Positions 1 through 64,000 of a stretch of 64,000 nt of DNA are shown here, piece by piece. Numbering within the stretch: position 1 is the stretch's first letter; each line of letters starts with the position of its first letter. The position numbers were made by a program, and so were the translations under genes. The stretch comes from Muricauda sp. MAR_2010_75. GTDB taxonomy: Bacteria; Bacteroidota; Bacteroidia; Flavobacteriales; Flavobacteriaceae. Location of the stretch: assembly GCF_000745185.1 (NCBI RefSeq), contig NZ_JQNJ01000001.1:829501-893500 (forward strand). The letters run 5' to 3'. A model generated the notes under the pieces. It had not been told where the DNA came from. It made no database searches and worked only from the letters and a program-made list of their open reading frames with translations.

Positions 1-290
1 GTGACCCCAGATTCCACATCTACCATAAAAATGATGGCATCCGCCTCATCAATGGCCAATTCTACCTGCTTATCGATTTCTTTTTCAAAAACGTCATCGC
101 TCCCCAAGACATAGCCACCGGTATCAATCAAAGAAAATTCCTTGCCGTTCCAGTCGCTTTTTCCATAGTGACGATCACGGGTAACACCGCTCACGGCGTC
201 CACGATGGCCTCTCGGCGCTGAATCAATCGATTAAAAAACGTAGACTTTCCTACATTGGGTCTCCCCACAATGGCCACAATAGCTCCCAT
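1..290 (-). CDS. der: GTPase Der (EngA), N-terminal part, cut by window edge
   Basis: Only the first 96 codons are inside the window; the gene continues beyond base 1. The translated start reads [20 protein letters not shown], a G1/P-loop directly at the N-terminus, followed by a G2 threonine region ([10 protein letters not shown]) and a G3 motif (DTGGY), which is the order and wording of the first G domain of Der, the double-GTPase needed for 50S ribosomal subunit maturation. Start ATG (complement of 288-290) is chosen because the P-loop follows within a few residues. A CAAAAGTA sequence at 307-314 is the reverse complement of the Bacteroidota -7 box and could be its promoter. The second G domain and KH-like domain are not visible, so Der is inferred from the first domain and the neighbouring era. 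Confidence 0.9.
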
Positions 291-306
291 CTGCCTTATT
301 TTTTGG

Positions 307-314
307 CAAAAGTA
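307..314 (-). promoter_or_regulatory. possible -7 box (TACTTTTG on minus strand) for der
   Basis: Reverse complement matches the flavobacterial TANNTTTG -7 element, 17 bp upstream of the der start. No convincing -33 TTTG was found at the usual spacing, so support is moderate. Confidence 0.35.
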
Positions 315-366
315 CCATTTATTATGAAGAAAAAATGATACCTTTTTTCATCTATTTCAATATGTT

Positions 367-870
367 ATGAGCGATTTCACCAACGAAATTGTATTGCGGC
401 CCCGATTTCAGGTTGCCCTAAAAACCGATATTGACCATTTAAAAACAATTTTTGACCAAACGGAGGAAGAATCTTTTGTGGTCAAACGGTTGGATGAACA
501 CATTTATATTAAGTTCAGAAACTCTGAAATTACCTTTTGGTCACCTCAACTGCATTTAGAACTTACCTCGTTTGAAGAAGGTATTACCAAAATCCATGGA
601 GTTTTTGGTCCCAACCCAACGCTTTGGACCTTTTTTATGTTCTTGCATTTTGGGGTGGGCACCCTTTTTGTTATTTTGGGCATTTTTGCCTATTCCAACC
701 ATTCTTTGGGCAAAGATGTGACCTTCTGGTTGGTGGGCATGTTCTTTTTAACCGTGATTTGGTTCGCTCTTTACGCCTTTGGTCGTATGGGAAGGGCCAA
801 GGGGAAACCTCAAATGGAACAGTTAAAAACGTTTATCCGACAAAAAATTTCAGGATTTCAACGGGGGTAA
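367..870 (+). CDS. conserved hypothetical protein with two membrane segments
   Basis: A 167-residue protein of unknown function. Residues 1-80 are soluble and acidic/mixed; two hydrophobic stretches follow (about 87-109 and 116-139, separated by a short polar loop), then a basic tail rich in K and R (GRMGRAKGKPQ) that would lie in the cytoplasm. No signal peptide and no known catalytic motif is visible. It is divergent from der and its stop lies 3 bp from the convergent era stop, so it is probably a single-gene transcript. I do not recognise the family; the compact layout and good coding character make it a real gene. Confidence 0.7.
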   Translation: MSDFTNEIVLRPRFQVALKTDIDHLKTIFDQTEEESFVVKRLDEHIYIKFRNSEITFWSPQLHLELTSFEEGITKIHGVFGPNPTLWTFFMFLHFGVGTLFVILGIFAYSNHSLGKDVTFWLVGMFFLTVIWFALYAFGRMGRAKGKPQMEQLKTFIRQKISGFQRG

Positions 871-873
871 CAT

Positions 874-1755
874 TTAACCGTTGTACCCAAATCTCCGAAG
901 TTGTTGCGAATTGCTCCGCCAGTTTTTATTGACCTTCACATACAATTCGATGTGGACCTGTTTGTCAAAGAATTTTTCCAAGTCTTTTCTGGATTCAACC
1001 CCTACTCTTTTTAACGCACTCCCTTTATGCCCGATGATGATGCCTTTTTGGGTATCACGTTCCACCATGATCACGGACCGGATTCGGATGATGTCGTCAT
1101 CTTCCAAAAATTCTTCGGTCTCCACCTCAACGGAATATGGGATTTCCTTTTTATAGTGCAGTAATATTTTCTCGCGGATGGTCTCATTGACAAAAAAGCG
1201 TTCGGGTTTATCGGTGAGTTGATCCTTGGGATAGTACGGAGGAGCCTCTGGAAGCAATTCCAAAATTCGTTCAAAAACTTCCTTTACATTGAAATTTTCC
1301 AATGCTGAAATGGGATGGATTTCTGCCTTGGGCAACAAGCTTTGCCAGTGTTGCATTTGTGCTTCCAAGGTTTCTTGGTCCGAAGTATCAATCTTATTCA
1401 ATAGGAGTAAAACAGGAATTTTGCTGTTCTGAATTTTTTTAAAAAAAGCTTCGTCCTTCAATGCCTTCTCACCAATTTCAACCATATAAAGCAACACATC
1501 GGCATCCTCAAAAGCGGATTTTACAAAATCCATCATGGACGTCTGAAGCTCATAGGCCGGTTTTATAATGCCTGGTGTATCAGAAAGAATCACCTGAAAA
1601 TCATCCCCGTTGACAATTCCCAAAATTCGGTGACGGGTGGTCTGTGCCTTGGATGTGATAATGGAAAGTTTTTCACCCACAAAGGCGTTCATCAAGGTGG
1701 ATTTACCCACGTTGGGATTTCCAATAATATTTACAAAACCTGCTTTATGTGCCAC
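874..1755 (-). CDS. era: GTPase Era
   Basis: Era is an essential GTPase that binds the 3' end of 16S rRNA and helps assemble the 30S subunit. The 293-residue product has the G1 loop GNPNVGKS at residues 12-19, a G2 region with TTRHRI, G3 DTPG, G4 NKID, and a C-terminal KH RNA-binding domain with the signature IIGHKGSALK followed by a basic helix. Length is normal for the family. Its start overlaps the end of the upstream symporter gene by 11 bp, so the two are probably translated from one mRNA. The C-terminus (LRRFGYNG) matches the conserved end of Bacteroidota Era proteins. Confidence 0.97.
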   Translation of the reverse strand: MAHKAGFVNIIGNPNVGKSTLMNAFVGEKLSIITSKAQTTRHRILGIVNGDDFQVILSDTPGIIKPAYELQTSMMDFVKSAFEDADVLLYMVEIGEKALKDEAFFKKIQNSKIPVLLLLNKIDTSDQETLEAQMQHWQSLLPKAEIHPISALENFNVKEVFERILELLPEAPPYYPKDQLTDKPERFFVNETIREKILLHYKKEIPYSVEVETEEFLEDDDIIRIRSVIMVERDTQKGIIIGHKGSALKRVGVESRKDLEKFFDKQVHIELYVKVNKNWRSNSQQLRRFGYNG

Positions 1756-3109
1756 CTTTTTTTATTTTTTGAAGATATTTTTTTGAAGCTTCGTTTACTT
1801 TTGGTGATAAATATAATACTGCTATCATATTGGGAATCACCATAAGGGCATATGAAAGGTCAATAAGATTCTTCACCAACTGTAGTGAAGCTACCGCTGC
1901 AAAAATAATCATGATTACGAAGAAAACATTGTACCATTTGCCAATTTTTGGTGTGGTCAAGAAGGAAAGACTCTTTACCCCATAATACGAATAGGTAAAC
2001 AGGGTGGACAGGGCAAAAGCCGTAACAATAACCATTAAAAGGGTATCGCCAAAGCCAAAGAGGGTTTTCTCAAAAGCGGACATGGTCATGGTAATACCGC
2101 TACCGTCTTCAAGATAAGCACCGCTCAAAATAATGACCACAGCGGTAAAAGTGCATACCATTATGGTGTCGATAAAAGGCCCCAACATGGCCACCAATCC
2201 TTCCTTGGTTGGTTCATCATTCCGGGATTGACCATGGTACATGGGTGCACTACCCAGACCAGCTTCGTTGGAGAACATGGCCCTTCGCACCCCAATGATC
2301 ACAAGACCCCAAAATCCGCCAGTAACTACGGTATCAAAATTCCAAGCCTCGACCAAAATCATTTTTAAGGCCGGAAGCACTTCGGAGGCATTGTTTATCA
2401 TCACAAACAATACTGCCAGCAAATAAACTCCGACCATAAATGGCACTATTGCCGATGCCACCTTGGCTATTTTTGAGAGTCCACCAAAAATTACAATGGA
2501 GGTAACAATGGCCAAAAAGAAACCAATGCCCAATTTCCAGTTGAATTCACTGGTCACCAAAAGTGTTTCATGCGGTTCCACAACACCCATAAAGGCTTCT
2601 GTAAATTGGTTGGCGGTGAAGACGCCTAAAAATCCGAAAAGACCACAAATACTAAAAAATATGGCCATGGGCTTGGCCCATTTTCCCATGCCTTGGGTGA
2701 TATAGAACATTGGCCCTCCTTGCAGTTTTCCATCTGAGTCGGTTGCACGAAACATAATGGCCAGACTTCCCGAATAAAACTTGATGCCCATCCCTAGAAG
2801 CGCCGTCATCCAAATCCAAAATACCACACCGGGCCCACCGTCATGAATGGCAATCGCTACGCCAGAAATATTTCCCAATCCGACTGTTGCGGCAACTGCT
2901 GCGGAAAGGGCTTGAAAAGAACTTACGTCTCCCTTGGCATTTTTGTCGTCATATTTACCAGAAACCACGGCAATGGCATGGCCGAAATACCGAAAAGGAA
3001 TAAACTTAGAGTAAAATGCAAGAAAAAGTCCGCCCCCAATGAGCAAGATGAACATGGGCCACTCCGTGTAGGGCAGCATGGAGGATATGAATTTATTGAT
3101 GGCTTCCAT
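1745..3109 (-). CDS. alanine or glycine:cation symporter (AGCS family)
   Basis: Inner-membrane amino-acid carrier of 454 residues, within the normal size for sodium:alanine symporters. Eight or more hydrophobic helices are seen. Family motifs include GLGNISGVAIAI near residue 80, GGPGVVFWIW, the GGPMFYI loop, and the long conserved block RRAMFSNEAGLGSAPMYHG near residue 280. These proteins import D/L-alanine or glycine with Na+ (or H+). The gene is upstream of era and overlaps it by 11 bp. The exact substrate and ion cannot be read from sequence. Confidence 0.93.
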   Translation of the reverse strand: MEAINKFISSMLPYTEWPMFILLIGGGLFLAFYSKFIPFRYFGHAIAVVSGKYDDKNAKGDVSSFQALSAAVAATVGLGNISGVAIAIHDGGPGVVFWIWMTALLGMGIKFYSGSLAIMFRATDSDGKLQGGPMFYITQGMGKWAKPMAIFFSICGLFGFLGVFTANQFTEAFMGVVEPHETLLVTSEFNWKLGIGFFLAIVTSIVIFGGLSKIAKVASAIVPFMVGVYLLAVLFVMINNASEVLPALKMILVEAWNFDTVVTGGFWGLVIIGVRRAMFSNEAGLGSAPMYHGQSRNDEPTKEGLVAMLGPFIDTIMVCTFTAVVIILSGAYLEDGSGITMTMSAFEKTLFGFGDTLLMVIVTAFALSTLFTYSYYGVKSLSFLTTPKIGKWYNVFFVIMIIFAAVASLQLVKNLIDLSYALMVIPNMIAVLYLSPKVNEASKKYLQKIKKGGT

Positions 3110-3180
3110 AAAGTCAAAAAGTCGAATTTATGGATTTTAGGTTGGATTGGCCGCAATGATTTTAGGAATATTGAATTTAG

Positions 3181-3213
3181 TTTGGAAATGACCCGAAAAG
3201 CGTTGTATATTTG
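3181..3213 (+). promoter_or_regulatory. Bacteroidota-type promoter upstream of tRNA-fMet region
   Basis: TTTG at 3181-3184 and TATATTTG at 3206-3213 are separated by 21 bp, a good match to the -33/-7 consensus. Transcription should begin near 3220, just before the truncated tRNA copy (3224) and 118 bp before the intact tRNA. Confidence 0.7.
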
Positions 3214-3223
3214 CCGTCCACAT

Positions 3224-3240
3224 CGCGGGGTAGAGCAGTA
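3224..3240 (+). pseudogene. duplicated 5' fragment of tRNA-fMet
   Basis: Bases 3224-3240 (CGCGGGGTAGAGCAGTA) are identical to the first 17 bases of the intact initiator tRNA at 3338. After this point the sequence leaves the tRNA, although GCTCGCCGGGCTC (3269-3281) again resembles the intact anticodon-stem region (GCTCGTCGGGCTC). No 3' half, T arm or acceptor closure follows, so this copy cannot fold as tRNA. It lies at the normal distance from the promoter, as if the original gene had been displaced by a 114-bp insertion or duplication. Confidence 0.75.
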
Positions 3241-3337
3241 TGCTTCGGCAACGCTCAGCACAGGGTCCGCTCGCCGGGCTCCTCGCTTTGAAAAATTGAA
3301 GTACAGTTGCAACCGTAGGCAACATTAAAATATAAAC

Positions 3338-3410
<73 letters not shown>

Positions 3411-3421
3411 CTAGAACAGGC

Positions 3422-3455
3422 AAGGCCTCCGAGAAATCGGGGGCCTTCATTTTTT
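3422..3455 (+). terminator. rho-independent terminator after tRNA-fMet
   Basis: An 11-bp stem (AAGGCCTCCGA / TCGGGGGCCTT, one G-T pair) with a GAAA loop is followed by CATTTTTT. It sits 12 bp after the tRNA. Confidence 0.85.
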
Positions 3456-3460
3456 ACCAT

Positions 3461-3482
3461 GGGTACAGAATAGGTACAGAAT
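3461..3482. repeat. tandem GGTACAGAAT repeat after the tRNA
   Basis: GGTACAGAATA is followed directly by GGTACAGAATC, and further GGTAC/GGTGC repeats follow to about 3545 (TTTTGGTACA, TTTTGGTGCA, TATGGTGCA). Position just downstream of a tRNA and this wording resemble the margin of integrated elements, but no integrase gene is present. I see no gene between 3411 and 3608. Confidence 0.5.
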
Positions 3483-3608
3483 CCAAACTTTTTTATTTTG
3501 GTACAAAAAATTTGATGTTTTTTGGTGCATTATGAATTATGGTGCAATAAATTAAAGACAATAACCTTGGTGAAATTGGAAAAGAAAGCAGTTCTATCTA
3601 AGGGAAGC

Positions 3609-3842
3609 TTACAAATCATCTATCCATTCTATAATTCCATATCGTGGATCCATTGGGAAGTCAGTTCCTTTTAATTCATCTGGCAATTCCCCAGGGATTT
3701 CTATTTGGGAAATTCCCTCTCTGACAATTTTCCATTCTATTTTCACAGGTTCGGTCATGCTTGAAATAAACTCTCCTTCTTTAAAATCATCACATGACAA
3801 ATCCTGTCCAAAGGAGAGAAGTGAAGAAAGGAAAAGTGGGTG
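3609..3842 (-). pseudogene. remnant of a small secreted protein gene, truncated by IS3 element
   Basis: Reading the minus strand from the left end of the IS gives an open frame with PLFLSSLLSFGQDLSCDDF, the hydrophobic core and cleavage region of a signal peptide followed by a mature start with a cysteine, but without any initiation codon: the first residues are replaced by the insertion sequence. The remaining mature part is only about 60 residues and ends IEWIDDL-stop, which looks like an early end. The mature sequence is acidic with a repeated IEW/IEI pattern. The family is not named here; the fragment was probably a lineage-specific secreted protein. The TTG at 3800 would be the only possible start of a shorter product and is unlikely to be used. 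Confidence 0.6.
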
Positions 3843-3876
3843 TAGCCTTCCCTAAAAATGTAGCCTTCCCTAAAAA
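3841..3876. repeat. tandem duplicate of the IS left terminal repeat
   Basis: Two perfect adjacent 18-bp copies (3841-3858, 3859-3876) of the IS terminus. Only the inner copy continues into the rest of the inverted repeat (TAGGACA). Confidence 0.9.
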
Positions 3877-3925
3877 TAGGACAGTTTAAAATTCAGATTT
3901 TCTAACTTTAAATTTTAACTGTCAC

Positions 3926-4192
3926 ATGAAAAAAAGCAAGTTTACCGAGAGCCAGATCATCAAGGCACTGAAAGAGAACGAACAGGGCCGCAAGGTGGGT
4001 GACATATCCCGTGAGATGGGGATTGACACCAGCACTTTTTATTATTGGAGGAAGAAGTACGGGGGCATGGAAGTTGCGCATATGAAGCGCTTGAAGGAAC
4101 TCGAGGAGGAGAACCGCAAACTCAAGCAGATGTACGCCGATGCCAGTCTTGACATCCGTATGCTCAAGGACGTACTGTCAAAAAAGTTCTAG
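3926..4192 (+). CDS. IS3-family transposase OrfA (HTH protein)
   Basis: An 88-residue DNA-binding subunit. Residues 5-45 form the helix-turn-helix of the IS3 OrfA family (FTESQIIKALKE ... STFYYWRKKYGGM), followed by a leucine-rich coiled coil (LKELEEENRKLKQMYADASLDIRMLKDVL), the wording of the IS407 group. It ends with the slippery sequence A AAA AAG at 4180-4186 three codons before its stop, allowing a -1 shift into orfB. The ATG at 3926 follows an AT-rich leader. Confidence 0.93.
   Translation: MKKSKFTESQIIKALKENEQGRKVGDISREMGIDTSTFYYWRKKYGGMEVAHMKRLKELEEENRKLKQMYADASLDIRMLKDVLSKKF
4180..4186 (+). other. programmed -1 frameshift site A AAA AAG
   Basis: In the orfA frame the codons are TCA AAA AAG TTC TAG. 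The heptamer A AAA AAG has the correct phase for tandem -1 slippage. Stepping back one base gives GTT CTA GGG and continues uninterrupted in the orfB frame, producing the OrfAB transposase. This is the known IS3-family mechanism; the exact site is read from the sequence. Confidence 0.85.
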
Positions 4193-5064
4193 GGCCTTCC
4201 GACAAGAAGCAGCGCGCCAAATATCTCCAGGAGGCCTATTCTGTATGTGTATCGCGTTCCTGTGGGGTACTGGACCTTGCCCGGTCGATGTGGTACTACC
4301 ATAGCAGGAGGGACGACACCGAGGTCGTCGATGCCCTTTCCAGGCTGGCCGAAGAGCTGCCGACAAGGGGATTCGAGGTGTATTACAAGCGTTTGCGTCG
4401 CGAAGGCCGCAACTGGAACAGGAAACGGGTGTTGAGGGTCTACAGGTCCATGAACCTAAAACTCAGGAGGAAGCACAAGAAGAGGCTTCCTGCAAGGACA
4501 AAGAACCCACTGGGGGCCCCGATGGAGCTCAACGAGGTCTGGAGCATGGACTTTATGGCCGATGTGCTGTCCGATGGAAGGAAGATAAGGGTGTTCAATG
4601 TGATGGACGACTGCAACCGGGAGGCACTGGCCATGGACGTGGGGCTGAACTATCCGGCGATAAGGGTAGTGGAGACCTTATCACAACTGGAGGAGGAAAT
4701 AGGCCTGCCAAAGACCATACGCTGCGACAACGGTCCGGAGTTCATATCCAAGGCCCTATCACAATGGTGCAAGGCCAAACGTGTCGAGCTGCAGTTCATC
4801 CAGCCCGGCAAGCCCATGCAGAACGGATATATGGAACGCCTGAACAGGTTTTACAGGGAGGATGTGCTCGATGCCTATTGGTTCAACGACCTCCACCAAG
4901 TAAGGGCACTGACCCAAAAATGGATGGAGGATTACAATACAAGGCATCCCCATTCATCCATCGGGGATATGCCGCCCAGGGAATACAAGAAACGTTTCGG
5001 GGAAGAATTCTTCCCCGAAACAGACAACATTAATGATAATTTTATGAATTTAGCGATGTCCTAA
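4186..5064 (+). CDS. IS3-family transposase OrfB (DDE integrase domain)
   Basis: Catalytic part of the OrfAB transposase, given here from the point where the -1 frame is entered; the first ATG in this frame is 4288. It includes an HTH_21-type region (YYHSRRDD ... GFEVYYKRLRREG) and the rve integrase core with D in EVWSMDFMAD, D in IRCDNGPEF and E in YMERLNRFYRE, so the DDE triad is complete. The end (HPHSSIGDMPPREYKKRF) is typical of the family. The frame is intact to the stop, so the element may still be mobile if OrfAB is made. Confidence 0.93.
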   Translation, partial: VLGPSDKKQRAKYLQEAYSVCVSRSCGVLDLARSMWYYHSRRDDTEVVDALSRLAEELPTRGFEVYYKRLRREGRNWNRKRVLRVYRSMNLKLRRKHKKRLPARTKNPLGAPMELNEVWSMDFMADVLSDGRKIRVFNVMDDCNREALAMDVGLNYPAIRVVETLSQLEEEIGLPKTIRCDNGPEFISKALSQWCKAKRVELQFIQPGKPMQNGYMERLNRFYREDVLDAYWFNDLHQVRALTQKWMEDYNTRHPHSSIGDMPPREYKKRFGEEFFPETDNINDNFMNLAMS

Positions 5065-5203
5065 AAGGGGTAAGGCTACAGTAAGAATTTGGGAATAAGT
5101 ATAAACCAACAAACATGCCAAAAAACATGTCACCTTAGTTCCCATATCCTTGAACGTTGAAGAAAGCCTTTTATTTTCAGAGGGTTATGTTAGATCTTGA
5201 CAG

Positions 5204-5233
5204 AACCAATAGGTCAGACCTATTGGTTTTTAA
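5204..5233 (+). terminator. hairpin with T run, overlapping the end of the EEP gene
   Basis: AACCAATAGGT (5204-5214) pairs with ACCTATTGGTT (5218-5228) around CAG and is followed by TTTT on the plus strand. It could stop transcripts coming from the IS. It contains the stop codon of the minus-strand gene; on the minus strand no T run follows. The stretch 5081-5203 holds no gene that I can see. Confidence 0.6.
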
Positions 5234-6062
5234 ATCTCAACTGGGCAAAAACCGGTAAGTGATCCGAAGGGTATCTCAGGTCTTTGGAATCGCTCAAAAT
5301 GGCACTTTTAATGACCTCAATGCTATCCGGAGAAACAAAAATGTAATCTATTCTTCGCTCCACAGGTTTGGCAAAATCAAAACCATTAAAGGTTCCAATA
5401 GGACCAAAAGCATTTTCCCCAGCTGCAATATGGGCATCTTCCATTTCAGTTAAAATCACCTGTACCCCTGGGCTTTCACTCTCCAAATTGAAGTCGCCCG
5501 TTAAAATAACAGGTAGGTTAGATGGATTGAATTCCTTTATTTTTTCGAGAATCAGTTTGGAACTTTCTTCCCTGGCCTTTACCCCAACATGATCAAAATG
5601 GGTATTGAAAACCATGAATTTACTCCCATCTTCCTTGTTTTCAAAAAGTCCGTAGGTACAGATTCGTGGTAAAGCTGCATCCCATCCTTTGGATGGAACT
5701 TTTGGTGTTTCAGAAAGCCAAAAAGTACTTTCATCCAATACTTTGAGTTTGTCTTTATTATAAAAAATAGCGGTAAACTCGCCCCTATCGTCACCATGAT
5801 CGCGGCCCACACCAAAATAGGTGTACTTATCCAATCCATCATCAATGGCTTTTAATTGATGGACAAGTCCTTCTTGCGTCCCAAAGACATCGGGTGCATA
5901 AAAATTTAATTGCGCTATTAGAAATTCCTTCCGATTGTCCCAATGGTTCGGTTTGTCATTGGGGTTATCATATCTAATATTATAGGAAATAACTTCCAAG
6001 TTCTGACCATTGACATTGAGTACAATGCCCAAAACAAATGCGATTAGTATACTTCTTTTCAT
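5220..6062 (-). CDS. secreted endonuclease/exonuclease/phosphatase family protein
   Basis: 280 residues with a signal peptide (MKRSILIAFVLGIVLNVNG, cleavage before QNLEV). The fold is the metal-dependent phosphodiesterase EEP family shared by DNase I, sphingomyelinases and inositol phosphatases: SYNIRYDN near residue 26, GTQEG with the metal-binding Glu near 61, DH/THFDH near 157, GDFN near 190, and the catalytic SDHLPVF near the C-terminus. Bacteroidota carry many of these secreted or periplasmic copies; the substrate (nucleic acid, phospholipid or phosphosugar) cannot be told. The gene stands alone on the minus strand, 292 bp from the divergent dehydrogenase gene. Confidence 0.88.
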   Translation of the reverse strand: MKRSILIAFVLGIVLNVNGQNLEVISYNIRYDNPNDKPNHWDNRKEFLIAQLNFYAPDVFGTQEGLVHQLKAIDDGLDKYTYFGVGRDHGDDRGEFTAIFYNKDKLKVLDESTFWLSETPKVPSKGWDAALPRICTYGLFENKEDGSKFMVFNTHFDHVGVKAREESSKLILEKIKEFNPSNLPVILTGDFNLESESPGVQVILTEMEDAHIAAGENAFGPIGTFNGFDFAKPVERRIDYIFVSPDSIEVIKSAILSDSKDLRYPSDHLPVFAQLRFKNQ

Positions 6063-6267
6063 TTCTATAGTTTTCCTTTGGTTCTATATCTTCGGTTTTT
6101 GACTTCTTATTAAGTCAACCTATAAATAGCTGCAAGCTATCCATTTTTTGATGTTTTAACGTTATGGTTTCTTTATCTTCTTCATTTTGAAAGCAGTGTC
6201 ATTAAAAAAACACCATCTGTATCAAGTTTGACTAAGATTTCCCAAATAAATTGTATTTTTCGCCCCG

Positions 6268-6297
6268 TAAAATACTTGGACGCCCTTAAGTATTTTA
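6268..6297. promoter_or_regulatory. perfect inverted repeat upstream of PQQ dehydrogenase
   Basis: TAAAATACTT (6268-6277) and AAGTATTTTA (6288-6297) are perfect reverse complements with a 10-bp spacer, lying 58 bp before the gene. This suits a dimeric regulator binding site or a weak hairpin. The rest of the 6063-6354 gap shows no gene. Confidence 0.45.
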
Positions 6298-6330
6298 TTC
6301 CAGAGCAACGATAGAAAGGGCCAATGTCAT

Positions 6331-6347
6331 AAGAATTAATAATTCTT
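6331..6347. promoter_or_regulatory. 17-bp palindrome just before the dehydrogenase start
   Basis: AAGAATTA-A-TAATTCTT is a perfect palindrome ending 7 bp before the ATG. It may be an operator overlapping the leader; the regulator is unknown. Confidence 0.4.
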
Positions 6348-6354
6348 ACAAACA

Positions 6355-8592
6355 ATGTATGCACGTTACTCTGGGGCTTATTACCCTTTATTTTTACTTT
6401 TCACAATTCTTTTTTTAATCGGATGCAGTTCCGAAAAACCAGAAAATCCACATACCACTTGGACACATTATGGCGGTTCTCCCGACCAGTCCAGATATTT
6501 TAATGCCTCCGAAATCACCAAAGAAAATGTTGATGAGTTGGAAGTTGCATGGGTCTACCCCACGGGGGATGAATTCAATTTCTTCAGTCCTATCATTGTT
6601 GATTCCACCATGTACGTCCTTGGAAAAAGCAGTTCCCTAATCGCTTTAAATGCCAAAACAGGTGAGGAAATCTGGATTCATGCCAATCTCAAGGGCATCA
6701 CCCGAAGAGGTATCAATTATTGGGAAAGTCCCGATAAAAAAGATAAACGCCTGATCTTCACCTTGAACAATTCCCTTCAAGCTATTGATGCCACCACAGG
6801 AAAATCCATAATGGATTTTGGAGAAGATGGGTATGTAGATCTTCGGAAAGGGCTGGGCCGAGACCCATCAACCATCGTTCGGATTCAGTCCATGATGCCC
6901 GGCGTACTCTATCAGGATTTGCTCATTCTAGGTTCCTCAACTGGCGAAACGTATTTCTCCCCACCCGGGCATATAAGAGCTTATAATGTGGTAACCGGGG
7001 ATTTGGAATGGACTTTCCATACCATTCCACAGCCGGGAGAGTTTGGGTATGACACCTGGCCCAAAGATGCCTATAAATACGCTGGGGGCACCAATGCTTG
7101 GAGTGAAATATCGGTAGATGTGGAACGGGGCATTGCCTATTTACCCCTTGGATCACCCACATACGATTATTATGGGGCAGACCGTTTGGGCAGTAATCTT
7201 TTTGCCAACTCATTGGTCGCGGTAGATGCTCGAACCGGGGAACGCCTCTGGCATTATCAAACCTTGCACCACGATCTTTGGGATTATGATCTGGCTAGTG
7301 CTCCACAGTTGGTTACGGTGCAACGCGAAGGGAAATCCATCGATGCAGTTTCCATTGCCACCAAACAGGGTTTTGTCTTTGTTTTTGATCGTGTGACCGG
7401 GGAACCTATTTTCCCTATTGAGGAAAAATCGTTTCCTCCCAGTAACATGCCCGGTGAAGAAGCATGGCCAACACAGCCCATACCCTCACTTCCCAGTTTT
7501 ACCAGACATGAAGTTAATCTGGAAAATCTTAATCCCCATTTTCCTGATAGCATTAAACAGGCCTGGGTAAAACGATTGGATTCTTCAAAATCCCAGCTAT
7601 ACCTCCCCCCATCTGACCAATATGAGATCATAGCCATGCCAGGGGCACTTGGCGGGGCTAATTTTGGCAACACTGCTGGTAACCCATCCAAAGGAATCAT
7701 GTACATCATGACCCAGGAATATGCTTCAACCTATCGGTTGAACAAGGTGGAGCCTCCAAAAGAGGACCTTTCCCAAAATGATGTGGACAGGGTACAAAAT
7801 CTATATAGTTCCACATGTATTGCCTGCCATGGACAAAATATGGAAGGTGGTGCCGGACCTTCACTGCTGAATATTGGGCACCACATGGGCTATGACAATT
7901 TTAAGGAGGTTGTACTAAATGGTCGTGGGCAAATGCCCGGGCTGGTTCATGTGGATGAAGAATCTCTAAAGGCCTTGTTCAAATTTTTGGGTGGGAACCC
8001 TGTAAGCAACCCCTTCAGAAGGGTGGCTGCTGAGGAAAGCATCCCGGAAGGACCAGTGGTAGCTTCTGGTGGAGCTCCCATAAAACCTGATGCAAAAAGA
8101 GGCGCTCCCATGCGGGAATACCCGGAAGGCGCGGAGCATCCTGATGCACAATATACCACAGAATATGGATTGGATTGGCCTGCACTTATTGACCCACCTT
8201 GGTCTTCTGTATTAGCCTATGACCTAAACGAGGGAACAATAAAGTGGAAAAAGCCCGTAGGAATAGATTCATTGTATGCCAAAGGCGACCCAAGCAAAGG
8301 GGCACCACAAGGAATCCAACGAAAGGGAATGGTAATTACCTCCACTGGTTTGGTTTTTGCCACAGCAAAAGGTGCAAAATTGTATGCTTTTGATCAAGAT
8401 ACTGGAGAAACGCTTTGGGAAACCACAATGAGTCACGAATCCAATGCGCAACCCAGTATGTACACTCTAAATGGGAAGCAATACTTGGTGGTGAACGCCA
8501 ATTCCAATTTTTTTAGAGGCACTTACGACCAGTCCAAAAAGCCTGGCGCTTTACCAAGGGGGTATGTAGTTTATGCTTTACCTGAAAAATAG
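6355..8592 (+). CDS. PQQ-dependent dehydrogenase lipoprotein with internal cytochrome c domain
   Basis: A 745-residue quinoprotein. Residues 1-24 are a lipoprotein signal with lipobox LIGC (Cys24), so the enzyme is probably anchored in a periplasm-facing membrane leaflet. The main fold is the eight-bladed beta-propeller of PQQ glucose/alcohol dehydrogenases, with repeated blade motifs such as ALNAKTGEEIWIH, AVDARTGERLWHYQ and AFDQDTGETLWET. A cytochrome c domain interrupts the propeller: CIACH at residues 488-492 and a likely axial Met527 (GRGQMPG), after which the last blades resume. Electrons could pass from PQQ to this haem within one protein. The substrate is probably an aldose or alcohol. 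PQQ biosynthesis genes are not in the window. Confidence 0.9.
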   Translation: MYARYSGAYYPLFLLFTILFLIGCSSEKPENPHTTWTHYGGSPDQSRYFNASEITKENVDELEVAWVYPTGDEFNFFSPIIVDSTMYVLGKSSSLIALNAKTGEEIWIHANLKGITRRGINYWESPDKKDKRLIFTLNNSLQAIDATTGKSIMDFGEDGYVDLRKGLGRDPSTIVRIQSMMPGVLYQDLLILGSSTGETYFSPPGHIRAYNVVTGDLEWTFHTIPQPGEFGYDTWPKDAYKYAGGTNAWSEISVDVERGIAYLPLGSPTYDYYGADRLGSNLFANSLVAVDARTGERLWHYQTLHHDLWDYDLASAPQLVTVQREGKSIDAVSIATKQGFVFVFDRVTGEPIFPIEEKSFPPSNMPGEEAWPTQPIPSLPSFTRHEVNLENLNPHFPDSIKQAWVKRLDSSKSQLYLPPSDQYEIIAMPGALGGANFGNTAGNPSKGIMYIMTQEYASTYRLNKVEPPKEDLSQNDVDRVQNLYSSTCIACHGQNMEGGAGPSLLNIGHHMGYDNFKEVVLNGRGQMPGLVHVDEESLKALFKFLGGNPVSNPFRRVAAEESIPEGPVVASGGAPIKPDAKRGAPMREYPEGAEHPDAQYTTEYGLDWPALIDPPWSSVLAYDLNEGTIKWKKPVGIDSLYAKGDPSKGAPQGIQRKGMVITSTGLVFATAKGAKLYAFDQDTGETLWETTMSHESNAQPSMYTLNGKQYLVVNANSNFFRGTYDQSKKPGALPRGYVVYALPEK

Positions 8593-8666
8593 TTCAGGGA
8601 TGTAACCAAAAACAGTAATCATCGATCAATACAGTTTTGAATTTTAAACCAAAAAATTTCAATAGC

Positions 8667-9872
8667 ATGAGAGCACTTTTTGCCATCATTTTGATTATAG
8701 TAACAGGCAGTCTATCTGCCCAATCGATACAGAACCGTATCATCCACAACGACCCATCAACTTACAGAGATTTGACATCGGTACATGCCGGTGCAGGAAG
8801 TATGGGGTTCACTCAGCTTATAGGCCGAAATGACCTTTCCACCAATTTTCTGTATCTGCACACGGGGACCATTGCCGGCAAGTCTGGAATTGGCCATCAT
8901 TTTCATCATGATATTGAAGAAATGTATGTGCTTCTTTCCGGAGAAGCGGAATTCACCATTAACGGCAGAACCTCAACCATTAAGGCTCCTGCTCTCGTTC
9001 CTTGTAAAATGGGCGATTCGCATGCCATTTACAATGCAACAGACCAACCGGTACAGTGGCTCAATTTTGCGGTAAGCACAGTTAAAGGGCGGGGAGGTGC
9101 TTTTGATCTAGGAGATGACCGGGTAGGAGCAACCCTGGACCCAATACCTGTTTTTGTTTCAGGTAAATTGGATAAGGAGCTGCTAAAATCCGAGAGAACG
9201 CCTTACTCGGGTAAAGGTGTATCCTACAGACGGGTATTTGGGTCTGATGTCTTTTCTACCAACTGGAACGCTGTAGACCATTTGACCATTCCCGCTGGAA
9301 CCAAGACAGACTCTCATCAGCTTGAAGGTATGGAGGCCGTTTATTATGTCATCAACGGCTCAGGAACAATAACTGCGGATGGCAAATCCGGAACATTTGG
9401 AAAGGACGATGCTTTCTTCGGAAGGGTTGGAGAGCATATTACACTGAACAACACTGGTAATGACACTGTGGAATTGTTGATCATTGGAATTTCCGCATCC
9501 AAAAAATGGGATATTAAAAAGCCATTAAAAGAGCCAAAGGCCATGGTTTTGGAAATGGATTTTGTGGTTGAAAAGAAAAATGCCCAAGCCTTTGAGGAAA
9601 TGTACTATTCCATCTATGTGCCCGCCATGATTGTTCAGGATGGGTACTTAAGCTCAAAATTATTGCGCCTGTACTCTCCAGACCAAGCCAAGGAAATCGA
9701 AGCAGAACCCACTACCTACAATTACCAAATCCTCATTTCTTTTGAAACAGAGCAAAAACGACGTAAATGGGTAGCAAGCGACCAGCATCAAATTGCGTGG
9801 CCGGCTGCAACTTCCTTGGCCAAAGAATTCAAATGGCGTGGCTATTTTGTTATGGGCGATGATGACCAATAA
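8667..9872 (+). CDS. secreted multi-cupin protein
   Basis: I place the start at ATG 8667, which gives 401 residues and a clean signal peptide (MRALFAIILIIVTGSLSAQ); an open frame upstream has only a TTG. The first cupin (about residues 40-135) has a metal motif GIGHHFHHDIEEMYVLLSGEAEF, with three or four His and a Glu. A second cupin (about 185-270) keeps the fold (HQLEGMEAVYYVINGSGTI) but fewer His. The last 100 residues (VLEMDFVVEKKNAQAFEEMY ...) resemble an antibiotic-biosynthesis-monooxygenase-like alpha-beta domain. It follows the dehydrogenase by 74 bp, probably in one operon, which suggests a part in periplasmic sugar handling. The activity is unknown. Confidence 0.8.
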   Translation: MRALFAIILIIVTGSLSAQSIQNRIIHNDPSTYRDLTSVHAGAGSMGFTQLIGRNDLSTNFLYLHTGTIAGKSGIGHHFHHDIEEMYVLLSGEAEFTINGRTSTIKAPALVPCKMGDSHAIYNATDQPVQWLNFAVSTVKGRGGAFDLGDDRVGATLDPIPVFVSGKLDKELLKSERTPYSGKGVSYRRVFGSDVFSTNWNAVDHLTIPAGTKTDSHQLEGMEAVYYVINGSGTITADGKSGTFGKDDAFFGRVGEHITLNNTGNDTVELLIIGISASKKWDIKKPLKEPKAMVLEMDFVVEKKNAQAFEEMYYSIYVPAMIVQDGYLSSKLLRLYSPDQAKEIEAEPTTYNYQILISFETEQKRRKWVASDQHQIAWPAATSLAKEFKWRGYFVMGDDDQ

Positions 9873-9918
9873 AACCTACCAAATTAAGGTATAGGGTACA
9901 CCCAATTTTTAAGGTCAA

Positions 9919-11856
9919 TTATAAATAATTTACGAAGCCTTTCATATTGGTGCGTATCTTATACACTTTGTCATAACTCACCATGTAGAGAGTCTTCATA
10001 TCCTCTCCCCCAAAGCAAAGACTGACAGGAAAACTTGGCAAGTTGATCATCCCCACATAATTTCCTTCGGCATTAAAGATTTGTACACCATAATATGTGG
10101 CTACATAAATATTGCCCATGGTGTCAATGGCCATACCATCCGCACTTGACGATTTTCCTTTGCGGTCCAACACTTGTCCGGTAAGGAACAATTTGGCGAA
10201 TTTGCGGCCATTGGCAATGGTTCCATCTTCATTTACATCATACGCCCAGATGAAATTCTCCTTTTCACTGTTCACGGGATACCACGATTCATCATCGTAG
10301 CAATTGTTAATGTATAAGGTCTTTCCATCTGGAGATAAAAGGATGCCATTGGGCATGGCAAATTCGTTGGGCTCCACCAATCGCTTTACCTCACCTTTTG
10401 GAGTGATGTAATACACAGCCCTCCCTGGTTGAAACTTTTCTGCCTCCATGGTAAATTGTGGATCGGTAAAGTAAATCCCTCCTTTGGCATCCGTGATGAT
10501 GTCATTGGGTCCATCGATGGGTTTTCCGTTATACGAATCGGCTATAACACGCACAACTTTGCCTTCGGTGGTCATTTCTACTACACGATGTCCAAGCATG
10601 TCACAAACAATTAGATTCCCATTTTTGTAGGGGTATAAACCATTTGCTTGCATTTTACCTTCGGTAATATTGCGGTATGAACCATCTGGGTCCAATTCAA
10701 CAATGGAGCTTTGGGCTGGGTCTCCATTCCAATTTTGGTCAAAGTACATATTGGAAAAATAGATCTTCCCATTTAACCATTTTGGCCCTTCGCTAAAGGT
10801 TAAGCGGGGTTCGGTCTTGGAGCCATCCACCAATAATTCGGGTTCAGCATCCTTTGGAATGATTTTATGATACGCCTCTAAAGCATCCTTGTTCTTTTCC
10901 AAATAATCGTTTCGAGCGGGCCAGAAAATATCCAAAACATCAGAACCAACATCGCCAACCGAAGCACTGTGCACCATATTGCCCGGTACAAGAAGAGCAT
11001 CCATGGCATCCATGGCAACGGGCGTGTCCATGGCTTTTTCTGATAAATTGCCACGCAATACATAAGTAATCTGCTCTTGCGGATGAATATGCGCCGGAGA
11101 ATTGGTTAGTGGATCCATGGAAACAAAGCTGAGCTGTATGTTTCTCCCAGAAATAATCCGGGCATGTGCCCCTTCCCCAATTTTGGTGAACTGGATATCA
11201 TAAAAATCATACACTTTGCCGGGCTCAATGTTTGGCGGATATATTTCATTCAGATCTTCCAAGGCTGAAGGCAAATTTTCCACACCAGCTTTTTCCAGAT
11301 AATCCAAACGATAGGGACTATAAATTTCCATGATTTTGGCACCATCTGGACCCGCTTTGATGGCATTGGAACTGCCTTTTTCCAAATACACAAAATCAGT
11401 TCTTGGAGTACCGCTATGGGTTCCATCGGGTTCTTCCCTTTCTCTGGAAAGCATTGGTACAAACCCTCCATTGATCAATTGTTCAATGGAACCTTCCAAT
11501 ACAAAAAGAAAACGATCTGCAGGCAATTCTTCCTCTTCCACCACCGCATTTGGTTCAAGATTTAGGACACTTGTCATGGTTCCCTTAGACCAAAATACTT
11601 TTCCATTGACACCAGGTTGAATTTCGGTAAGGTCCAAATCCCCAAGATTTACGGCCTCACCTACCCTAAGGTTAGGTTCGATACCGTTTTCAGGTAAATT
11701 GGATAAATTTTTTACCTCCAATTGATGTTTTGCAATCAATTCTTGGTTCTCTTTGAACCACGCTGGTTCATTCGAATTTTTACATGCAGAAAAGATGGTC
11801 AGTGCAGTCAACGGCACCAACAAAACATGCAAATTCCTTACAAATAAGCTTTTCAT
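9919..11856 (-). CDS. cupin-SMP30/gluconolactonase fusion lipoprotein
   Basis: Start chosen at ATG 11856 (645 residues) because it begins a lipoprotein signal, MKSLFVRNLHVLLVPLTALTIFSAC; a longer frame adds 27 unrelated residues. The N-terminal half has two cupin folds: the first lacks metal His, the second has HIHPQEQ and a later VHS, enough for a metal site. The C-terminal 300 residues are an SMP-30/gluconolactonase six-bladed propeller with metal ligands in FSEGPKW, AMPNGILLSPDG and SSADGMAID. A lactonase is the logical second step after a PQQ aldose dehydrogenase. It converges on the cupin gene and diverges from the AraC gene. Confidence 0.85.
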   Translation of the reverse strand: MKSLFVRNLHVLLVPLTALTIFSACKNSNEPAWFKENQELIAKHQLEVKNLSNLPENGIEPNLRVGEAVNLGDLDLTEIQPGVNGKVFWSKGTMTSVLNLEPNAVVEEEELPADRFLFVLEGSIEQLINGGFVPMLSREREEPDGTHSGTPRTDFVYLEKGSSNAIKAGPDGAKIMEIYSPYRLDYLEKAGVENLPSALEDLNEIYPPNIEPGKVYDFYDIQFTKIGEGAHARIISGRNIQLSFVSMDPLTNSPAHIHPQEQITYVLRGNLSEKAMDTPVAMDAMDALLVPGNMVHSASVGDVGSDVLDIFWPARNDYLEKNKDALEAYHKIIPKDAEPELLVDGSKTEPRLTFSEGPKWLNGKIYFSNMYFDQNWNGDPAQSSIVELDPDGSYRNITEGKMQANGLYPYKNGNLIVCDMLGHRVVEMTTEGKVVRVIADSYNGKPIDGPNDIITDAKGGIYFTDPQFTMEAEKFQPGRAVYYITPKGEVKRLVEPNEFAMPNGILLSPDGKTLYINNCYDDESWYPVNSEKENFIWAYDVNEDGTIANGRKFAKLFLTGQVLDRKGKSSSADGMAIDTMGNIYVATYYGVQIFNAEGNYVGMINLPSFPVSLCFGGEDMKTLYMVSYDKVYKIRTNMKGFVNYL

Positions 11857-11985
11857 TGTATTCTGATTTTGATTTTTAACTACACCTGTGAAATTAAGCA
11901 TTTTGTCACAACTCTGGGTGTTTGTCCAAAGCCCCATCTTTTTCCTTTTCCATATCCAACAAAAAGTGACAATTGTTTTAGAAAA

Positions 11986-11999
11986 GGGTACAATTACCC
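11986..11999. promoter_or_regulatory. GGGTA-CAAT-TACCC inverted repeat between divergent genes
   Basis: A perfect 5-bp inverted repeat with a 4-bp centre in the 319-bp gap between the lactonase gene and the AraC-family gene. A candidate operator only; no -7 box was recognised nearby. Confidence 0.3.
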
Positions 12000-12175
12000 A
12001 GACTTAAAATAATATCCGTTTGAGGGGTATTTGAGTGATTTTTCCAAAAAAATGGACTAATTGCAGCTTAGCCATTAGTTTATTACCCAATACTGATACT
12101 ATATTATCCTCAAAATTGCATGAATTGAAAAATGTTAGTACTTTTTTACAAAGAAATGGTAAAAGTATTCCAAAC

Positions 12176-13054
12176 ATGAAAATTCTACCTTTTAAAATCC
12201 CCAAACCAGAGCAAGAGGCTTTGGTCTACCAAGAAGATTCTGGCCTACTTTTCTACGACAAACTGCATCAACATGAAGAGATACAAATAAGCTATATTGT
12301 CTCTGGTGAGGGGTCTATTGTAGTAGGTGACACCATAAGTGATTTTAAAGCCAACGACATACTTGTGATAGGCGAAAATGTCCCCCACGTTTTCAGAAGC
12401 GACTCAAAAGCGTCATCAAAATCTGTCATGTACACCTTATTCTTTACCAAGGAATCATTTGGAAAAGAATTTTTTACGCTTTCTGATATGACCCGGCTTC
12501 AAAACTTTTTTGAAGAATCCGGATATGGAATGAAAATATTATCTGAAAATGAACGACTCAGTTTACTTTTTGAAAACTTAAAAAACCAAAGTCGCATCCA
12601 GCGCATAGCCACGCTGTTGAATATACTGGATATTATGATTTCTTCGGACAAACAGCCCTTGTCCACATTTGTCTATCGGAAAAAATATACGGAAGATGAG
12701 GGCAATCGCATGAACAATGTCATAGATTATGCCCTGAGCAATTTCCATGAACCCTTTTCTTTGGAAATGGTGGCTGAAAAGGCCAATATGAGTAAAAATG
12801 CTTTTTGTCGCTACTTTAAAAAGCGTACCAATAAGACTTTTTTCCAATTTTTGATTGAAATCAGGATTGAGCATGCATGCCGTTTGCTATTTAAAGACAA
12901 TGACCTGCCCATCTCGGAAGTCTCTGAACAGTGCGGCTTTTTGAACATTGCCAATTTTAATCGAAAGTTCAAGGAACTTAAGGGTGTCACCCCAACCCAT
13001 TACAGGAAATTTACCATAGAAAAATGGAGAGACAGATACTCTAAATCTGCCTAG
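12176..13054 (+). CDS. AraC-family regulator with N-terminal cupin sensor
   Basis: 292 residues from ATG 12176; the longer frame from 12035 has an N-terminus unlike the family. Residues 1-110 are an AraC-type cupin ligand domain (LHQHEEIQISYIVSGEGSIVVGD ... NVPHVFRSD). Residues about 185-285 carry the double helix-turn-helix: first helix pair FSLEMVAEKANMSKNAFCRYFKKRTNKTFFQFL, second ISEVSEQCGFLNIANFNRKFKELKGVTPTHYRK. Such regulators respond to small molecules, often sugars. Divergence from the cupin-lactonase gene and proximity to the PQQ dehydrogenase suggest it controls this cassette; this is inference from position. Confidence 0.88.
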   Translation: MKILPFKIPKPEQEALVYQEDSGLLFYDKLHQHEEIQISYIVSGEGSIVVGDTISDFKANDILVIGENVPHVFRSDSKASSKSVMYTLFFTKESFGKEFFTLSDMTRLQNFFEESGYGMKILSENERLSLLFENLKNQSRIQRIATLLNILDIMISSDKQPLSTFVYRKKYTEDEGNRMNNVIDYALSNFHEPFSLEMVAEKANMSKNAFCRYFKKRTNKTFFQFLIEIRIEHACRLLFKDNDLPISEVSEQCGFLNIANFNRKFKELKGVTPTHYRKFTIEKWRDRYSKSA

Positions 13055-13126
13055 AATTACATTGATGCCATTGCCATAAAAATAGTACTGATGTACTTGT
13101 AGAGTTGACAATCTTGGCAGACAATC

Positions 13127-13309
13127 TTATTGACCCAATTCCCGAGCTTCAAAAGCCATTAATTCTTGATTTTTAAAATGGGCCCGAATTTCAATGGGAT
13201 TACAACAGACCTCACAATCTTCCACATAGGTTTGGTCCGATACGGAACTATCCAAAAGAAAGGATATTTCTTCCCAGCAATAAGGGCATTGAAAAAAATG
13301 CTCGTACAT
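13127..13309 (-). CDS. CPXCG-motif cysteine-rich small protein
   Basis: A 60-residue protein matching the CPXCG cysteine-rich family: CPYC at residues 8-11, then YVEDCEVCCNPIEI with Cys32, 35 and 36. Four cysteines could bind zinc as a small ribbon. The usual Gly after the first pair is Trp here (CPYCWE). Function is unknown for the family. It begins 13 bp after the TolC gene and is probably the last gene of the efflux operon, though it may simply be co-transcribed. Confidence 0.85.
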   Translation of the reverse strand: MYEHFFQCPYCWEEISFLLDSSVSDQTYVEDCEVCCNPIEIRAHFKNQELMAFEARELGQ

Positions 13310-13322
13310 AAGTGGTTATCCC

Positions 13323-14648
13323 TTAAAAATCTATATTGAGGAGCTGCCCGCTGATCTGCAACATCTGCAGTTCGGCAAGCTTGGCATTGTACTTGGCCTG
13401 ACTTTTGGCCAATTCAGCATTCAACAGGTTCAATTGTGCCTGTCTGAATTCAATTGAAGTAACCTGCCCCAATTGATACCGTTCATCGGTTCGGTTAAAG
13501 TTATTTTGGTTGGTCTGTAGGTTTTTTTCCTGAACTTCCAATATGTAAAGGGCATTGGTGTAGCTGTCCCATGCATTGCGTATATCCCGCTCCACCTCCA
13601 ACTCTATCTGCTTTTTGATCAGTTCTTGGTTCTCATAGGTTATTTTGGCATTTTTTGCACCTGTAATCGCTCTACCTCCATCAAATAAGTTCCAGCTGAG
13701 ATTAATGGCTCCCGTAACCCCTGTGGAGGTATTTTGAAGGGAAAATGCAAGCGGGCTATTGTTGGTGGACTCGTTCCAGCCATAAGTACCGGTAAGACCA
13801 ATGGTCGGCAAAAAGTTGCTTCGGGCCACTTTTATATTGTAATTGCTTATGCTGATGTCTTTTTCCACTATTTGCAACCGAACATTGTTCATTTTGGCCT
13901 CGTTGTGCATACTCTCCATCTGTAGGCCCGGTATAAAATTCACCGTGGTATCAATTTCAAATCGGGTGGAAAGTTCCCTATTGAGAATAAGGTTCAAATC
14001 CCGCATGGTATTGCGCAATTGTTGCCGGGAGTTGAGTAGATTGATGCTGTCCGTATTGATGTCCACCTCGGCATTGAGCACATCCAAACCTGTATTTTGT
14101 CCATATTCAAATTGATAACGTGCCCTTGTAAGCCTATCTTTTGAAATTTCAAGCGCCTCCTCCAAGTTGGCTGTGTTCTCGGTTAGGCGAGCCACTTCAT
14201 AATACACAGAAAAAAGCTGCAAAATGGTGGTCTCAATAGTCTGTTTTACTTCCAATTCCGATTGTTGGGACCGCTCCTTAAAGCTTTTATAGTTGTAAAG
14301 GCGCCCTAGTCCATCAAACAAGGTGTAATTTACGTTTAGGGAAGCATTATACCTGCGGGTTTCAGCCCCATCCGCAGTACGTGTCTCGCCATTGGCCAAT
14401 ACACCCTCTGTATTCTGGCGATCTATGGTTCCTGCTCCGTTCGCTGTAACTGTGGGCAAATACCCAGAATTAAGGATACTGGCATTGTTTTCATCAATTC
14501 TTTTGGTATTTCTCGCCACTTGAATGCCCAAATTGTTCTCCAATACCAATTGTATGGCTTCCTCCTTTGAAAGGGTTTCCTCTTGGGCTGTTGCCGAATA
14601 ACCAAAAAACAATAAAAAAAGGGGTAGCGTATAAAAAATGCTTCTCAT
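13323..14648 (-). CDS. TolC-family outer membrane efflux protein
   Basis: 441 residues with a signal peptide (MRSIFYTLPLFLLFFGYSATAQ) and two internal repeats of the outer-membrane efflux fold, long alpha-helical segments rich in N, Q, L and E (SKEEAIQLVLENNLGIQVARN; LFDGGRAITGAKNAKI). It forms the outer membrane exit duct for the adjacent RND pump. Its start overlaps the RND stop (TAATG at 14648), which points to translational coupling. No large deletion or frame break is seen. Confidence 0.93.
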   Translation of the reverse strand: MRSIFYTLPLFLLFFGYSATAQEETLSKEEAIQLVLENNLGIQVARNTKRIDENNASILNSGYLPTVTANGAGTIDRQNTEGVLANGETRTADGAETRRYNASLNVNYTLFDGLGRLYNYKSFKERSQQSELEVKQTIETTILQLFSVYYEVARLTENTANLEEALEISKDRLTRARYQFEYGQNTGLDVLNAEVDINTDSINLLNSRQQLRNTMRDLNLILNRELSTRFEIDTTVNFIPGLQMESMHNEAKMNNVRLQIVEKDISISNYNIKVARSNFLPTIGLTGTYGWNESTNNSPLAFSLQNTSTGVTGAINLSWNLFDGGRAITGAKNAKITYENQELIKKQIELEVERDIRNAWDSYTNALYILEVQEKNLQTNQNNFNRTDERYQLGQVTSIEFRQAQLNLLNAELAKSQAKYNAKLAELQMLQISGQLLNIDF

Positions 14649-17600
14649 TATGTCGTCTCTTCTAAAACTTTTGAAGTTTCTTCCTCAGATTCTTCATGGC
14701 TTATGTGCCCATTAAGGCTGTTTCCACTTTCCTCGAGCATCTGTTGTTCTTCGTGCTGTTCCCTGATGGCGCGTTCCACTTCTTCATGGGATACTTTTTC
14801 TCCGGTCCATAATCTTTTGGCCCACACTTTAACATTGTTCCCAAAAGAAAGAAAGAGCGGCAGCATTAAAAGGGTAAGTATAGTGGCAAATCCTATTCCA
14901 TAAGCAATGGAAATGGCCATGGGCTTTAAGAATTGCGCCTGTCTACTTTTCTCCAGTAAGAGGGGCGCCAAGCCCGCTATGGTTGTAATGGATGTTAAAA
15001 ATATCGCTCTAAATCGGGATTTTCCGGCTTCGTAGAGTGCTTCATCAAACTTTAGCCCATTACGTAAATTGATATTGAATTTCCCTATTAAAACCAGACC
15101 GTCATTTACCATAATCCCTATGAGGGCTATAATACCCAGCATGGAAAGAATATTGATGGGGAATCCGTGTATCCAATGTCCCCAGGCCACTGCCGTTAAA
15201 CTAAATGGCACCAAAAGTAGGAGCAGCAATGGCTGACTAAAACTTCTAAAGGTAAAAGCAATGGTGATGAAAATAAGGAACAGCACGGTCAATCCCACAA
15301 ATCTCAGGGAGTTTATGAATTTGTTCGCTTCCCTATTCTGACCTTCATAAGATGGGGTAATGGTAGGATATTTTGATAAAATATCGGGCATTACCTCACT
15401 CCGTATCCAGCCCATGGCATCTGTTCCGCTGGTGGTCTCCGGGTCGGTCAAATCAGCGGACACCTGAATTTCACGTTGGCCATCCAAGTGGTTTATGGCC
15501 ACATCGCCCCGTTCAATGGAATAGGTGGCGATTTCCTTTAATGGAATTCGCTCCCCAGTGGGGGCCAAAATCCGCATTTCATCCAAATCTGTAATGGAGG
15601 AACGGTTTTCACGATCATAACGCACCCAAACCCTGATCTCATCCTGACCACGTTGAAAACGCTGTGCTTGTGCGCCAAAAAATCCTGCCCGCACCTGGTT
15701 CATCACAGAACGAAGGTCCAATCCCAACAAGTAGGCATTTTCCTTTAACTGCAAACGTATTTCCTTGATTCCTGCCGGGTCATTGTCCGTAACGTCTTTT
15801 AAGTTCCCATTGTTGAGCATGGCATTTTTTAATTCCTGCTTTGCTGCCTTTAGCTCGGTTATATTATTACCCAGCAACGACACCGATACGGGAGATCCGC
15901 CAAAATTACCCCCTGAACCATAAATCAAGCTTTCCACACCTACCACAGGCCCCACCAATTCCCTAAGTCGTGTGGTCACCATATCTGCCCTTATTGCATC
16001 CGGGCGTTCCTCACCAGGCAACAAATTGATTTCCAATGTGGCTGCCGATGATCCGGGTCCCAAATTTTTGATCATGTTTTCAAAAAGCTCTTTATCGGTC
16101 TCTTGTAAATACTTATCCGTAAGTTCTTGGTTAACGATATGGGCTTTCTCCTGAATAAGACTAATAATGGAATCGGTAACTTTTTCGTTGGTGCCATTTG
16201 GCATTAGCAATTCAATTGAAATTTGATCACTGGCGATCCTTGGGAAAAATGATGTTCTAATGACTCCACCACCAATGGAGCCCAATGTCAACACCAATGC
16301 CATAAAAAAGAGAGCGAACGTTAAAAATTTGTACTCCAACGCAAATTTTAGTGCTGGACTGTACAATTTATCACGCATCCAAGCCATGAATCTGTCCCCC
16401 ATTTTATTGATTACCCGCAACTTCGCAAAAACTTTGGCTATTCCACTTTTTGGACCCTCTTTCTGTGGATGAAGTGCCTTGGAGTGTGCCAAGTGGGCTG
16501 GGAGAATGATCAACGCCTCTATCAATGAAACCACCAAGGTTAAAATCACAATTACAGAAACCTCACCAAAAAATTCACCAATACGGCCATCCAAAAACAG
16601 GATAACCGAAAAAGCCAAAACTGTGGTAATGATCGCTGAAATAATGGGAGGTATCACCTCCATGGTTCCATCTATAGCAGCACGAACGGGGGGTTTTCCT
16701 TTTTCATAATGCTGATAGATATTCTCGGCTATCACAATTCCATCATCCACCAAAATACCAATGACGATGATCATCCCAAAAAGGGACAGTACGTTTATGG
16801 TAACGTTGAACAAGGGTGCAAATACGAACATTCCCAAAAAAGCAATGGGCAATCCGAATGCAACCCAAAACGCCAGACGTGTATTTAAAAATAGCGAGAG
16901 GAAAATCAGTACCAAAATCATTCCCACAATGGCATTTTCCGTGAGCAATTGGGTACGTTGTGTCAATATTTTGGAACGGTCATCAATGATTTCCAATTGC
17001 ACGTTGGCGTGTTTCTCATTGAAATCCTTCATGTATTCCTTGATTTTCTCGGCAGAGCCGATCAAATCCTCGGTATTGGTACTGGTAACGGTAATATTCA
17101 CCGCCAGATTTTCATTGAAATAGGACGCATTTGGGGTTTCTGAGAAACGATCCCGAATTATGGCCACATCCTTTAACCGGACTGTACGACCAGCAGCGTC
17201 TGCCCGCACCACAATGTTTGAAAGTTCGTCTCCGTAATAGGATCGGTTCTTTGCCCGAATCAGATATTCTTCCGTAACCGTTTTAATATTACCTCCTGTC
17301 ACCAAAATATTGGCATTGGCCACGGCTTGAGCCACTTCGGTAAAGGACAGGTTATAGGCCAACAGACTATTTTCGTCAACAGCGATTTCAATTTCCTCGT
17401 CGGGATAACCCGAGGGTTGAATCTGGGAAATACCATCAATGGCCCTAAGATCATTTTCAATCTGGCGACCAATCTGTTTTAAGGTGGCCAAAGGAACACC
17501 GTTCCCATTTATCGCAAAACTAATGGTTGGGCGTACCGGTTCTTGCTTGGAAACAATCAATGGTTCCATTCCCGTAGGGAAAGTTGGGACCCGATCCACG

Positions 17601-17935
17601 GCATTTTTGACCTCCAAGAGCATAAAATCAATATCCCTTCCTTTTTCAATCTCAACATTGATGGAACCACTGTTTTCCCTAGAAGTGGAGGTGACCCGCT
17701 CCACACCTTGCAATCCTTTTAGGTTATCCTCGATCTTTAAAGTGATACCTTCCTCGATTTCCTGGGGTGATGCTCCGGGATAGGTAATGTTGATCATAAT
17801 ATTTCTGGATTCCGACAGCGGGAAAAAGGAAGATTTTAGGGTCAGGGCACCCACAATACCAAAAACCAAAAATGCTACAACGATAACGTTGACGGCCACA
17901 TGGTATTTAATAAAATAAGAGATTACCTTTTTCAC
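14648..17935 (-). CDS. RND efflux pump, inner-membrane transporter (HAE/AcrB-like)
   Basis: 1095 residues, the usual size. TM1 is at 11-31, followed by the large periplasmic porter domain, a central TM block (about 330-540), a second porter domain and a C-terminal TM block (about 885-1040). The TM4 proton-relay region reads GILVDDGIVIAENIYQH with the paired Asp residues, and TM10-11 has GIMVNDGLVLIGKFN. It lacks the metal-specific motifs of the CusA protein elsewhere in the window and is more like the drug/hydrophobe pumps. It overlaps the adaptor gene by 4 bp (ATGA). The last 60 residues are an acidic cytoplasmic tail. The substrate is unknown. Confidence 0.93.
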   Translation of the reverse strand: MKKVISYFIKYHVAVNVIVVAFLVFGIVGALTLKSSFFPLSESRNIMINITYPGASPQEIEEGITLKIEDNLKGLQGVERVTSTSRENSGSINVEIEKGRDIDFMLLEVKNAVDRVPTFPTGMEPLIVSKQEPVRPTISFAINGNGVPLATLKQIGRQIENDLRAIDGISQIQPSGYPDEEIEIAVDENSLLAYNLSFTEVAQAVANANILVTGGNIKTVTEEYLIRAKNRSYYGDELSNIVVRADAAGRTVRLKDVAIIRDRFSETPNASYFNENLAVNITVTSTNTEDLIGSAEKIKEYMKDFNEKHANVQLEIIDDRSKILTQRTQLLTENAIVGMILVLIFLSLFLNTRLAFWVAFGLPIAFLGMFVFAPLFNVTINVLSLFGMIIVIGILVDDGIVIAENIYQHYEKGKPPVRAAIDGTMEVIPPIISAIITTVLAFSVILFLDGRIGEFFGEVSVIVILTLVVSLIEALIILPAHLAHSKALHPQKEGPKSGIAKVFAKLRVINKMGDRFMAWMRDKLYSPALKFALEYKFLTFALFFMALVLTLGSIGGGVIRTSFFPRIASDQISIELLMPNGTNEKVTDSIISLIQEKAHIVNQELTDKYLQETDKELFENMIKNLGPGSSAATLEINLLPGEERPDAIRADMVTTRLRELVGPVVGVESLIYGSGGNFGGSPVSVSLLGNNITELKAAKQELKNAMLNNGNLKDVTDNDPAGIKEIRLQLKENAYLLGLDLRSVMNQVRAGFFGAQAQRFQRGQDEIRVWVRYDRENRSSITDLDEMRILAPTGERIPLKEIATYSIERGDVAINHLDGQREIQVSADLTDPETTSGTDAMGWIRSEVMPDILSKYPTITPSYEGQNREANKFINSLRFVGLTVLFLIFITIAFTFRSFSQPLLLLLLVPFSLTAVAWGHWIHGFPINILSMLGIIALIGIMVNDGLVLIGKFNINLRNGLKFDEALYEAGKSRFRAIFLTSITTIAGLAPLLLEKSRQAQFLKPMAISIAYGIGFATILTLLMLPLFLSFGNNVKVWAKRLWTGEKVSHEEVERAIREQHEEQQMLEESGNSLNGHISHEESEEETSKVLEETT

Positions 17936-19068
17936 AATTGTGCGCTTTTGGATTCCTTCTCGTCAAACACCTTTACCAACATTCCGGCATAGGCGCCAGA
18001 TATTGGTTTTGCCACAATAACTTCGCCATTGGGAACATTCTTAAGCACTACTCTTTTGTCGGTAAAATAAACTGGGTTAACGTCTATGATATCCAAAATG
18101 GAATCCCGAACCACAAAAATTTGATTGTTATCCAGCAATAGGGAACGATTTATCTCAATGGCATCGGTTTCTTCCTTTGCTTCAAGATTGGCTTCTAGAT
18201 ATTGACCTTCTTTAAGGTTGTCTCCGCGTACCTCAATAAAAACGGTTATGGTCTGGGAATTTTGGTCAACACGGCCATTCACCCGGATTACTTCTCCTGT
18301 ATAGGTTTGGGTTTTGTTCAAATTGAAAAGCTCCACTTTTTTTCCTACACGCAAAAAGTCGCCATAGGTCTTTCCCACTGAAACTTCCAGTTCATATGCC
18401 TCGGTATTGATGAATTCCCCTAATTTTTGGCCCGAACGGATCAGTGTACCCTCGGTGACCAACGCTTCGGTTAAAACGCCATGGAACGGAGCCGTTATGG
18501 TGTATTTTACCAATCGCTGTTCCATGTTCTTTACGTTGTAATAATTGGAAATGACCCCTCTCCCCGTAATGAAGAACTTTTCTTTTTCGGTAGACATTTC
18601 GGGTAGTTCGGGAGTGGTCTTGGCCAGGTCAAAACTGTTCAGATATTCTTGCCATTTGGGATAAATCTCCGGATAGTCCAACCGAAGGTCGGGCATAATG
18701 GAGGTAAGCAAGTTGTACAGACTACTTTTGGCCGATTGTACACTGGCATAGTATTCATTGGCATCAATGCGAATCAAGGTTTGTCCTGCGCTGTATTCTT
18801 GGCCCGTTCTGAACAATTTACTGCCTTGCCTGAAAACGCCTTGTACTTCTGAGTAAAGTTCTACCCTTTTCTTGGCTCTTAAATTACCATTGGCGGGCAC
18901 CATAATGGGAACGGTAGTATTTTGTACGGTATCCACAAAAACGGTTTTTACCACTCTTTGTGATTCTGGCCGCCCCGTATCCTTGCTATTGGCAATAAGC
19001 CCGGCAAAATACAAGGACCCAAATATGATTATGCCGCCCACTACGGCAGAGATGATCAGCTTGCGCAT
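17932..19068 (-). CDS. RND efflux periplasmic adaptor (membrane fusion protein)
   Basis: 378 residues beginning with one membrane anchor (LIISAVVGGIIIFGSLYFAGLIA). The lipoyl/barrel-sandwich halves are recognisable (VPIMVPANGNLRAKKRVELYSEVQG and YTITAPFHGVLTEALVTEGTLIRSGQKLGEF), with a short helical hairpin between them and a beta-barrel with membrane-proximal domain after. It links the pump to the TolC-type channel. First gene of the operon adaptor-pump-TolC-CPXCG. A promoter-like CAAAACTA lies 24 bp upstream. Confidence 0.92.
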   Translation of the reverse strand: MRKLIISAVVGGIIIFGSLYFAGLIANSKDTGRPESQRVVKTVFVDTVQNTTVPIMVPANGNLRAKKRVELYSEVQGVFRQGSKLFRTGQEYSAGQTLIRIDANEYYASVQSAKSSLYNLLTSIMPDLRLDYPEIYPKWQEYLNSFDLAKTTPELPEMSTEKEKFFITGRGVISNYYNVKNMEQRLVKYTITAPFHGVLTEALVTEGTLIRSGQKLGEFINTEAYELEVSVGKTYGDFLRVGKKVELFNLNKTQTYTGEVIRVNGRVDQNSQTITVFIEVRGDNLKEGQYLEANLEAKEETDAIEINRSLLLDNNQIFVVRDSILDIIDVNPVYFTDKRVVLKNVPNGEVIVAKPISGAYAGMLVKVFDEKESKSAQL

Positions 19069-19091
19069 GCGTAGATTTTGAATTAGTGGTA

Positions 19092-19099
19092 CAAAACTA
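19092..19099 (-). promoter_or_regulatory. -7 box (TAGTTTTG on minus strand) for the efflux operon
   Basis: Reverse complement of CAAAACTA matches TANNTTTG, 24 bp upstream of the adaptor gene. The -33 element is not clear. Confidence 0.4.
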
Positions 19100-19146
19100 T
19101 TCCCTAGAGCCTTCTTGAATGGTTAAATATTTCATAATTGTTACCC

Positions 19147-19178
19147 AAAAAAAAAAGGGGATACACGCCTGTATCCCC
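19147..19178 (-). terminator. rho-independent terminator of the LRR gene
   Basis: Read on the minus strand, GGGGATACA and TGTATCCCC form a 9-bp stem with a 4-base loop (19157-19178), followed by a run of ten T (19147-19156). It lies 29 bp after the LRR stop. Confidence 0.9.
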
Positions 19179-19206
19179 AAACCAAACAAACTAAAGTATT
19201 AACTAA

Positions 19207-20094
19207 CTACTCGTTTTCGTTTTCATCTTCGAATTTTGTATCCGCCATGCGTGTACGTTCAAAGTGAATTTCATTGAATCTTGGCTCTAGGGACTTATCG
19301 TCTGAATCGAACACCAAAAATTGATTGGCATTCATGGATTTGAGCCCCGTATATGAATCGAATCTATTATTCTGGATCTGTAGTATCTGCAAGCTTGCCA
19401 ATTGTCCAAATTCGGCAGGAATCTCTCCTCCCAATTGGTTGTTGGCCAATACCAATTCCTTAAGCTTGCCCAAATTCCCAATTTCTTGTGGGATGCTTCC
19501 CTCCAAACTATTTTCAAAGAGACCCAGGGTTTCCAATTTTGTGAGATTTCCGATACTCTTTGGAATAATGCCCTTTAAGTTGTTACTGGACAGATTGAGT
19601 TCCCGCAAATTTTTAAGTTCACCCAAGGATTCTGGTATGGGACCGCTCAAAAAGTTATTGAACATGGAAAAGACCTGCAGCTCTTCAAGTTGTCCAATTC
19701 CATCAGGAATGGAGCCTTTGATTCGGTTCATCTCCAATTGGAGCACTTTTAGGTTCTCCAGCTTAACAATGTCTTTGGGCAATACCCCAGTAATACTATT
19801 GAACGCCAAGTTCAGGTTAGTAAGGTATTTTAGCTTTCCGATACTTTCGGGAAGCACACCTTCTAAATTGTTCATGAACAATTTAAGCCCCACAACATGT
19901 CCATCTTTAACCTCAACGCCTTTCCAGCTATCTACTGGTGCTTCCAAATCCCATGTAGTTTTCCATTTACTCCCATTGGTACTGTTGTACAAATCAATAA
20001 GAGCATTCTTTTCCTTTTGGGAAATTTCCGCATTGGCTGAGACTTGACTAAAGGGGGACATCAAGAATATGAAAAAAATGGCCAATCGAATCAT
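19207..20094 (-). CDS. secreted leucine-rich-repeat protein
   Basis: 295 residues with a signal peptide (MIRLAIFFIFLMSPFSQVSANA). A short N-terminal cap (LIDLYNSTNGSKWKTTWD ... SWKGVEV) like that of plant-type LRR proteins is followed by about eight repeats of 23-24 residues with the pattern LxxLxLxxNxLxGxIPxxIGxL (for example LNLSSNNLKGIIPKSIGNL and LVLANNQLGGEIPAEFGQL). The last 45 residues are charged and end in a D/E/N run (KFEDENENE). There is no visible T9SS sorting domain or anchor. Such secreted LRR proteins usually bind proteins or glycans; the partner is unknown. A CAAATATA box lies at 20156-20163. Confidence 0.88.
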   Translation of the reverse strand: MIRLAIFFIFLMSPFSQVSANAEISQKEKNALIDLYNSTNGSKWKTTWDLEAPVDSWKGVEVKDGHVVGLKLFMNNLEGVLPESIGKLKYLTNLNLAFNSITGVLPKDIVKLENLKVLQLEMNRIKGSIPDGIGQLEELQVFSMFNNFLSGPIPESLGELKNLRELNLSSNNLKGIIPKSIGNLTKLETLGLFENSLEGSIPQEIGNLGKLKELVLANNQLGGEIPAEFGQLASLQILQIQNNRFDSYTGLKSMNANQFLVFDSDDKSLEPRFNEIHFERTRMADTKFEDENENE

Positions 20095-20155
20095 TGAATA
20101 CTTATTTGATGATAAAGAATTTACCTACAAAGTAAGAAGAATACGTAAAAGATTA

Positions 20156-20163
20156 CAAATATA
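20156..20163 (-). promoter_or_regulatory. -7 box (TATATTTG on minus strand) for the LRR gene
   Basis: CAAATATA is the reverse complement of TANNTTTG, 62 bp upstream of the LRR start; the -33 box is not at standard spacing. Confidence 0.35.
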
Positions 20164-20230
20164 ATCGGCGAAAAGTCCGTAAATTGTTGTGAACAAGAGT
20201 AAAAATGTGGTCTAAATTTCCGGTTTAGGG

Positions 20231-22144
20231 TCAATTTAACGATTCCAATTCGTGGGAAAGCTTCTCCCAATCTTCCATCAGGATCTCCAAATTCTTCTTT
20301 TTTCTTTGGTAATTGTCAAAAAAATTGGGTTTGGCTATGGTTTTGTCATAATCCATGAGTAACTCATGGTCTATATCTCCAATCTCTTTTTCCAACTGCG
20401 AAATCTTCTTTTCTACTCCGCTCAGCCTATTTTTTAATGATTTTTGCTTTTTCTGGGTATGGTAATCGCTTTCTTTCTCCTCTACCTGAACTTTTTCTTC
20501 CACCTTCTTTTCTCCTTTCTCAATCTTTCTGAAATCCTCTGCCTTGCGTTGTTCCAGATAAAAATCGATATCCCCCAAATACTCCTTGATATTGCCCTCT
20601 TTAAACTCATACACCCTGTCCGTAAGCCCTTGTAGGAAATCCCGATCGTGAGAGACCAAGATCAAGGTGCCTTCAAAATTTTGGAGGGCCTGTTTTAGTA
20701 CATTCTTGGATTTGATGTCCAAGTGGTTGGTAGGCTCATCCATGATTAGCACATTAAAGGGCTGTAACAACATTTTGGCCAAAGCCAACCGGTTTCGCTC
20801 CCCACCAGACAAGACTTTTACGTACTTATCCACCTCATCTCCCCGGAAGAGAAAAGAACCTAAAATGTCCCTGACCTTACTTCGGTTGCCCTCATTGGCG
20901 GCATCTGTCATGGTGTCCAAAATAGTTTTACTTCCGTCCAGATACTCCGCTTGGTTTTGTGCAAAATAGCCCAATTGTACATTGTGTCCGATTTTCATAT
21001 CACCGGTATGGTCCAATTCACCCACAATAATCTTGGCCAAAGTAGTTTTTCCTTGCCCATTCTGACCGACAAAAGCGGTTTTGCTACCTCGTTCAACCAG
21101 TAAATCAATATCTCGGAGGACTTCATTTTTGCCGTAGCTCTTGGAAAGGTTTTCCAACTCTACCACTACTTTACCTGGATTAACAGAGACTGGAAAGCGA
21201 ACGTTCATGACGCTGTTGTCCTCTTCATCCACTTCAATCCGCTCCATTTTGTCCAACTTTTTAATGAGTGATTGCGCCATACTGGCCTTGCTGGACTTCG
21301 CCCTGAATTTTTCAATGAGCCTTTCGGTCTGTGCAATCTGTTTTTCTTGGTTTTTTTGAGCACTGAGTTGTTGCTCCTTCATTTCCTTCCGCAATTCCAA
21401 AAATTTGGTATACGGTTTTGGGTAATCATAAATTCGGCCCAAGGAAATTTCAATGGTGCGGTTGGTGACATTATCCAGGAACATTTTATCGTGGGAAACG
21501 ATCACCACTGCTCCAGGATAGCTTTTCAGAAACTGTTCCAACCAAATGATGGATTCAATATCCAAGTGGTTGGTGGGCTCATCCAACAGCAATACATCGT
21601 TGTTTTGAAGCAACAATTTGGCCAATTCAATCCGCATACGCCATCCGCCGGAAAACGTATCGGTTAATTTGTTAAAATCCTCGCGTTTAAACCCGAGTCC
21701 CAACAATACTTTTTCCGTATCTCCCTGATAATTGTAGCCGCCTAAAATCTCGTAGTGATGGGTCACATCGTTCAAATCCACCATCAGTTGATGGTACGAA
21801 TCACTTTCATAATCGGTGCGTTCCGCCAAAGCAGTGTTGATTTTCTCCAATTGGGCCTCCAAGGATTGGATTTCAGAAAAAGCTTGGTAGGATTCTTCCA
21901 AAACCGTCCTACCCTGTTCAAAATCAATGTCCTGCTTTAAAAATCCAATTTTTACATCTTTTTCAGTAGCGATGGTCCCTTCATCTGGAGCCATTTCCTT
22001 GGCCAGTAATTTAAGCAGCGTGGATTTCCCGGCTCCATTTTTTCCGATAAGACCTACCCGGTCCCCCCCGTTTAATCGAAACGCGATTTCCTCAAAAAGA
22101 TATTCGCCTCCAAAGGCTACTGAAAGATTATGAATATTTAGCAT
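20231..22144 (-). CDS. ABC-F family ATP-binding protein
   Basis: 637 residues, two ABC ATPase domains on one chain and no membrane segments, as in the Uup/EttA-type ribosome-associated ABC-F proteins. Domain 1 has Walker A GKNGAGKST near residue 36, signature TFSGGWRMR, Walker B LLLDEPTNHLD; domain 2 has GQNGQGKTT, LSGGERNRLAL and LIMDEPTNHLD. The inter-domain linker (about 240-300) is charged and helical, and residues after about 540 form a charged coiled coil (KNRLSGVEKKISQLEKEIGDIDHEL), which is closest to Uup-like members. The expected role is in translation or ribosome rescue; antibiotic protection cannot be excluded. Divergent from the DUF983 gene. Confidence 0.92.
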   Translation of the reverse strand: MLNIHNLSVAFGGEYLFEEIAFRLNGGDRVGLIGKNGAGKSTLLKLLAKEMAPDEGTIATEKDVKIGFLKQDIDFEQGRTVLEESYQAFSEIQSLEAQLEKINTALAERTDYESDSYHQLMVDLNDVTHHYEILGGYNYQGDTEKVLLGLGFKREDFNKLTDTFSGGWRMRIELAKLLLQNNDVLLLDEPTNHLDIESIIWLEQFLKSYPGAVVIVSHDKMFLDNVTNRTIEISLGRIYDYPKPYTKFLELRKEMKEQQLSAQKNQEKQIAQTERLIEKFRAKSSKASMAQSLIKKLDKMERIEVDEEDNSVMNVRFPVSVNPGKVVVELENLSKSYGKNEVLRDIDLLVERGSKTAFVGQNGQGKTTLAKIIVGELDHTGDMKIGHNVQLGYFAQNQAEYLDGSKTILDTMTDAANEGNRSKVRDILGSFLFRGDEVDKYVKVLSGGERNRLALAKMLLQPFNVLIMDEPTNHLDIKSKNVLKQALQNFEGTLILVSHDRDFLQGLTDRVYEFKEGNIKEYLGDIDFYLEQRKAEDFRKIEKGEKKVEEKVQVEEKESDYHTQKKQKSLKNRLSGVEKKISQLEKEIGDIDHELLMDYDKTIAKPNFFDNYQRKKKNLEILMEDWEKLSHELESLN

Positions 22145-22186
22145 TTAAATGTGACTTGAATTACACAGCAAAATTCGGTGAATCCG

Positions 22187-22194
22187 TATTTTTG
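22187..22194 (+). promoter_or_regulatory. -7 box TATTTTTG before the DUF983 gene
   Basis: Exact match to TANNTTTG, 18 bp before the ATG at 22212, giving a very short leader. Confidence 0.45.
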
Positions 22195-22211
22195 CATCAA
22201 AATCGCTGCAA

Positions 22212-22616
22212 ATGTTAAAAAAAGGAACCAAACTGTACAGTATTTTAACAGGAAGTTGTCCCAAATGCCATGAGGAGAGTATGTATGAAAACACCAATCC
22301 TTATGCGCTTTCGCAACTGTTTAAAATGCACGAACGTTGTTCGCACTGTGGCACAAAATATAAGATTGAGCCTTCGTTTTTCTATGGCTCCATGTATGTA
22401 AGCTATGGCGTTGGGATTGCCTTTGCCGTGGCTGCTTTTGTAATTGCCTTTTTGTTCTTGGGAGCGTCACTTCCAGTTACTTTTATTGCCATTGTGGGCA
22501 CTTTGGTTGTTTTTATGCCTGTGATTATCCGGTTTTCACGAAATATTTGGATCAATTTTTTCATCAAATATGATCCAACTGCCGCAAAAAAACATCACCC
22601 TGCAGTTGAAGGTTAA
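22212..22616 (+). CDS. DUF983 membrane protein
   Basis: 134 residues. The N-terminus has two CxxC pairs of a zinc-ribbon type (CPKC at 16-19 and CSHC about 25 residues later), the GSMYVSYG segment, two hydrophobic helices (about 64-88 and 90-110) and the RFSRNIWINFF end that is typical of DUF983. Function is unknown. The last 4 bp overlap the end of the convergent oxidoreductase gene. Confidence 0.88.
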   Translation: MLKKGTKLYSILTGSCPKCHEESMYENTNPYALSQLFKMHERCSHCGTKYKIEPSFFYGSMYVSYGVGIAFAVAAFVIAFLFLGASLPVTFIAIVGTLVVFMPVIIRFSRNIWINFFIKYDPTAAKKHHPAVEG

Positions 22617-23668
22617 TTTTTGTAATATTTCTTTGTAAATCTTTGGATATTGATTACCGGATCAAGTGGAATTTGGCGTTCAAGATAATTGAATAACTGG
22701 GCGGAGGCATAAGGAGCGATAAGCACTCCTCTAGACCCAAATCCATTCAACACATACAGGTTTTTGTACTCTGGATGCTGACCAACCAAAGGTCTCCGGT
22801 CCACCACTGTGGGACGAATACCTGCCACATGGTCCACGATCTCAAAATCACACTTTAAAAAGGTCTTTAGTTTGTCCAAAAGTTCCTTTTTGGCCGCTTC
22901 GGTAGGTTCGTTGGTCTTGTCCTTCCATTTGTAGGTAGCACCAATTCGATAAAGGTCACTGCCCAATGGAATCGTGAAAACTGATGATTTTATCACATTT
23001 TCTTCTTTATAATCCGGTGCCTTAATGGTTAAAAGCTCTCCTTTGGTACCATTTAGCGGCAAATAATTGAAATAAGGGTTGTTTTTAAGCCCATAACCGC
23101 ATGAAAAAACAATTTGCTTGGCTTGTATTGATTTATACGAAATATGTCCCTCCTGATGCTCAAAGCAAGAGAAATCAAAAGATTCTCGCTCCAAAAGTCC
23201 TTTTTTCTGCAAATAATCCGAATAGGATTCCACCAAAGTGGCCGTGTCTATCCTTCCCGTATATTTTACTTCACCAAAACCAAAAGAGCCATCAATACTG
23301 GGGTTTTTATTTTGAATGAGTGTTGTGGACAAGAAATGGTTTAACCCGAGCTTATCGGAAGCTTCAAACCACGCATTTTGTTCTTCTACGGAAGCAAATC
23401 GTCGAAGTACTGGAACTTTGTAGTCCAATTTCTTCCCCAATTTTTGCTCCAAATCAGCATAGAAGGGTTGGGCCAGTTCCATTTGCTCCTTGGCCTTCCA
23501 AGCTAGGGTAAAGCGTTTTAGAATCACTGGGTTGTACAGTCCTCCGGCCACCTGCGAAGCTTGCTGGGAATTATCCGTATTCACTTTAAAGGATTTACCT
23601 TCTTTTTCCAAAACTTCACAAAAAGAGATTCCCGCCAAACCGAGACCTACTACAATGTAATCCAACAT
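22613..23668 (-). CDS. FAD-dependent oxidoreductase (DAO family)
   Basis: 351 residues. The N-terminal dinucleotide motif VVGLGLAGISF binds FAD; the middle domain and the C-terminal block AGIRPTVVDRRPLVGQHPEYKNLYVLNGFGSRGVLIAPYAS match the D-amino-acid/glycine oxidase-like (DAO) family, in which the last part closes over the flavin. It is shorter than MnmC but has the same kind of C-terminus. The likely reaction is oxidation of an amine or amino acid; the substrate is not known. A CAAAATTA box lies 5 bp upstream of the start, so the leader is very short. Confidence 0.88.
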   Translation of the reverse strand: MLDYIVVGLGLAGISFCEVLEKEGKSFKVNTDNSQQASQVAGGLYNPVILKRFTLAWKAKEQMELAQPFYADLEQKLGKKLDYKVPVLRRFASVEEQNAWFEASDKLGLNHFLSTTLIQNKNPSIDGSFGFGEVKYTGRIDTATLVESYSDYLQKKGLLERESFDFSCFEHQEGHISYKSIQAKQIVFSCGYGLKNNPYFNYLPLNGTKGELLTIKAPDYKEENVIKSSVFTIPLGSDLYRIGATYKWKDKTNEPTEAAKKELLDKLKTFLKCDFEIVDHVAGIRPTVVDRRPLVGQHPEYKNLYVLNGFGSRGVLIAPYASAQLFNYLERQIPLDPVINIQRFTKKYYKN

Positions 23669-23672
23669 AGGG

Positions 23673-23680
23673 CAAAATTA
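23673..23680 (-). promoter_or_regulatory. -7 box (TAATTTTG on minus strand) for the FAD oxidoreductase
   Basis: Reverse complement of CAAAATTA matches TANNTTTG, 5 bp upstream of the ATG. No clear -33 box. Confidence 0.35.
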
Positions 23681-23721
23681 GCCATCTTGATCGGGTTTTT
23701 GTGGGCTAGTTGGTTTTTCTT

Positions 23722-23754
23722 GAAACAAAAAACGCCGCACAAAAGTGCGGCGTT
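23722..23754 (-). terminator. terminator of the topA-gldKLMN block
   Basis: A perfect 10-bp stem AACGCCGCAC/GTGCGGCGTT (23731-23740, 23745-23754) with an AAAA loop; on the minus strand it is followed by TTTTGTTTC. It lies about 105 bp after the gldN stop. Confidence 0.85.
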
Positions 23755-23789
23755 AGCTGTATTGAATTGGAAATATTTGTTTGGGGTGT

Positions 23790-23805
23790 CCCGATATCCA
23801 TCGGG
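23790..23805. repeat. CCCGAT-ATCC-ATCGGG palindrome
   Basis: Perfect 6-bp palindrome between gldN and its terminator. CCCGAT...ATCGGG palindromes are, from memory, frequent interspersed elements in flavobacterial intergenic DNA; here it lacks a T run and is not a terminator by itself. Confidence 0.5.
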
Positions 23806-23859
23806 ATTAATTCCGCTTACAACTTTGATACGCCAAAGGGCTTTCAAAGTTGAGCGTCA

Positions 23860-24768
23860 TTAATACGCCCACATATCTTGCTCCCTGTCTCTTATCTGCT
23901 CTTTGATTCGTTGAGCTTCCAAGAGTTGGAACAATGCATTGTCAAAAATATAATCGTCTATTTCACGGTCTTCGTGAACGTTTTCCTCTTTGTAGATGAC
24001 CGCGTTAAAACGGCGTGCGTTCAACAACATATCAAAGGAAATGGGTCTTGCCGAATTCTGCTGATTGTAAACTTTGGCTTCGTGCAGAATTTGTCTTGCT
24101 GCAGGGTACCACACCCAGAACAATTCAACTTTGTTCTGTCCTGGATCAACGGACTCATCATCGATGAAGTTAACGTCCGGTGCAACAGGTGCAATTCCCA
24201 ACAAACGATACTTAAGCTCTCCTTGTCGCTTGTCGAAATACCAGATTCCTTTAATTCGGTACTCTTCAATATCTGCTGCGGTAAGATCTCTTTTGTTGAT
24301 GAACTCTGGAGAAATTTGTTCGCCCGCATTGTATTGTTCGTACCCTAGGTCTGTGGTATCCACTTTGCTCAAGGTTGCCGAAAGGTCTTCCAACTTTCTC
24401 TTTTCCGTAAAGTAAGAGTCGGTGTAGACCTCGGTCAATTTACCGTTTCGGATGTTTTTCATCAAAACATGGTATAGTGACCTTCTATCCTTTCCAATAC
24501 CTATGGTATCGGTTGGATAATATAGCGGAAAGTTAACTCTCTCGTCAAGATCGATGATTTCCCATATGGTCTTGGACCATAGGATATCCCTATCATCCAC
24601 GTAACCATATTCCAATGGCTCATCGGCATCTTGCTCTATTTGAGCTTGGGTCTTTTTACCGATCTCCTCTGGTAACTTGGCGTTTAAAATGTTTGCCTGT
24701 CCCATCATTGATACGGGCAATACACCCAACAATCCGATTACTAATGCATTTTTCCAATTCATGATCAC
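23860..24768 (-). CDS. gldN: gliding motility / T9SS protein GldN
   Basis: 302 residues with a signal peptide (MNWKNALVIGLLGVLPVSMMGQ; either ATG 24768 or ATG 24762 may serve). The body matches GldN/PorN: ILWSKTIWEIIDLDERVNFPLYYP near residue 62, a DRRSLYHVLMKNI segment, IKGIWYFDKRQGELKYRLLGIAPV, and VELFWVWYPAARQIL. GldN forms, with GldK, the periplasmic ring attached to the outer membrane in the type IX secretion machine. Last gene of gldKLMN, 12 bp after gldM, with a strong terminator downstream. Confidence 0.97.
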   Translation of the reverse strand: MIMNWKNALVIGLLGVLPVSMMGQANILNAKLPEEIGKKTQAQIEQDADEPLEYGYVDDRDILWSKTIWEIIDLDERVNFPLYYPTDTIGIGKDRRSLYHVLMKNIRNGKLTEVYTDSYFTEKRKLEDLSATLSKVDTTDLGYEQYNAGEQISPEFINKRDLTAADIEEYRIKGIWYFDKRQGELKYRLLGIAPVAPDVNFIDDESVDPGQNKVELFWVWYPAARQILHEAKVYNQQNSARPISFDMLLNARRFNAVIYKEENVHEDREIDDYIFDNALFQLLEAQRIKEQIRDREQDMWAY

Positions 24769-24780
24769 TTATATACTTTA

Positions 24781-26352
24781 TTAGTTTGTAATCTCAACAA
24801 CAACAGGAGATACCTTTTTCAATTTGTAGGTCTTGTTGTTGGTGATGTACGCTTGTATGTCAAAAATTTGAACAGCGTCACCTCTACCAGCCCTACTCAA
24901 GGCAGACTTGGCTCTGTTGTCCAATTTGTTACCATTAACAACAACCGTAGGCTGACCTGGCACCTTGAACTTGAACTGACCAACTGCTAGGTTCAAATCA
25001 AAATCAAAGTCTTCCAACATGGCTCCGATGGTAGAAATCTCCAAGTTTCTTCTTGGCATTTGAATGCTACCAGACTCACCACGCACAGTACCAGCTGGTC
25101 TTGGAATATCCTTGATACGGAACTCAGACTTGGTGGAGATACCTTTACCATCTGGCAATGTACCTGAAGCGGTAATAGTAACTGATCTACCTGTACCTGG
25201 GTTCATCACATAATTGCTTCCACTTCTTCTGGTCAGACCAGGAGCGTTGGCACTAACCTTATTATCTGGAATACCAGGAATGGAGATGGTCATTGGGTTG
25301 GCCACACCACGGTAAACTACGTTCATTTTATCTGCAGAGATAACAGCGGCATTAGGCATAGAAATAGTAGCGAAGGTATTATCTATCTCCACTGGCACTT
25401 CAACGCCATCCTGCATATAGGTCATGGTTCCTTTGATGGTGTGATCCCCTGGGGTACCGGCACTGATCAACATCTTGATACCACCAGCTTCCAATTCGTA
25501 ATCTTTACCTTCTGTCAATGGTCTTCCGTCCAAAGTCAATTCAGCTTTTACAGGCGTGGAAGTCTTGTCAGTTTTGCTAACAATGATCTTACCATCGTAC
25601 TTCTCACCTGCATAGTAAGCCGTTTTTGGAGCGGACAATGCACTAGCGAAATTGGTCAAGGATACAGCTTCCGTCAACTCACCTTCCAAAAGGGTTTTCA
25701 ATACCTCTTGTTCAGTGGTTTTAATATCGGCCTGCAACTGGGTCATCTTGGTCAAAGAGGCTACCAATGGGAACCCTTCGTAGTGATAGTTGATCCAATC
25801 TTGACGTGTACCGTCTCTCTTTTCAACCTTACCATCTTCATCACCTGTTGCAAAACGTGTTTTAACCGCTGATTTCAATGCTTCAAACTCGCCTTCCGGC
25901 AATGCGTTGATCACACCTTCACGGTAGGTATTGATTTGATCCATGAACTTTTTTCCTTCTGGGCCCAAATTGTCGCCCTGGAAGAATTTTTGGTCCAAGT
26001 AATCAGACTTGTCCATAACCACATAGTCTTTTGGGTCTTCCAAATCTGCGGTCATTTCCTTTTTCAACCCTTCCAGATAGCTATAGTAGTTATCTGAAAG
26101 TTGTTTGATCTCTTGAGCGTCTTTGTACAGTTCGCCATACTCCTCTTCGTTTTCAGAAGCTTTGGTTTCCAAGCTTGCAAAAAAACTAGAGTTGTTTTCA
26201 TCCATGTTACTGTTGGAAGTTTCCAGCTTTTCGTTCATAAGTCCGAAAGCGGCAAGTACTTCCTTGCTCATATTAAGGGCCAACATCGCGATGAAGATCA
26301 AATACATAAGGTTGATCATCTTCTGACGTGGCGTTTGTTTTCCTGATGCCAT
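24781..26352 (-). CDS. gldM: gliding motility / T9SS motor protein GldM
   Basis: 523 residues. One transmembrane helix lies near the N-terminus (MINLMYLIFIAMLALNMS, about 12-30), preceded by the conserved basic start GKQTPRQK; the rest is a periplasmic shaft of four domains, as known for GldM. The family sequence LALNMSKEVLAAFGLMNEKL is present. GldM and GldL form the proton-powered rotary motor that drives T9SS secretion and gliding; GldM reaches across the periplasm to the GldK-GldN ring. Length is typical. Confidence 0.97.
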   Translation of the reverse strand: MASGKQTPRQKMINLMYLIFIAMLALNMSKEVLAAFGLMNEKLETSNSNMDENNSSFFASLETKASENEEEYGELYKDAQEIKQLSDNYYSYLEGLKKEMTADLEDPKDYVVMDKSDYLDQKFFQGDNLGPEGKKFMDQINTYREGVINALPEGEFEALKSAVKTRFATGDEDGKVEKRDGTRQDWINYHYEGFPLVASLTKMTQLQADIKTTEQEVLKTLLEGELTEAVSLTNFASALSAPKTAYYAGEKYDGKIIVSKTDKTSTPVKAELTLDGRPLTEGKDYELEAGGIKMLISAGTPGDHTIKGTMTYMQDGVEVPVEIDNTFATISMPNAAVISADKMNVVYRGVANPMTISIPGIPDNKVSANAPGLTRRSGSNYVMNPGTGRSVTITASGTLPDGKGISTKSEFRIKDIPRPAGTVRGESGSIQMPRRNLEISTIGAMLEDFDFDLNLAVGQFKFKVPGQPTVVVNGNKLDNRAKSALSRAGRGDAVQIFDIQAYITNNKTYKLKKVSPVVVEITN

Positions 26353-26423
26353 GTTTATCTAATTAGAATTATAAATTAATTTGATTTGGGTTTTTGTTGA
26401 TATCGCTTAATTTGATATCCTAA

Positions 26424-27080
26424 TTAGTTTCTTCCACCCATGGCGGTAAGCATACCACCGTAAACTCCGTTCAACGAAGAAAGGTTGGTTGCCAAAGATT
26501 CCATTTGGTCTTTCAATGCACCTGCATTTTGTACCACTTCCTCGTTAATGGAGGCTTGACGGCTAGCGCTTTCCAACTGAACTTTGTACAAGCTGTTCAA
26601 AGATTCCATCTGAGCAGCGGCATGGGACAATTCCTCAGAGTATTTCTTGGTGTGCTGGATCGCATCCGTAGTTGGAGCGATATTTTTAGCGGCACCTTCA
26701 AAACTCTTGATACTTTCACCCAAGCTTGAGAAAAGCTCAGAATCAATATTGGCTTCCTTAAGAAGCTCATCCAATTTTCTGGAAAGGATACCTTCAGCTT
26801 CTTTAGCATCTTTAGCATCCTGCTTTCTTTTGGAATCTGCTTGGCCACCAGACAATTCTGGGTATACCAAAGACCAATCGTATTCGTCGTCTACTGGTTC
26901 AAATGCACTGATAGCGAAGATCAATGCTTCAGTAATAAGTCCAACTGCAAGAAGAAGTCCACCTGTAAGTGGTCCAAACTCCCAGTGAAGGATCTTGAAC
27001 AATGCACCAATAATTACTACCGATGCTCCAAGCCCGTAGGCCATATTAAACAGCTTTTTTGTTGATTTTGACTGTGCCAT
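26424..27080 (-). CDS. gldL: gliding motility / T9SS motor protein GldL
   Basis: 218 residues with two transmembrane helices near the N-terminus (about 12-29 and 35-57). TM1 has YGLGASVVIIGALFKILHW and TM2 GPLTGGLLLAVGLITEALIFAISAFEP, including the conserved acidic residue in TM2 used for proton coupling. The rest is a cytoplasmic coiled-coil domain. Partner of GldM in the rotary motor. A 71-bp gap separates it from gldM and an 80-bp gap with a strong AT-rich hairpin separates it from gldK. Confidence 0.97.
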   Translation of the reverse strand: MAQSKSTKKLFNMAYGLGASVVIIGALFKILHWEFGPLTGGLLLAVGLITEALIFAISAFEPVDDEYDWSLVYPELSGGQADSKRKQDAKDAKEAEGILSRKLDELLKEANIDSELFSSLGESIKSFEGAAKNIAPTTDAIQHTKKYSEELSHAAAQMESLNSLYKVQLESASRQASINEEVVQNAGALKDQMESLATNLSSLNGVYGGMLTAMGGRN

Positions 27081-27099
27081 AATTCTAGTTTTAATTAAG

Positions 27100-27139
27100 T
27101 TATATAAATAAGTATTTGGTTACTGGTTTATTTATATAA
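27100..27139 (-). other. AT-rich 12-bp hairpin in the gldK-gldL gap
   Basis: TTATATAAATAA (27100-27111) is a perfect inverted repeat of TTATTTATATAA (27128-27139) around a 16-base loop. It lies between two co-directional genes of one machine, without a T run. It could mark an mRNA processing or stabilising structure, or an AT-rich regulator site. Confidence 0.5.
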
Positions 27140-27160
27140 TGTTCTCTCTCTTTTTAATTT

Positions 27161-28540
27161 CTATAATCCGCTTCTAGCTCCGTTGGTGGAATCTTCCTCT
27201 CCCATATAATCCTGTACCGTTCTGAATCCGATATAGCTTCTTGCGGAATCTTGGTATTCATAATCCCGGGTACTTACCTGAAGGAAGTAGGCAACATCTT
27301 TCCAAGAACCACCTCGGATCACCTTACGTTTATTGTCTTGGGAACCAATGTTTGGGTTCATGGTGGACAAATATTCGTAAGCACCTGGATCAAAGCTTGA
27401 GTTGGTCCATTCAGAAACGTTACCGGCCATGTTGTACAGGTTGTAATCGTTTGGCTCAAAAGATTTTGCCTCTACAGTGTATAAGGCAGCATCTGCGGCG
27501 TAATCACCTCTTTGTGGCTTAAAGTTGGCCATAAAGCAACCGGTATCACTGATCACATACGGACCACCCCAAGGGTACGATCCTCCTTCAATACCACCTC
27601 TAGCGGCATACTCCCATTCAGCTTCGGTAGGCAATCTAAATTGGTTCACGAATTGCTTACCTCGGCTTTTTTGGTCGTCGTTCTTAAACTTGGTCCTCCA
27701 ATTGCAAAATGCTTTGGCCTGCATCCAGTTGACCCCTACAACAGGGTAATCACTGTATGCATCGTGCCAAAAATAATCATTGTGCATGGGTTCGTTGTAG
27801 GAATATTCAAAATCCCTGATCCACACAGTGGTATCTGGATAAATCTCCAATTCCTCTTGTTTAATAAAGTCTTTTCTACTACCGGTTCTGGCACGGGCCG
27901 CAGCCTCAATGTCCATCCAGTTGTATTTGTATTTTAACTGGGTCACGTCAATGGACCTCAACCCATTATAACTTTCCTCTTCAGGAAGATAAATGGAATC
28001 CATAACCTCAGCATAGTACTCGTCCGGATACTCCGAAGTGTCCCATACCAAGTCTACATCCTTGTTCAATGCTCTTCCTTCATATCCGGTCTCTCCAAGT
28101 CCGGCATAATTGTCGAGCATATACTTGTCGTACACGGAAAGTTCGGTGGTATCTGTATCTTTAAAAGCATACTCACCAATACCTTCGTCTTCTGAGCTTA
28201 TGCCCAGTTCGTCGGCCAAAATGGCCAATTTGGTCCTTACAATGGAATCTTTCACCCACTCTACAAACTGACGGTACTCACTATTTGTGATTTCCGTGTC
28301 ATCCATATAAAAAGAACGTACGGTAACCGTTCTTGTGGGTGCGTTCAAAACTTTTGCTTGATCCTCTTCGGCTTTTCCCATTACGAAGGCGCCACGAGGA
28401 ATAAGTTCCATTCCATACGGTTTCTCCGGATGCCATTTTTTTCCAGGGGCCCCAACCAACTCACCTTTTGACCTTGATTTTGAGCCACAACTGCTAAGCA
28501 AAAAAACAAGTGCTATAGATGATAAGAATAGCTTTCTCAT
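27161..28540 (-). CDS. gldK: gliding motility / T9SS lipoprotein GldK
   Basis: 459 residues. Lipoprotein signal MRKLFLSSIALVFLLSSC with lipobox LSSC at Cys18. The rest is a formylglycine-generating-enzyme-like (FGE-sulfatase) fold: IPRGAFVMGKAEED, YMDDTEITNSEYRQFVEWV, YPVVGVNWMQAKAFCNWR, FRLPTEAEWEYAARGG, NMAGNVSEWTNSSF and IRGGSWKD. GldK uses this fold structurally, not as an enzyme, and builds the outer-membrane-attached ring with GldN. A CAAAACTA box at 28601 may drive gldKLMN separately from topA. Confidence 0.97.
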   Translation of the reverse strand: MRKLFLSSIALVFLLSSCGSKSRSKGELVGAPGKKWHPEKPYGMELIPRGAFVMGKAEEDQAKVLNAPTRTVTVRSFYMDDTEITNSEYRQFVEWVKDSIVRTKLAILADELGISSEDEGIGEYAFKDTDTTELSVYDKYMLDNYAGLGETGYEGRALNKDVDLVWDTSEYPDEYYAEVMDSIYLPEEESYNGLRSIDVTQLKYKYNWMDIEAAARARTGSRKDFIKQEELEIYPDTTVWIRDFEYSYNEPMHNDYFWHDAYSDYPVVGVNWMQAKAFCNWRTKFKNDDQKSRGKQFVNQFRLPTEAEWEYAARGGIEGGSYPWGGPYVISDTGCFMANFKPQRGDYAADAALYTVEAKSFEPNDYNLYNMAGNVSEWTNSSFDPGAYEYLSTMNPNIGSQDNKRKVIRGGSWKDVAYFLQVSTRDYEYQDSARSYIGFRTVQDYMGEEDSTNGARSGL

Positions 28541-28600
28541 ACTTTAGGTTAAATTATTCGATTCAAGATTATAAACTGCTCTACACAAATTCATTACTCT

Positions 28601-28608
28601 CAAAACTA
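28601..28608 (-). promoter_or_regulatory. -7 box (TAGTTTTG on minus strand) before gldK
   Basis: Reverse complement of CAAAACTA in the 120-bp gap upstream of gldK; it would give a leader of roughly 50-60 bases. The -33 spacing is not ideal. Confidence 0.4.
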
Positions 28609-28660
28609 CTTTTTGAATGAATTATTGTGTAAAATCAATTAATGCCAAAAATTAATTTAT

Positions 28661-29818
28661 TTAGTTAAAGCCCTTTCTGTAGGCCTTGAACCACCTTTCT
28701 GGAATGTTTTGGTTGCAAGCATCCAAATAGTCCCCCTCGGTGCAAGGTAATAACGCAACCGAATTTGTTTTAGTATGTTCAGGTAAAATTGATGGGACTT
28801 CCACCCACCAGCGTTCGGTAACATGGCTTTTATAGAAGACCAGCTCCTCAGTATCCGTGGGCACGGTGAATTTGGTAAAATCCTCACTTTGTGAAGTTGG
28901 GGTTTCCTTGACCCTAAAGCTCAACCCCTCTATAAAGTACCAGATGATCTGTGCAATCATTTGAAAGGCCTGATGGGAGTTCTCCCCCTCGTAGATGCCA
29001 AATAACGATACCCGGTCACTGATACCGGCATATCGGGCAATGGTGCAGATTTCCCTCCCGGTAAAACCGTTGGGCGAAAAGTTTTTGGACAGTCCCATTT
29101 CGCTGGCACGAATGGCACGAAGGTCCAGGCTCACAATATCGCTGCTCCGCAAGACCGGTTCGGTCAACTCTATATCCGCAGCTATTTCTCCCAACCGGTA
29201 GGCATCAAAGAAAAGGCGCTCCATAAGGTCTATTTCTTCTTGGGCATTAAAATAGCTTTGGTAGCCAATATTGGAAAAGTTGAAAAGATTATTGGGCTTA
29301 TCGGTAATGATTCTACTCATGTAAGAGTGTGAGGAAATCAATTCGTCGTCCTCACCAAAATCAAACCGGCTGTCAATGGAGACCAAGTTCACCATTTCCT
29401 TGATCTTGTCAAAAGCCCGATAGGTGGGAAAGGTTATATCCTGGGTACATCCTATTATAATAGGTATGATATTTTCTTCCAGAAGGCCTGCCACAATCTC
29501 TTTGACCACAAAGTAGGTGTCCTCGACCGTATCACCCTCTTCCACATCGCCTATATCGATGATGGTGGAGTTCCAGTTACCCATCATAAGGCGATAGAGT
29601 TGGATACGGATTTCATCCACATCCAATAGTTCAGTCTTTTTCTCAAATGCGTTTCTGGATTCCAGCACCCCAAAAATGGCAACATCGGCATGGGCAAAGA
29701 CGGGAAGTCCGTCCTTTTCGGTGTGCACATGAATGTTCTTGCCCAATGACTGTTGTGGCAGCAACTCGGAATGTGCCAACACTTTGTCCTTCACAGGAAC
29801 CAAAAAATCGAATGCCAT
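28661..29818 (-). CDS. arginase/formimidoylglutamase-fold protein lacking most metal ligands
   Basis: 385 residues from ATG 29818; a longer frame runs into topA. The fold is the arginase/ureohydrolase superfamily: LLEENIIPIIIGCTQ (normally ending GGGH), VSIDSRFD (normally DAHxD) and SLDLRAIRASE (normally DxDxxDP). At residues 123-126 the metal-binding His is Gln; at 149-153 the central His is Arg while both Asp remain; at 232-236 the second Asp is Arg. With three or more ligands lost, a binuclear Mn site is unlikely, so ureohydrolase activity is doubtful. It is set between topA (1 bp) and gldK (120 bp). Databases usually label such proteins formimidoylglutamase; a structural or regulatory role fits better. 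Confidence 0.8.
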   Translation of the reverse strand: MAFDFLVPVKDKVLAHSELLPQQSLGKNIHVHTEKDGLPVFAHADVAIFGVLESRNAFEKKTELLDVDEIRIQLYRLMMGNWNSTIIDIGDVEEGDTVEDTYFVVKEIVAGLLEENIIPIIIGCTQDITFPTYRAFDKIKEMVNLVSIDSRFDFGEDDELISSHSYMSRIITDKPNNLFNFSNIGYQSYFNAQEEIDLMERLFFDAYRLGEIAADIELTEPVLRSSDIVSLDLRAIRASEMGLSKNFSPNGFTGREICTIARYAGISDRVSLFGIYEGENSHQAFQMIAQIIWYFIEGLSFRVKETPTSQSEDFTKFTVPTDTEELVFYKSHVTERWWVEVPSILPEHTKTNSVALLPCTEGDYLDACNQNIPERWFKAYRKGFN

Positions 29819-29819
29819 A

Positions 29820-32303
29820 TTATTTCTTAGCTTTTGACTTGGCTTTTTTCTTAGGGGTTTTCTTTTCCAAAAGGGCCTTGGCTTCTTCCAGCGAGACTTT
29901 GGAGGCATCCACATCTTTGGACAGTTCCACCTTTACCCTACCTTTTATGATATTGTGCCTTCCCCAACGAGCTTTTTCTATACGGATTTTCTCCTCGGGC
30001 CATTCCTGCACTACCTTTTCGGCCTCTTTTTTCTTTTTATCTTCAATAAGTTCCTCAATGTCGGACTGGGAAAGGTTGTCAAAATCGTATTTTTTGTTCA
30101 CGTTGATGAACATTCCATCCCATTTAATGAAAGGCCCAAACCGTCCTTTACCTTTGGTAACCTCTTTGCCCTCGTAACTGGCAATGGGTGCATCCGCTTT
30201 TTCCTTTTCCTTGATCAATTCAATGGCCCTATCCAAATCTACATCAAAAGCACTTTCGCCCTGACCCAGTGAAATGAATTTTTTTCCAAATCGAACATAG
30301 GGGCCATATCGCCCCACGTTCGCCTCAATCTCTTCTCCTTTATATTCGCCCAATTTTCTGGGGAGTTGAAAAAGCTCCATGGCCTCTTCAAAGGTGATGG
30401 TATTGATGGACTGATCGGGCAACAGGCTTGCGAACAAAGGTTTTTCTTCTTCATCCACGGTTCCAATCTGAACCATGGGACCAAATCGGCCCAATCTGGC
30501 GGCTACTTGTCGACCCGATTTTGGATCAACACCCAAAACACGCTCTCCACTGGCACGTTCGGCGTTTTCCTCAACCTCCAATACGTTGGGGTGGAATTCC
30601 TTGTAAAAGGATTTCATCATATGTTGCCAATCCTCATCCCCGGCAGCAATTTCATCAAAATCTTCTTCTACCTGGGCGGTAAAATTATAATCGAGGATTT
30701 TGGTAAAGTGGCTCACCAAAAAATCGTTCACGATCATTCCTATATCGGTGGGCACCAACTTGCCCTTATCTGAACCGACCATTTCGGATAATTTCTTCTC
30801 CGAAAGTTTTCCTTCCTCCAAAACCAATTGAAGATAATTGCGTTCCGTACCTTCCACACTTCCTTTCTCCACATATCCTCGATTTTGAATAGTGGAAATG
30901 GTGGGAGCATAGGTTGATGGTCTTCCAATGCCCAACTCTTCCAATTTTTTCACCAAGGAGGCTTCCGTATAGCGATACGGTGGTCTTGTAAATCGTTCCG
31001 TTGCAGAAATGAAAACATTTTGCAACGCCTCACCTACCTGCATGGCCGGAAGCATTCCTTCTTGTTCCTCGGCACTGTCCTCTTCGTCAGTTCCTTCCAA
31101 ATACACTTTCAGGAAACCATCAAACTTTACCACCTCTCCGTTGGCGGTAAATTCCTCTTGGTGCTTGTTGGCCTGAATCTTGACATTGGTACGTTCCAAC
31201 TGGGCATCGCTCATTTGCGAGGCCAGGGTTCGTTTCCAAATCAGTTCATATAATTTTGATTGGTCCCGCTCCAACGAGGGGGATTGTAATTTCATATCTG
31301 TGGGGCGAATGGCCTCGTGCGCCTCTTGGGCCCCTTTGGATTTACCCGTGTAATTCCGCACTTGGCTGTACGAATCCCCATAATTCTCAATAATGGCATC
31401 TTTCGCCGCGCCCAATGCCTCATTGGATAGGTTTACGCTATCCGTTCGCATATAGGTAATGAGACCGGCTTCGTACAATCGCTGGGCCACTTGCATGGTT
31501 CTGCTCACCGAAAAATACAGCTTACGGGACGCCTCTTGCTGTAAAGTGGATGTGGTAAAAGGTGGTGCGGGCGATTTTTTGGCCGGTTTTTTGTCCAAGT
31601 TGGCCACCGAAAAATCAGCCCCCATATTTTGTTTCAAGAAAGCCTCTGCTGCTTCCTTGTCTGAAAAGGTTTTGTTGAGTCGTGCTGAAAACACGTTCCC
31701 GTCCGCAGTTTTAAACTCAGCTTTGATTCGGAATGACGCTTCTGGTGTAAAGGCATCAATCTCACGTTCGCGCTCCACGATCAATCGCACCGCTACCGAC
31801 TGTACCCGGCCTGCCGAAAGCCCAGGTTTTATTTTTTTCCACAATACCGGTGAAAGTTCATAGCCCACCAATCGGTCCAAGACCCTTCGGGCCTGTTGCG
31901 CATTCACCAAATTATAATTGATTTCCCTCGGATTTTCTATGGCCTTTTGGATCGCTGACTTGGTAATGGAGTTGAAAACAATTCGTTTTACCTTACTCTT
32001 GTCCAACTTCAGCTCTTCGGCCAAGTGCCAAGAAATGGCCTCTCCCTCCCGGTCCTCATCACTGGCCAACCAGATGGTGTCTGCTTTTTCGGCGAGGTCC
32101 TTAAGTTTTTTAACCAAGGCTTTTTTCTCCTTGTCTACCGTATATTTTGGCTTAAAGTCGTTTTCTACATCAACCCCAAGTTCTTTGGACGGAAGGTCTA
32201 CGATATGTCCGAAACTAGATTCAACTTGGTATTCTTTTCCGAGAAAACGTTCTATGGTCTTTGCCTTTGCGGGGGACTCAACAATAACTAAATTCTTTGG
32301 CAT
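29820..32303 (-). CDS. topA: DNA topoisomerase I (type IA)
   Basis: 827 residues from ATG 32303 (MPKNLVIVESPAKAKTIERFLG); an upstream extension is not conserved. TOPRIM domain with the ESPAKAKT Glu and DEDREGE acidic triad, the active-site Tyr284 in LITYMRTDS, and the type IA core (GRPSTYAPTISTIQNRGYVE). The C-terminus has no cysteine zinc ribbons; instead it has repeated GRFGPMVQ, GRYGPYVRFG, GRFGPFIKW units and a Lys-rich tail (KKTPKKKAKSKAKK), as in other Bacteroidota. It relaxes negative supercoils. A TACTTTTG box (minus strand) lies 20 bp upstream. Confidence 0.97.
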   Translation of the reverse strand: MPKNLVIVESPAKAKTIERFLGKEYQVESSFGHIVDLPSKELGVDVENDFKPKYTVDKEKKALVKKLKDLAEKADTIWLASDEDREGEAISWHLAEELKLDKSKVKRIVFNSITKSAIQKAIENPREINYNLVNAQQARRVLDRLVGYELSPVLWKKIKPGLSAGRVQSVAVRLIVEREREIDAFTPEASFRIKAEFKTADGNVFSARLNKTFSDKEAAEAFLKQNMGADFSVANLDKKPAKKSPAPPFTTSTLQQEASRKLYFSVSRTMQVAQRLYEAGLITYMRTDSVNLSNEALGAAKDAIIENYGDSYSQVRNYTGKSKGAQEAHEAIRPTDMKLQSPSLERDQSKLYELIWKRTLASQMSDAQLERTNVKIQANKHQEEFTANGEVVKFDGFLKVYLEGTDEEDSAEEQEGMLPAMQVGEALQNVFISATERFTRPPYRYTEASLVKKLEELGIGRPSTYAPTISTIQNRGYVEKGSVEGTERNYLQLVLEEGKLSEKKLSEMVGSDKGKLVPTDIGMIVNDFLVSHFTKILDYNFTAQVEEDFDEIAAGDEDWQHMMKSFYKEFHPNVLEVEENAERASGERVLGVDPKSGRQVAARLGRFGPMVQIGTVDEEEKPLFASLLPDQSINTITFEEAMELFQLPRKLGEYKGEEIEANVGRYGPYVRFGKKFISLGQGESAFDVDLDRAIELIKEKEKADAPIASYEGKEVTKGKGRFGPFIKWDGMFINVNKKYDFDNLSQSDIEELIEDKKKKEAEKVVQEWPEEKIRIEKARWGRHNIIKGRVKVELSKDVDASKVSLEEAKALLEKKTPKKKAKSKAKK

Positions 32304-32322
32304 GCACTGGGTTTTGTGGTAA

Positions 32323-32330
32323 CAAAAGTA
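32323..32330 (-). promoter_or_regulatory. -7 box (TACTTTTG on minus strand) for topA
   Basis: CAAAAGTA is an exact reverse complement of TANNTTTG, 20 bp upstream of topA. Confidence 0.45.
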
Positions 32331-32371
32331 TATCAAAAATTCGATTTTGGATTTTTTGCCAAATCGCAATC

Positions 32372-32400
32372 AAAAAAATATCCCGCAAAAAACGGGATAT
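32372..32400 (-). terminator. rho-independent terminator of the LVIVD-repeat gene
   Basis: ATATCCCG (32378-32385) and CGGGATAT (32393-32400) form a perfect 8-bp stem; on the minus strand a T run follows. It separates the lipoprotein gene from topA. Confidence 0.85.
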
Positions 32401-32420
32401 TTATTATTGATACAGTGCTT

Positions 32421-33677
32421 TTAGTCCAGCCCTATCTGGCTGATGAGCTTAATGTCGTTGTCCAAATACTCATATTGATACAGCACGCCATCCCCTACCA
32501 TGATCAGATGATTTTCCAGAGGAATCACATCAAACGTAACAATATTTTCAAAATGATTTAACTCGATCAAGTCATTGATATCGGTTTTATCATAGACCTT
32601 GAGCCCAGAATCACCATCGCAAACAAACAGCTTCTCGTCCTTGATTCCCAAACCGTAGGGACCATCCATGGGATATTGGACCGCCAATTCTGGATTTTCA
32701 ATGTCTGAAATATCCACAATGAACAACCCGCTTTCGGTGGCACCGCACCAGTTGCCCCCTCTTAGAGTTACATACGCGTAGTCGCCATCCACCACAACGG
32801 GATCGCAGGCTGTGCCGTGCTGAAATTCCGAAATCAAGGAGGGCACTGCTGGGTCTGTTATGTCATAAATGTACATCCCACGCATACTGCCCAAAAACAA
32901 ATAGGTACCGTTGTAAAAAATGGTCTCAATGTCGAATCCAGCATAAACATCGTCCAAATTCTGTGGGTTTTCCAAATCGGAAATATTGAACACATTAATA
33001 TTATGGCTGTCCACAGCGTAGAGATAATCCTCTACAATCTTAAAACGGGCCAAAGAACCCCCTTGCCCGGTACCACCTGAAGCATCATTGGCAAGCGCAA
33101 AGTCTTCCATAAAAATAACACCGCCATTTTGTTGCTCAACTTCAGATTTAAGTCTGCGCTCTGTACTGGTCTCCCAACCGATGATCATCTCCGTATCATA
33201 ATTAACATCTCCATTTTCCACTAAATCGGCTTCAAACGGAAAGAAAATATTTCCGTAGAGCACATTTTCCAGTCGATTGACCAAGGAAATATTGTTAATG
33301 TCAGAAATATCAATTACCACCAAATCCATAAGACTATCTGCGTAGAGATAATCGTCCTTCACTGAAATATCCACGTTTCCAGGAATAGTGATAAAGGCTA
33401 TCTTAACAGGTTGCTCAGGATTGCTATTGTCAATTACATGAATACCTTGATACATGTCATTGATGAAAATGTAGTCTTGGTAGGTATAGACCTTTCCAGA
33501 TTCGTGAATAGGTCGTGGAGCGATAATATCCACACTAGTGGCAAATTCCGCCTTGTCAATTATCAGCGGGCGTGCAACGATGTAATCGGCATATTCACCA
33601 TCAGGCTCATCATTGTTGTCGCAGGAGATAAAAAAAAGTGTGGTCAGGGAAAACAGGAATAGAATTTTCTTTTTCAT
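32421..33677 (-). CDS. LVIVD-repeat surface lipoprotein
   Basis: 418 residues. Lipoprotein signal MKKKILFLFSLTTLFFISC with lipobox FISC (Cys19) followed by DNNDEPDGE, an acidic start that favours export to the outer membrane or surface. The rest is a beta-propeller-like array of LVIVD-type repeats: GIHVIDNSNPEQPVKIA, DLVVIDISDINNISLVN, NVFNISDLENPQNLD, GMYIYDITDPAVPSLIS and GLFIVDISDIENPELAVQ. Members are thought to bind or recognise surface ligands; activity is unknown. It is a single-gene unit with its own terminator. I see no gene in 33678-33926. Confidence 0.88.
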   Translation of the reverse strand: MKKKILFLFSLTTLFFISCDNNDEPDGEYADYIVARPLIIDKAEFATSVDIIAPRPIHESGKVYTYQDYIFINDMYQGIHVIDNSNPEQPVKIAFITIPGNVDISVKDDYLYADSLMDLVVIDISDINNISLVNRLENVLYGNIFFPFEADLVENGDVNYDTEMIIGWETSTERRLKSEVEQQNGGVIFMEDFALANDASGGTGQGGSLARFKIVEDYLYAVDSHNINVFNISDLENPQNLDDVYAGFDIETIFYNGTYLFLGSMRGMYIYDITDPAVPSLISEFQHGTACDPVVVDGDYAYVTLRGGNWCGATESGLFIVDISDIENPELAVQYPMDGPYGLGIKDEKLFVCDGDSGLKVYDKTDINDLIELNHFENIVTFDVIPLENHLIMVGDGVLYQYEYLDNDIKLISQIGLD

Positions 33678-33892
33678 GTGCGTTTGTTTTTTGGATAAAT
33701 CTTTCCTTTTAGATAGATGATTTTAAACTAAGTTGCGTCAGAAGACCACTGAAGATTATAAAATTGAAAAAATATCACTGCTTCAAATTACTCCTATTTA
33801 GCAACTTACATCATTTTTATTTTCTGAATGCACTTGGGGAGATGTTTTATCCTTCCTACAAAACAAATATTTCTGTTTACTTAAAATTTAAG

Positions 33893-33900
33893 TATTTTTG
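33893..33900 (+). promoter_or_regulatory. -7 box TATTTTTG before the FkbM methyltransferase gene
   Basis: Exact match to TANNTTTG, 26 bp before the TTG start; the -33 box is poor. Confidence 0.4.
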
Positions 33901-33926
33901 ACAATGTTCAGCCTCCACTAAAATTT

Positions 33927-34829
33927 TTGAGGTTGAACATTTTTAGAAAAATTACAAGGAGGTACAAAAAAACGATTTGGAGAAGTCTTACGTTCTTTAG
34001 AAAATCGATAACCATTTCTACCCATCAAGGTGTTTTCACCTTACCTCCCGGTTCAAAAGATCCAATATCAAAATCTCTTTACATAAATAAAGGTTATGAG
34101 TTTGGCTTTGTCAACGATGTTATGAAGTTTTTACAGGATGCTAAATATTTCAATAAAGGGGAAGGCACAATAGTAGATGTTGGAGCAAACAATGGCGTAA
34201 TCTCTATAGGTGCATTGACAAATGGGGAGGTGTCTAATGCTATTGCCATTGAACCCGATATCAACAATTTTTCTGTGCTTACCCATAATATTAAACAAAA
34301 TAATCTTGAGCATGCTTTCAAGACCTTGAATTATGCAGTATCGGATAATGCATCTATTCTGCAATTGGAAATAAGCAAATCCAATTTGGGGGATCACCGA
34401 ATTCAGAAACCAACATCTACAAGGGAACTGTTCAAGGAATCCAAAAGAAAAGTAGTAGATGTTAAAAGCGACACACTGGATAATCTTCTCAAGGATATTG
34501 ACCCTAACAACATTTCTTTAGTATGGGTTGATGTTCAAGGACACGAGGGTTATGTTTTTCAAGGTGCTCAAAAAATCCTTTCCTACGGTATTCCAGTTGT
34601 TTCAGAAATCTGGCCCTATGGAATAGAACGATCAGGGATGTCTCAGCAACAATTTTGTGACATTGTCTCAGCTCAATGGACTTATTTTTGGGTAAGGCGA
34701 AAGACAGGTTTTGTCCAATATTCCGTAACAGATTTTCATGAATTTCTAGAAGAACTTGGAGGCGATGGTGACTTCAATAACGTGATTTTTACCGCTAAGT
34801 TGATTTCAAATCAGCATTCCCGCCCATAA
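33927..34829 (+). CDS. FkbM-family SAM-dependent methyltransferase
   Basis: 300 residues. The Rossmann core has IVDVGANNGVISIGAL (SAM-binding motif I) near residue 77, AIEPDINNFSVLTHNIKQN (motif II), and SLVWVDVQGHEGYVFQGAQKIL (motif IV), as in FkbM methyltransferases that O-methylate glycans or other small molecules. No ATG start is in frame: the frame opens with TTG at 33927 (or TTG 33933), after a strongly basic N-terminus. An out-of-frame ATG at 33904 opens only a 5-codon reading frame. The gene stands alone, is visibly AT-richer than its neighbours, and has no sugar-synthesis neighbours, so transfer is possible. The acceptor is unknown. Confidence 0.85.
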   Translation: MRLNIFRKITRRYKKTIWRSLTFFRKSITISTHQGVFTLPPGSKDPISKSLYINKGYEFGFVNDVMKFLQDAKYFNKGEGTIVDVGANNGVISIGALTNGEVSNAIAIEPDINNFSVLTHNIKQNNLEHAFKTLNYAVSDNASILQLEISKSNLGDHRIQKPTSTRELFKESKRKVVDVKSDTLDNLLKDIDPNNISLVWVDVQGHEGYVFQGAQKILSYGIPVVSEIWPYGIERSGMSQQQFCDIVSAQWTYFWVRRKTGFVQYSVTDFHEFLEELGGDGDFNNVIFTAKLISNQHSRP

Positions 34830-34868
34830 AGACTAAGCCTTTCAATTATCAATAAATTTACTGCCAAA

Positions 34869-34900
34869 TTGTCACTAAAATGGAATAAGCACTATCTTTG
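34869..34900 (+). promoter_or_regulatory. promoter of miaB (TTG-N21-TATCTTTG)
   Basis: TTG at 34869-34871 and TATCTTTG at 34893-34900 with 21 bp between them match the flavobacterial -33/-7 pattern, 18 bp before the miaB ATG. Confidence 0.6.
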
Positions 34901-34917
34901 CAGCCCATTGCACGAAT

Positions 34918-36381
34918 ATGATAAAGGACGAAAGCGTAGAAAAAATAATAGACGAAAGCCAGCAAGGAAGCACTTTGGCTCTGGAGAATAACGACAAGAA
35001 CACCCGTAAGCTCTATATTGAAAGTTATGGGTGCCAGATGAATTTTTCCGATAGTGAAATCGTCGCCTCCATTTTGGCCAAGGAAGGATTCAACACCACC
35101 CAAATCTTGGATGAGGCCGACTTGGTTCTGGTGAACACCTGTTCCATCCGTGAAAAGGCGGAGCAGACCGTTCGCAAGCGCTTGGAAAAATTCAATGCGG
35201 TCAAAAAAACCAACCCTGGAATGAAGGTGGGCGTGTTGGGTTGTATGGCAGAACGGTTGAAAAGCAAATTCCTGGAAGAGGAAAAAATAGTGGACATGGT
35301 CGTGGGGCCCGATGCTTATAAAGACCTGCCCAACCTTATCCAAGAAATTGATGAAGGTCGCAATGCCGTGAACGTTATCCTTTCCAAGGACGAAACTTAT
35401 GGTGATGTTGCTCCAGTGCGTTTGAATTCCAATGGCGTAACGGCTTTTGTGTCCATTACTCGTGGTTGTGATAATATGTGTACCTTCTGTGTGGTGCCCT
35501 TTACCCGGGGACGGGAGCGTAGCCGTGACCCCCAGTCCATTTTACAGGAAGTGAACGATCTTTGGGAACGAGGCTTTAAAGAAGTGACCCTTTTGGGGCA
35601 AAATGTGGATAGTTACCTCTGGTACGGCGGTGGATTGAAAAAGGATTTTGAAAAGGCTTCTGATATACAGAAGGCCACTTCGGTGAATTTTGCCAAACTT
35701 TTGGAACTGGTGGCCGAGGCGCAGCCCAAAATGCGTATCCGGTTTTCCACATCCAATCCACAGGACATGACCTTGGATGTCATCGAGTCCATGGCCAAAT
35801 ATGAAAATATCTGCAACTACATCCATTTGCCCGTGCAAAGTGGAAGTAATCGAATTTTAAAGGCGATGAACCGCCTGCATACCCGTGAGGAATATTTTGA
35901 GCTCATTGACAACATCCGAAAAATCATTCCCGATTGTGCCATAAGTCAGGATATGATTTCGGGCTTCCCCACCGAAACCGAAGAGGACCATCAAGACACC
36001 TTGAGTTTGATGGAATATGTGAAGTACGACTTCGGTTTCATGTTCGCCTATTCGGAACGTCCCGGAACGCTCGCCGAACGAAAATTGGAAGATGACATTC
36101 CCGAGGCGACCAAAAAAAGACGTTTGCAGGAAATCATCGAAATACAGCAAAAGCATAGCCATTATCGCACCCAACAACATTTGGGCAAAACCGAAGAAGT
36201 CCTGATCGAGGGCACTTCCAAAAAATCCGATGCCCATTGGATGGGTCGTAATTCGCAAAACACTGTAGTGGTCTTCCCAAAAGAACACTATAAAGTGGGT
36301 GATTTTGTCAATGTAAAAATCAATGAATGCACCTCCGCCACTTTGATTGGCGAAGCAGTGGGGCATTCAAAAAATAATTAA
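34918..36381 (+). CDS. miaB: tRNA-2-methylthio-N6-dimethylallyladenosine synthase MiaB
   Basis: 487 residues. MiaB adds a methylthio group to i6A37 of tRNAs reading UNN codons. The N-terminal cluster domain has the three cysteines C39 (ESYGCQMN), C75 (NTCSIRE) and C109 (GVLGCMAE); the radical-SAM domain has C184, C188 and C191 (CDNMCTFC); the C-terminal TRAM domain ends the protein ([18 protein letters not shown]). Motifs GRERSR and LLGQNVDSY are specific for MiaB rather than RimO or MtaB. The N-terminus is about 30 residues longer than many homologues. First gene of the plus-strand block through groEL. Confidence 0.97.
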
Positions 36382-36389
36382 TAATCGTT

Positions 36390-36480
36390 TGTCATTCCGC
36401 ACCGTGCTACGACTATGGTCAGCATTCATGCGGAATCCAAATTAAAACATAAAGATTCCTGCCTCCGCAGGAATAACATA
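36390..36480. repeat. interspersed inverted-repeat element between miaB and the sigma-54 activator gene
   Basis: Two nested palindromic parts: ATTCCGCA (36395-36402) with TGCGGAAT near 36430, and ATTCCTGC-CTCC-GCAGGAAT around 36453-36474. The wording (GTCATTCC, TGCGGAATCC, ATTCCTGC) recalls, from memory, short intergenic repeats common in flavobacteria; copy number elsewhere in the genome cannot be seen here. The element ends at the next ATG (36482). Confidence 0.65.
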
Positions 36481-36481
36481 A

Positions 36482-37756
36482 ATGGAAAGTATTCAATCAA
36501 TAAAACAGCGGTTCGAGCTAATTGGTAACGACGTAAAGCTCAACCGTGCCATAGAAAAGGCCATGCAGGTGGCCCCTACGGACATTTCGGTGTTGGTGAC
36601 CGGGGAAAGTGGGGTTGGTAAAGAAGCAATTCCTAAAATCATCCATTCCCTATCGCACCGCAAACACGCCAAATATATTGCCGTAAACTGCGGCGCTATC
36701 CCCGAGGGAACCATAGACAGTGAACTGTTTGGTCACGAAAAAGGAGCTTTTACTGGAGCCACACAGACCCGTAGTGGGTATTTTGAGGTAGCCGACGGCG
36801 GAACCATATTCTTGGATGAAGTAGGGGAACTTCCATTAACGACCCAAGTGCGATTGCTCAGAGTTTTGGAAAATGGCGAATTTCTTAAAGTAGGCTCTTC
36901 CCAAGTGCAGAAAACCGATGTACGCATTGTGGCCGCTACCAACATCAATATGTTCGAGGCCATTAAAAATGAAAAATTCAGGGAAGATTTGTACTACCGA
37001 TTGAGCACAGTGGAAATCAATATCCCACCACTTCGCGAGCGGCAGGACGATATTCATTTGCTGTTCCGAAAATTCGCTTCGGATTTTGGCCAGAAATATA
37101 AAATGCCCACCATCCGCTTGGAAGATGATGCCGTCCATTTACTTACAAAATATCGTTGGCCTGGAAACATTAGACAACTCCGGAACATTGCCGAGCAAAT
37201 TTCGGTGCTAGAGGAAAACAGAATCATCTCGGCCACCACCTTGAACAGCTATTTGCCCAATGCAAGTACTTCCAATCTACCCGCGGTGGTCGGGCAGACC
37301 AAAAAGGAAGGGGACTTTAGCAACGAAAGGGAGATTTTGTATAAGGTGTTGTTCGACATGAAAGGTGACCTCAACGATTTGAAAAAACTCACCTTGGAAC
37401 TATTAAAGCACGACAATTCTGAAAAGGTGCAGGAAGAAAATGAAACCTTGATCCGAAAAATTTACGGAAATAAGGAAGAAGAGGACATAGAAGCTGAAGA
37501 AAGCAGTATGGCCGAAGTTCTCCATTTACCCGAACCTGTGGTGGAAAAGCCAGTGAGCATTCCCCAGCCACAAGAAGACCGCTATCATTTTGCCGAGGAA
37601 ATTGAAGAAGAAGAAACCCTATCTTTACAAGAAAAGGAAATAGAACTCATAAAAAAATCGCTGGAGCGCAATCGTGGAAAACGAAAAGCCGCAGCTGCCG
37701 AATTGGGGATTTCCGAACGGACTTTGTATCGAAAAATAAAACAATACGATTTGTAA
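36482..37756 (+). CDS. sigma-54-dependent transcriptional activator without receiver domain
   Basis: 424 residues. The AAA+ domain starts at residue 12, with Walker A GESGVGKE (41-48), the sigma-54 contact loop GAFTGA (88-93), Walker B GTIFLDEVGELP, sensor REDLYYRLSTVEINIPPLRER, and arginine-finger/sensor II YRWPGNIRQLRN. After a long acidic low-complexity linker (about 270-380) a Fis-type helix-turn-helix closes the protein (RKAAAAELGISERTLYRKIKQYDL). There is no N-terminal receiver or PAS domain, so control is probably by expression level or a partner acting on the AAA+ domain. It lies upstream of lptE and of a groES gene whose promoter looks sigma-54-type. Confidence 0.95.
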   Translation: MESIQSIKQRFELIGNDVKLNRAIEKAMQVAPTDISVLVTGESGVGKEAIPKIIHSLSHRKHAKYIAVNCGAIPEGTIDSELFGHEKGAFTGATQTRSGYFEVADGGTIFLDEVGELPLTTQVRLLRVLENGEFLKVGSSQVQKTDVRIVAATNINMFEAIKNEKFREDLYYRLSTVEINIPPLRERQDDIHLLFRKFASDFGQKYKMPTIRLEDDAVHLLTKYRWPGNIRQLRNIAEQISVLEENRIISATTLNSYLPNASTSNLPAVVGQTKKEGDFSNEREILYKVLFDMKGDLNDLKKLTLELLKHDNSEKVQEENETLIRKIYGNKEEEDIEAEESSMAEVLHLPEPVVEKPVSIPQPQEDRYHFAEEIEEEETLSLQEKEIELIKKSLERNRGKRKAAAAELGISERTLYRKIKQYDL

Positions 37757-37778
37757 ATTGCCAACTTTAGTGCACGAA

Positions 37779-38306
37779 ATGAAAATGAAAAGAAAAAATG
37801 GTTTTAAGGTTGGACTGCTTACATTGGTCCTGAGTTTGTACGGTTGCGGTGCCTATAATTTTTCTGGAGCCGATATTGGAACCGCCACGACGTTTCAGGT
37901 AAATTTCTTCCAGAATTATGCGGATCAGACTCCAAGATCGGTTATTGTTCCTGGTTTGGACCGTGACTTTACCTTGGCTTTGCAGGATATGATCAATAAT
38001 CTTACCAGTCTATCCCTCACGGGAAGCAACGGAGATTTGTTGTACGAAGGGGAAATTGTGGAATACAAAGTGGTGCCCATGACAGCAACGGCGGATCAGC
38101 GGACTGCACAAAACCGACTTACCATGAGCGTCAATGTTCGGTTTTTTAACAACACCAAGGAAGATGCGGATTTTGAACGTCGTTTTTCCTTTTTCTATGA
38201 TTTTGATGCGGCGGCTTCATTAACATCGATTCAGGCGGTGGCGCACGAAGAGATTTTTGAACGGCTCACCCAAGATATTTTTAATGCCTCCTTGGGAAAT
38301 TGGTAG
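37779..38306 (+). CDS. lptE: LptE-family LPS-assembly lipoprotein
   Basis: 175 residues from ATG 37779 (a TTG at 37758 opens a longer frame). Signal peptide with lipobox LYGC (Cys23). The body fits the LptE/RlpB family of Bacteroidota (GAYNFSGADIGTATTFQVNFFQNYADQ ... FTLALQDMINNLTSLSL ... GEIVEYKVVPMTATAD), with the conserved VNFFQN and A-QRTAQNRLTMSV segments. LptE sits in the outer membrane with LptD and helps insert lipopolysaccharide. Start lies 22 bp after the sigma-54 activator stop. I am confident of the family; its plug role rests on known LptE proteins. Confidence 0.88.
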   Translation: MKMKRKNGFKVGLLTLVLSLYGCGAYNFSGADIGTATTFQVNFFQNYADQTPRSVIVPGLDRDFTLALQDMINNLTSLSLTGSNGDLLYEGEIVEYKVVPMTATADQRTAQNRLTMSVNVRFFNNTKEDADFERRFSFFYDFDAAASLTSIQAVAHEEIFERLTQDIFNASLGNW

Positions 38307-38311
38307 ATTTT

Positions 38312-39232
38312 ATGAACGTATCGGATTTTATACAGATTCTTCAAAACTCGAACACCATCCTATCCCCAAAACAAACGCGGGAACTGGAAGATATGATTGA
38401 GGAGTATCCCTATTTTCAAGCAGCACGCGCATTGCATTTAAAGGGGCTGAAAAATCTCGATAGCTATAAATACAACAACGCCTTAAAAGTTACAGCCGCC
38501 CATACTGCGGACAGGGATGTACTTTTTGATTACATCACATCACAGGAATTCGTTCAAAACAATATTGCCGACACCATTGCCGGGCGACGGTCAAAACTGG
38601 AAGAGCAAGATGCCATTTCCGAAGAAATTGAACCCAGTGAAACAATAAAGGCCATGTTGGTTGAGGCCGAAGAAGTGGCACTTCCCCAAAACATTCAGGA
38701 TGCGGAGCAGATATTGAACCCTACATTGTTCAAATCCAAAACTCCTGAAAAACCCAATGCGGAAAAAGAAAATAAAAAAGAAGAACCTGCACCTATCAAG
38801 GCCAAGGAAGAAACCACTCCTGAAACCGATTTAAAATTGGGCAAGCCCATTCCCTTTACCAAAAAGGAAAAACACTCCTTTACGGAATGGTTGCAACTGA
38901 CCTCCAAAACTTCAGAGCAAGAACCCGAGGAGGATGTAATGGAGGAACTGGAAAAGAAGAAAAAATTTGACCTTTTGGACAAGTTTCTCGAAAAGAATCC
39001 AAAGATTGTGCCGGCCGAAAACACAAAAGCAAATGTGGACATAAAGGCATCAACGAAGTTCGATAAAAACGAGCTGATGACCGAAACGTTGGCCAAGGTT
39101 TACCTAGAACAAAAAAAGTACAAAAAGGCCATCCAAGCCTTTAAAATATTGAGTTTGAAATATCCAGAAAAAAGTGGTTTCTTTGCAGACCAAATTCGGG
39201 CGGTGAAGAAGCTGCAGAAAGAAAAAGAATAA
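38312..39232 (+). CDS. hypothetical protein with TPR-like C-terminus
   Basis: 306 residues from ATG 38312 (the frame starts earlier with TTG 38300). Residues 1-75 are helical (IEEYPYFQAARALHLKGLKNLDSYKYNNALKVTAAHTAD), then a long Lys/Glu/Pro-rich low-complexity linker (about 130-185), and near the end a TPR-like helix pair (TETLAKVYLEQKKYKKAIQAFKILSLKYPEKSGFFADQI). No signal peptide. The pattern is a scaffold or chaperone-type protein; no activity can be named. It lies between lptE (6 bp) and secG (8 bp), so it is in the same operon and may act at the envelope. Confidence 0.8.
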   Translation: MNVSDFIQILQNSNTILSPKQTRELEDMIEEYPYFQAARALHLKGLKNLDSYKYNNALKVTAAHTADRDVLFDYITSQEFVQNNIADTIAGRRSKLEEQDAISEEIEPSETIKAMLVEAEEVALPQNIQDAEQILNPTLFKSKTPEKPNAEKENKKEEPAPIKAKEETTPETDLKLGKPIPFTKKEKHSFTEWLQLTSKTSEQEPEEDVMEELEKKKKFDLLDKFLEKNPKIVPAENTKANVDIKASTKFDKNELMTETLAKVYLEQKKYKKAIQAFKILSLKYPEKSGFFADQIRAVKKLQKEKE

Positions 39233-39240
39233 GATAAAAA

Positions 39241-39609
39241 ATGAGCACGTTTACAATTTTTTTGATATTGATCATTATCGTGTGCCTTTTGTTGGTCTTG
39301 GTCATTATGGTCCAAAACCCTAAAGGAGGTGGATTGTCCTCGTCTTTCGGAGGCGGTGGAAACCAAGTTGTGGGAGGTGTAAAAAAGACCGGCGACTTTT
39401 TGGACAAAAGTACCTGGACCCTGGCCACCCTATTAATTGTATTGATTCTTTTGTCCAACGTTTCCCTCAAGGGAAGTTACAGTCAAGCAGATTCAAAATT
39501 GTTACAGGGCGATGATACGGAAGCCACAGTTCCGGAAACAGTGCCCGAGGAAGTTCCCGAGCAACTTCCACCTGCTGACAGTTCCGATCCAACGGACACC
39601 ATCAATTAA
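39241..39609 (+). CDS. secG: preprotein translocase subunit SecG
   Basis: 122 residues. SecG joins SecYE in the inner-membrane translocon. Two transmembrane helices (about 3-25 and 58-78) flank the conserved loop VIMVQNPKGGGLSSSFGGGG, the strongest SecG signature. The last 35 residues are an acidic, Pro/Glu/Thr-rich tail (PETVPEEVPEQLPPADSSD), longer than in E. coli but not rare in Bacteroidota. A strong terminator follows. Confidence 0.95.
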   Translation: MSTFTIFLILIIIVCLLLVLVIMVQNPKGGGLSSSFGGGGNQVVGGVKKTGDFLDKSTWTLATLLIVLILLSNVSLKGSYSQADSKLLQGDDTEATVPETVPEEVPEQLPPADSSDPTDTIN

Positions 39610-39625
39610 TAATGACAAAGCAAAC

Positions 39626-39665
39626 AAAAATGCCAGCTTGAATGACAAGCTGGCATTTTTGTTTT
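39626..39665 (+). terminator. rho-independent terminator after secG
   Basis: AAAAATGCCAGCTTG and CAAGCTGGCATTTTT form a perfect 15-bp stem with a 5-base loop (39626-39660), with more T after it. It ends the miaB-secG block and isolates groES. Confidence 0.92.
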
Positions 39666-39688
39666 CCAGAATGTCAGTTTTTGGGCAT

Positions 39689-39704
39689 TGGCACAATTTC
39701 TGCC
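39689..39704 (+). promoter_or_regulatory. candidate sigma-54 (-24/-12) promoter of groESL
   Basis: TGGCACAATTTCTGCC fits the -24/-12 consensus TGGCAC-N5-TTGC: GG at 39690-39691 and GC at 39702-39703 are separated by exactly 10 bp, and only one of the four -12 bases differs. Transcription would start near 39715, 35 bp before groES. No TANNTTTG box or CIRCE repeat is seen in the 85 bp between the secG terminator and groES. The same bases also form TGGCA-N7-TGCCA, so a palindromic operator is the alternative. Confidence 0.6.
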
Positions 39705-39749
39705 ACTTGTTTCGAGAATTTTTAAAACAAATACCTAAAAATTATAAAT

Positions 39750-40028
39750 ATGGCTAAAGTTAATATCAAACCATTGGCAGACAGGGTTCTTATTGAGCCA
39801 CTACAGGCCGAGACCAAAACTGCCTCCGGTATCATCATCCCGGACAACGCAAAGGAAAAACCTCAAAAAGGCAACGTTGTAGCCGTTGGACCCGGAACCA
39901 AAGATGAAAAAGTGACCGTTAAAGTTGGTGATACTGTTCTTTATGGAAAATATGCCGGCACCGAACTAAAATTGGACGGGACCGACTATTTGATGATGCG
40001 CGAAAGCGATATTTTGGCAATAGTATAA
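39750..40028 (+). CDS. groES: co-chaperonin GroES
   Basis: 92 residues forming the seven-fold lid of GroEL. Typical GroES sequence: [48 protein letters not shown], the mobile loop [14 protein letters not shown], and the end [25 protein letters not shown]. The 117-bp gap to groEL has no terminator, so the two are probably one operon. Confidence 0.98.
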
Positions 40029-40121
40029 CGGAAAATTCCAAAAAAACCAATAATCAAAATCCAAAGCAATCCCCTTTAATGCTTCCAACATGGAATTTGG
40101 GAATTGAGTTTTGGAAATTAA

Positions 40122-41777
<1,656 letters not shown>

Positions 41778-41805
41778 TATCCATTATATTCGGATTAAAA
41801 ATAGG

Positions 41806-41836
41806 AACGCCCCGATTTGCATCGGGGCGTTTTCTT
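41806..41836 (+). terminator. rho-independent terminator after groEL
   Basis: AACGCCCCGAT and ATCGGGGCGTT form an 11-bp stem with a 4-base loop (41806-41831), followed by TTTCTTTTTA. Confidence 0.92.
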
Positions 41837-41876
41837 TTTATCTCGTTGTAGGATTCCGGAGAACCCAAAAACCAAG

Positions 41877-41972
41877 TTACTTCTTCTTACCAGTAGCTTG
41901 GGTAGTCTTCTTTGCATTTGGCTTAACGGCCTTAGCAGGAGATGACTTTCCAGTTGACTTCGCTTGTTTCAT
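41877..41972 (-). CDS. 31-residue lysine/alanine-rich basic peptide (putative)
   Basis: A complete small frame on the minus strand from ATG (complement of 41970-41972) to TAA. The product has 10 Lys, 5 Ala, several Ser/Thr/Gly/Pro, and no acidic or aromatic residues (start MKQAKSTGKSSPAKAVK, end KKTTQATGKKK). This composition resembles histone-H1-like DNA-binding tails such as those of Bacteroidota Hc1-like proteins and the end of TopA in this window. It could be an independent nucleoid peptide or an RNA-binding tail. The surrounding 340-bp gap (41832-42170) has no other gene. I am unsure it is expressed. Confidence 0.45.
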   Translation of the reverse strand: MKQAKSTGKSSPAKAVKPNAKKTTQATGKKK

Positions 41973-42170
41973 GAGTCAAATAAATTTAAAACTGAAGTAA
42001 ATGTATTTCAGATTTGAATCCATAGATTTTATTTGGCTAAATATTAACTAAAAAACCACATGCTTTTTTACTCAAAAAATGCCGTCGGTATTGTTCAGGC
42101 TGCTCTTGGTCTAAAACTTTCGGCATTCCATCTCTTTTGGATTACTTTCTAAGAATCAAAATCACACAAA

Positions 42171-43370
42171 ATGAAACAGCTGCGTTCCATTACACTTCTA
42201 CTTCTTTTCGGATTGATTACGGCATTTACCGTTTTTAAAAATCAACCCGATTCCGATGACCCCTCAGTGGCCGTAATGGCCTATTACGTTCCAGAGAAGG
42301 AGTATAAACCTGAGGAACTTCCTTTGCATCAACTCACCCATATCATTTTTTCCTTTACCCATGTGATTGATGGAAAAATGCAATTCAGAAATGAAGAAGA
42401 TGGCAAAAAATTGGAACAATTGGTAGAACAGCGAAAAAATCATCCAAATCTCAAAATAATGATTGCCTGTGGCGGATGGGGTGCTGATGGGTTTTCCGAT
42501 ATGTCCCAGACTACGGAAAACAGGAAAAAATTTGTGGAAAGTGTGATTGAATTCAATAAAAAATACGATTTGGATGGAATTGACATTGATTGGGAATACC
42601 CAGCCATTCCCGCTGCGGATACTGGTGCACGACCTGAAGACAAACAAAATTTCACCCTTTTGATGAAAGAATTACGGGAATCCTTGGATACACTGGAACG
42701 CAAACAGACCTTGACCTTTGCTTCAGCAGGTTGGAAACCCTACTACGACAACATCGAACTGAATAAGGTAATGGATTATGTGGACTACATGAACATTATG
42801 ACCTACGATCAAGTCGGTTCAAACTCTCCTTATACCGGACACCATACACCTCTGGGCTATATCAAAGAAAAAGACCTTGAAGGTACTCCAGCAGCAGAAT
42901 TCATCAATAATTGGAAAAAAGAACGTGGTGATGACCGGGATTACGGCCCAAGATCTGCCGAAAAAATAGTGGAATACTGTCTGGAACAAGGGGTAAAACC
43001 TGAACAAATGGTAATTGGTTCCGCTTTTTATGGACGCGCCTGGAAGGGCGTTCCTCCCCATAACAATGGGCTTTACCAGACCAACGCCGGTCCGTATATT
43101 GGATGGGCCGCCTATTACAATATCCGAAGTGATTTTGAACAAAACCCCAATTTTAAACGCTATTGGGACTCCATTGCCAAAGCACCCTACCTCTACAACG
43201 CCAAAGACAGTATTTTCATCAGTTATGACGATACCGTTTCGGTACGAATGAAAACCGAATATGCCCTAAAAAAGAAATTGGGCGGGATCATGTTTTGGCA
43301 ATTGGGCAATGATACCAAGGAAAAAAACAGTCTCCTAAAATCAATGTTTGATGCCGCCACCAAGGATTAA
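42171..43370 (+). CDS. secreted GH18 chitinase-like glycoside hydrolase
   Basis: 399 residues with an N-terminal hydrophobic signal (LRSITLLLLFGLITAFTVF). A GH18 TIM barrel follows: the first strand VAVMAYYVPE, the substrate motif MIACGGWG (SxGG-like) near residue 97, and the catalytic DGIDIDWEYP at 135-144 with acid Glu142 in the DxxDxDxE motif, then MNIMTYDQVG and IGSAFYGRAW. An insertion domain with YGPRSAEK is present between strands. The end GGIMFWQLGND is typical. It probably hydrolyses chitin or related GlcNAc polymers outside the inner membrane. It converges with the copper locus, 1 bp apart. Confidence 0.92.
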   Translation: MKQLRSITLLLLFGLITAFTVFKNQPDSDDPSVAVMAYYVPEKEYKPEELPLHQLTHIIFSFTHVIDGKMQFRNEEDGKKLEQLVEQRKNHPNLKIMIACGGWGADGFSDMSQTTENRKKFVESVIEFNKKYDLDGIDIDWEYPAIPAADTGARPEDKQNFTLLMKELRESLDTLERKQTLTFASAGWKPYYDNIELNKVMDYVDYMNIMTYDQVGSNSPYTGHHTPLGYIKEKDLEGTPAAEFINNWKKERGDDRDYGPRSAEKIVEYCLEQGVKPEQMVIGSAFYGRAWKGVPPHNNGLYQTNAGPYIGWAAYYNIRSDFEQNPNFKRYWDSIAKAPYLYNAKDSIFISYDDTVSVRMKTEYALKKKLGGIMFWQLGNDTKEKNSLLKSMFDAATKD

Positions 43371-43371
43371 A

Positions 43372-45093
43372 TTACCACGTATGGACCACACTGCCACAGG
43401 TTAGCATGGCCTCTCCATAATAGGGGTTTCTAATTTCCTTTTCGGCACTTATCCAATTGGCTCCTTTATTATTATCCGCCATAGGACAATGCTGTACATA
43501 CAGTTTTTGGTCCAAGCCCTTCAATTGGTTTCCAATTAGAATCATGTTTTCCGACAACAGCACAAAATCCTTTCGTTGGGACTCAATGGAGCTTTCTTCA
43601 GCGATATTGGAAAGGTATTCTTCAATTTTTTTTACATGGGTCGTCCCCATATCATCCATTTCCATGGATTTTAGATTTTGTATTGTTTGTGCTGTCTCGC
43701 TCGCCCATTTTTTTGCCTTGTCGGTATCCGAATCTACCAAGGCATTTTTCAGCTTTAAGTAGGAGTCCAACACTTCATTGAATGCAGTTTCAAAGTCATT
43801 TGAAAAGTCCATCCTCATCCCATGGCCTTCATGCCCGGTCATGGTCGCACCACCACTCTTGTTCATCATGGATTTTTTACCTTGCAATTGGGCTGCGGCA
43901 TCCACGGTAAAGGTACCTTTGGCCACAACCTCTTCCCCAACTTCAAGACCGGAGACCACGGGGTAGCTGCCATTGCTCAAATTTCCCAAGGCTACTTCCC
44001 GCATTTCAAAAACGGATTCACCGGGGTTTGGTTGTACATAAACCACCGAACGTTCCCCCGTCCATAGCACTGCACTTTCAGGAACGGTGACCACGTCTGC
44101 CATCATGTTTTCTGACGTTTTTATTTCCCCAACCACAAACATTCCCGGTTTCAATAGGCCTTTTTTGTTGTCCAATTCTGCTCGAACTTCCAAGGTTCTA
44201 CTGGAATTGTTCAGCAAGGGATCCACAAAGGAAATGGTCGCCTGAAATGTTTCATTGGGATATGACCTGGTTGACACTTCTAGCGTTTGCCCTTTTTTGA
44301 AGAGCTCCAACTGGTTTTCATAGGCATCAAAAATGGCCCATACCGAATTTAAATTGGCCACTTTCACCAGAGGTGAACCGGTTTTCACATAATCGCCTTC
44401 CTCCACCATAATGGAAGAAACAACCCCCGAAACATTGGCATACACCGGAAAATTTTCAACCACCTTCCCCGAAGTCTCAATTTGATTGATTTGTGCATCG
44501 GACAGCTTCCATAATTTTAATTTGTTCCGTACCGCGGTATACAAAGCGGGTTGGGTGGATTTTAGTTTCAGTGCGGTAATCAATTCTTGTTGTGCCGATA
44601 CCAGTTCCGGAGAATAGATAGTGGCCAGTTGCTGCCCTCTTTTTACTTCTTCACCCTCATAATTAATGTTCAAGCGTTCTATTCTGCCATTAAAGTAAGC
44701 GGATTGTACGGCATCGGATTCTTGGTTAACAGCAACCTTTCCCGAAAGTTTTACATTCCCCTCACTGGTGTTTCCAGCTCCAACGGTCACGGTCTCCACA
44801 CCTGCCAAGGTCATGGCATTTGCCGTCATGCTAATTTGCGAATGCGATAGCCCTTCACCTGCTGAATCGGCAGGAATTAAATCCATGCCGCAAATAGGGC
44901 AAGATCCCGGTTCTGGCTGCATGATCTGCGGATGCATGGAACATGTCCACATTTCGCCGGAAGCCATCTCCGCACTATGGTCATGTACCTGCTCTTCATT
45001 TGTTGTTTCGGAGCTACCTCCAAAAATGAGGTATCCGGCCAGTAGTCCCACTACAACCGCAATCCCGATATAAATGATATTTTCTTTTTTCAT
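43372..45093 (-). CDS. CusB-type metal RND adaptor with heavy-metal-binding and DUF3347-like domains
   Basis: 573 residues, much longer than ordinary adaptors. An N-terminal membrane anchor (IIYIGIAVVVGLLAGYLIFGG) is followed by a heavy-metal-binding domain [26 protein letters not shown], which is the YHS-like metal pouch. The adaptor core follows: barrel-sandwich hybrid (VYANVSGVVSSIMVEEGDYVKTG), beta-barrel and membrane-proximal parts, and a His/Met-rich patch (GHEGHGMRMDF). The C-terminal about 150 residues resemble DUF3347 (AFNEVLDSYLKLKNALVDSDTDKAKKWA ... VQHCPMADNNKGANWIS ... NPYYGEAMLTCG), a periplasmic metal-site domain. Delivers copper/silver to the CusA pump. It ends the copper locus, 3 bp after the PepSY gene. 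Confidence 0.92.
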   Translation of the reverse strand: MKKENIIYIGIAVVVGLLAGYLIFGGSSETTNEEQVHDHSAEMASGEMWTCSMHPQIMQPEPGSCPICGMDLIPADSAGEGLSHSQISMTANAMTLAGVETVTVGAGNTSEGNVKLSGKVAVNQESDAVQSAYFNGRIERLNINYEGEEVKRGQQLATIYSPELVSAQQELITALKLKSTQPALYTAVRNKLKLWKLSDAQINQIETSGKVVENFPVYANVSGVVSSIMVEEGDYVKTGSPLVKVANLNSVWAIFDAYENQLELFKKGQTLEVSTRSYPNETFQATISFVDPLLNNSSRTLEVRAELDNKKGLLKPGMFVVGEIKTSENMMADVVTVPESAVLWTGERSVVYVQPNPGESVFEMREVALGNLSNGSYPVVSGLEVGEEVVAKGTFTVDAAAQLQGKKSMMNKSGGATMTGHEGHGMRMDFSNDFETAFNEVLDSYLKLKNALVDSDTDKAKKWASETAQTIQNLKSMEMDDMGTTHVKKIEEYLSNIAEESSIESQRKDFVLLSENMILIGNQLKGLDQKLYVQHCPMADNNKGANWISAEKEIRNPYYGEAMLTCGSVVHTW

Positions 45094-45096
45094 GTG

Positions 45097-45804
45097 TTAT
45101 TTTTTTCTTTTTACAACCTTTCGCATCGTTGGCGATGAGGTAAACCAGAGCAAAAATCCGCTCAGTACAGTAATCAATCCCATAAGGGAAAAGGCTCGAA
45201 GGACGGTTGTATTAAAATCGTCCCTACTTTCATAATCCATTGTATGGGTCATCCACAGAAAATCGAACCAACGCCAATTCCGGTGCCGAACAGTCTGAAA
45301 AGAACCATCCTCCACCGATACATAGACCTTGATGTCTTCAGGGGACTCATACGAAATCACATAAGCCGGTAATTTTCGTTCCCGGTACTCGTGGTGCTTA
45401 TCGGTTTCTTGAATCACCTCAACAGCCTTTACCTTTAGCTCAGGTGACATCTGTTTTTGGGCAACCGCCAAGGCTTCTTGTTCCGAAATACCCTTTTTTA
45501 GACTTCCATCCCTAGCATTGACCAAAAATTCATTATTGATCCAATAGTAAGGTTCCCCTCCTATGTCCTTTAGGTGCAACGAACTTATTTTAGCAGGTAG
45601 ATTGATTTGCGAAAGTCCAATGAGACCATCAAAAGCTGCAGGTTCATAATCCATATTCCTGAAGTGATCCCCATGGATTTCATCAATATCAGTCCAACTG
45701 AAGTAAAGGCCGCTGGCCGTCCACATGATGAATTGAATTCCCAAAAACAGCCCCAAATATCGGTGGGCCTTTCTAATCTTAACCGCTGTTGTTCGTTTTA
45801 CCAT
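45097..45804 (-). CDS. PepSY-domain membrane protein
   Basis: 235 residues from ATG 45804. Two transmembrane helices: one near the start (HRYLGLFLGIQFIMWTASGLYFSW, about 16-40) and one near the end (FSLMGLITVLSGFLLWF), with a periplasmic PepSY-type region between (ISEQEALAVAQKQMSPELKVKAVEVIQETDKHHEYRERKLPAYVISYESPEDIKVYVSVEDGSF). The WMTHTMDYESRDDFN segment is typical of the iron/copper-associated PepSY membrane proteins. The gene follows copA by 7 bp, which suggests a copper or haem oxidoreduction role; the real function is not known. Confidence 0.85.
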   Translation of the reverse strand: MVKRTTAVKIRKAHRYLGLFLGIQFIMWTASGLYFSWTDIDEIHGDHFRNMDYEPAAFDGLIGLSQINLPAKISSLHLKDIGGEPYYWINNEFLVNARDGSLKKGISEQEALAVAQKQMSPELKVKAVEVIQETDKHHEYRERKLPAYVISYESPEDIKVYVSVEDGSFQTVRHRNWRWFDFLWMTHTMDYESRDDFNTTVLRAFSLMGLITVLSGFLLWFTSSPTMRKVVKRKK

Positions 45805-45811
45805 TTTAGTT

Positions 45812-48313
45812 TTAGTCGATTGATTTAGTTCGTAGTCGCAATGCATTGGCTATCACCGATACCGAGCTAAAGCTCATGGCGAGGGCTGCAATCATGGGTG
45901 AGAGCAAAATCCCAAAGAAGGGATAGAGCACCCCTGCCGCAACCGGCACACCGATGGTGTTGTAGATCAATGCAAAAAATAGGTTTTGTTTTATGTTTTT
46001 CATCACGGCCTCACTAAGGTTCCGTGCTTTTACAATGCCGTGCAGGTCGCCTTTTACCAAAGTGATCATGGCACTTTCTATGGCCACATCGGTACCCGTA
46101 CCCATAGCAATGCCCAAGTCGCTCTTGGCCAGTGCTGGAGCATCGTTGATGCCATCCCCGGCCATGGCAACCACTTTTCCTTGGCCTTGCAAACGCTCCA
46201 CTTCTTTCATTTTATCCTCTGGCAGGGTTTCTGCCTTAAAATCATTCAAATGCAATTCACTGGCAACCGCCTTGGCCGTGTTGGCATTATCCCCGGTGAG
46301 CATGATCACAGAAATTCCCTTCTCTTGAATAGCCTTTATAGCTTTGGCACTGGTTTCTTTTAATTTATCGCCGATGGCCACAAAGCCATGGCATTTTCCG
46401 TCAATGGCAATGTACGAAACGGTCATGCCTTTGTCCTGTGCTTTTTTGACCTTGACTTGCATCTCGTCAGATATTTCCGCTTGGGCCTTTTCCATCAATT
46501 TAAGGTTACCCAAATGAACTTCGGCATCCTTGATTTTACCTTCAACCCCCATACCCGTAACCGCATTGAAGGACTCTGTTTTTAGAATCTTGATGTCTTG
46601 TTCCTTACCATAATTTACCGTAGCCTGCGCTAAAGGGTGTTCACTATTGGCATTAACCGAGACCATATATTGCAACAAATCTTTTTCCGAATAATCATCT
46701 GAAAATACCTCCAAATGATCAAACGTGGGTTTGCCTTCGGTTATGGTTCCTGTTTTGTCGATAATCAAGGTGTCCACATCAGCCATTTTTTCCAAGGCTT
46801 CTGCATTTTTAATAAGCACCCCATTTTGGGCACCCTTACCCACCCCGACCATCACGGACATTGGGGTCGCGAGACCCAGTGCACACGGACAGGCAATGAT
46901 CAAGACCGCAATGGCATTGATCAATGCGTAGACATAGGCGGGCTGTGGCCCCCAAATGGCCCAAACTGCAAATGTGATCACGGAAATAATGACCACTGCA
47001 GGCACAAAATAAGCCGATACCTTATCCGCCAAATTCTGAATGGGTGCCCGGCTTCGGCTGGCTTGGTTCACCATATCGATGATTTGTGATAAAAGCGTAT
47101 CGCTACCCACTTTTTCAGCTTTCATCAAAAAAGATTGATTTCCATTAATGGTGCCACTGCTGACCTTGTCATCCACTCCTTTTTCAACGGGAATGGGTTC
47201 ACCAGTTACCATGGATTCGTCCACAGAGGTTTCCCCTTCAGTGATAATGCCATCCACAGGAATTTTTTCTCCCGGTTTTACCCGAAGGATATCACCTTTT
47301 TCAATGTCATCGATACTGACTTCAACCTCCTCGCCATCCACAACTTTGACGGCTTTGTTAGGGGCCAATTTCAACAATTCCTTTACAGCATTATTGGTTT
47401 TGCTATGCGCTCTGGCTTCCAACAATTGTCCTAAAAGCACCAGCGTAAGGATAACAGTTGCTGCTTCAAAATATACATGAACCGCCCCAGATTCGGTCTT
47501 GAATTGGTCTGGAAAAAACCCAGGAAACAACAGTCCAAGTATACTGAACACAAATGCCACACCGGCACCGATTCCAATTAAGGTGAACATATTCAGGTTC
47601 CATGTTTTTATACTTCGGTAGGCCCGTTCAAAAAACATCCATGTGGCGTAAAAGACCACAGGAAGTGATAACCCAAACTGCACCCAGTTCCAGTATCTGG
47701 GCGCCATTAGTTGGTACAATGGGTTATCGGGTATCATCTCACTCATGGCAATCAGGAAAATAGGGAGCGTAAACCCCACCGCTATCCAAAACTTCTTGAG
47801 CAGTTTTTTATAGGTCTTTTCCTCAGCACTGGCTTCCGGCTTCATCGGCACCAAATCCATTCCGCAAATGGGGCAAGAACCGGGACCATCTTCCACCACT
47901 TCGGGGTGCATGGGGCAGGTCCATTGTTGTTTGGAACTTGTATCTGTGTTCTGTTCCTCTACCAAATCCATACCACAAACCGGGCAGTCTCCTGGTTCTT
48001 CGTAGGTTTTGTCCCCTTCGCATCGCATGGGGCAATAAAAGGTGCCATTCCCGTTCGAAACCGTTTTTTTTTCCTCTTTCTTGGGGGGATGATGGTGGTG
48101 ACCGTGCGTATGAATGCTGTATCCGCCCCCATCTTTTTCCAAAGCTTCCTCGAAGGTTTCAATGGGAATATGTTCCTTCATCTCGATTGCAGCCTCGGCC
48201 TTCTCCAAACTGACTTCAACCCCGGTAACCCCATCAACTTTTGAAAGGGTTTGCTCTACATGATTTCTACAGCCATTACAGCTCATTCCGTGTATGTGAT
48301 AGGTATGTTTCAT
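45812..48313 (-). CDS. copA: CopA-type copper P1B-ATPase with HMA and two heavy-metal-binding domains
   Basis: 833 residues. The N-terminus has an HMA domain (GMSCNGC at 9-15), a His-rich stretch ([10 protein letters not shown], 68-77), and two metal-binding CPM-type domains (FYCPMRCEG...CPVCGMDLV, 93-118; TCPMHPEV...CPICGMDLV, 132-155). The ATPase core has TGE at 370-372, the transport motif CPC at 475-477, and the phosphorylated Asp519 in DKTGT, with [10 protein letters not shown] near 740. CPC and the last transmembrane pair indicate Cu+ export from the cytoplasm. The gene order suggests pairing with the Cus-like pump. A CAAAACTA box precedes it. Confidence 0.96.
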
Positions 48314-48330
48314 CTTTTTTGTTTTTTATT

Positions 48331-48338
48331 CAAAACTA
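48331..48338 (-). promoter_or_regulatory. -7 box (TAGTTTTG on minus strand) for copA
   Basis: Exact match of the reverse complement to TANNTTTG, 17 bp upstream of copA, so the ATPase may have its own promoter inside the locus. It lies in the 67-bp gap after the regulator gene. Confidence 0.45.
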
Positions 48339-48380
48339 GCTGAATACCAGTCGGAAGCTTTTTATAATTCTGGGTTTCTT

Positions 48381-48932
48381 TTATACAATTTGGTCCAACG
48401 GCCTCCTGTTCCACTCCTGTACCTTTTTATAGTCAGTCATCGACATTCCAGTTACTGATTTAAATTGTTTGGCCAAATGGCTACTGCTCTTGTAGTTTAA
48501 ATCGTAGGCTATTTCGGAGAAGGTTTTGGTTCCCATTTGTATCTCTTCCTTTACCTTCTCCATTTTGAGGAGGATAAAATACTTTTCAATGGTCAACCCC
48601 TCTTTGGCACTGAACATTTTACTAAGTGCCGAATAGTCTCTGTTCAGTTTTTGGGCCAAGTATTCTGAGAGATTTTGATCGGAACGATTTTCTAACGCAT
48701 TGATCAAGTGTTTCTTGATATCGACGATATACGTCTGATTGACATCCTCAATCAATTCAAAACCATTTTTGGTCAAAATCTCCCGAATATGCTCTATTTG
48801 GCCCATGGCCGAATCTTTAAATTCAACTTCGCCCAAGTCAATTTGCACCACTTCAATGCCCATATCCCGAAATTCGTTTTTCAGGACACCTTTGCATCTT
48901 TCGCATACCATATTTTTGACTTTAATACGCAT
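48381..48932 (-). CDS. copper-locus AraC-family regulator with N-terminal HMA-like CxxC domain
   Basis: 183 residues. The first 70 residues look like a heavy-metal-associated fold (MRIKVKNMVCERCKGVLKNEFRDMGI ... LTKNGFELIED) with Cys10 and Cys13 in a VCERC motif. The remainder is an AraC-type two-part HTH: LSEYLAQKLNRDYSALSKMFSAKEGLTIEKYF and FSEIAYDLNYKSSSHLAKQFKSVTGMSMTDYKK. There is no other ligand domain, so the CxxC domain is the likely Cu+ sensor. It is next to copA and the metal lipoprotein gene. The HMA-like assignment is by motif and length. Confidence 0.85.
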   Translation of the reverse strand: MRIKVKNMVCERCKGVLKNEFRDMGIEVVQIDLGEVEFKDSAMGQIEHIREILTKNGFELIEDVNQTYIVDIKKHLINALENRSDQNLSEYLAQKLNRDYSALSKMFSAKEGLTIEKYFILLKMEKVKEEIQMGTKTFSEIAYDLNYKSSSHLAKQFKSVTGMSMTDYKKVQEWNRRPLDQIV

Positions 48933-48962
48933 AGTGGTACAATTTGATTGTGACGATTCTAC

Positions 48963-49298
48963 TTAATTATGGGTGTGCCCATCTGCCATGTGCTCCTCAT
49001 TCAACACATAGGTCATACCGCAAACAGGGCATTTCCCCTCTTCATCACTTCCACTGCCCTCACAATGCATTGGACAAACATATTTAGAGGTATATTCCTT
49101 ACCTTCCATTTTAGCAGTCTCCATACCATCCATATCATGATCTTCATGGTTCATGTTATCCATATCATGGCCTTCGTGCTCCATGGTGGCTTCCGTGGAT
49201 GTTTCCTTTGCTTCCTCCGTTTTTCCTTTGCACGATACGGTAAGTACCAACGCAGATGCAAATGCAATTCCGATAATTGTTCTGATGTTTGTTCTCAT
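48963..49298 (-). CDS. His/Met-rich lipoprotein with heavy-metal-binding domain
   Basis: 111 residues. Lipoprotein signal (MRTNIRTIIGIAFASALVLTVSC, lipobox TVSC). A middle stretch is very rich in His, Met, Asp and Glu (MEHEGHDMDNMNHEDHDMDGM), suitable for periplasmic Cu+/Ag+ binding. The C-terminus is a heavy-metal-binding domain, YVCPMHCEG...CPVCGMTYV, ending HMADGHTHN. It probably buffers copper at the outer membrane or hands it to the pump. It follows the CusC-type gene by 16 bp. Confidence 0.9.
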   Translation of the reverse strand: MRTNIRTIIGIAFASALVLTVSCKGKTEEAKETSTEATMEHEGHDMDNMNHEDHDMDGMETAKMEGKEYTSKYVCPMHCEGSGSDEEGKCPVCGMTYVLNEEHMADGHTHN

Positions 49299-49314
49299 TT
49301 TGATAAAATTAAAT

Positions 49315-50592
49315 TTACTTGTTGATTAAATAATTGATGATGGCAGATTGTAAATAATACAGCTGCACAGATTGTATTTGATTCGTTTGAAACTTTAATT
49401 GTAATTCTTGAATATCCAACACATCGTTGAAGTCGATGGTTCCAGTCTCATAGTTCTTGATCAGGATTTCTTCAGCATCCTTTGCCTGATCTAGGTTCTT
49501 TGCTTGAGTTTGATGGGCAATACGTGCTTGATTCCGCTGCGAAATGGCATAGGCATAGGCATTCTCCAATACGTTTAATCGCTCTGCTTTTTGCAGTTCA
49601 ATCTCCTTTTGACGAAGCTCATTCTGCTTCGTGACTGATTTAAACCTGTTGTTGAAAACGGGAATGGAAAACGTGACCATGGGCATCACAATATCCTTTC
49701 CATTATCACTGAACACCATATCCTCCCGTTCCGAAACAGGGATGTAGTCCAACCCAATCCCAAAGCTAGGGGCGTTCTCCTTTTGATTCAGTAATTCCGA
49801 TTGCGTAACCGATTCGTACAATTGGTCGTATTTGAGCAACTCCGGATTTAAACTTAAATCGTCCTTGTTGAGGATAGAGTCATCCTCCGGAATTTCCATT
49901 TCCTCCACAACCTCCACGGCGATACTTTCCTCACGATTCAACAAATTATTGAAAACCGCCTGCTCCGCCAGGTAGGATTGTTCCAATACTTCTTTTTGTT
50001 GTTGCAATTCATTTTGGCGAATTTGAAGTTTCAAAATATCCACCGCCGAAGCTTTTCCCACCTCAACCGAAGTTAATGCCAGGGTTTCATAGGTTTTGAG
50101 CAGTTCAATATTTTCCTGAAGTACTTTTTGTTTCGCCTGAATCCCGTATAAATTGTAGTAGGATTGTGCCAATGACAATGCCAATTTTCGTTTGGCGATG
50201 ACAATTTCGGTATACTCCGTCTCCGCCATGGAACTGGCATAGTTTTCCCGGGCCGTGATAGTGCCAAACCATGGCAACATCTGCGAAACCGAAAACCGTG
50301 CCCGTTGCGCTCCCGTTCTGGTCTCTGGTTCACTCACAAAATATCCCGCAGCAACGGTGGTGTTGGGCAAGGTATTCATTTCACTCACCTTTTCTTTTGC
50401 AATATTGTACCGCAGCTCCAAAGCTTGAATCATGGGACTGTTCTGCTCAGCTTCTTGCAGATAAAACTCCAACGATTGGGCACTTAAAAAGTGAAAAGTG
50501 AAAAGTGAAAAGATCAGAATACTTGCTCTCCTTAAATTGAAAGTGAAAGATGAAAAGTGAAAAATAATTTTTATGTTATTTTGTTTTTCCAT
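49315..50592 (-). CDS. TolC-family outer membrane protein of the copper pump (CusC-type)
   Basis: 425 residues. TolC-type helices with two internal repeats (LEFYLQEAEQNSPMIQALELRYNIAKEKV; LDYIPVSERED; LFDGG-like motif absent, TFSIPVFNNRFKSVTKQNELRQ present). The N-terminal export signal is odd: it is encoded across two runs of an AAAAGTGA repeat and reads FHFSSFTFN ... FSLFTFHFLSAQ, so this gene may have acquired its signal from a repeat. Start ATG overlaps the stop of the four-helix-bundle gene (TAATG). It supplies the outer membrane duct for the CusA pump, separate from the TolC of the 13-19 kb operon. Confidence 0.9.
   Translation of the reverse strand: MEKQNNIKIIFHFSSFTFNLRRASILIFSLFTFHFLSAQSLEFYLQEAEQNSPMIQALELRYNIAKEKVSEMNTLPNTTVAAGYFVSEPETRTGAQRARFSVSQMLPWFGTITARENYASSMAETEYTEIVIAKRKLALSLAQSYYNLYGIQAKQKVLQENIELLKTYETLALTSVEVGKASAVDILKLQIRQNELQQQKEVLEQSYLAEQAVFNNLLNREESIAVEVVEEMEIPEDDSILNKDDLSLNPELLKYDQLYESVTQSELLNQKENAPSFGIGLDYIPVSEREDMVFSDNGKDIVMPMVTFSIPVFNNRFKSVTKQNELRQKEIELQKAERLNVLENAYAYAISQRNQARIAHQTQAKNLDQAKDAEEILIKNYETGTIDFNDVLDIQELQLKFQTNQIQSVQLYYLQSAIINYLINK
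50486..50565. repeat. AAAAGTG tandem repeats inside the cusC-like signal region
   Basis: Three adjacent AAAAGTG units lie at 50486-50506 and a related block AAAGTGAAAGATGAAAAGTG lies at 50540-50559, 33 bp apart. They code part of the signal peptide in reverse. This wording (TTTTCAC runs) is, from memory, a recurrent intergenic element in flavobacteria. Confidence 0.65.
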
Positions 50593-50945
50593 TAGAGGTT
50601 AGATTTTGAAGTCTTTACTGAACTTGCCAACATAGCTACTAATTCTTTACAAGTGAAATGCAATTTTTGGTGGCTGTCAATTTCTAAAAAATGTGTGTCT
50701 TTTAATAAGTCTAACCAGTACAAGGTTTCGTTTGCTTCTTTGAGAGCAATACTCATTTTATTGATGAAATCCTTTTTGCTTTGAGCAAATTCGGCTTCTC
50801 GAATTAATGCGCCAATGGCAGACCCACTTCTTAAAAGTTGCTTGCTTAACACAAACTCTTTTTTTTCAGTAAATAAAAGCTGTGATAGGTTTACAATTTT
50901 TATTGCAAAACCATAGCTCTTTTCTCTTAAAACACTTTTAGTCAT
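50592..50945 (-). CDS. four-helix-bundle protein (23S rRNA IVS-type family)
   Basis: 117 residues, all helical, with no signal peptide. Pattern matches the four-helix-bundle family: SYGFAIKIVNLSQLLFTEKKEFVLSKQLLRSGSAIGALIREAEFAQSKKDFINKMSIALKEANETLYWLDLL. The family was first seen in 23S rRNA intervening sequences and is now widespread in Bacteroidota as single genes of unknown function. Here it is placed inside a metal-efflux operon, 12 bp after the pump and overlapping the outer-membrane gene by 1 base. A transferred-in passenger or a small pump-associated protein are both possible. Confidence 0.85.
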   Translation of the reverse strand: MTKSVLREKSYGFAIKIVNLSQLLFTEKKEFVLSKQLLRSGSAIGALIREAEFAQSKKDFINKMSIALKEANETLYWLDLLKDTHFLEIDSHQKLHFTCKELVAMLASSVKTSKSNL

Positions 50946-50957
50946 AACTTTAATTGT

Positions 50958-53900
50958 TCACTTCTCGTTTTTCACTCTTAATTCCGCTTTCCAACTGTAT
51001 AGCACCGGGACAACAAAAAGCGTAATCAAAGCGATGAGCATGCCTCCAAAACTTGGAATGGCCATCGGAATCATAATGTCACTTCCTCTTCCTGTGCTGG
51101 TTAACACGGGTAACAATGCCAAAATGGTGGTCGCCGTTGTCATTAAACAAGGTCGAATTCGTTTTTCACCTGCTTCCAACACCGAAGCACGAATTTGTTT
51201 CAGGTTGTCTGGTTTGTTCTTGTCAAAAGTTTGGGTGAGATAGGTGGCCATCACCACACCATCATCCGTGGCAATACCGAAAAGGGCGATAAATCCGACC
51301 CAAACGGCCACACTCAAATTAATGGTATGCATTTGGAAAAGGTCCCGAAGGTTTTCGCCCATAAAACTAAAATTGAGAAACCAGTCCTGACCGTAGAACC
51401 AAATCATTAAAAAGCCACCAGCAAAAGCCACCAATATTCCAGAAAACACCATAAAGGAAGTGGCAACTGACCTAAATTGGAAATACAAAATCAAGAAAAT
51501 GATCAATAACGCCAGTGGAACCACCACGGATAAGGTCTTCTTGGCCCGCAACTGGTTCTCATAGGTGCCAGTGAATCGGTAGCTGATACCCTTGGGCACC
51601 ACCAATTCCCCGCTGTCTATTTTTTCCTGAATCTTGGCTTGGGCATTTTCCACCACGTCCACTTCGGCATAGCCATCAAGCTTATCAAAAAGTACATAGC
51701 CCACCAAAAACGTATCCTCACTTTTAATGGCCTGGGGACCTTGTTCGTAGCGAATGCTCACCAATTCACTTAAGGGAATGGGACTTCCTTTTTGCACGGG
51801 AACATAAATATTCTCCAAATCGGAGGGGTTTTCCCGAAGCTCTCTGGGATAGCGTACCCTGATACCATACCGCTCCCTTCCTTCAACGGTTTGAGTCAGT
51901 GTCATCCCACCAATGGCCACTTCCAATACTTGCTGCACATCCTCAATGACCAATCCGTAACGGACCAATTTTTCCCGGTCTATATCGATAAGGAGATAGG
52001 GTTTCCCAACAATTCGGTCTGCAAAAACCGCTTCATCCTTGACCCCGGCCGCTTCTTTTAAAATAGGCTCCAATTGAAGTCCAAAGTTTTCAATTTCCTT
52101 TAAATCCTGACCTTTCACTTTAATCCCCATCGGTGCCCGCATCCCGGTTTGAAGCATCACCAAACGGGTTTCAATGGGCTGTAGTTTAGGAGCCGAAGTG
52201 ACTCCGGGCAATTTGGAGACCTTCACAATTTCATTCCAAATATCATCCGGACTTTCAATTTCGGGACGCCAGTTTCGGAAATATTCCCCATCACTATCCG
52301 GAATCAAAAGATTTCTATCAATGCGCAAAGGTTCGCTGACATGGCTATTCTTATAATTTTGTTCATTGGTTACTTCCAAATTTGGGTTGGCCAATACTTT
52401 TCCATTGCTCAACTCAAAATAGCCATCCGAATTGATCTTGAACCGTTGTGGACTTCTGGTTTCATTTTTTTGGTACTCGGACCGATATTGAATGATGTTC
52501 TCATACATGGAAAGCGGAGCAGGGTCCAAAGCAGATTCCGTTCTTCCGGCCTTACCCACCACAGTTTGTATCTCGGGGATGGTGGCAACGGCCATGTCCA
52601 ACTGCTGCACCACCCTTTTGTTCTCCTCAACCCCAGCATGCGGCAAGGAAGTGGGCATCAACAGAAATGAACCTTCATTGAGCGATGGCATAAATTCCTG
52701 CCCCGTGTTCCGCATGATCATGAATCCGAAGACCACAATCACCGTGGGAACGGAAAGGAACAGCAATTTATGTTCCATGGCCCACATCAAAATACGGCTG
52801 TAGTATTGTCTGAACAGATAAAACCCTCCCAATAAAACACTACAAATCAATCCTACAAAAATCAGGTTGATGGCAATGCTACGATCAAAACCAAGAGGCC
52901 TCCAGTAGGTCGCCAACAAGAAGGCAATAGTGCCTACACAGATACCCACATTGAGCATACTGACCTGTTTTCCGTCCAGCGTTTGACGTACTTTTAAGAT
53001 TCCGGAAACACCAAAGGCAATCAAGGCCAAGCCCAACCAATAGCCAAAACCAATGGCCACCAATCCTAGGGCAATCAAAATACCATTCCAAACATAGGCG
53101 AAAATGGGCGTTCGATTTTTCTTTTTAAATATGATGGCCGCAAATGGTGGAATGAGGAACAGTGCCACAATAATGGATGCCGTAAGTGCCATGGTTTTTG
53201 TAAAAGCAAGTGGTCGGAACAATTTTCCTTCAGCACCTACCATCGTAAAAACTGGGATAAAGCTGATGATGGTGGTCAACACGGCAGTTAAAATCGCACC
53301 CGAAACCTCAGCGGTGGCATTATACACTACCTCATTAATGGACAAATTTTGTTCATTTTCATCCATGTGACGGATGATGTTTTCGGAGAGAATCACTCCA
53401 ACATCCACCATGGTCCCAATGGCAATGGCGATACCGGAAAGTGCCACGATGTTGGCGTCTACACCAAATAGTTTCATGGAGATGAACACCATGAGCACGG
53501 CAACTGGCAACAGCCCCGAAATAAGAATGGAGGCTCTAAGATTGAACACCATGACCACAATCACCAAAATGGTGATGAGAATTTCGAGGGTCAACGCTTC
53601 GTTAAGGGTTCCCAAGGTTTCCTGGATGAGTTCTGTTCTGTCATAAAAGGGAACTATGGTCAATTGCGAAGTGGTTCCATCTTTCAATTGTTTCGATGGA
53701 AGCCCAGCGCTCAGCTCGGTTATTTGCTCCTTTACATTGTTGATGACCTCCAATGGATTGGCGCCATATCGGGCCACGACGACCCCACCGACCACTTCGG
53801 CTCCTTCTTTGTCCAAAATTCCACGGCGGACAGCAGGACCCAAGGACACGTGGGCCACATCCTTAATTCTGATGGCGGTGTAATCGGTTGATGCTACTAC

Positions 53901-54695
53901 GGCATTTTTAATGTCCTCCAAGGATTTGATATAGCCCAATCCCCTGACCAAATATTCGGCTTTGTTGATTTCCAGGGTCTGTGCACCAATATCCCGGTTA
54001 CTTTGCTTAACCGCTTTTACGACCTGATCTAAGCCCACATTATACTGTTTCATCAGCTCGGGATCCACATCTACCTGGTATTCTTGTACAAATCCACCGA
54101 TAGAGGCCACTTCGGACACCCCCGATGCCGAGGATAGGGCATATTTTACGTAGTAATCCTGCACACTTCGTAGTTCCTGTAAGTCCCATCCACCTGTGAC
54201 ATTTCCATCTGCATCACGACCTTCCAGTGTATACCAAAAAATCTGTCCCAAAGCTGTGGCATCCGGGCCCAGAGCAGGATTTACGCCATCGGGCAATAGG
54301 TTGTTGGGAAGCGAATTGAGTTTTTCCAAGATTCGACTTCGGCTCCAGTAGAATTCCACATCTTCCTCAAAAATGATATAGATGCTGGAAAACCCGAACA
54401 TGGAGGAACTTCGAATGGTCTTTACCCCCGGAATGCCCAGCAAAGAGGTGGTCAATGGGTAGGTGATTTGATCCTCGATATCCTGCGGAGATCGGCCTGG
54501 CCATTTCGTGAAAACAATCTGTTGATTTTCCCCAATATCGGGAATGGCATCCACAGCAACAGGGTTACTCGGTAAAATGCCGCCTGTATCCCAATTGAAC
54601 GGAGTGCTCACGATACCCCATGCTACAAAAAATAGCAGGAGCAGGATGGCCACTAACTTGTTATCTATTAAAAATTTGATGCTTTTGTTTAGCAT
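50958..54695 (-). CDS. CusA/CzcA-type heavy-metal RND pump
   Basis: 1245 residues, about 200 more than E. coli CusA. The N-terminus (FNWDTGGILPSNPVAVDAIPDIGENQQIVFTKWPGRSPQDIEDQITYPL) and the TM4 block GIAIAIGTMVDVGVILSENIIRHMDE are typical of the heavy-metal efflux (HME) subfamily; porter domains contain Met pairs near MLQTGMRAPMGIK. Extra length includes an added hydrophobic block at about 540-640 (VWNGILIALGLVAIGFGYWLGLALIAFGV ... INLIFVGLICSVLLGGFYLF) before RILMWAMEHKLL, with four or so extra helices. Bacteroidota members often have this insertion. It would expel Cu+/Ag+ from the periplasm with the CusB and CusC proteins of the locus. Confidence 0.93.
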   Translation of the reverse strand: MLNKSIKFLIDNKLVAILLLLFFVAWGIVSTPFNWDTGGILPSNPVAVDAIPDIGENQQIVFTKWPGRSPQDIEDQITYPLTTSLLGIPGVKTIRSSSMFGFSSIYIIFEEDVEFYWSRSRILEKLNSLPNNLLPDGVNPALGPDATALGQIFWYTLEGRDADGNVTGGWDLQELRSVQDYYVKYALSSASGVSEVASIGGFVQEYQVDVDPELMKQYNVGLDQVVKAVKQSNRDIGAQTLEINKAEYLVRGLGYIKSLEDIKNAVVASTDYTAIRIKDVAHVSLGPAVRRGILDKEGAEVVGGVVVARYGANPLEVINNVKEQITELSAGLPSKQLKDGTTSQLTIVPFYDRTELIQETLGTLNEALTLEILITILVIVVMVFNLRASILISGLLPVAVLMVFISMKLFGVDANIVALSGIAIAIGTMVDVGVILSENIIRHMDENEQNLSINEVVYNATAEVSGAILTAVLTTIISFIPVFTMVGAEGKLFRPLAFTKTMALTASIIVALFLIPPFAAIIFKKKNRTPIFAYVWNGILIALGLVAIGFGYWLGLALIAFGVSGILKVRQTLDGKQVSMLNVGICVGTIAFLLATYWRPLGFDRSIAINLIFVGLICSVLLGGFYLFRQYYSRILMWAMEHKLLFLSVPTVIVVFGFMIMRNTGQEFMPSLNEGSFLLMPTSLPHAGVEENKRVVQQLDMAVATIPEIQTVVGKAGRTESALDPAPLSMYENIIQYRSEYQKNETRSPQRFKINSDGYFELSNGKVLANPNLEVTNEQNYKNSHVSEPLRIDRNLLIPDSDGEYFRNWRPEIESPDDIWNEIVKVSKLPGVTSAPKLQPIETRLVMLQTGMRAPMGIKVKGQDLKEIENFGLQLEPILKEAAGVKDEAVFADRIVGKPYLLIDIDREKLVRYGLVIEDVQQVLEVAIGGMTLTQTVEGRERYGIRVRYPRELRENPSDLENIYVPVQKGSPIPLSELVSIRYEQGPQAIKSEDTFLVGYVLFDKLDGYAEVDVVENAQAKIQEKIDSGELVVPKGISYRFTGTYENQLRAKKTLSVVVPLALLIIFLILYFQFRSVATSFMVFSGILVAFAGGFLMIWFYGQDWFLNFSFMGENLRDLFQMHTINLSVAVWVGFIALFGIATDDGVVMATYLTQTFDKNKPDNLKQIRASVLEAGEKRIRPCLMTTATTILALLPVLTSTGRGSDIMIPMAIPSFGGMLIALITLFVVPVLYSWKAELRVKNEK

Positions 54696-54786
54696 GAGAG
54701 TTTGATTTAAACATTAGATCGACACAAAACGTGCGTAAACGCAACAGCCCAACCAAATTGGTCAGGTACATTCAATCTATGTTAAA

Positions 54787-55179
54787 TCAAATAAGGAAAG
54801 TCTGGTCTAGAACCTGCACATCCCGTATTAATGGAGGTGGGTTATACTCGTTGAAAGAGTGAGGTTCTTCAGAATCAATTTCGAAAAGTTGAAAATAGGT
54901 TTGGACAAAGCTTACCAAAAAGACTTGCTGGTCCAAATCAAACTTCTCAAAAGAGATTTTTAAGTCGTCCTGACCTTGTACAGTGAACGATTCATCATCA
55001 CAACATGATTTTTCCATATCCTTATCCATGTCCATACCGCAATCATCGGCATGGGCAAAGAGGGAAATATCCATTACCCGACCCATACAAATATGTTTGT
55101 CCACCGTCCACGAAACCGTGGAGGCCAAGACCAAAAGGGCCATCGTTGCGGATAGTATTTGATGTAGAATCTGCTTCAT
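54787..55179 (-). CDS. HYC_CC_PP family protein
   Basis: 130 residues with an N-terminal signal (LHQILSATMALLVLASTVSWTVD). The family pattern is recognisable: KHIC near residue 31 (H-x-C), MEKSCCDDE near 56 (CC), and NPPPLI near the end (PP). It also has an Asp/Met-rich stretch (DDCGMDMDKDME). These small periplasmic proteins are found beside copper pumps and probably bind Cu+, but their biochemistry is unknown. First gene of the copper locus, 91 bp upstream of the CusA gene. CAAAACTA at 55187 may be its promoter. Confidence 0.85.
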   Translation of the reverse strand: MKQILHQILSATMALLVLASTVSWTVDKHICMGRVMDISLFAHADDCGMDMDKDMEKSCCDDESFTVQGQDDLKISFEKFDLDQQVFLVSFVQTYFQLFEIDSEEPHSFNEYNPPPLIRDVQVLDQTFLI

Positions 55180-55186
55180 TTGACTA

Positions 55187-55194
55187 CAAAACTA
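55187..55194 (-). promoter_or_regulatory. -7 box (TAGTTTTG on minus strand) for the copper locus
   Basis: CAAAACTA, 8 bp before the HYC_CC_PP gene start, is an exact reverse complement of TANNTTTG. The leader would be almost absent; the -33 is not clear. Confidence 0.35.
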
Positions 55195-55263
55195 CAAAAT
55201 ATATCAATTTATTGCTTTGTTTAACAGAAGATTAAGCCCAATCTTGCTGTAAGTACCGGTTCC

Positions 55264-55296
55264 TTTGTCGTACAAATCCAGTATTCAATACATTTG
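55264..55296 (+). promoter_or_regulatory. promoter of the GAF/fRMsr gene (TTTG-N21-TACATTTG)
   Basis: TTTG at 55264-55267 and TACATTTG at 55289-55296 with 21-bp spacing is a full match to the flavobacterial promoter pattern. It shows that a TTG at 55294 cannot be the start codon and favours ATG 55312. Confidence 0.7.
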
Positions 55297-55311
55297 CAAA
55301 AAAAATATTTC

Positions 55312-55764
55312 ATGCTAAAATCATTGGAACCCAAGGTGCTTGAAATCGTAAAAGACGAAGCCAAATCAGTTGCTACCCGATTGGGCGAAATCTGCAAACT
55401 TTTACGCAGCAATGTTGATCATTACGACTGGGTTGGGTTTTACTTTAAAAATGGTGACAAGGAAGAATTAAAATTAGGGCCCTACGCGGGAGCTCCCACC
55501 GACCATACCATTATTCCTTTTGGAAAAGGTATTTGTGGACAGGTGGCGGTGAGCAACCAAAACTTTGTGGTGCCCGATGTTAGCGCTCAGGACAACTACA
55601 TTGCCTGCAGCATAACAGTAAAGGCTGAAATTGTTGTTCCCTTATTTGTGAATGGAGAAAATGTGGGGCAAATCGACATTGATTCCAACACTCCCGACCC
55701 ATTTACAGCCGAGGATGAACGCTTTTTGGAGTTCATCAACGAAGAAGTAGCCAAAATTCTGTAA
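55312..55764 (+). CDS. GAF-domain protein, free methionine-(R)-sulfoxide reductase-like
   Basis: 150 residues from ATG 55312. A single GAF domain with the fRMsr wording: HYDWVGFYFKNGDKEELKLGPYAGAPTDHTIIPFGKGICGQVAVSNQNFVVPDV and YIACSITVKAEIVVPLFVNGENVGQIDIDSN. Known fRMsr enzymes use three cysteines; here Cys75 (GKGIC) and Cys99 (YIAC) are kept, but the earlier Cys position is His65. It therefore may be a two-Cys reductase of free Met-R-sulfoxide or a non-catalytic GAF sensor. Divergent from the copper locus, so redox stress is a plausible link, but the promoter is of the ordinary type. Confidence 0.82.
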   Translation: MLKSLEPKVLEIVKDEAKSVATRLGEICKLLRSNVDHYDWVGFYFKNGDKEELKLGPYAGAPTDHTIIPFGKGICGQVAVSNQNFVVPDVSAQDNYIACSITVKAEIVVPLFVNGENVGQIDIDSNTPDPFTAEDERFLEFINEEVAKIL

Positions 55765-55816
55765 AACTATTGCCATTTTGTTGATAAACCGTTCTGATTT
55801 TTAAGGCTAGATCAAG

Positions 55817-55824
55817 TACTTTTG
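55817..55824 (+). promoter_or_regulatory. -7 box TACTTTTG before purH
   Basis: Exact match to TANNTTTG, 31 bp before the purH ATG (55856). The -33 element is weak. Confidence 0.45.
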
Positions 55825-55855
55825 TGAGCTTAAGAAATTGATTTTTAAGACACCA

Positions 55856-57388
55856 ATGAAGACTGCCAAAAAAGCCTCAGCTGCATTAATTTCCGTATTT
55901 CATAAAGATGGTTTGGAACCCATCGTAAAAAAATTGGACAAACTCGGTGTAACCCTCTATTCCACAGGAGGAACCGAAAAATTTATCCGCGATTTGGGCA
56001 TCAATGTAGTGCCTGTAGAAGACGTTACCAGTTACCCTTCCATTTTGGGAGGTCGCGTTAAGACGTTGCACCCCAAAGTATTTGGAGGCATTTTGAACCG
56101 TCAGGACAACGAAAGTGATGTGGCCCAAATGGAAGAATTTGATATTCCGCAGTTGGATATTGTTATTGTTGACTTGTATCCGTTTGAAAAAACCGTTGCC
56201 AGTGGGGCATCGGAACAAGATATTATTGAAAAAATTGACATTGGCGGAATTTCGCTGATCCGAGCGGCTGCCAAAAACTTCAAGGATGTGCTTTGTGTTT
56301 CCTCCATGGAAGATTATGCCGACTTTTTGAATGTGATTACCGAAGGAAATGGAACCACAACTTTGGAAGACCGCAAGCGTTTTGCCACTAAGGCCTTTAA
56401 CGTTTCATCGCATTACGATACAGCCATTTTCAACTACTTCAACAAAGAAAAGGAAGAGACTGTTTTGAAAATCAGCGAAACTCAAGGTCAAATACTCCGT
56501 TATGGAGAGAATCCACATCAAAAAGGCTATTTCTTTGGGGACTTTGAGGCCATGTTCACCAAATTGCACGGTAAAGAGCTATCCTATAACAACTTGCTGG
56601 ATGTGGATGCTGCGGTTAATTTGATGCAAGAATTCAAAAATGACGACCCCACCTTTGCCATCCTAAAACACAACAATGCCTGTGGATTGGCGACGCGAAG
56701 TACCATTAAGCAAGCTTACGTTGACGCTTTGGCCGGTGACCCAGTTTCCGCTTTTGGCGGAATTTTGATTTCAAACAAAGAAATCGATGCGCCAACCGCT
56801 GAAGAAATCCATAATCTGTTCTGCGAAGTGGTCATCGCCCCAAGTTATTCCAAGGAGGCCTTGGAAATCCTAAAAGGCAAAAAGAACCGAATCATCCTGA
56901 TTCAAAATGAAATTGAATTACCAGAAACCTTGGTCAGAACATGCTTGAACGGCGTTTTGGTTCAGGATAAAGATTCCAAAACCGACTCCAAAGAAGACTT
57001 GACCCCGGTCACGGAAAAACAGCCCACTGCAACCGAGATCGAAGATTTGATTTTCGCTTCCAAATTGTGCAAGCACACCAAGAGCAACACCATTGTTCTG
57101 GCCAAAAACAAGCAATTGTGCGCCAGTGGCACAGGGCAAACCTCACGAGTTGATGCCTTGAACCAAGCCATCCATAAAGCGCAGTCCTTCAATTTTGATT
57201 TAGAAGGTGCCGTAATGGCCAGTGATGCCTTTTTTCCATTCCCTGATTGTGTTGAGATTGCAGATAAGGCCGGGATTAAAAGTGTGATACAACCCGGAGG
57301 CTCCATCAAAGACCAATTGAGCATTGATTATTGCAACGAAAATGGATTGGCCATGGTGATGACAGGAACACGGCATTTTAAACATTAA
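55856..57388 (+). CDS. purH: bifunctional AICAR transformylase/IMP cyclohydrolase PurH
   Basis: 510 residues from ATG 55856 (a TTG at 55838 opens six extra codons). The IMP cyclohydrolase domain has ALISVFHKDGLEPIVKKLDKLGVTLYSTGGTEKFIRDLG and GGRVKTLHPKVFGGIL; the transformylase domain has LRYGENPHQKGYF, KHNNACGLATRS, SAFGGILISNKEID and MASDAFFPFPDCVEIADKAGIKSVIQPGGSIKD. It catalyses the last two steps of IMP synthesis. Slightly shorter than E. coli PurH, normal for the phylum. mreB follows 54 bp later, an arrangement known in other flavobacteria. Confidence 0.97.
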   Translation: MKTAKKASAALISVFHKDGLEPIVKKLDKLGVTLYSTGGTEKFIRDLGINVVPVEDVTSYPSILGGRVKTLHPKVFGGILNRQDNESDVAQMEEFDIPQLDIVIVDLYPFEKTVASGASEQDIIEKIDIGGISLIRAAAKNFKDVLCVSSMEDYADFLNVITEGNGTTTLEDRKRFATKAFNVSSHYDTAIFNYFNKEKEETVLKISETQGQILRYGENPHQKGYFFGDFEAMFTKLHGKELSYNNLLDVDAAVNLMQEFKNDDPTFAILKHNNACGLATRSTIKQAYVDALAGDPVSAFGGILISNKEIDAPTAEEIHNLFCEVVIAPSYSKEALEILKGKKNRIILIQNEIELPETLVRTCLNGVLVQDKDSKTDSKEDLTPVTEKQPTATEIEDLIFASKLCKHTKSNTIVLAKNKQLCASGTGQTSRVDALNQAIHKAQSFNFDLEGAVMASDAFFPFPDCVEIADKAGIKSVIQPGGSIKDQLSIDYCNENGLAMVMTGTRHFKH

Positions 57389-57442
57389 TTTTAGTACATT
57401 AGCCGATAATTTTTACCGTTAATCCGAAAATAAACGCTATTT

Positions 57443-58471
57443 ATGGGATTTTTTGATTTCATGACCGAGGAAATCGCTATAGACCTTGGTACTGCAAATA
57501 CCCTGATCATCCATCTGGACAAAGTGGTGGTTGACAGTCCCTCCATTGTGGCCAGGGACCGCGTGTCAGGAAAAATTATCGCGGTGGGCCGCGAAGCCAA
57601 TATGATGCAGGGAAAGACCCATGAAAACATCAAGACCATACGACCGTTAAAGGATGGGGTAATCGCGGACTTTGATGCTTCGGAAAAGATGATCAACATG
57701 TTCATCAAGAACATTCCAGCACTAAAGAAAAAATGGTTTCCACCTGCACTTCGAATGGTTATCTGTATCCCTTCGGGAATTACGGAAGTGGAGATGCGTG
57801 CGGTTCGTGAATCCGCCGAACGTGTAAACGGCAAAGAAGTTTATCTGATCCATGAGCCCATGGCTGCTGCTATTGGTATTGGACTCGACATTATGCAGCC
57901 CAAAGGAAACATGATCGTGGACATTGGTGGGGGTACCACCGAGATTGCGGTAATTGCCTTGGGCGGTATTGTTTGTGACAAATCGGTGAAAATTGCGGGT
58001 GACGTGTTCACCAACGACATTATTTATTATATGCGTACCCAGCATAACTTGTATGTGGGTGAAAGTACCGCTGAAGCGATTAAAATTGAGATTGGTTCCG
58101 CTACCGAGGATTTAAAATCCCCTCCAGATGATAAATCGATTCAAGGGCGCGATCTTTTAACAGGAAAACCAAAACAAGTTCAGGTCTCTTACCGTGAAAT
58201 TGCCAAAGCTCTTGATAAAAGTATTTTAAGGGTCGAGGATGCAGTAATGGAAACCTTATCACAAACCCCTCCAGAATTGGCCGCTGATATTTACAACACC
58301 GGAATTTATTTGGCCGGAGGTGGTTCCATGCTAAGAGGATTGGACAGAAGACTGTCGCAAAAGACTGATTTACCGGTTTATATTGCAGAAGATCCTCTAC
58401 GAGCAGTGGTGCGCGGAACAGGGATTGCGCTTAAAAATCTGGAACGCTACAAGAGCATCTTAATCAAGTAA
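57443..58471 (+). CDS. mreB: rod-shape-determining protein MreB
   Basis: 342 residues of the bacterial actin. N-terminal phosphate loop IDLGTANTLI, then the second phosphate motif DIGGGTTEIAVIALGG and adenosine motif LAGGGSMLRGL near residue 290; MreB-specific RPLKDGVIADFDASEKMI and VCIPSGITEVEMRAV are present. The N-terminus MGFFDFMTEEIAIDLG includes a short amphipathic start for membrane binding. MreB filaments guide lateral wall synthesis. It leads the cluster mreBCD-mrdA-rodA. Confidence 0.98.
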   Translation: MGFFDFMTEEIAIDLGTANTLIIHLDKVVVDSPSIVARDRVSGKIIAVGREANMMQGKTHENIKTIRPLKDGVIADFDASEKMINMFIKNIPALKKKWFPPALRMVICIPSGITEVEMRAVRESAERVNGKEVYLIHEPMAAAIGIGLDIMQPKGNMIVDIGGGTTEIAVIALGGIVCDKSVKIAGDVFTNDIIYYMRTQHNLYVGESTAEAIKIEIGSATEDLKSPPDDKSIQGRDLLTGKPKQVQVSYREIAKALDKSILRVEDAVMETLSQTPPELAADIYNTGIYLAGGGSMLRGLDRRLSQKTDLPVYIAEDPLRAVVRGTGIALKNLERYKSILIK

Positions 58472-58533
58472 AGTTGGAGCCAGGTTGTTCCACGTCGCTT
58501 GATGCGTTCAAACTTTCATAACGATACGATTGC

Positions 58534-59349
58534 ATGCAACGGATCATCAACTTTATCCTACGGTACAGAAATGCGTTCCTTTACAGCTTTCTTGCGCTTA
58601 TTTCGTTGGTGATCACTGTTCGTTCCCATTCCTATCATCAATCCAAATTCTTCAATTCCTCCAAATGGTTGACCGGAAATGTGTACGGTACCGCTTCGGA
58701 CATATCCTCTTATTTTAACCTTAGGGAAGAAAACAATAGGTTGGTCAATGAAAATGAGCGATTGCGCAGAATGCTTTTCAATGCTGAAAATTCCGTGATT
58801 GAACCTTTGGACTCATCCCTTGTGGACTATGAGGTTTTAAGTGCACGACTCATAAAAAACAGTTTTACTTCTCCTCGTAACTACGTTACAATCGATAAGG
58901 GAAAAAACCAAGGAGTTGGCCAAGATATGGGCGTCATCACCACAAAAGGCATCTTGGGAATCGTTGAAAATGTTTCCAACAATTTTGCCACGGTACAAAG
59001 CGTACTCAACACCAAATCCAACATCAACGCCAAAATCAAGCATTCCAATTATTTTGGATCGCTGGTTTGGGATGCAAAAGATTACACGGTGGTGCAGTTG
59101 GTAGACATACCAAGATTGGTGCCCTTGGTAGTCGGGGATACCATTGTTACTGGGGGAATGTCAAGTATCTTTCCAGAGAATGTCCCCATCGGGATCATTA
59201 AAAGATATGACCTCAACGCATCCAAAAGTTTTTACAATATTGATGTTGAACTGTTCAACGACATGGTCAACATAAAGAACGTATACCTTATAGAAAACAA
59301 AAATCGGGAAGAAATAAAAGCATTGGAGTCAACCACCACAAATGAATAA
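58534..59349 (+). CDS. mreC: rod-shape-determining protein MreC
   Basis: 271 residues. A single N-terminal transmembrane helix (FLYSFLALISLVITV), a short coiled coil (YFNLREENNRLVNENERLRRMLFN), and the two beta-barrel domains with NYVTIDKGKNQGVGQDMGVITTKGILGIVENVSNNFATVQSVLN and VVGDTIVTGGMSSIFPENVPIGIIK. MreC bridges MreB/MreD to PBP2. The last 8 bp overlap mreD (58534-59349 and 59342). Confidence 0.95.
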   Translation: MQRIINFILRYRNAFLYSFLALISLVITVRSHSYHQSKFFNSSKWLTGNVYGTASDISSYFNLREENNRLVNENERLRRMLFNAENSVIEPLDSSLVDYEVLSARLIKNSFTSPRNYVTIDKGKNQGVGQDMGVITTKGILGIVENVSNNFATVQSVLNTKSNINAKIKHSNYFGSLVWDAKDYTVVQLVDIPRLVPLVVGDTIVTGGMSSIFPENVPIGIIKRYDLNASKSFYNIDVELFNDMVNIKNVYLIENKNREEIKALESTTTNE

Positions 59350-59848
59350 CACAGTATTCCTAAATACCATACGGTTTATGTTACTGGTCCTCACCCAGGT
59401 GTTGATCTTTAACAACCTCCACTTTATGGGATACATTAATCCGATGGTCTATGTGATTTTTTTCTATTGGTACCCCATAAAAGGCAATAGGGCCTTGTTT
59501 ATGGTTATTTCTTTTTTGTTGGGGTTCTGTATTGATGTGTTTTCAGACACCTTGGCACTCCACTCCATGGCATCTTTGACCATTGCCTACGCAAGACCGG
59601 TTATCATGCGTTTTTGTTTTGGTGTGAACTATGAGTTTCAAAATTTCAGTTTTAAGAATACTACAAAAGTGCAGCGTATCACCTTTTTGGGGTTGCTCAT
59701 TTTTATACATCAAATGGTATTCTTTTCCTTGGAAATTTTAAGTATTTCCCACTTCCTTTTAATTTTGAAAAAGGTTTTTACCACAGGTGTTGTAACTTTG
59801 GTACTTTGTATACTCTTTAGTTCACTTTTTAGCCCACAAAGCGAATAA
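59342..59848 (+). CDS. mreD: rod-shape-determining protein MreD
   Basis: 168 residues, five or so hydrophobic helices, weakly conserved as usual for MreD. The segment LQVLIFNNLHFMGYINPMVYVIFFYWYP and GFCIDVFSDTLALHSMASL are the recognisable Bacteroidota MreD parts. Its start overlaps mreC by 8 bp, and mrdA follows 57 bp later. The assignment relies on context and topology. Confidence 0.9.
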   Translation: MNNTVFLNTIRFMLLVLTQVLIFNNLHFMGYINPMVYVIFFYWYPIKGNRALFMVISFLLGFCIDVFSDTLALHSMASLTIAYARPVIMRFCFGVNYEFQNFSFKNTTKVQRITFLGLLIFIHQMVFFSLEILSISHFLLILKKVFTTGVVTLVLCILFSSLFSPQSE

Positions 59849-59905
59849 TTAAGCTATTGTTTCGTTGAAGTACTGTAGGGCTCTGGGGTTACAAATTGGT
59901 CTTAT

Positions 59906-61774
59906 ATGAAAAAGCTGCTGTTATCTTCCATAATTGTTATCATAGGATTTACCTTTATTGGTAGATTGTCCTATCTGCAGTTGTTTCGTTTTTCTCCCGA
60001 CCAGATTTTGGAAGACCCCGCCATCAAGAAAATATATGATTACCCCGAGCGTGGCTATATCTACGACAGAAACGGTGAGCTAATGGTGGGAAATCAGCCC
60101 GCTTATGACGTCATGGTCATTCCACGGGAGGTACAGCCATTGGACACCTTGGAATTTTGTGCCCTTTTGGGAATCGACAAGAACACTTTTATCTCCAAAA
60201 TGGAAAAAGCCAGGGTATATTCTCCTAGGCTCCCATCCGTTTTAGTGCCCCAACTTTCCAAAGAGGATTATGCCACACTGCAGGAAAAAATGCGCCACTT
60301 TGTTGGGTTCTATATTCAAAAAAGGTCTTTGCGCTACTACACCACCAACAGTGCAGCCAATGTGCTGGGGTACATTAGTGAGGTGAATGAATGGGATCTG
60401 CAGAACAATCCCTACTATGTAGCCGGGGAATTAAAAGGACGAACCGGCATTGAAAAACAGTATGAAGAAGTTTTGCGAGGACGAAAAGGGGTAAAACACA
60501 TCCAAAAAGACCGTTTCAATCGCGATATAGGTCCATATAAGGACGGTAAGTTGGATACCTTGCCGGAACAGGGTACGGAAATACATATCACTCTGGACAA
60601 AAAACTCCAAGAATACGGTGAAAAATTGATGCACGGAAAAAGAGGGGGCATCGTGGCCATTGAGCCAAAATCCGGAGAAATTCTGGCCATGATTTCTGGC
60701 CCTACCTACGATCCAGCTCTATTGGTGGGCAGGGAACGTTCCAAGAATTACAGCAAACTTCATTACGATACGATTTCCAAACCCACATGGGACCGTTCTA
60801 TTTTGGCGGAACCCTCGCCTGGGTCACCTTTTAAAACCTTGAATGCATTGGCGGCCCTTCAGGAAGGTGTGATTGAGCCCAGCACCAAATTTAGATGTTA
60901 CCACGGTTTCTACGTGGGCAATACCCTAAGGGGGTGCCATTGCGGGGGCGGAGTACGGGATATGAATTCGGGTATCTATCAATCCTGCAATGCCTATTTT
61001 GCCGGGACGTTTAGAAGGTTATTTGACAAATATTCCACTACGGATGAAGCCATGGATGTTTGGGAAAAACACATGAAAAGTTTTGGTTTGGGCAATTATT
61101 TGGGCACCGATTTGCCTACGGGAAGACCTGGAAGAATTCCGGATAAAAACTTTTACGACAAATGGTATGGAGATGGAAGATGGGCCGCTTCAACCATCAT
61201 ATCCAATGCTATTGGACAAGGGGAAATTGCCGCCACCCCACTACAATTGGCAAATATGACCGCCGCCATAGCCAACCGAGGCTATTTCTATACCCCCCAT
61301 ATCATAAAAAGTATGGGGAGTTCGGGATCTATAGACCCCAAGTATACGGAACCCCATTATACCACCATTGATCGTAAGCATTTTGAACCAGTAATCAAAG
61401 GAATGGCCAATGTGTACAAATATGGTACGGCCAGATGGGTTCAGATTCCAGATATTGAAATTGCAGGGAAGACCGGTACCGTAGAAAATTTTATTCGGGT
61501 TGATGGTGAACGAATGCAACTTACCGACCATTCGGTCTTTGTTGCCTTTGCTCCTGTGGAAAACCCACAAATCGCATTGGCCGTATATATTGAAAATGGC
61601 TATTACGGGTCTCGGTATGCGGGACATATTGCTTCTCTTTTAATTGAAAAATACATTAAGGGTGAAATCACACGAAAAGATTTGGAGAAGCGTATGTTGG
61701 AGAAAACATTGGAGCATGAGTATGCCAAACCTTATAGCGGTGAACCTTTCAAGATAAATGAATATGTCTGGTAG
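59906..61774 (+). CDS. mrdA: penicillin-binding protein 2 (MrdA), elongation transpeptidase
   Basis: 622 residues. One N-terminal membrane helix (LLLSSIIVIIGFTFIGRLSYL), the pedestal domain (GYIYDRNGELMVGNQPAYDV and LGYISEVNEWDLQNNPYYVAGELKGRTGIEKQYE), and the class-B transpeptidase: SxxK in SPFK (active-site Ser in PGSPFKT), SxN in SCN (GIYQSCNAYF) and KTG in AGKTGTVEN. The usual PGSTFKP is PGSPFKT here. A pair of cysteines sits in the CYHGFYVGNTLRGCHC loop. It crosslinks peptidoglycan with RodA during cell elongation. It overlaps rodA by 17 bp. Confidence 0.96.
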   Translation: MKKLLLSSIIVIIGFTFIGRLSYLQLFRFSPDQILEDPAIKKIYDYPERGYIYDRNGELMVGNQPAYDVMVIPREVQPLDTLEFCALLGIDKNTFISKMEKARVYSPRLPSVLVPQLSKEDYATLQEKMRHFVGFYIQKRSLRYYTTNSAANVLGYISEVNEWDLQNNPYYVAGELKGRTGIEKQYEEVLRGRKGVKHIQKDRFNRDIGPYKDGKLDTLPEQGTEIHITLDKKLQEYGEKLMHGKRGGIVAIEPKSGEILAMISGPTYDPALLVGRERSKNYSKLHYDTISKPTWDRSILAEPSPGSPFKTLNALAALQEGVIEPSTKFRCYHGFYVGNTLRGCHCGGGVRDMNSGIYQSCNAYFAGTFRRLFDKYSTTDEAMDVWEKHMKSFGLGNYLGTDLPTGRPGRIPDKNFYDKWYGDGRWAASTIISNAIGQGEIAATPLQLANMTAAIANRGYFYTPHIIKSMGSSGSIDPKYTEPHYTTIDRKHFEPVIKGMANVYKYGTARWVQIPDIEIAGKTGTVENFIRVDGERMQLTDHSVFVAFAPVENPQIALAVYIENGYYGSRYAGHIASLLIEKYIKGEITRKDLEKRMLEKTLEHEYAKPYSGEPFKINEYVW

Positions 61775-63047
61775 AGGGCTTTTTGGAAGGATAGATTGGA
61801 TCACTATTTTTCTCTATGCCCTTCTGGTTTTTATAGGATGGATCAATATCTATTCCACATCCTTGGTTGACCCAAATCTTTCCATTTTTGATTTCTCCAC
61901 CCTTTATGGAAAGCAGCTTTTTTTTATTGGGCTGGCCGCTTTGGGCATTATTTTGGTGCTGTTTGTAGAATCCAATTTCTTTGAGCGCTTTGCCTCCATC
62001 TTTTATATTATATCCATTCTTTTATTGCTGGGCCTTTTTGTATTTGGAAAAACCATTGCAGGAGCCACTTCGTGGTATAATCTGGGATTTTTCAACCTAC
62101 AGCCCTCCGAGCTTGCCAAGGTAGCCACCGCACTAGCTCTGGCCAAGTTTTTAAGTGACATACAAACCGATATAAGAACTGGTAAACACCAATTATTTGC
62201 CCTTGCCATTGTTCTGCTTCCCGCTTTGCTCATCCTCCCACAGCCAGACCCCGGAAGTGCTTTAATCTATTTTTCCTTCTTTTTTGTGCTGTTCAGGGAA
62301 GGCTTTCCACTGTATTATTTGGGAATATTGATATTCATGGTCATACTTTTTGCCACTACTTTAATGTTCGGCACCGTATGGGTTGCAATTGGCCTGATCA
62401 TATTGACCATATTGATCTACACCTTTAAAAAAGCATCCGTTAAAATTCCCGTACTTCCCGTAACTGGGGTAATTGTGCTTTCCATTTTGTTCTCCTTGTC
62501 CGTGGATTTTGTTTATGAAAACGTCTTTGAGCAACGCCATCGCGATAGAATTGCACTTTGGTTGCGTTTGGAAAAGGATGAAAATAAACTGGAAGAAATC
62601 AGAAAGACCATTGGCTACAATACCTATCAATCTGAAAAAGCCATTGAATCCGGCGGTTTTTTTGGAAAGGGCTTTTTGGAAGGTACCCGTACCAAAGGAG
62701 ACTTTGTTCCTGAACAACACACAGATTATATCTTCAGTTCAGTGGGGGAGGAATGGGGGTTTTTGGGAACGGTGACCGTTATCCTGCTATTTTCCGTTTT
62801 CTTTTTACGCTTGATCCATATTGCAGAGCGGCAAAAAAGTGATTTTAGTCGAATGTACGGTTATGGCGTCATTTCCATTTTGGTGTTCCATTACTTCATC
62901 AATATTGGTATGGTGATAGGTCTCTTGCCCACCATTGGGGTGCCCCTGCCCTTTTTTAGCTATGGGGGTTCCGGGCTTATCTTTTTTACCATGCTGCTCT
63001 TTATCTTCCTAAAATTGGACTCCAACCGATTAAAGGACGGCATTTAA
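61758..63047 (+). CDS. rodA: peptidoglycan glycosyltransferase RodA
   Basis: 429 residues, SEDS family with about ten membrane helices. Signature parts are DWITIFLYALLVFIGWINIYS at the start, GATSWYNLGFFNLQPSELAKVATALALAKFLS, PQPDPGSALIY and GVPLPFFSYGGSG near the end. The extracytoplasmic loop (GFVP-type region ... EGTRTKGDFVPEQHTDYIFSSVGEEWGF) contains the conserved FVPEQHTDYIF. RodA polymerises glycan strands in the elongasome. Start may be ATG 61758 or ATG 61764. It ends with a 4-bp overlap with the convergent nuclease. Confidence 0.97.
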   Translation: MNMSGRGLFGRIDWITIFLYALLVFIGWINIYSTSLVDPNLSIFDFSTLYGKQLFFIGLAALGIILVLFVESNFFERFASIFYIISILLLLGLFVFGKTIAGATSWYNLGFFNLQPSELAKVATALALAKFLSDIQTDIRTGKHQLFALAIVLLPALLILPQPDPGSALIYFSFFFVLFREGFPLYYLGILIFMVILFATTLMFGTVWVAIGLIILTILIYTFKKASVKIPVLPVTGVIVLSILFSLSVDFVYENVFEQRHRDRIALWLRLEKDENKLEEIRKTIGYNTYQSEKAIESGGFFGKGFLEGTRTKGDFVPEQHTDYIFSSVGEEWGFLGTVTVILLFSVFFLRLIHIAERQKSDFSRMYGYGVISILVFHYFINIGMVIGLLPTIGVPLPFFSYGGSGLIFFTMLLFIFLKLDSNRLKDGI

Positions 63048-63835
63048 AACTTCCAGCCCGAAGCGTTCACCCCACTTTCAACCTCATCCTGCCAAGTTTT
63101 GGTCTGTTTTTCAAAAAAATTGATGCCCGTTTGTTTCTCAACGGTATCTATGGGTACCAAAAAGTCGTTTAATGGCTGTTGACTTTCTTTGTTGGGCATT
63201 AAAAAAGCGAGGGCCATTTTAGAATCCTTCCTCAGAATAATTTTATAAAATGTCCGGGGGACATCCACATCTTCATCTCCAATCTCTTCCAGATCATCCT
63301 CCAAGATTCCGCCCGTAATCACCACCAAATCTCCGTAGGCTTTGCACCAGTAACGCACTTGCTGTTCGAGACGGTTCCACAAACCAGCATTGAAATCCCT
63401 ATCCTGTGGACTTATGTTGCTGGTGTAAAATGTTTCGTTGTAGGCATACTCCGAAAAACGACGATCCCCTGCCGGGCATAAATGTCCCCGGTCATAGCCG
63501 GAACCTCTATAATTTCGCCAATCGGCCGATTTGGTTTTCACCTTGGGGTCCTCAATAAAATAGGGTCGCTTTCTATCATCATAGGTAAGATGGCTTTTTT
63601 TGAGTTCATACAATACCCATTCAGCCTGCTCGAATGGTTCATTATAGGATAGCATATAATGCTCATGCCATACAATGTCGCCCGTGGTGGAGGTGGGCAG
63701 AAACACCTCGGAAACAATTTCATTATCCAAACTTTCTGGGTTGGAATAGGTGGCAGGGGTATAAAAACTCTCGAACAGCCAAAAACCTACTATACAAGCC
63801 AAAAAAAGTAAAGTATATATCGTTCTATTTTTCAT
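63044..63835 (-). CDS. secreted or membrane-anchored DNA/RNA non-specific endonuclease
   Basis: 263 residues. N-terminal hydrophobic anchor or signal (IYTLLFLACIVGFWLFESF). The nuclease core is the beta-beta-alpha-metal type: YDRGHLCPAGDRRFSEYAYNETFYTSNISPQDRDFNAGLWNRLEQQVR, with the catalytic His118 in DRGH (115-118) and the metal Asn in the GLWNRLE region. Such NUC1-type enzymes degrade DNA and RNA in the periplasm or outside. Possible roles are nutrient use or defence against foreign DNA. It is convergent with rodA. Confidence 0.93.
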   Translation of the reverse strand: MKNRTIYTLLFLACIVGFWLFESFYTPATYSNPESLDNEIVSEVFLPTSTTGDIVWHEHYMLSYNEPFEQAEWVLYELKKSHLTYDDRKRPYFIEDPKVKTKSADWRNYRGSGYDRGHLCPAGDRRFSEYAYNETFYTSNISPQDRDFNAGLWNRLEQQVRYWCKAYGDLVVITGGILEDDLEEIGDEDVDVPRTFYKIILRKDSKMALAFLMPNKESQQPLNDFLVPIDTVEKQTGINFFEKQTKTWQDEVESGVNASGWKF

Positions 63836-63958
63836 TTTATCCCAAAAATTCCGTCAACAAAAAGTAAAGTTCATCAAAATATGTCTTTCCCAAAAACACA
63901 ATCATTCCTTGGTTATGACTATATTGGAAGTCCACCAACCAAAAACAATTTAATTTTC

Positions 63959-64000
63959 ATGGTAAAGAAAAGCATTTATGTTGCGCTACTTTTAGTGGCT
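63959..64000 (+). CDS. start of a gene with an N-terminal signal sequence, cut by window edge
   Basis: The last 14 codons begin ATG GTA AAG AAA AGC ATT (MVKKSIYVALLLVA). The positive start and hydrophobic run look like a signal peptide or lipoprotein leader, but the gene cannot be identified from this. The 123-bp gap before it shows no other feature. Confidence 0.5.
   Translation, partial: MVKKSIYVALLLVA

Follow-up and report, generated by a model that had tools for sequence, protein, structure and literature searches.

Organization of the locus

The window (the whole stretch of DNA analysed, 64,000 nucleotides from Muricauda sp. MAR_2010_75) contains a gene for a protein related to ureohydrolases, here called the pseudo-ureohydrolase. 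The preliminary description of this DNA had placed an arginase-fold reading frame between topA and the type IX secretion system (T9SS) and gliding genes gldKLMN, and its coordinates proved exact (Table 1). The start of gldK lies 120 nt past the pseudo-ureohydrolase stop codon, and gldL, gldM and gldN follow on the shared strand. No signal or membrane stretch was found in the pseudo-ureohydrolase by a simple hydropathy check.

Table 1. Features of the topA to gldN region, in window positions
Feature	Position	Strand	Remarks
topA	29820..32309	-	Directly upstream of the pseudo-ureohydrolase gene; 1 nt from topA stop to pseudo-ureohydrolase ATG
Pseudo-ureohydrolase gene (annotated elsewhere as formimidoylglutamase)	28661..29818	-	385 aa, ATG start
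GCTQ motif	29441..29452	-	First-metal His of GGxH changed to Gln (residue 126); column has Q 55, H 11, N 7 of 84
DSRFD motif	29360..29374	-	D149 and D153 kept, second-metal His of DAHxD changed to R151; motif reading and alignment columns
DLRA motif	29114..29125	-	D232 kept, second-metal second Asp of DxD changed to R234; motif reading and alignment columns
C-terminal extension, residues 306-385	28664..28903	-	Beta strands and two helices
Conserved leader, pseudo-ureohydrolase gene to gldK	28541..28660	-	115-125 nt in 80/80 close loci
gldK	27161..28540	-	NCBIfam TIGR03525, 607.7 bits
gldL	26424..27080	-	NCBIfam TIGR03513, 234.1 bits
gldM	24781..26352	-	NCBIfam TIGR03517, 469 bits
gldN	23860..24768	-	NCBIfam TIGR03523, 274.5 bits

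Protein identity

The pseudo-ureohydrolase has the arginase alpha/beta fold and matches the Pfam Arginase domain (35.1 bits, cut-off 22). In a fold comparison it is nearest to formiminoglutamase, with metformin hydrolase chains among the best matches. Its close relatives belong to Flagellimonas/Allomuricauda/Muricauda, and most of those that bear a name are labelled formimidoylglutamase or arginase; these are also the usual names among the matches listed for one sequence search, which gave 6473 matching protein clusters (a bulk count). Public names and nearest fold would both suit an ordinary formimidoylglutamase, but this identity is scarcely credible given the loss of metal ligands described below and the score against NCBIfam hutG, which is 39.1 bits and far below the cut-off of 229.15 (two other family members score 90.2 and 80.0). 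A true HutG (297.6 bits) and an agmatinase (232.1 bits against a cut-off of 174.3) are encoded elsewhere in the Muricauda genome. The window protein therefore carries a wrong public name, as had been suspected, and by the criteria applied (ligands and hutG score) it is classified outside HutG. Compared with the HutG proteins of T. cruzi (4mxr/4myn) and B. subtilis (3m1r), it lacks three of six metal ligands and has an extra C-terminal part of ~80 residues, in addition to its low score. Because the protein is almost certainly not a formimidoylglutamase or arginase, its misnaming as such is misleading for metabolic models.

Loss of metal ligands

At the six ligand columns the window protein has Q126, D149, R151, D153, D232 and R234, where two intact paralogues have H, D, H, D, D and D. 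The columns are assigned to a first and a second metal by rat arginase numbering. The three losses read from the motifs in the preliminary description (His of GGGH, His of DAHxD and the second Asp of DxDxxDP) were confirmed as GCTQ, DSRFD and DLRA. Such losses are shared across an alignment of 84 family members, consisting of 80 diverse loci (L114-L193; hand-picked to give one to five for each of about 63 families, as labelled), the window protein and three close relatives (L004, L075 and L082). Asp is retained in 73/84 members at column 149, 73/84 at column 153 and 79/84 at column 232, whereas column 151 is occupied mainly by R (30), K (18) and S (10) and column 234 by S (47), G (10) and N (7). 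No member keeps five or six ligands; four are kept in 12 members, three in 55, two in 10, one in 6 and none in 1. The ligands of the second metal only (151 and 234) survive, singly, in 3/84 members. A homologue with an intact ligand set was sought next to gldK and found in 0/36 diverse and 0/80 close loci. In the close loci (L004-L083) the six columns read QDRDDR in 78/80 cases and QDRDDT in 2/80, so the loss is not due to chance.

Nine relatives from outside the family (L194-L202) retain five or six ligands; Asn replaces the first His in two of them and an Asp in one. In a tree of the core region, the family is separated from these nine proteins and the two paralogues with a support of 0.982. 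In the simplest history, the second-metal site would have been lost once, ahead of the radiation of the class. The pseudo-ureohydrolase is very probably no longer a ureohydrolase, which had been put forward as likely for the window protein.

Conservation and the C-terminal domain

When 378 alignment columns were ranked by entropy over the 84 members, E220, R224, G251, G265, W293 and C359 never varied, Q187, F328, W337, W338, Y364 and D88 varied once and R71 varied twice. The retained ligands D232, D149 and D153 rank 22nd, 40th and 41st, and the lost positions 151 and 234 rank 275th and 188th. This ranking indicates that selection acts mainly on residues other than the old active site. The C-terminal extension lies outside the matches to HutG-type relatives, among the matches listed, and is near-invariant at F328, W337, W338, C359, D363, Y364 and W376. 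The newly constrained set thus covers both the core and the added domain (R71, Q187, R208, E220, R224, W293, W337, W338, C359 and Y364). Median dN/dS against seven relatives is ~0.023 for the pseudo-ureohydrolase, 0.025 for gldK and 0.024 for topA; as dS is near or past saturation, these values show strong constraint and are not precise.

The retained Asp residues raise the possibility of a re-purposed enzyme with a single first-metal site (Gln/His/Asn126, D149, D153 and D232) and a chemistry other than urea release. All three Asp residues are kept in 67/84 members, 66 of which also have Q, H, N or E at position 126. However, one or more of the three are missing in 17/84 members, including L140, L145 and L149, which lie beside gldKLMN; E277 is present in only 56/84; and D149 and D153 rank below the new near-invariant set. 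We consider such an enzyme quite unlikely.

In several sampled genomes of family f61 (L181 and L182; G293 and G669), the C-terminal half is kept, but the arginase-like N-terminal half is truncated or can no longer be recognised. This pattern hints that the added C-terminal domain may be the working part of the protein.

Gene neighbourhood

The position of the gene had suggested that it might be retained beside gldKLMN in other flavobacteria. This holds for close relatives, with gldL near the homologue (within about 7 kb) in 75/80 close loci, but for only 36 of the 80 diverse loci; topA is near in 40 of the latter and both genes are near in 34. Where present, these neighbours always share the strand of the homologue (gldL 36/36, topA 40/40), and the order topA-arg-porP-gldKLMN recurs in many families. 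In 34/36 loci, one or two ORFs of 301-386 aa lie between homologue and gldK on the same strand, and all of these ORFs (35/35) match PorP/SprF. No such ORF is found in this interval in the window or in the two sampled loci of its own family (L114 and L115). When the block is broken, the homologue may stay with topA (L116, L135 and L143, which have enough flanking sequence) or with gldKLMN (L132 and L166); contig ends interrupt L126, L141 and L164.

Such an arrangement could also be that of a non-catalytic housekeeping or regulatory binding protein unrelated to T9SS, with its nearness to gldKLMN reflecting an inherited gene order (miaB, topA, arg, porP, gldKLMN). As a control, the functionally unrelated miaB (453.9 bits, cut-off 355.3) stays with topA in 27 of the 40 topA-bearing diverse loci. 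Because miaB is kept too, the whole neighbourhood appears to rearrange slowly and synteny is weak evidence. The 38/80 diverse loci with neither topA nor gldL near also favour a protein unrelated to T9SS. A second T9SS-type neighbourhood argues against it: in f61 (L181 and L182) and f49 (L169) the homologue adjoins murF, and a GldJ-like gene (410.9, 410.2 and 435.4 bits, below the cut-off of 458.2) and a PorP/SprF gene are close by. A protein with a C25 peptidase domain, taken for PorU, is also encoded at L181. As murF and the homologue are convergent in these two families, they do not form one operon.

Of the 38 non-syntenic loci, 17 share a sequence cluster of NAD-dependent, sugar-epimerase-type genes (e.g. 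L159 5854-6822 and L118 5812-6822). Among the 14 members listed, 12 are divergent and lie ~1.1-1.2 kb upstream of the homologue (Pfam was run on one). This gene is a second recurring context, with no obvious T9SS meaning.

Transcriptional arrangement and rate covariation

The gap between the topA stop codon and the homologue ATG is 0-4 nt in 62/80 close loci; in the 40 diverse topA loci, where start codons were assigned by a script, it ranges from -1 to 512 nt. The leader between homologue and gldK contains conserved blocks (21 sequences; e.g. CACAATAA, TTCAAAAA, AGTTTT and ATTTAACCTAAAGTATG) that are largely kept across genera and may represent a gldK promoter or regulator site. This arrangement suggests a topA operon with the pseudo-ureohydrolase gene in second place and a separate leader for gldK. 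The coupling to topA and the separate gldK leader speak against simple co-transcription with gldKLMN in the clade of the window, which again would suit a binding protein unrelated to T9SS.

Covariation of evolutionary rates was calculated over 22 loci with all genes, given the topA, miaB and sigma-54 activator distances and with uncorrected p values. The homologue covaries with gldK at 0.40 (p 0.026), gldM at 0.33 (p 0.052) and gldN at 0.32 (p 0.057), compared with 0.66 (p 0.001) for the reference pair gldK-gldM. The value for porP is 0.14 (p 0.19); with gldL (-0.01, p 0.55) and miaB no covariation was found over these loci. The covariation of the homologue with Gld proteins is weak and suggestive at best, and GldL gains no support as a partner; that there is a weak signal for gldK and none for miaB counts against a T9SS-unrelated function.

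Distribution relative to T9SS genes

Among 296 genomes of the class, the homologue was found in 280 and GldM in 287 (both in 277, GldM only in 10, homologue only in 3 and neither in 6). The 16 genomes without a homologue match were searched again with a profile and all remained without one. For 130 of the 280 matches no place was listed; 64 of these were rechecked by profile and 64/64 matched. A few of the 280 matches are weak (G058, G090, G092 and G293). Flavobacterium matches (P0165 and P0188) suggest that Flavobacterium johnsoniae also has the homologue. In a sample of the phylum (n = 247), 61 genomes belong to the class by label, of which 58 have the family and 59 have GldM; in the 186 from outside the class there were no GldM matches above the cut-off and three weak ones. 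The family and GldM have the same class limits, which counts against a protein unrelated to T9SS.

Within the class the two distributions differ. Three of the ten genomes with GldM only (G155, G213 and G285) also carry SprA, and G155 and G213 have GldM, GldN and SprA. In a second set of 53 GldM-positive genomes, picked to include suspect families, the homologue is missing in 14, counting G675 (a 45-bit partial match) as lacking it. A T9SS motor gene is thus present and the homologue absent in sampled members of f19, f32, f55, f65, f66, f72, f113, f116 and f117, although G519, a sister of the homologue-less f72 genome, carries one. The three homologue-positive genomes without a GldM match are G267, which has SprA, and G226 and G056, in which no GldM, GldN or SprA match was found; the homologue match of G056 lies within 500 nt of a contig start. 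Because GldM-positive genomes may lack the homologue and G226 and G056 have it without these T9SS matches, it is not a core component of T9SS. The homologue is dispensable for having a T9SS, and a core role of any kind is highly improbable. Both types of genome are also what would be expected of a binding protein with no part in T9SS.

Nine of the 296 genomes are GldM-negative. Of these, G121 retains GldN and SprA, and SprA is also present in G267; their missing GldM is therefore probably due to fragmentation. A second sample of the class (346 genomes) contains eight GldM-negative genomes, three of them new and all three without the homologue. Of the nine genomes now lacking both proteins, five belong to f32 and one is G121. 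These co-losses are hardly independent, as GldM-positive members of f32 also lack the homologue and G121 retains GldN and SprA.

In f39, G038 has GldM and GldN matches and no SprA match, and its sister G226 has none of the three and a full-length homologue. Partial and full loss of T9SS, respectively, are possible in these two genomes.

Comparison with known arginase-fold pseudoenzymes

Arginase-fold proteins without metal are already known. In the accessible part of PMC11271267, MetCb is described as an arginase-fold pseudoenzyme that acts by protein binding, in which five of the six ligands are altered and metal was not seen; that of PMC11399263 describes MefH-beta as inactive, and the title of the latter paper presents these subunits as recently evolved. 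An arginase-like protein of T. brucei without the binuclear manganese cluster is cited in the same part of PMC11271267, which calls the functions of such cluster-less proteins elusive. The T. brucei protein, likened here by title, also lacks the cluster but is eukaryotic.

With metformin hydrolase as precedent, the pseudo-ureohydrolase could be an inactive subunit that partners an active ureohydrolase in the same cell, particularly as its own genome has an intact HutG and an agmatinase and metformin hydrolase chains are among its best fold matches. The MetCb/MefH-beta type of pseudo-subunit, as far as described in these sources, adjoins the gene of its active partner and evolved recently, whereas the pseudo-ureohydrolase family is class-wide and the neighbours of the window gene are topA and gldK. 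In the Muricauda genome the pseudo-ureohydrolase gene is at 0.86 Mb and its active paralogues are far from it, at about 2.06 and 4.29 Mb. Of 80 genomes sampled from one order, 24 have the family and no second arginase-like match (the profile may miss some). A partner subunit is therefore very unlikely. The ligand loss of the pseudo-ureohydrolase is ancient and shared, and its mode of action is most likely that of a binding pseudoenzyme.

Proposed model

The reading that we favour, with a probability of roughly 45%, is that the pseudo-ureohydrolase is a cytosolic binding protein and a dispensable accessory, with T9SS/gliding or its control as the most probable partner. The proposed model is as follows. 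A HutG-type ancestor would have given rise to the protein, in the simplest case a single time, no later than the base of the class. The sequences show that the protein has lost the half of the binuclear site that binds the second metal and has gained the C-terminal domain, and it is under strong purifying selection. Its likely mode is binding rather than hydrolysis, as the new conserved set suggests. The partner would be the T9SS/gliding envelope machine or its control, to which the locus, the class range and the weak rate covariation point.

An ancient binding protein is the best reading, and it is perhaps a T9SS accessory; a link of any kind to T9SS has somewhat less than even odds. A housekeeping or regulatory binder outside T9SS is a less probable explanation. 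Equally doubtful is the strongest form of our proposal, in which an ancient cytosolic protein derived from histidine catabolism would serve throughout the class as an unrecognised T9SS/gliding accessory or regulator, through its R224/E220/W293 face and its W337-W338/C359/Y364 domain. The suggestion of a T9SS/gliding component or regulator thus retains the recurring locus and the shared class range in its favour and loses the core role. With GldK/PorK, GldL, GldM and GldN the protein often shares a locus, and its class-limited range is that of GldM; unlike the T9SS motor and ring proteins, it is missing from GldM-positive lineages and has no signal or membrane stretch.

Among T9SS machine proteins, the accessible part of PMC10202324 names a cytoplasmic domain only for GldL/PorL. 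That part of this T9SS effector review contains neither 'arginase' nor 'glutamase', and the pseudo-ureohydrolase is not among the 20 motility/T9SS proteins listed in the corresponding part of PMC7440613; PMC8986121, also available in part, was examined for operon and partner mentions. The literature search, which reached few subscription papers, found no T9SS link and no mutant data for the protein. If linked to T9SS, the pseudo-ureohydrolase would add a cytosolic element to this machine. If not, it would still represent an ancient family of pseudoenzymes in which half of the metal site has been cleanly lost and a domain has been added. A strongly constrained gene with no assigned function is present in 280/296 genomes of the class, often at the T9SS motor locus.

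A minor observation concerns the first ligand position of HutG-type enzymes. Two such enzymes from outside the class (L197 and L201) have GGGN where GGGH is expected. The title of PDB entry 4myn names an N114H variant of T. cruzi formiminoglutamase, and N114 may be the same position as the Asn of GGGN in these two enzymes.
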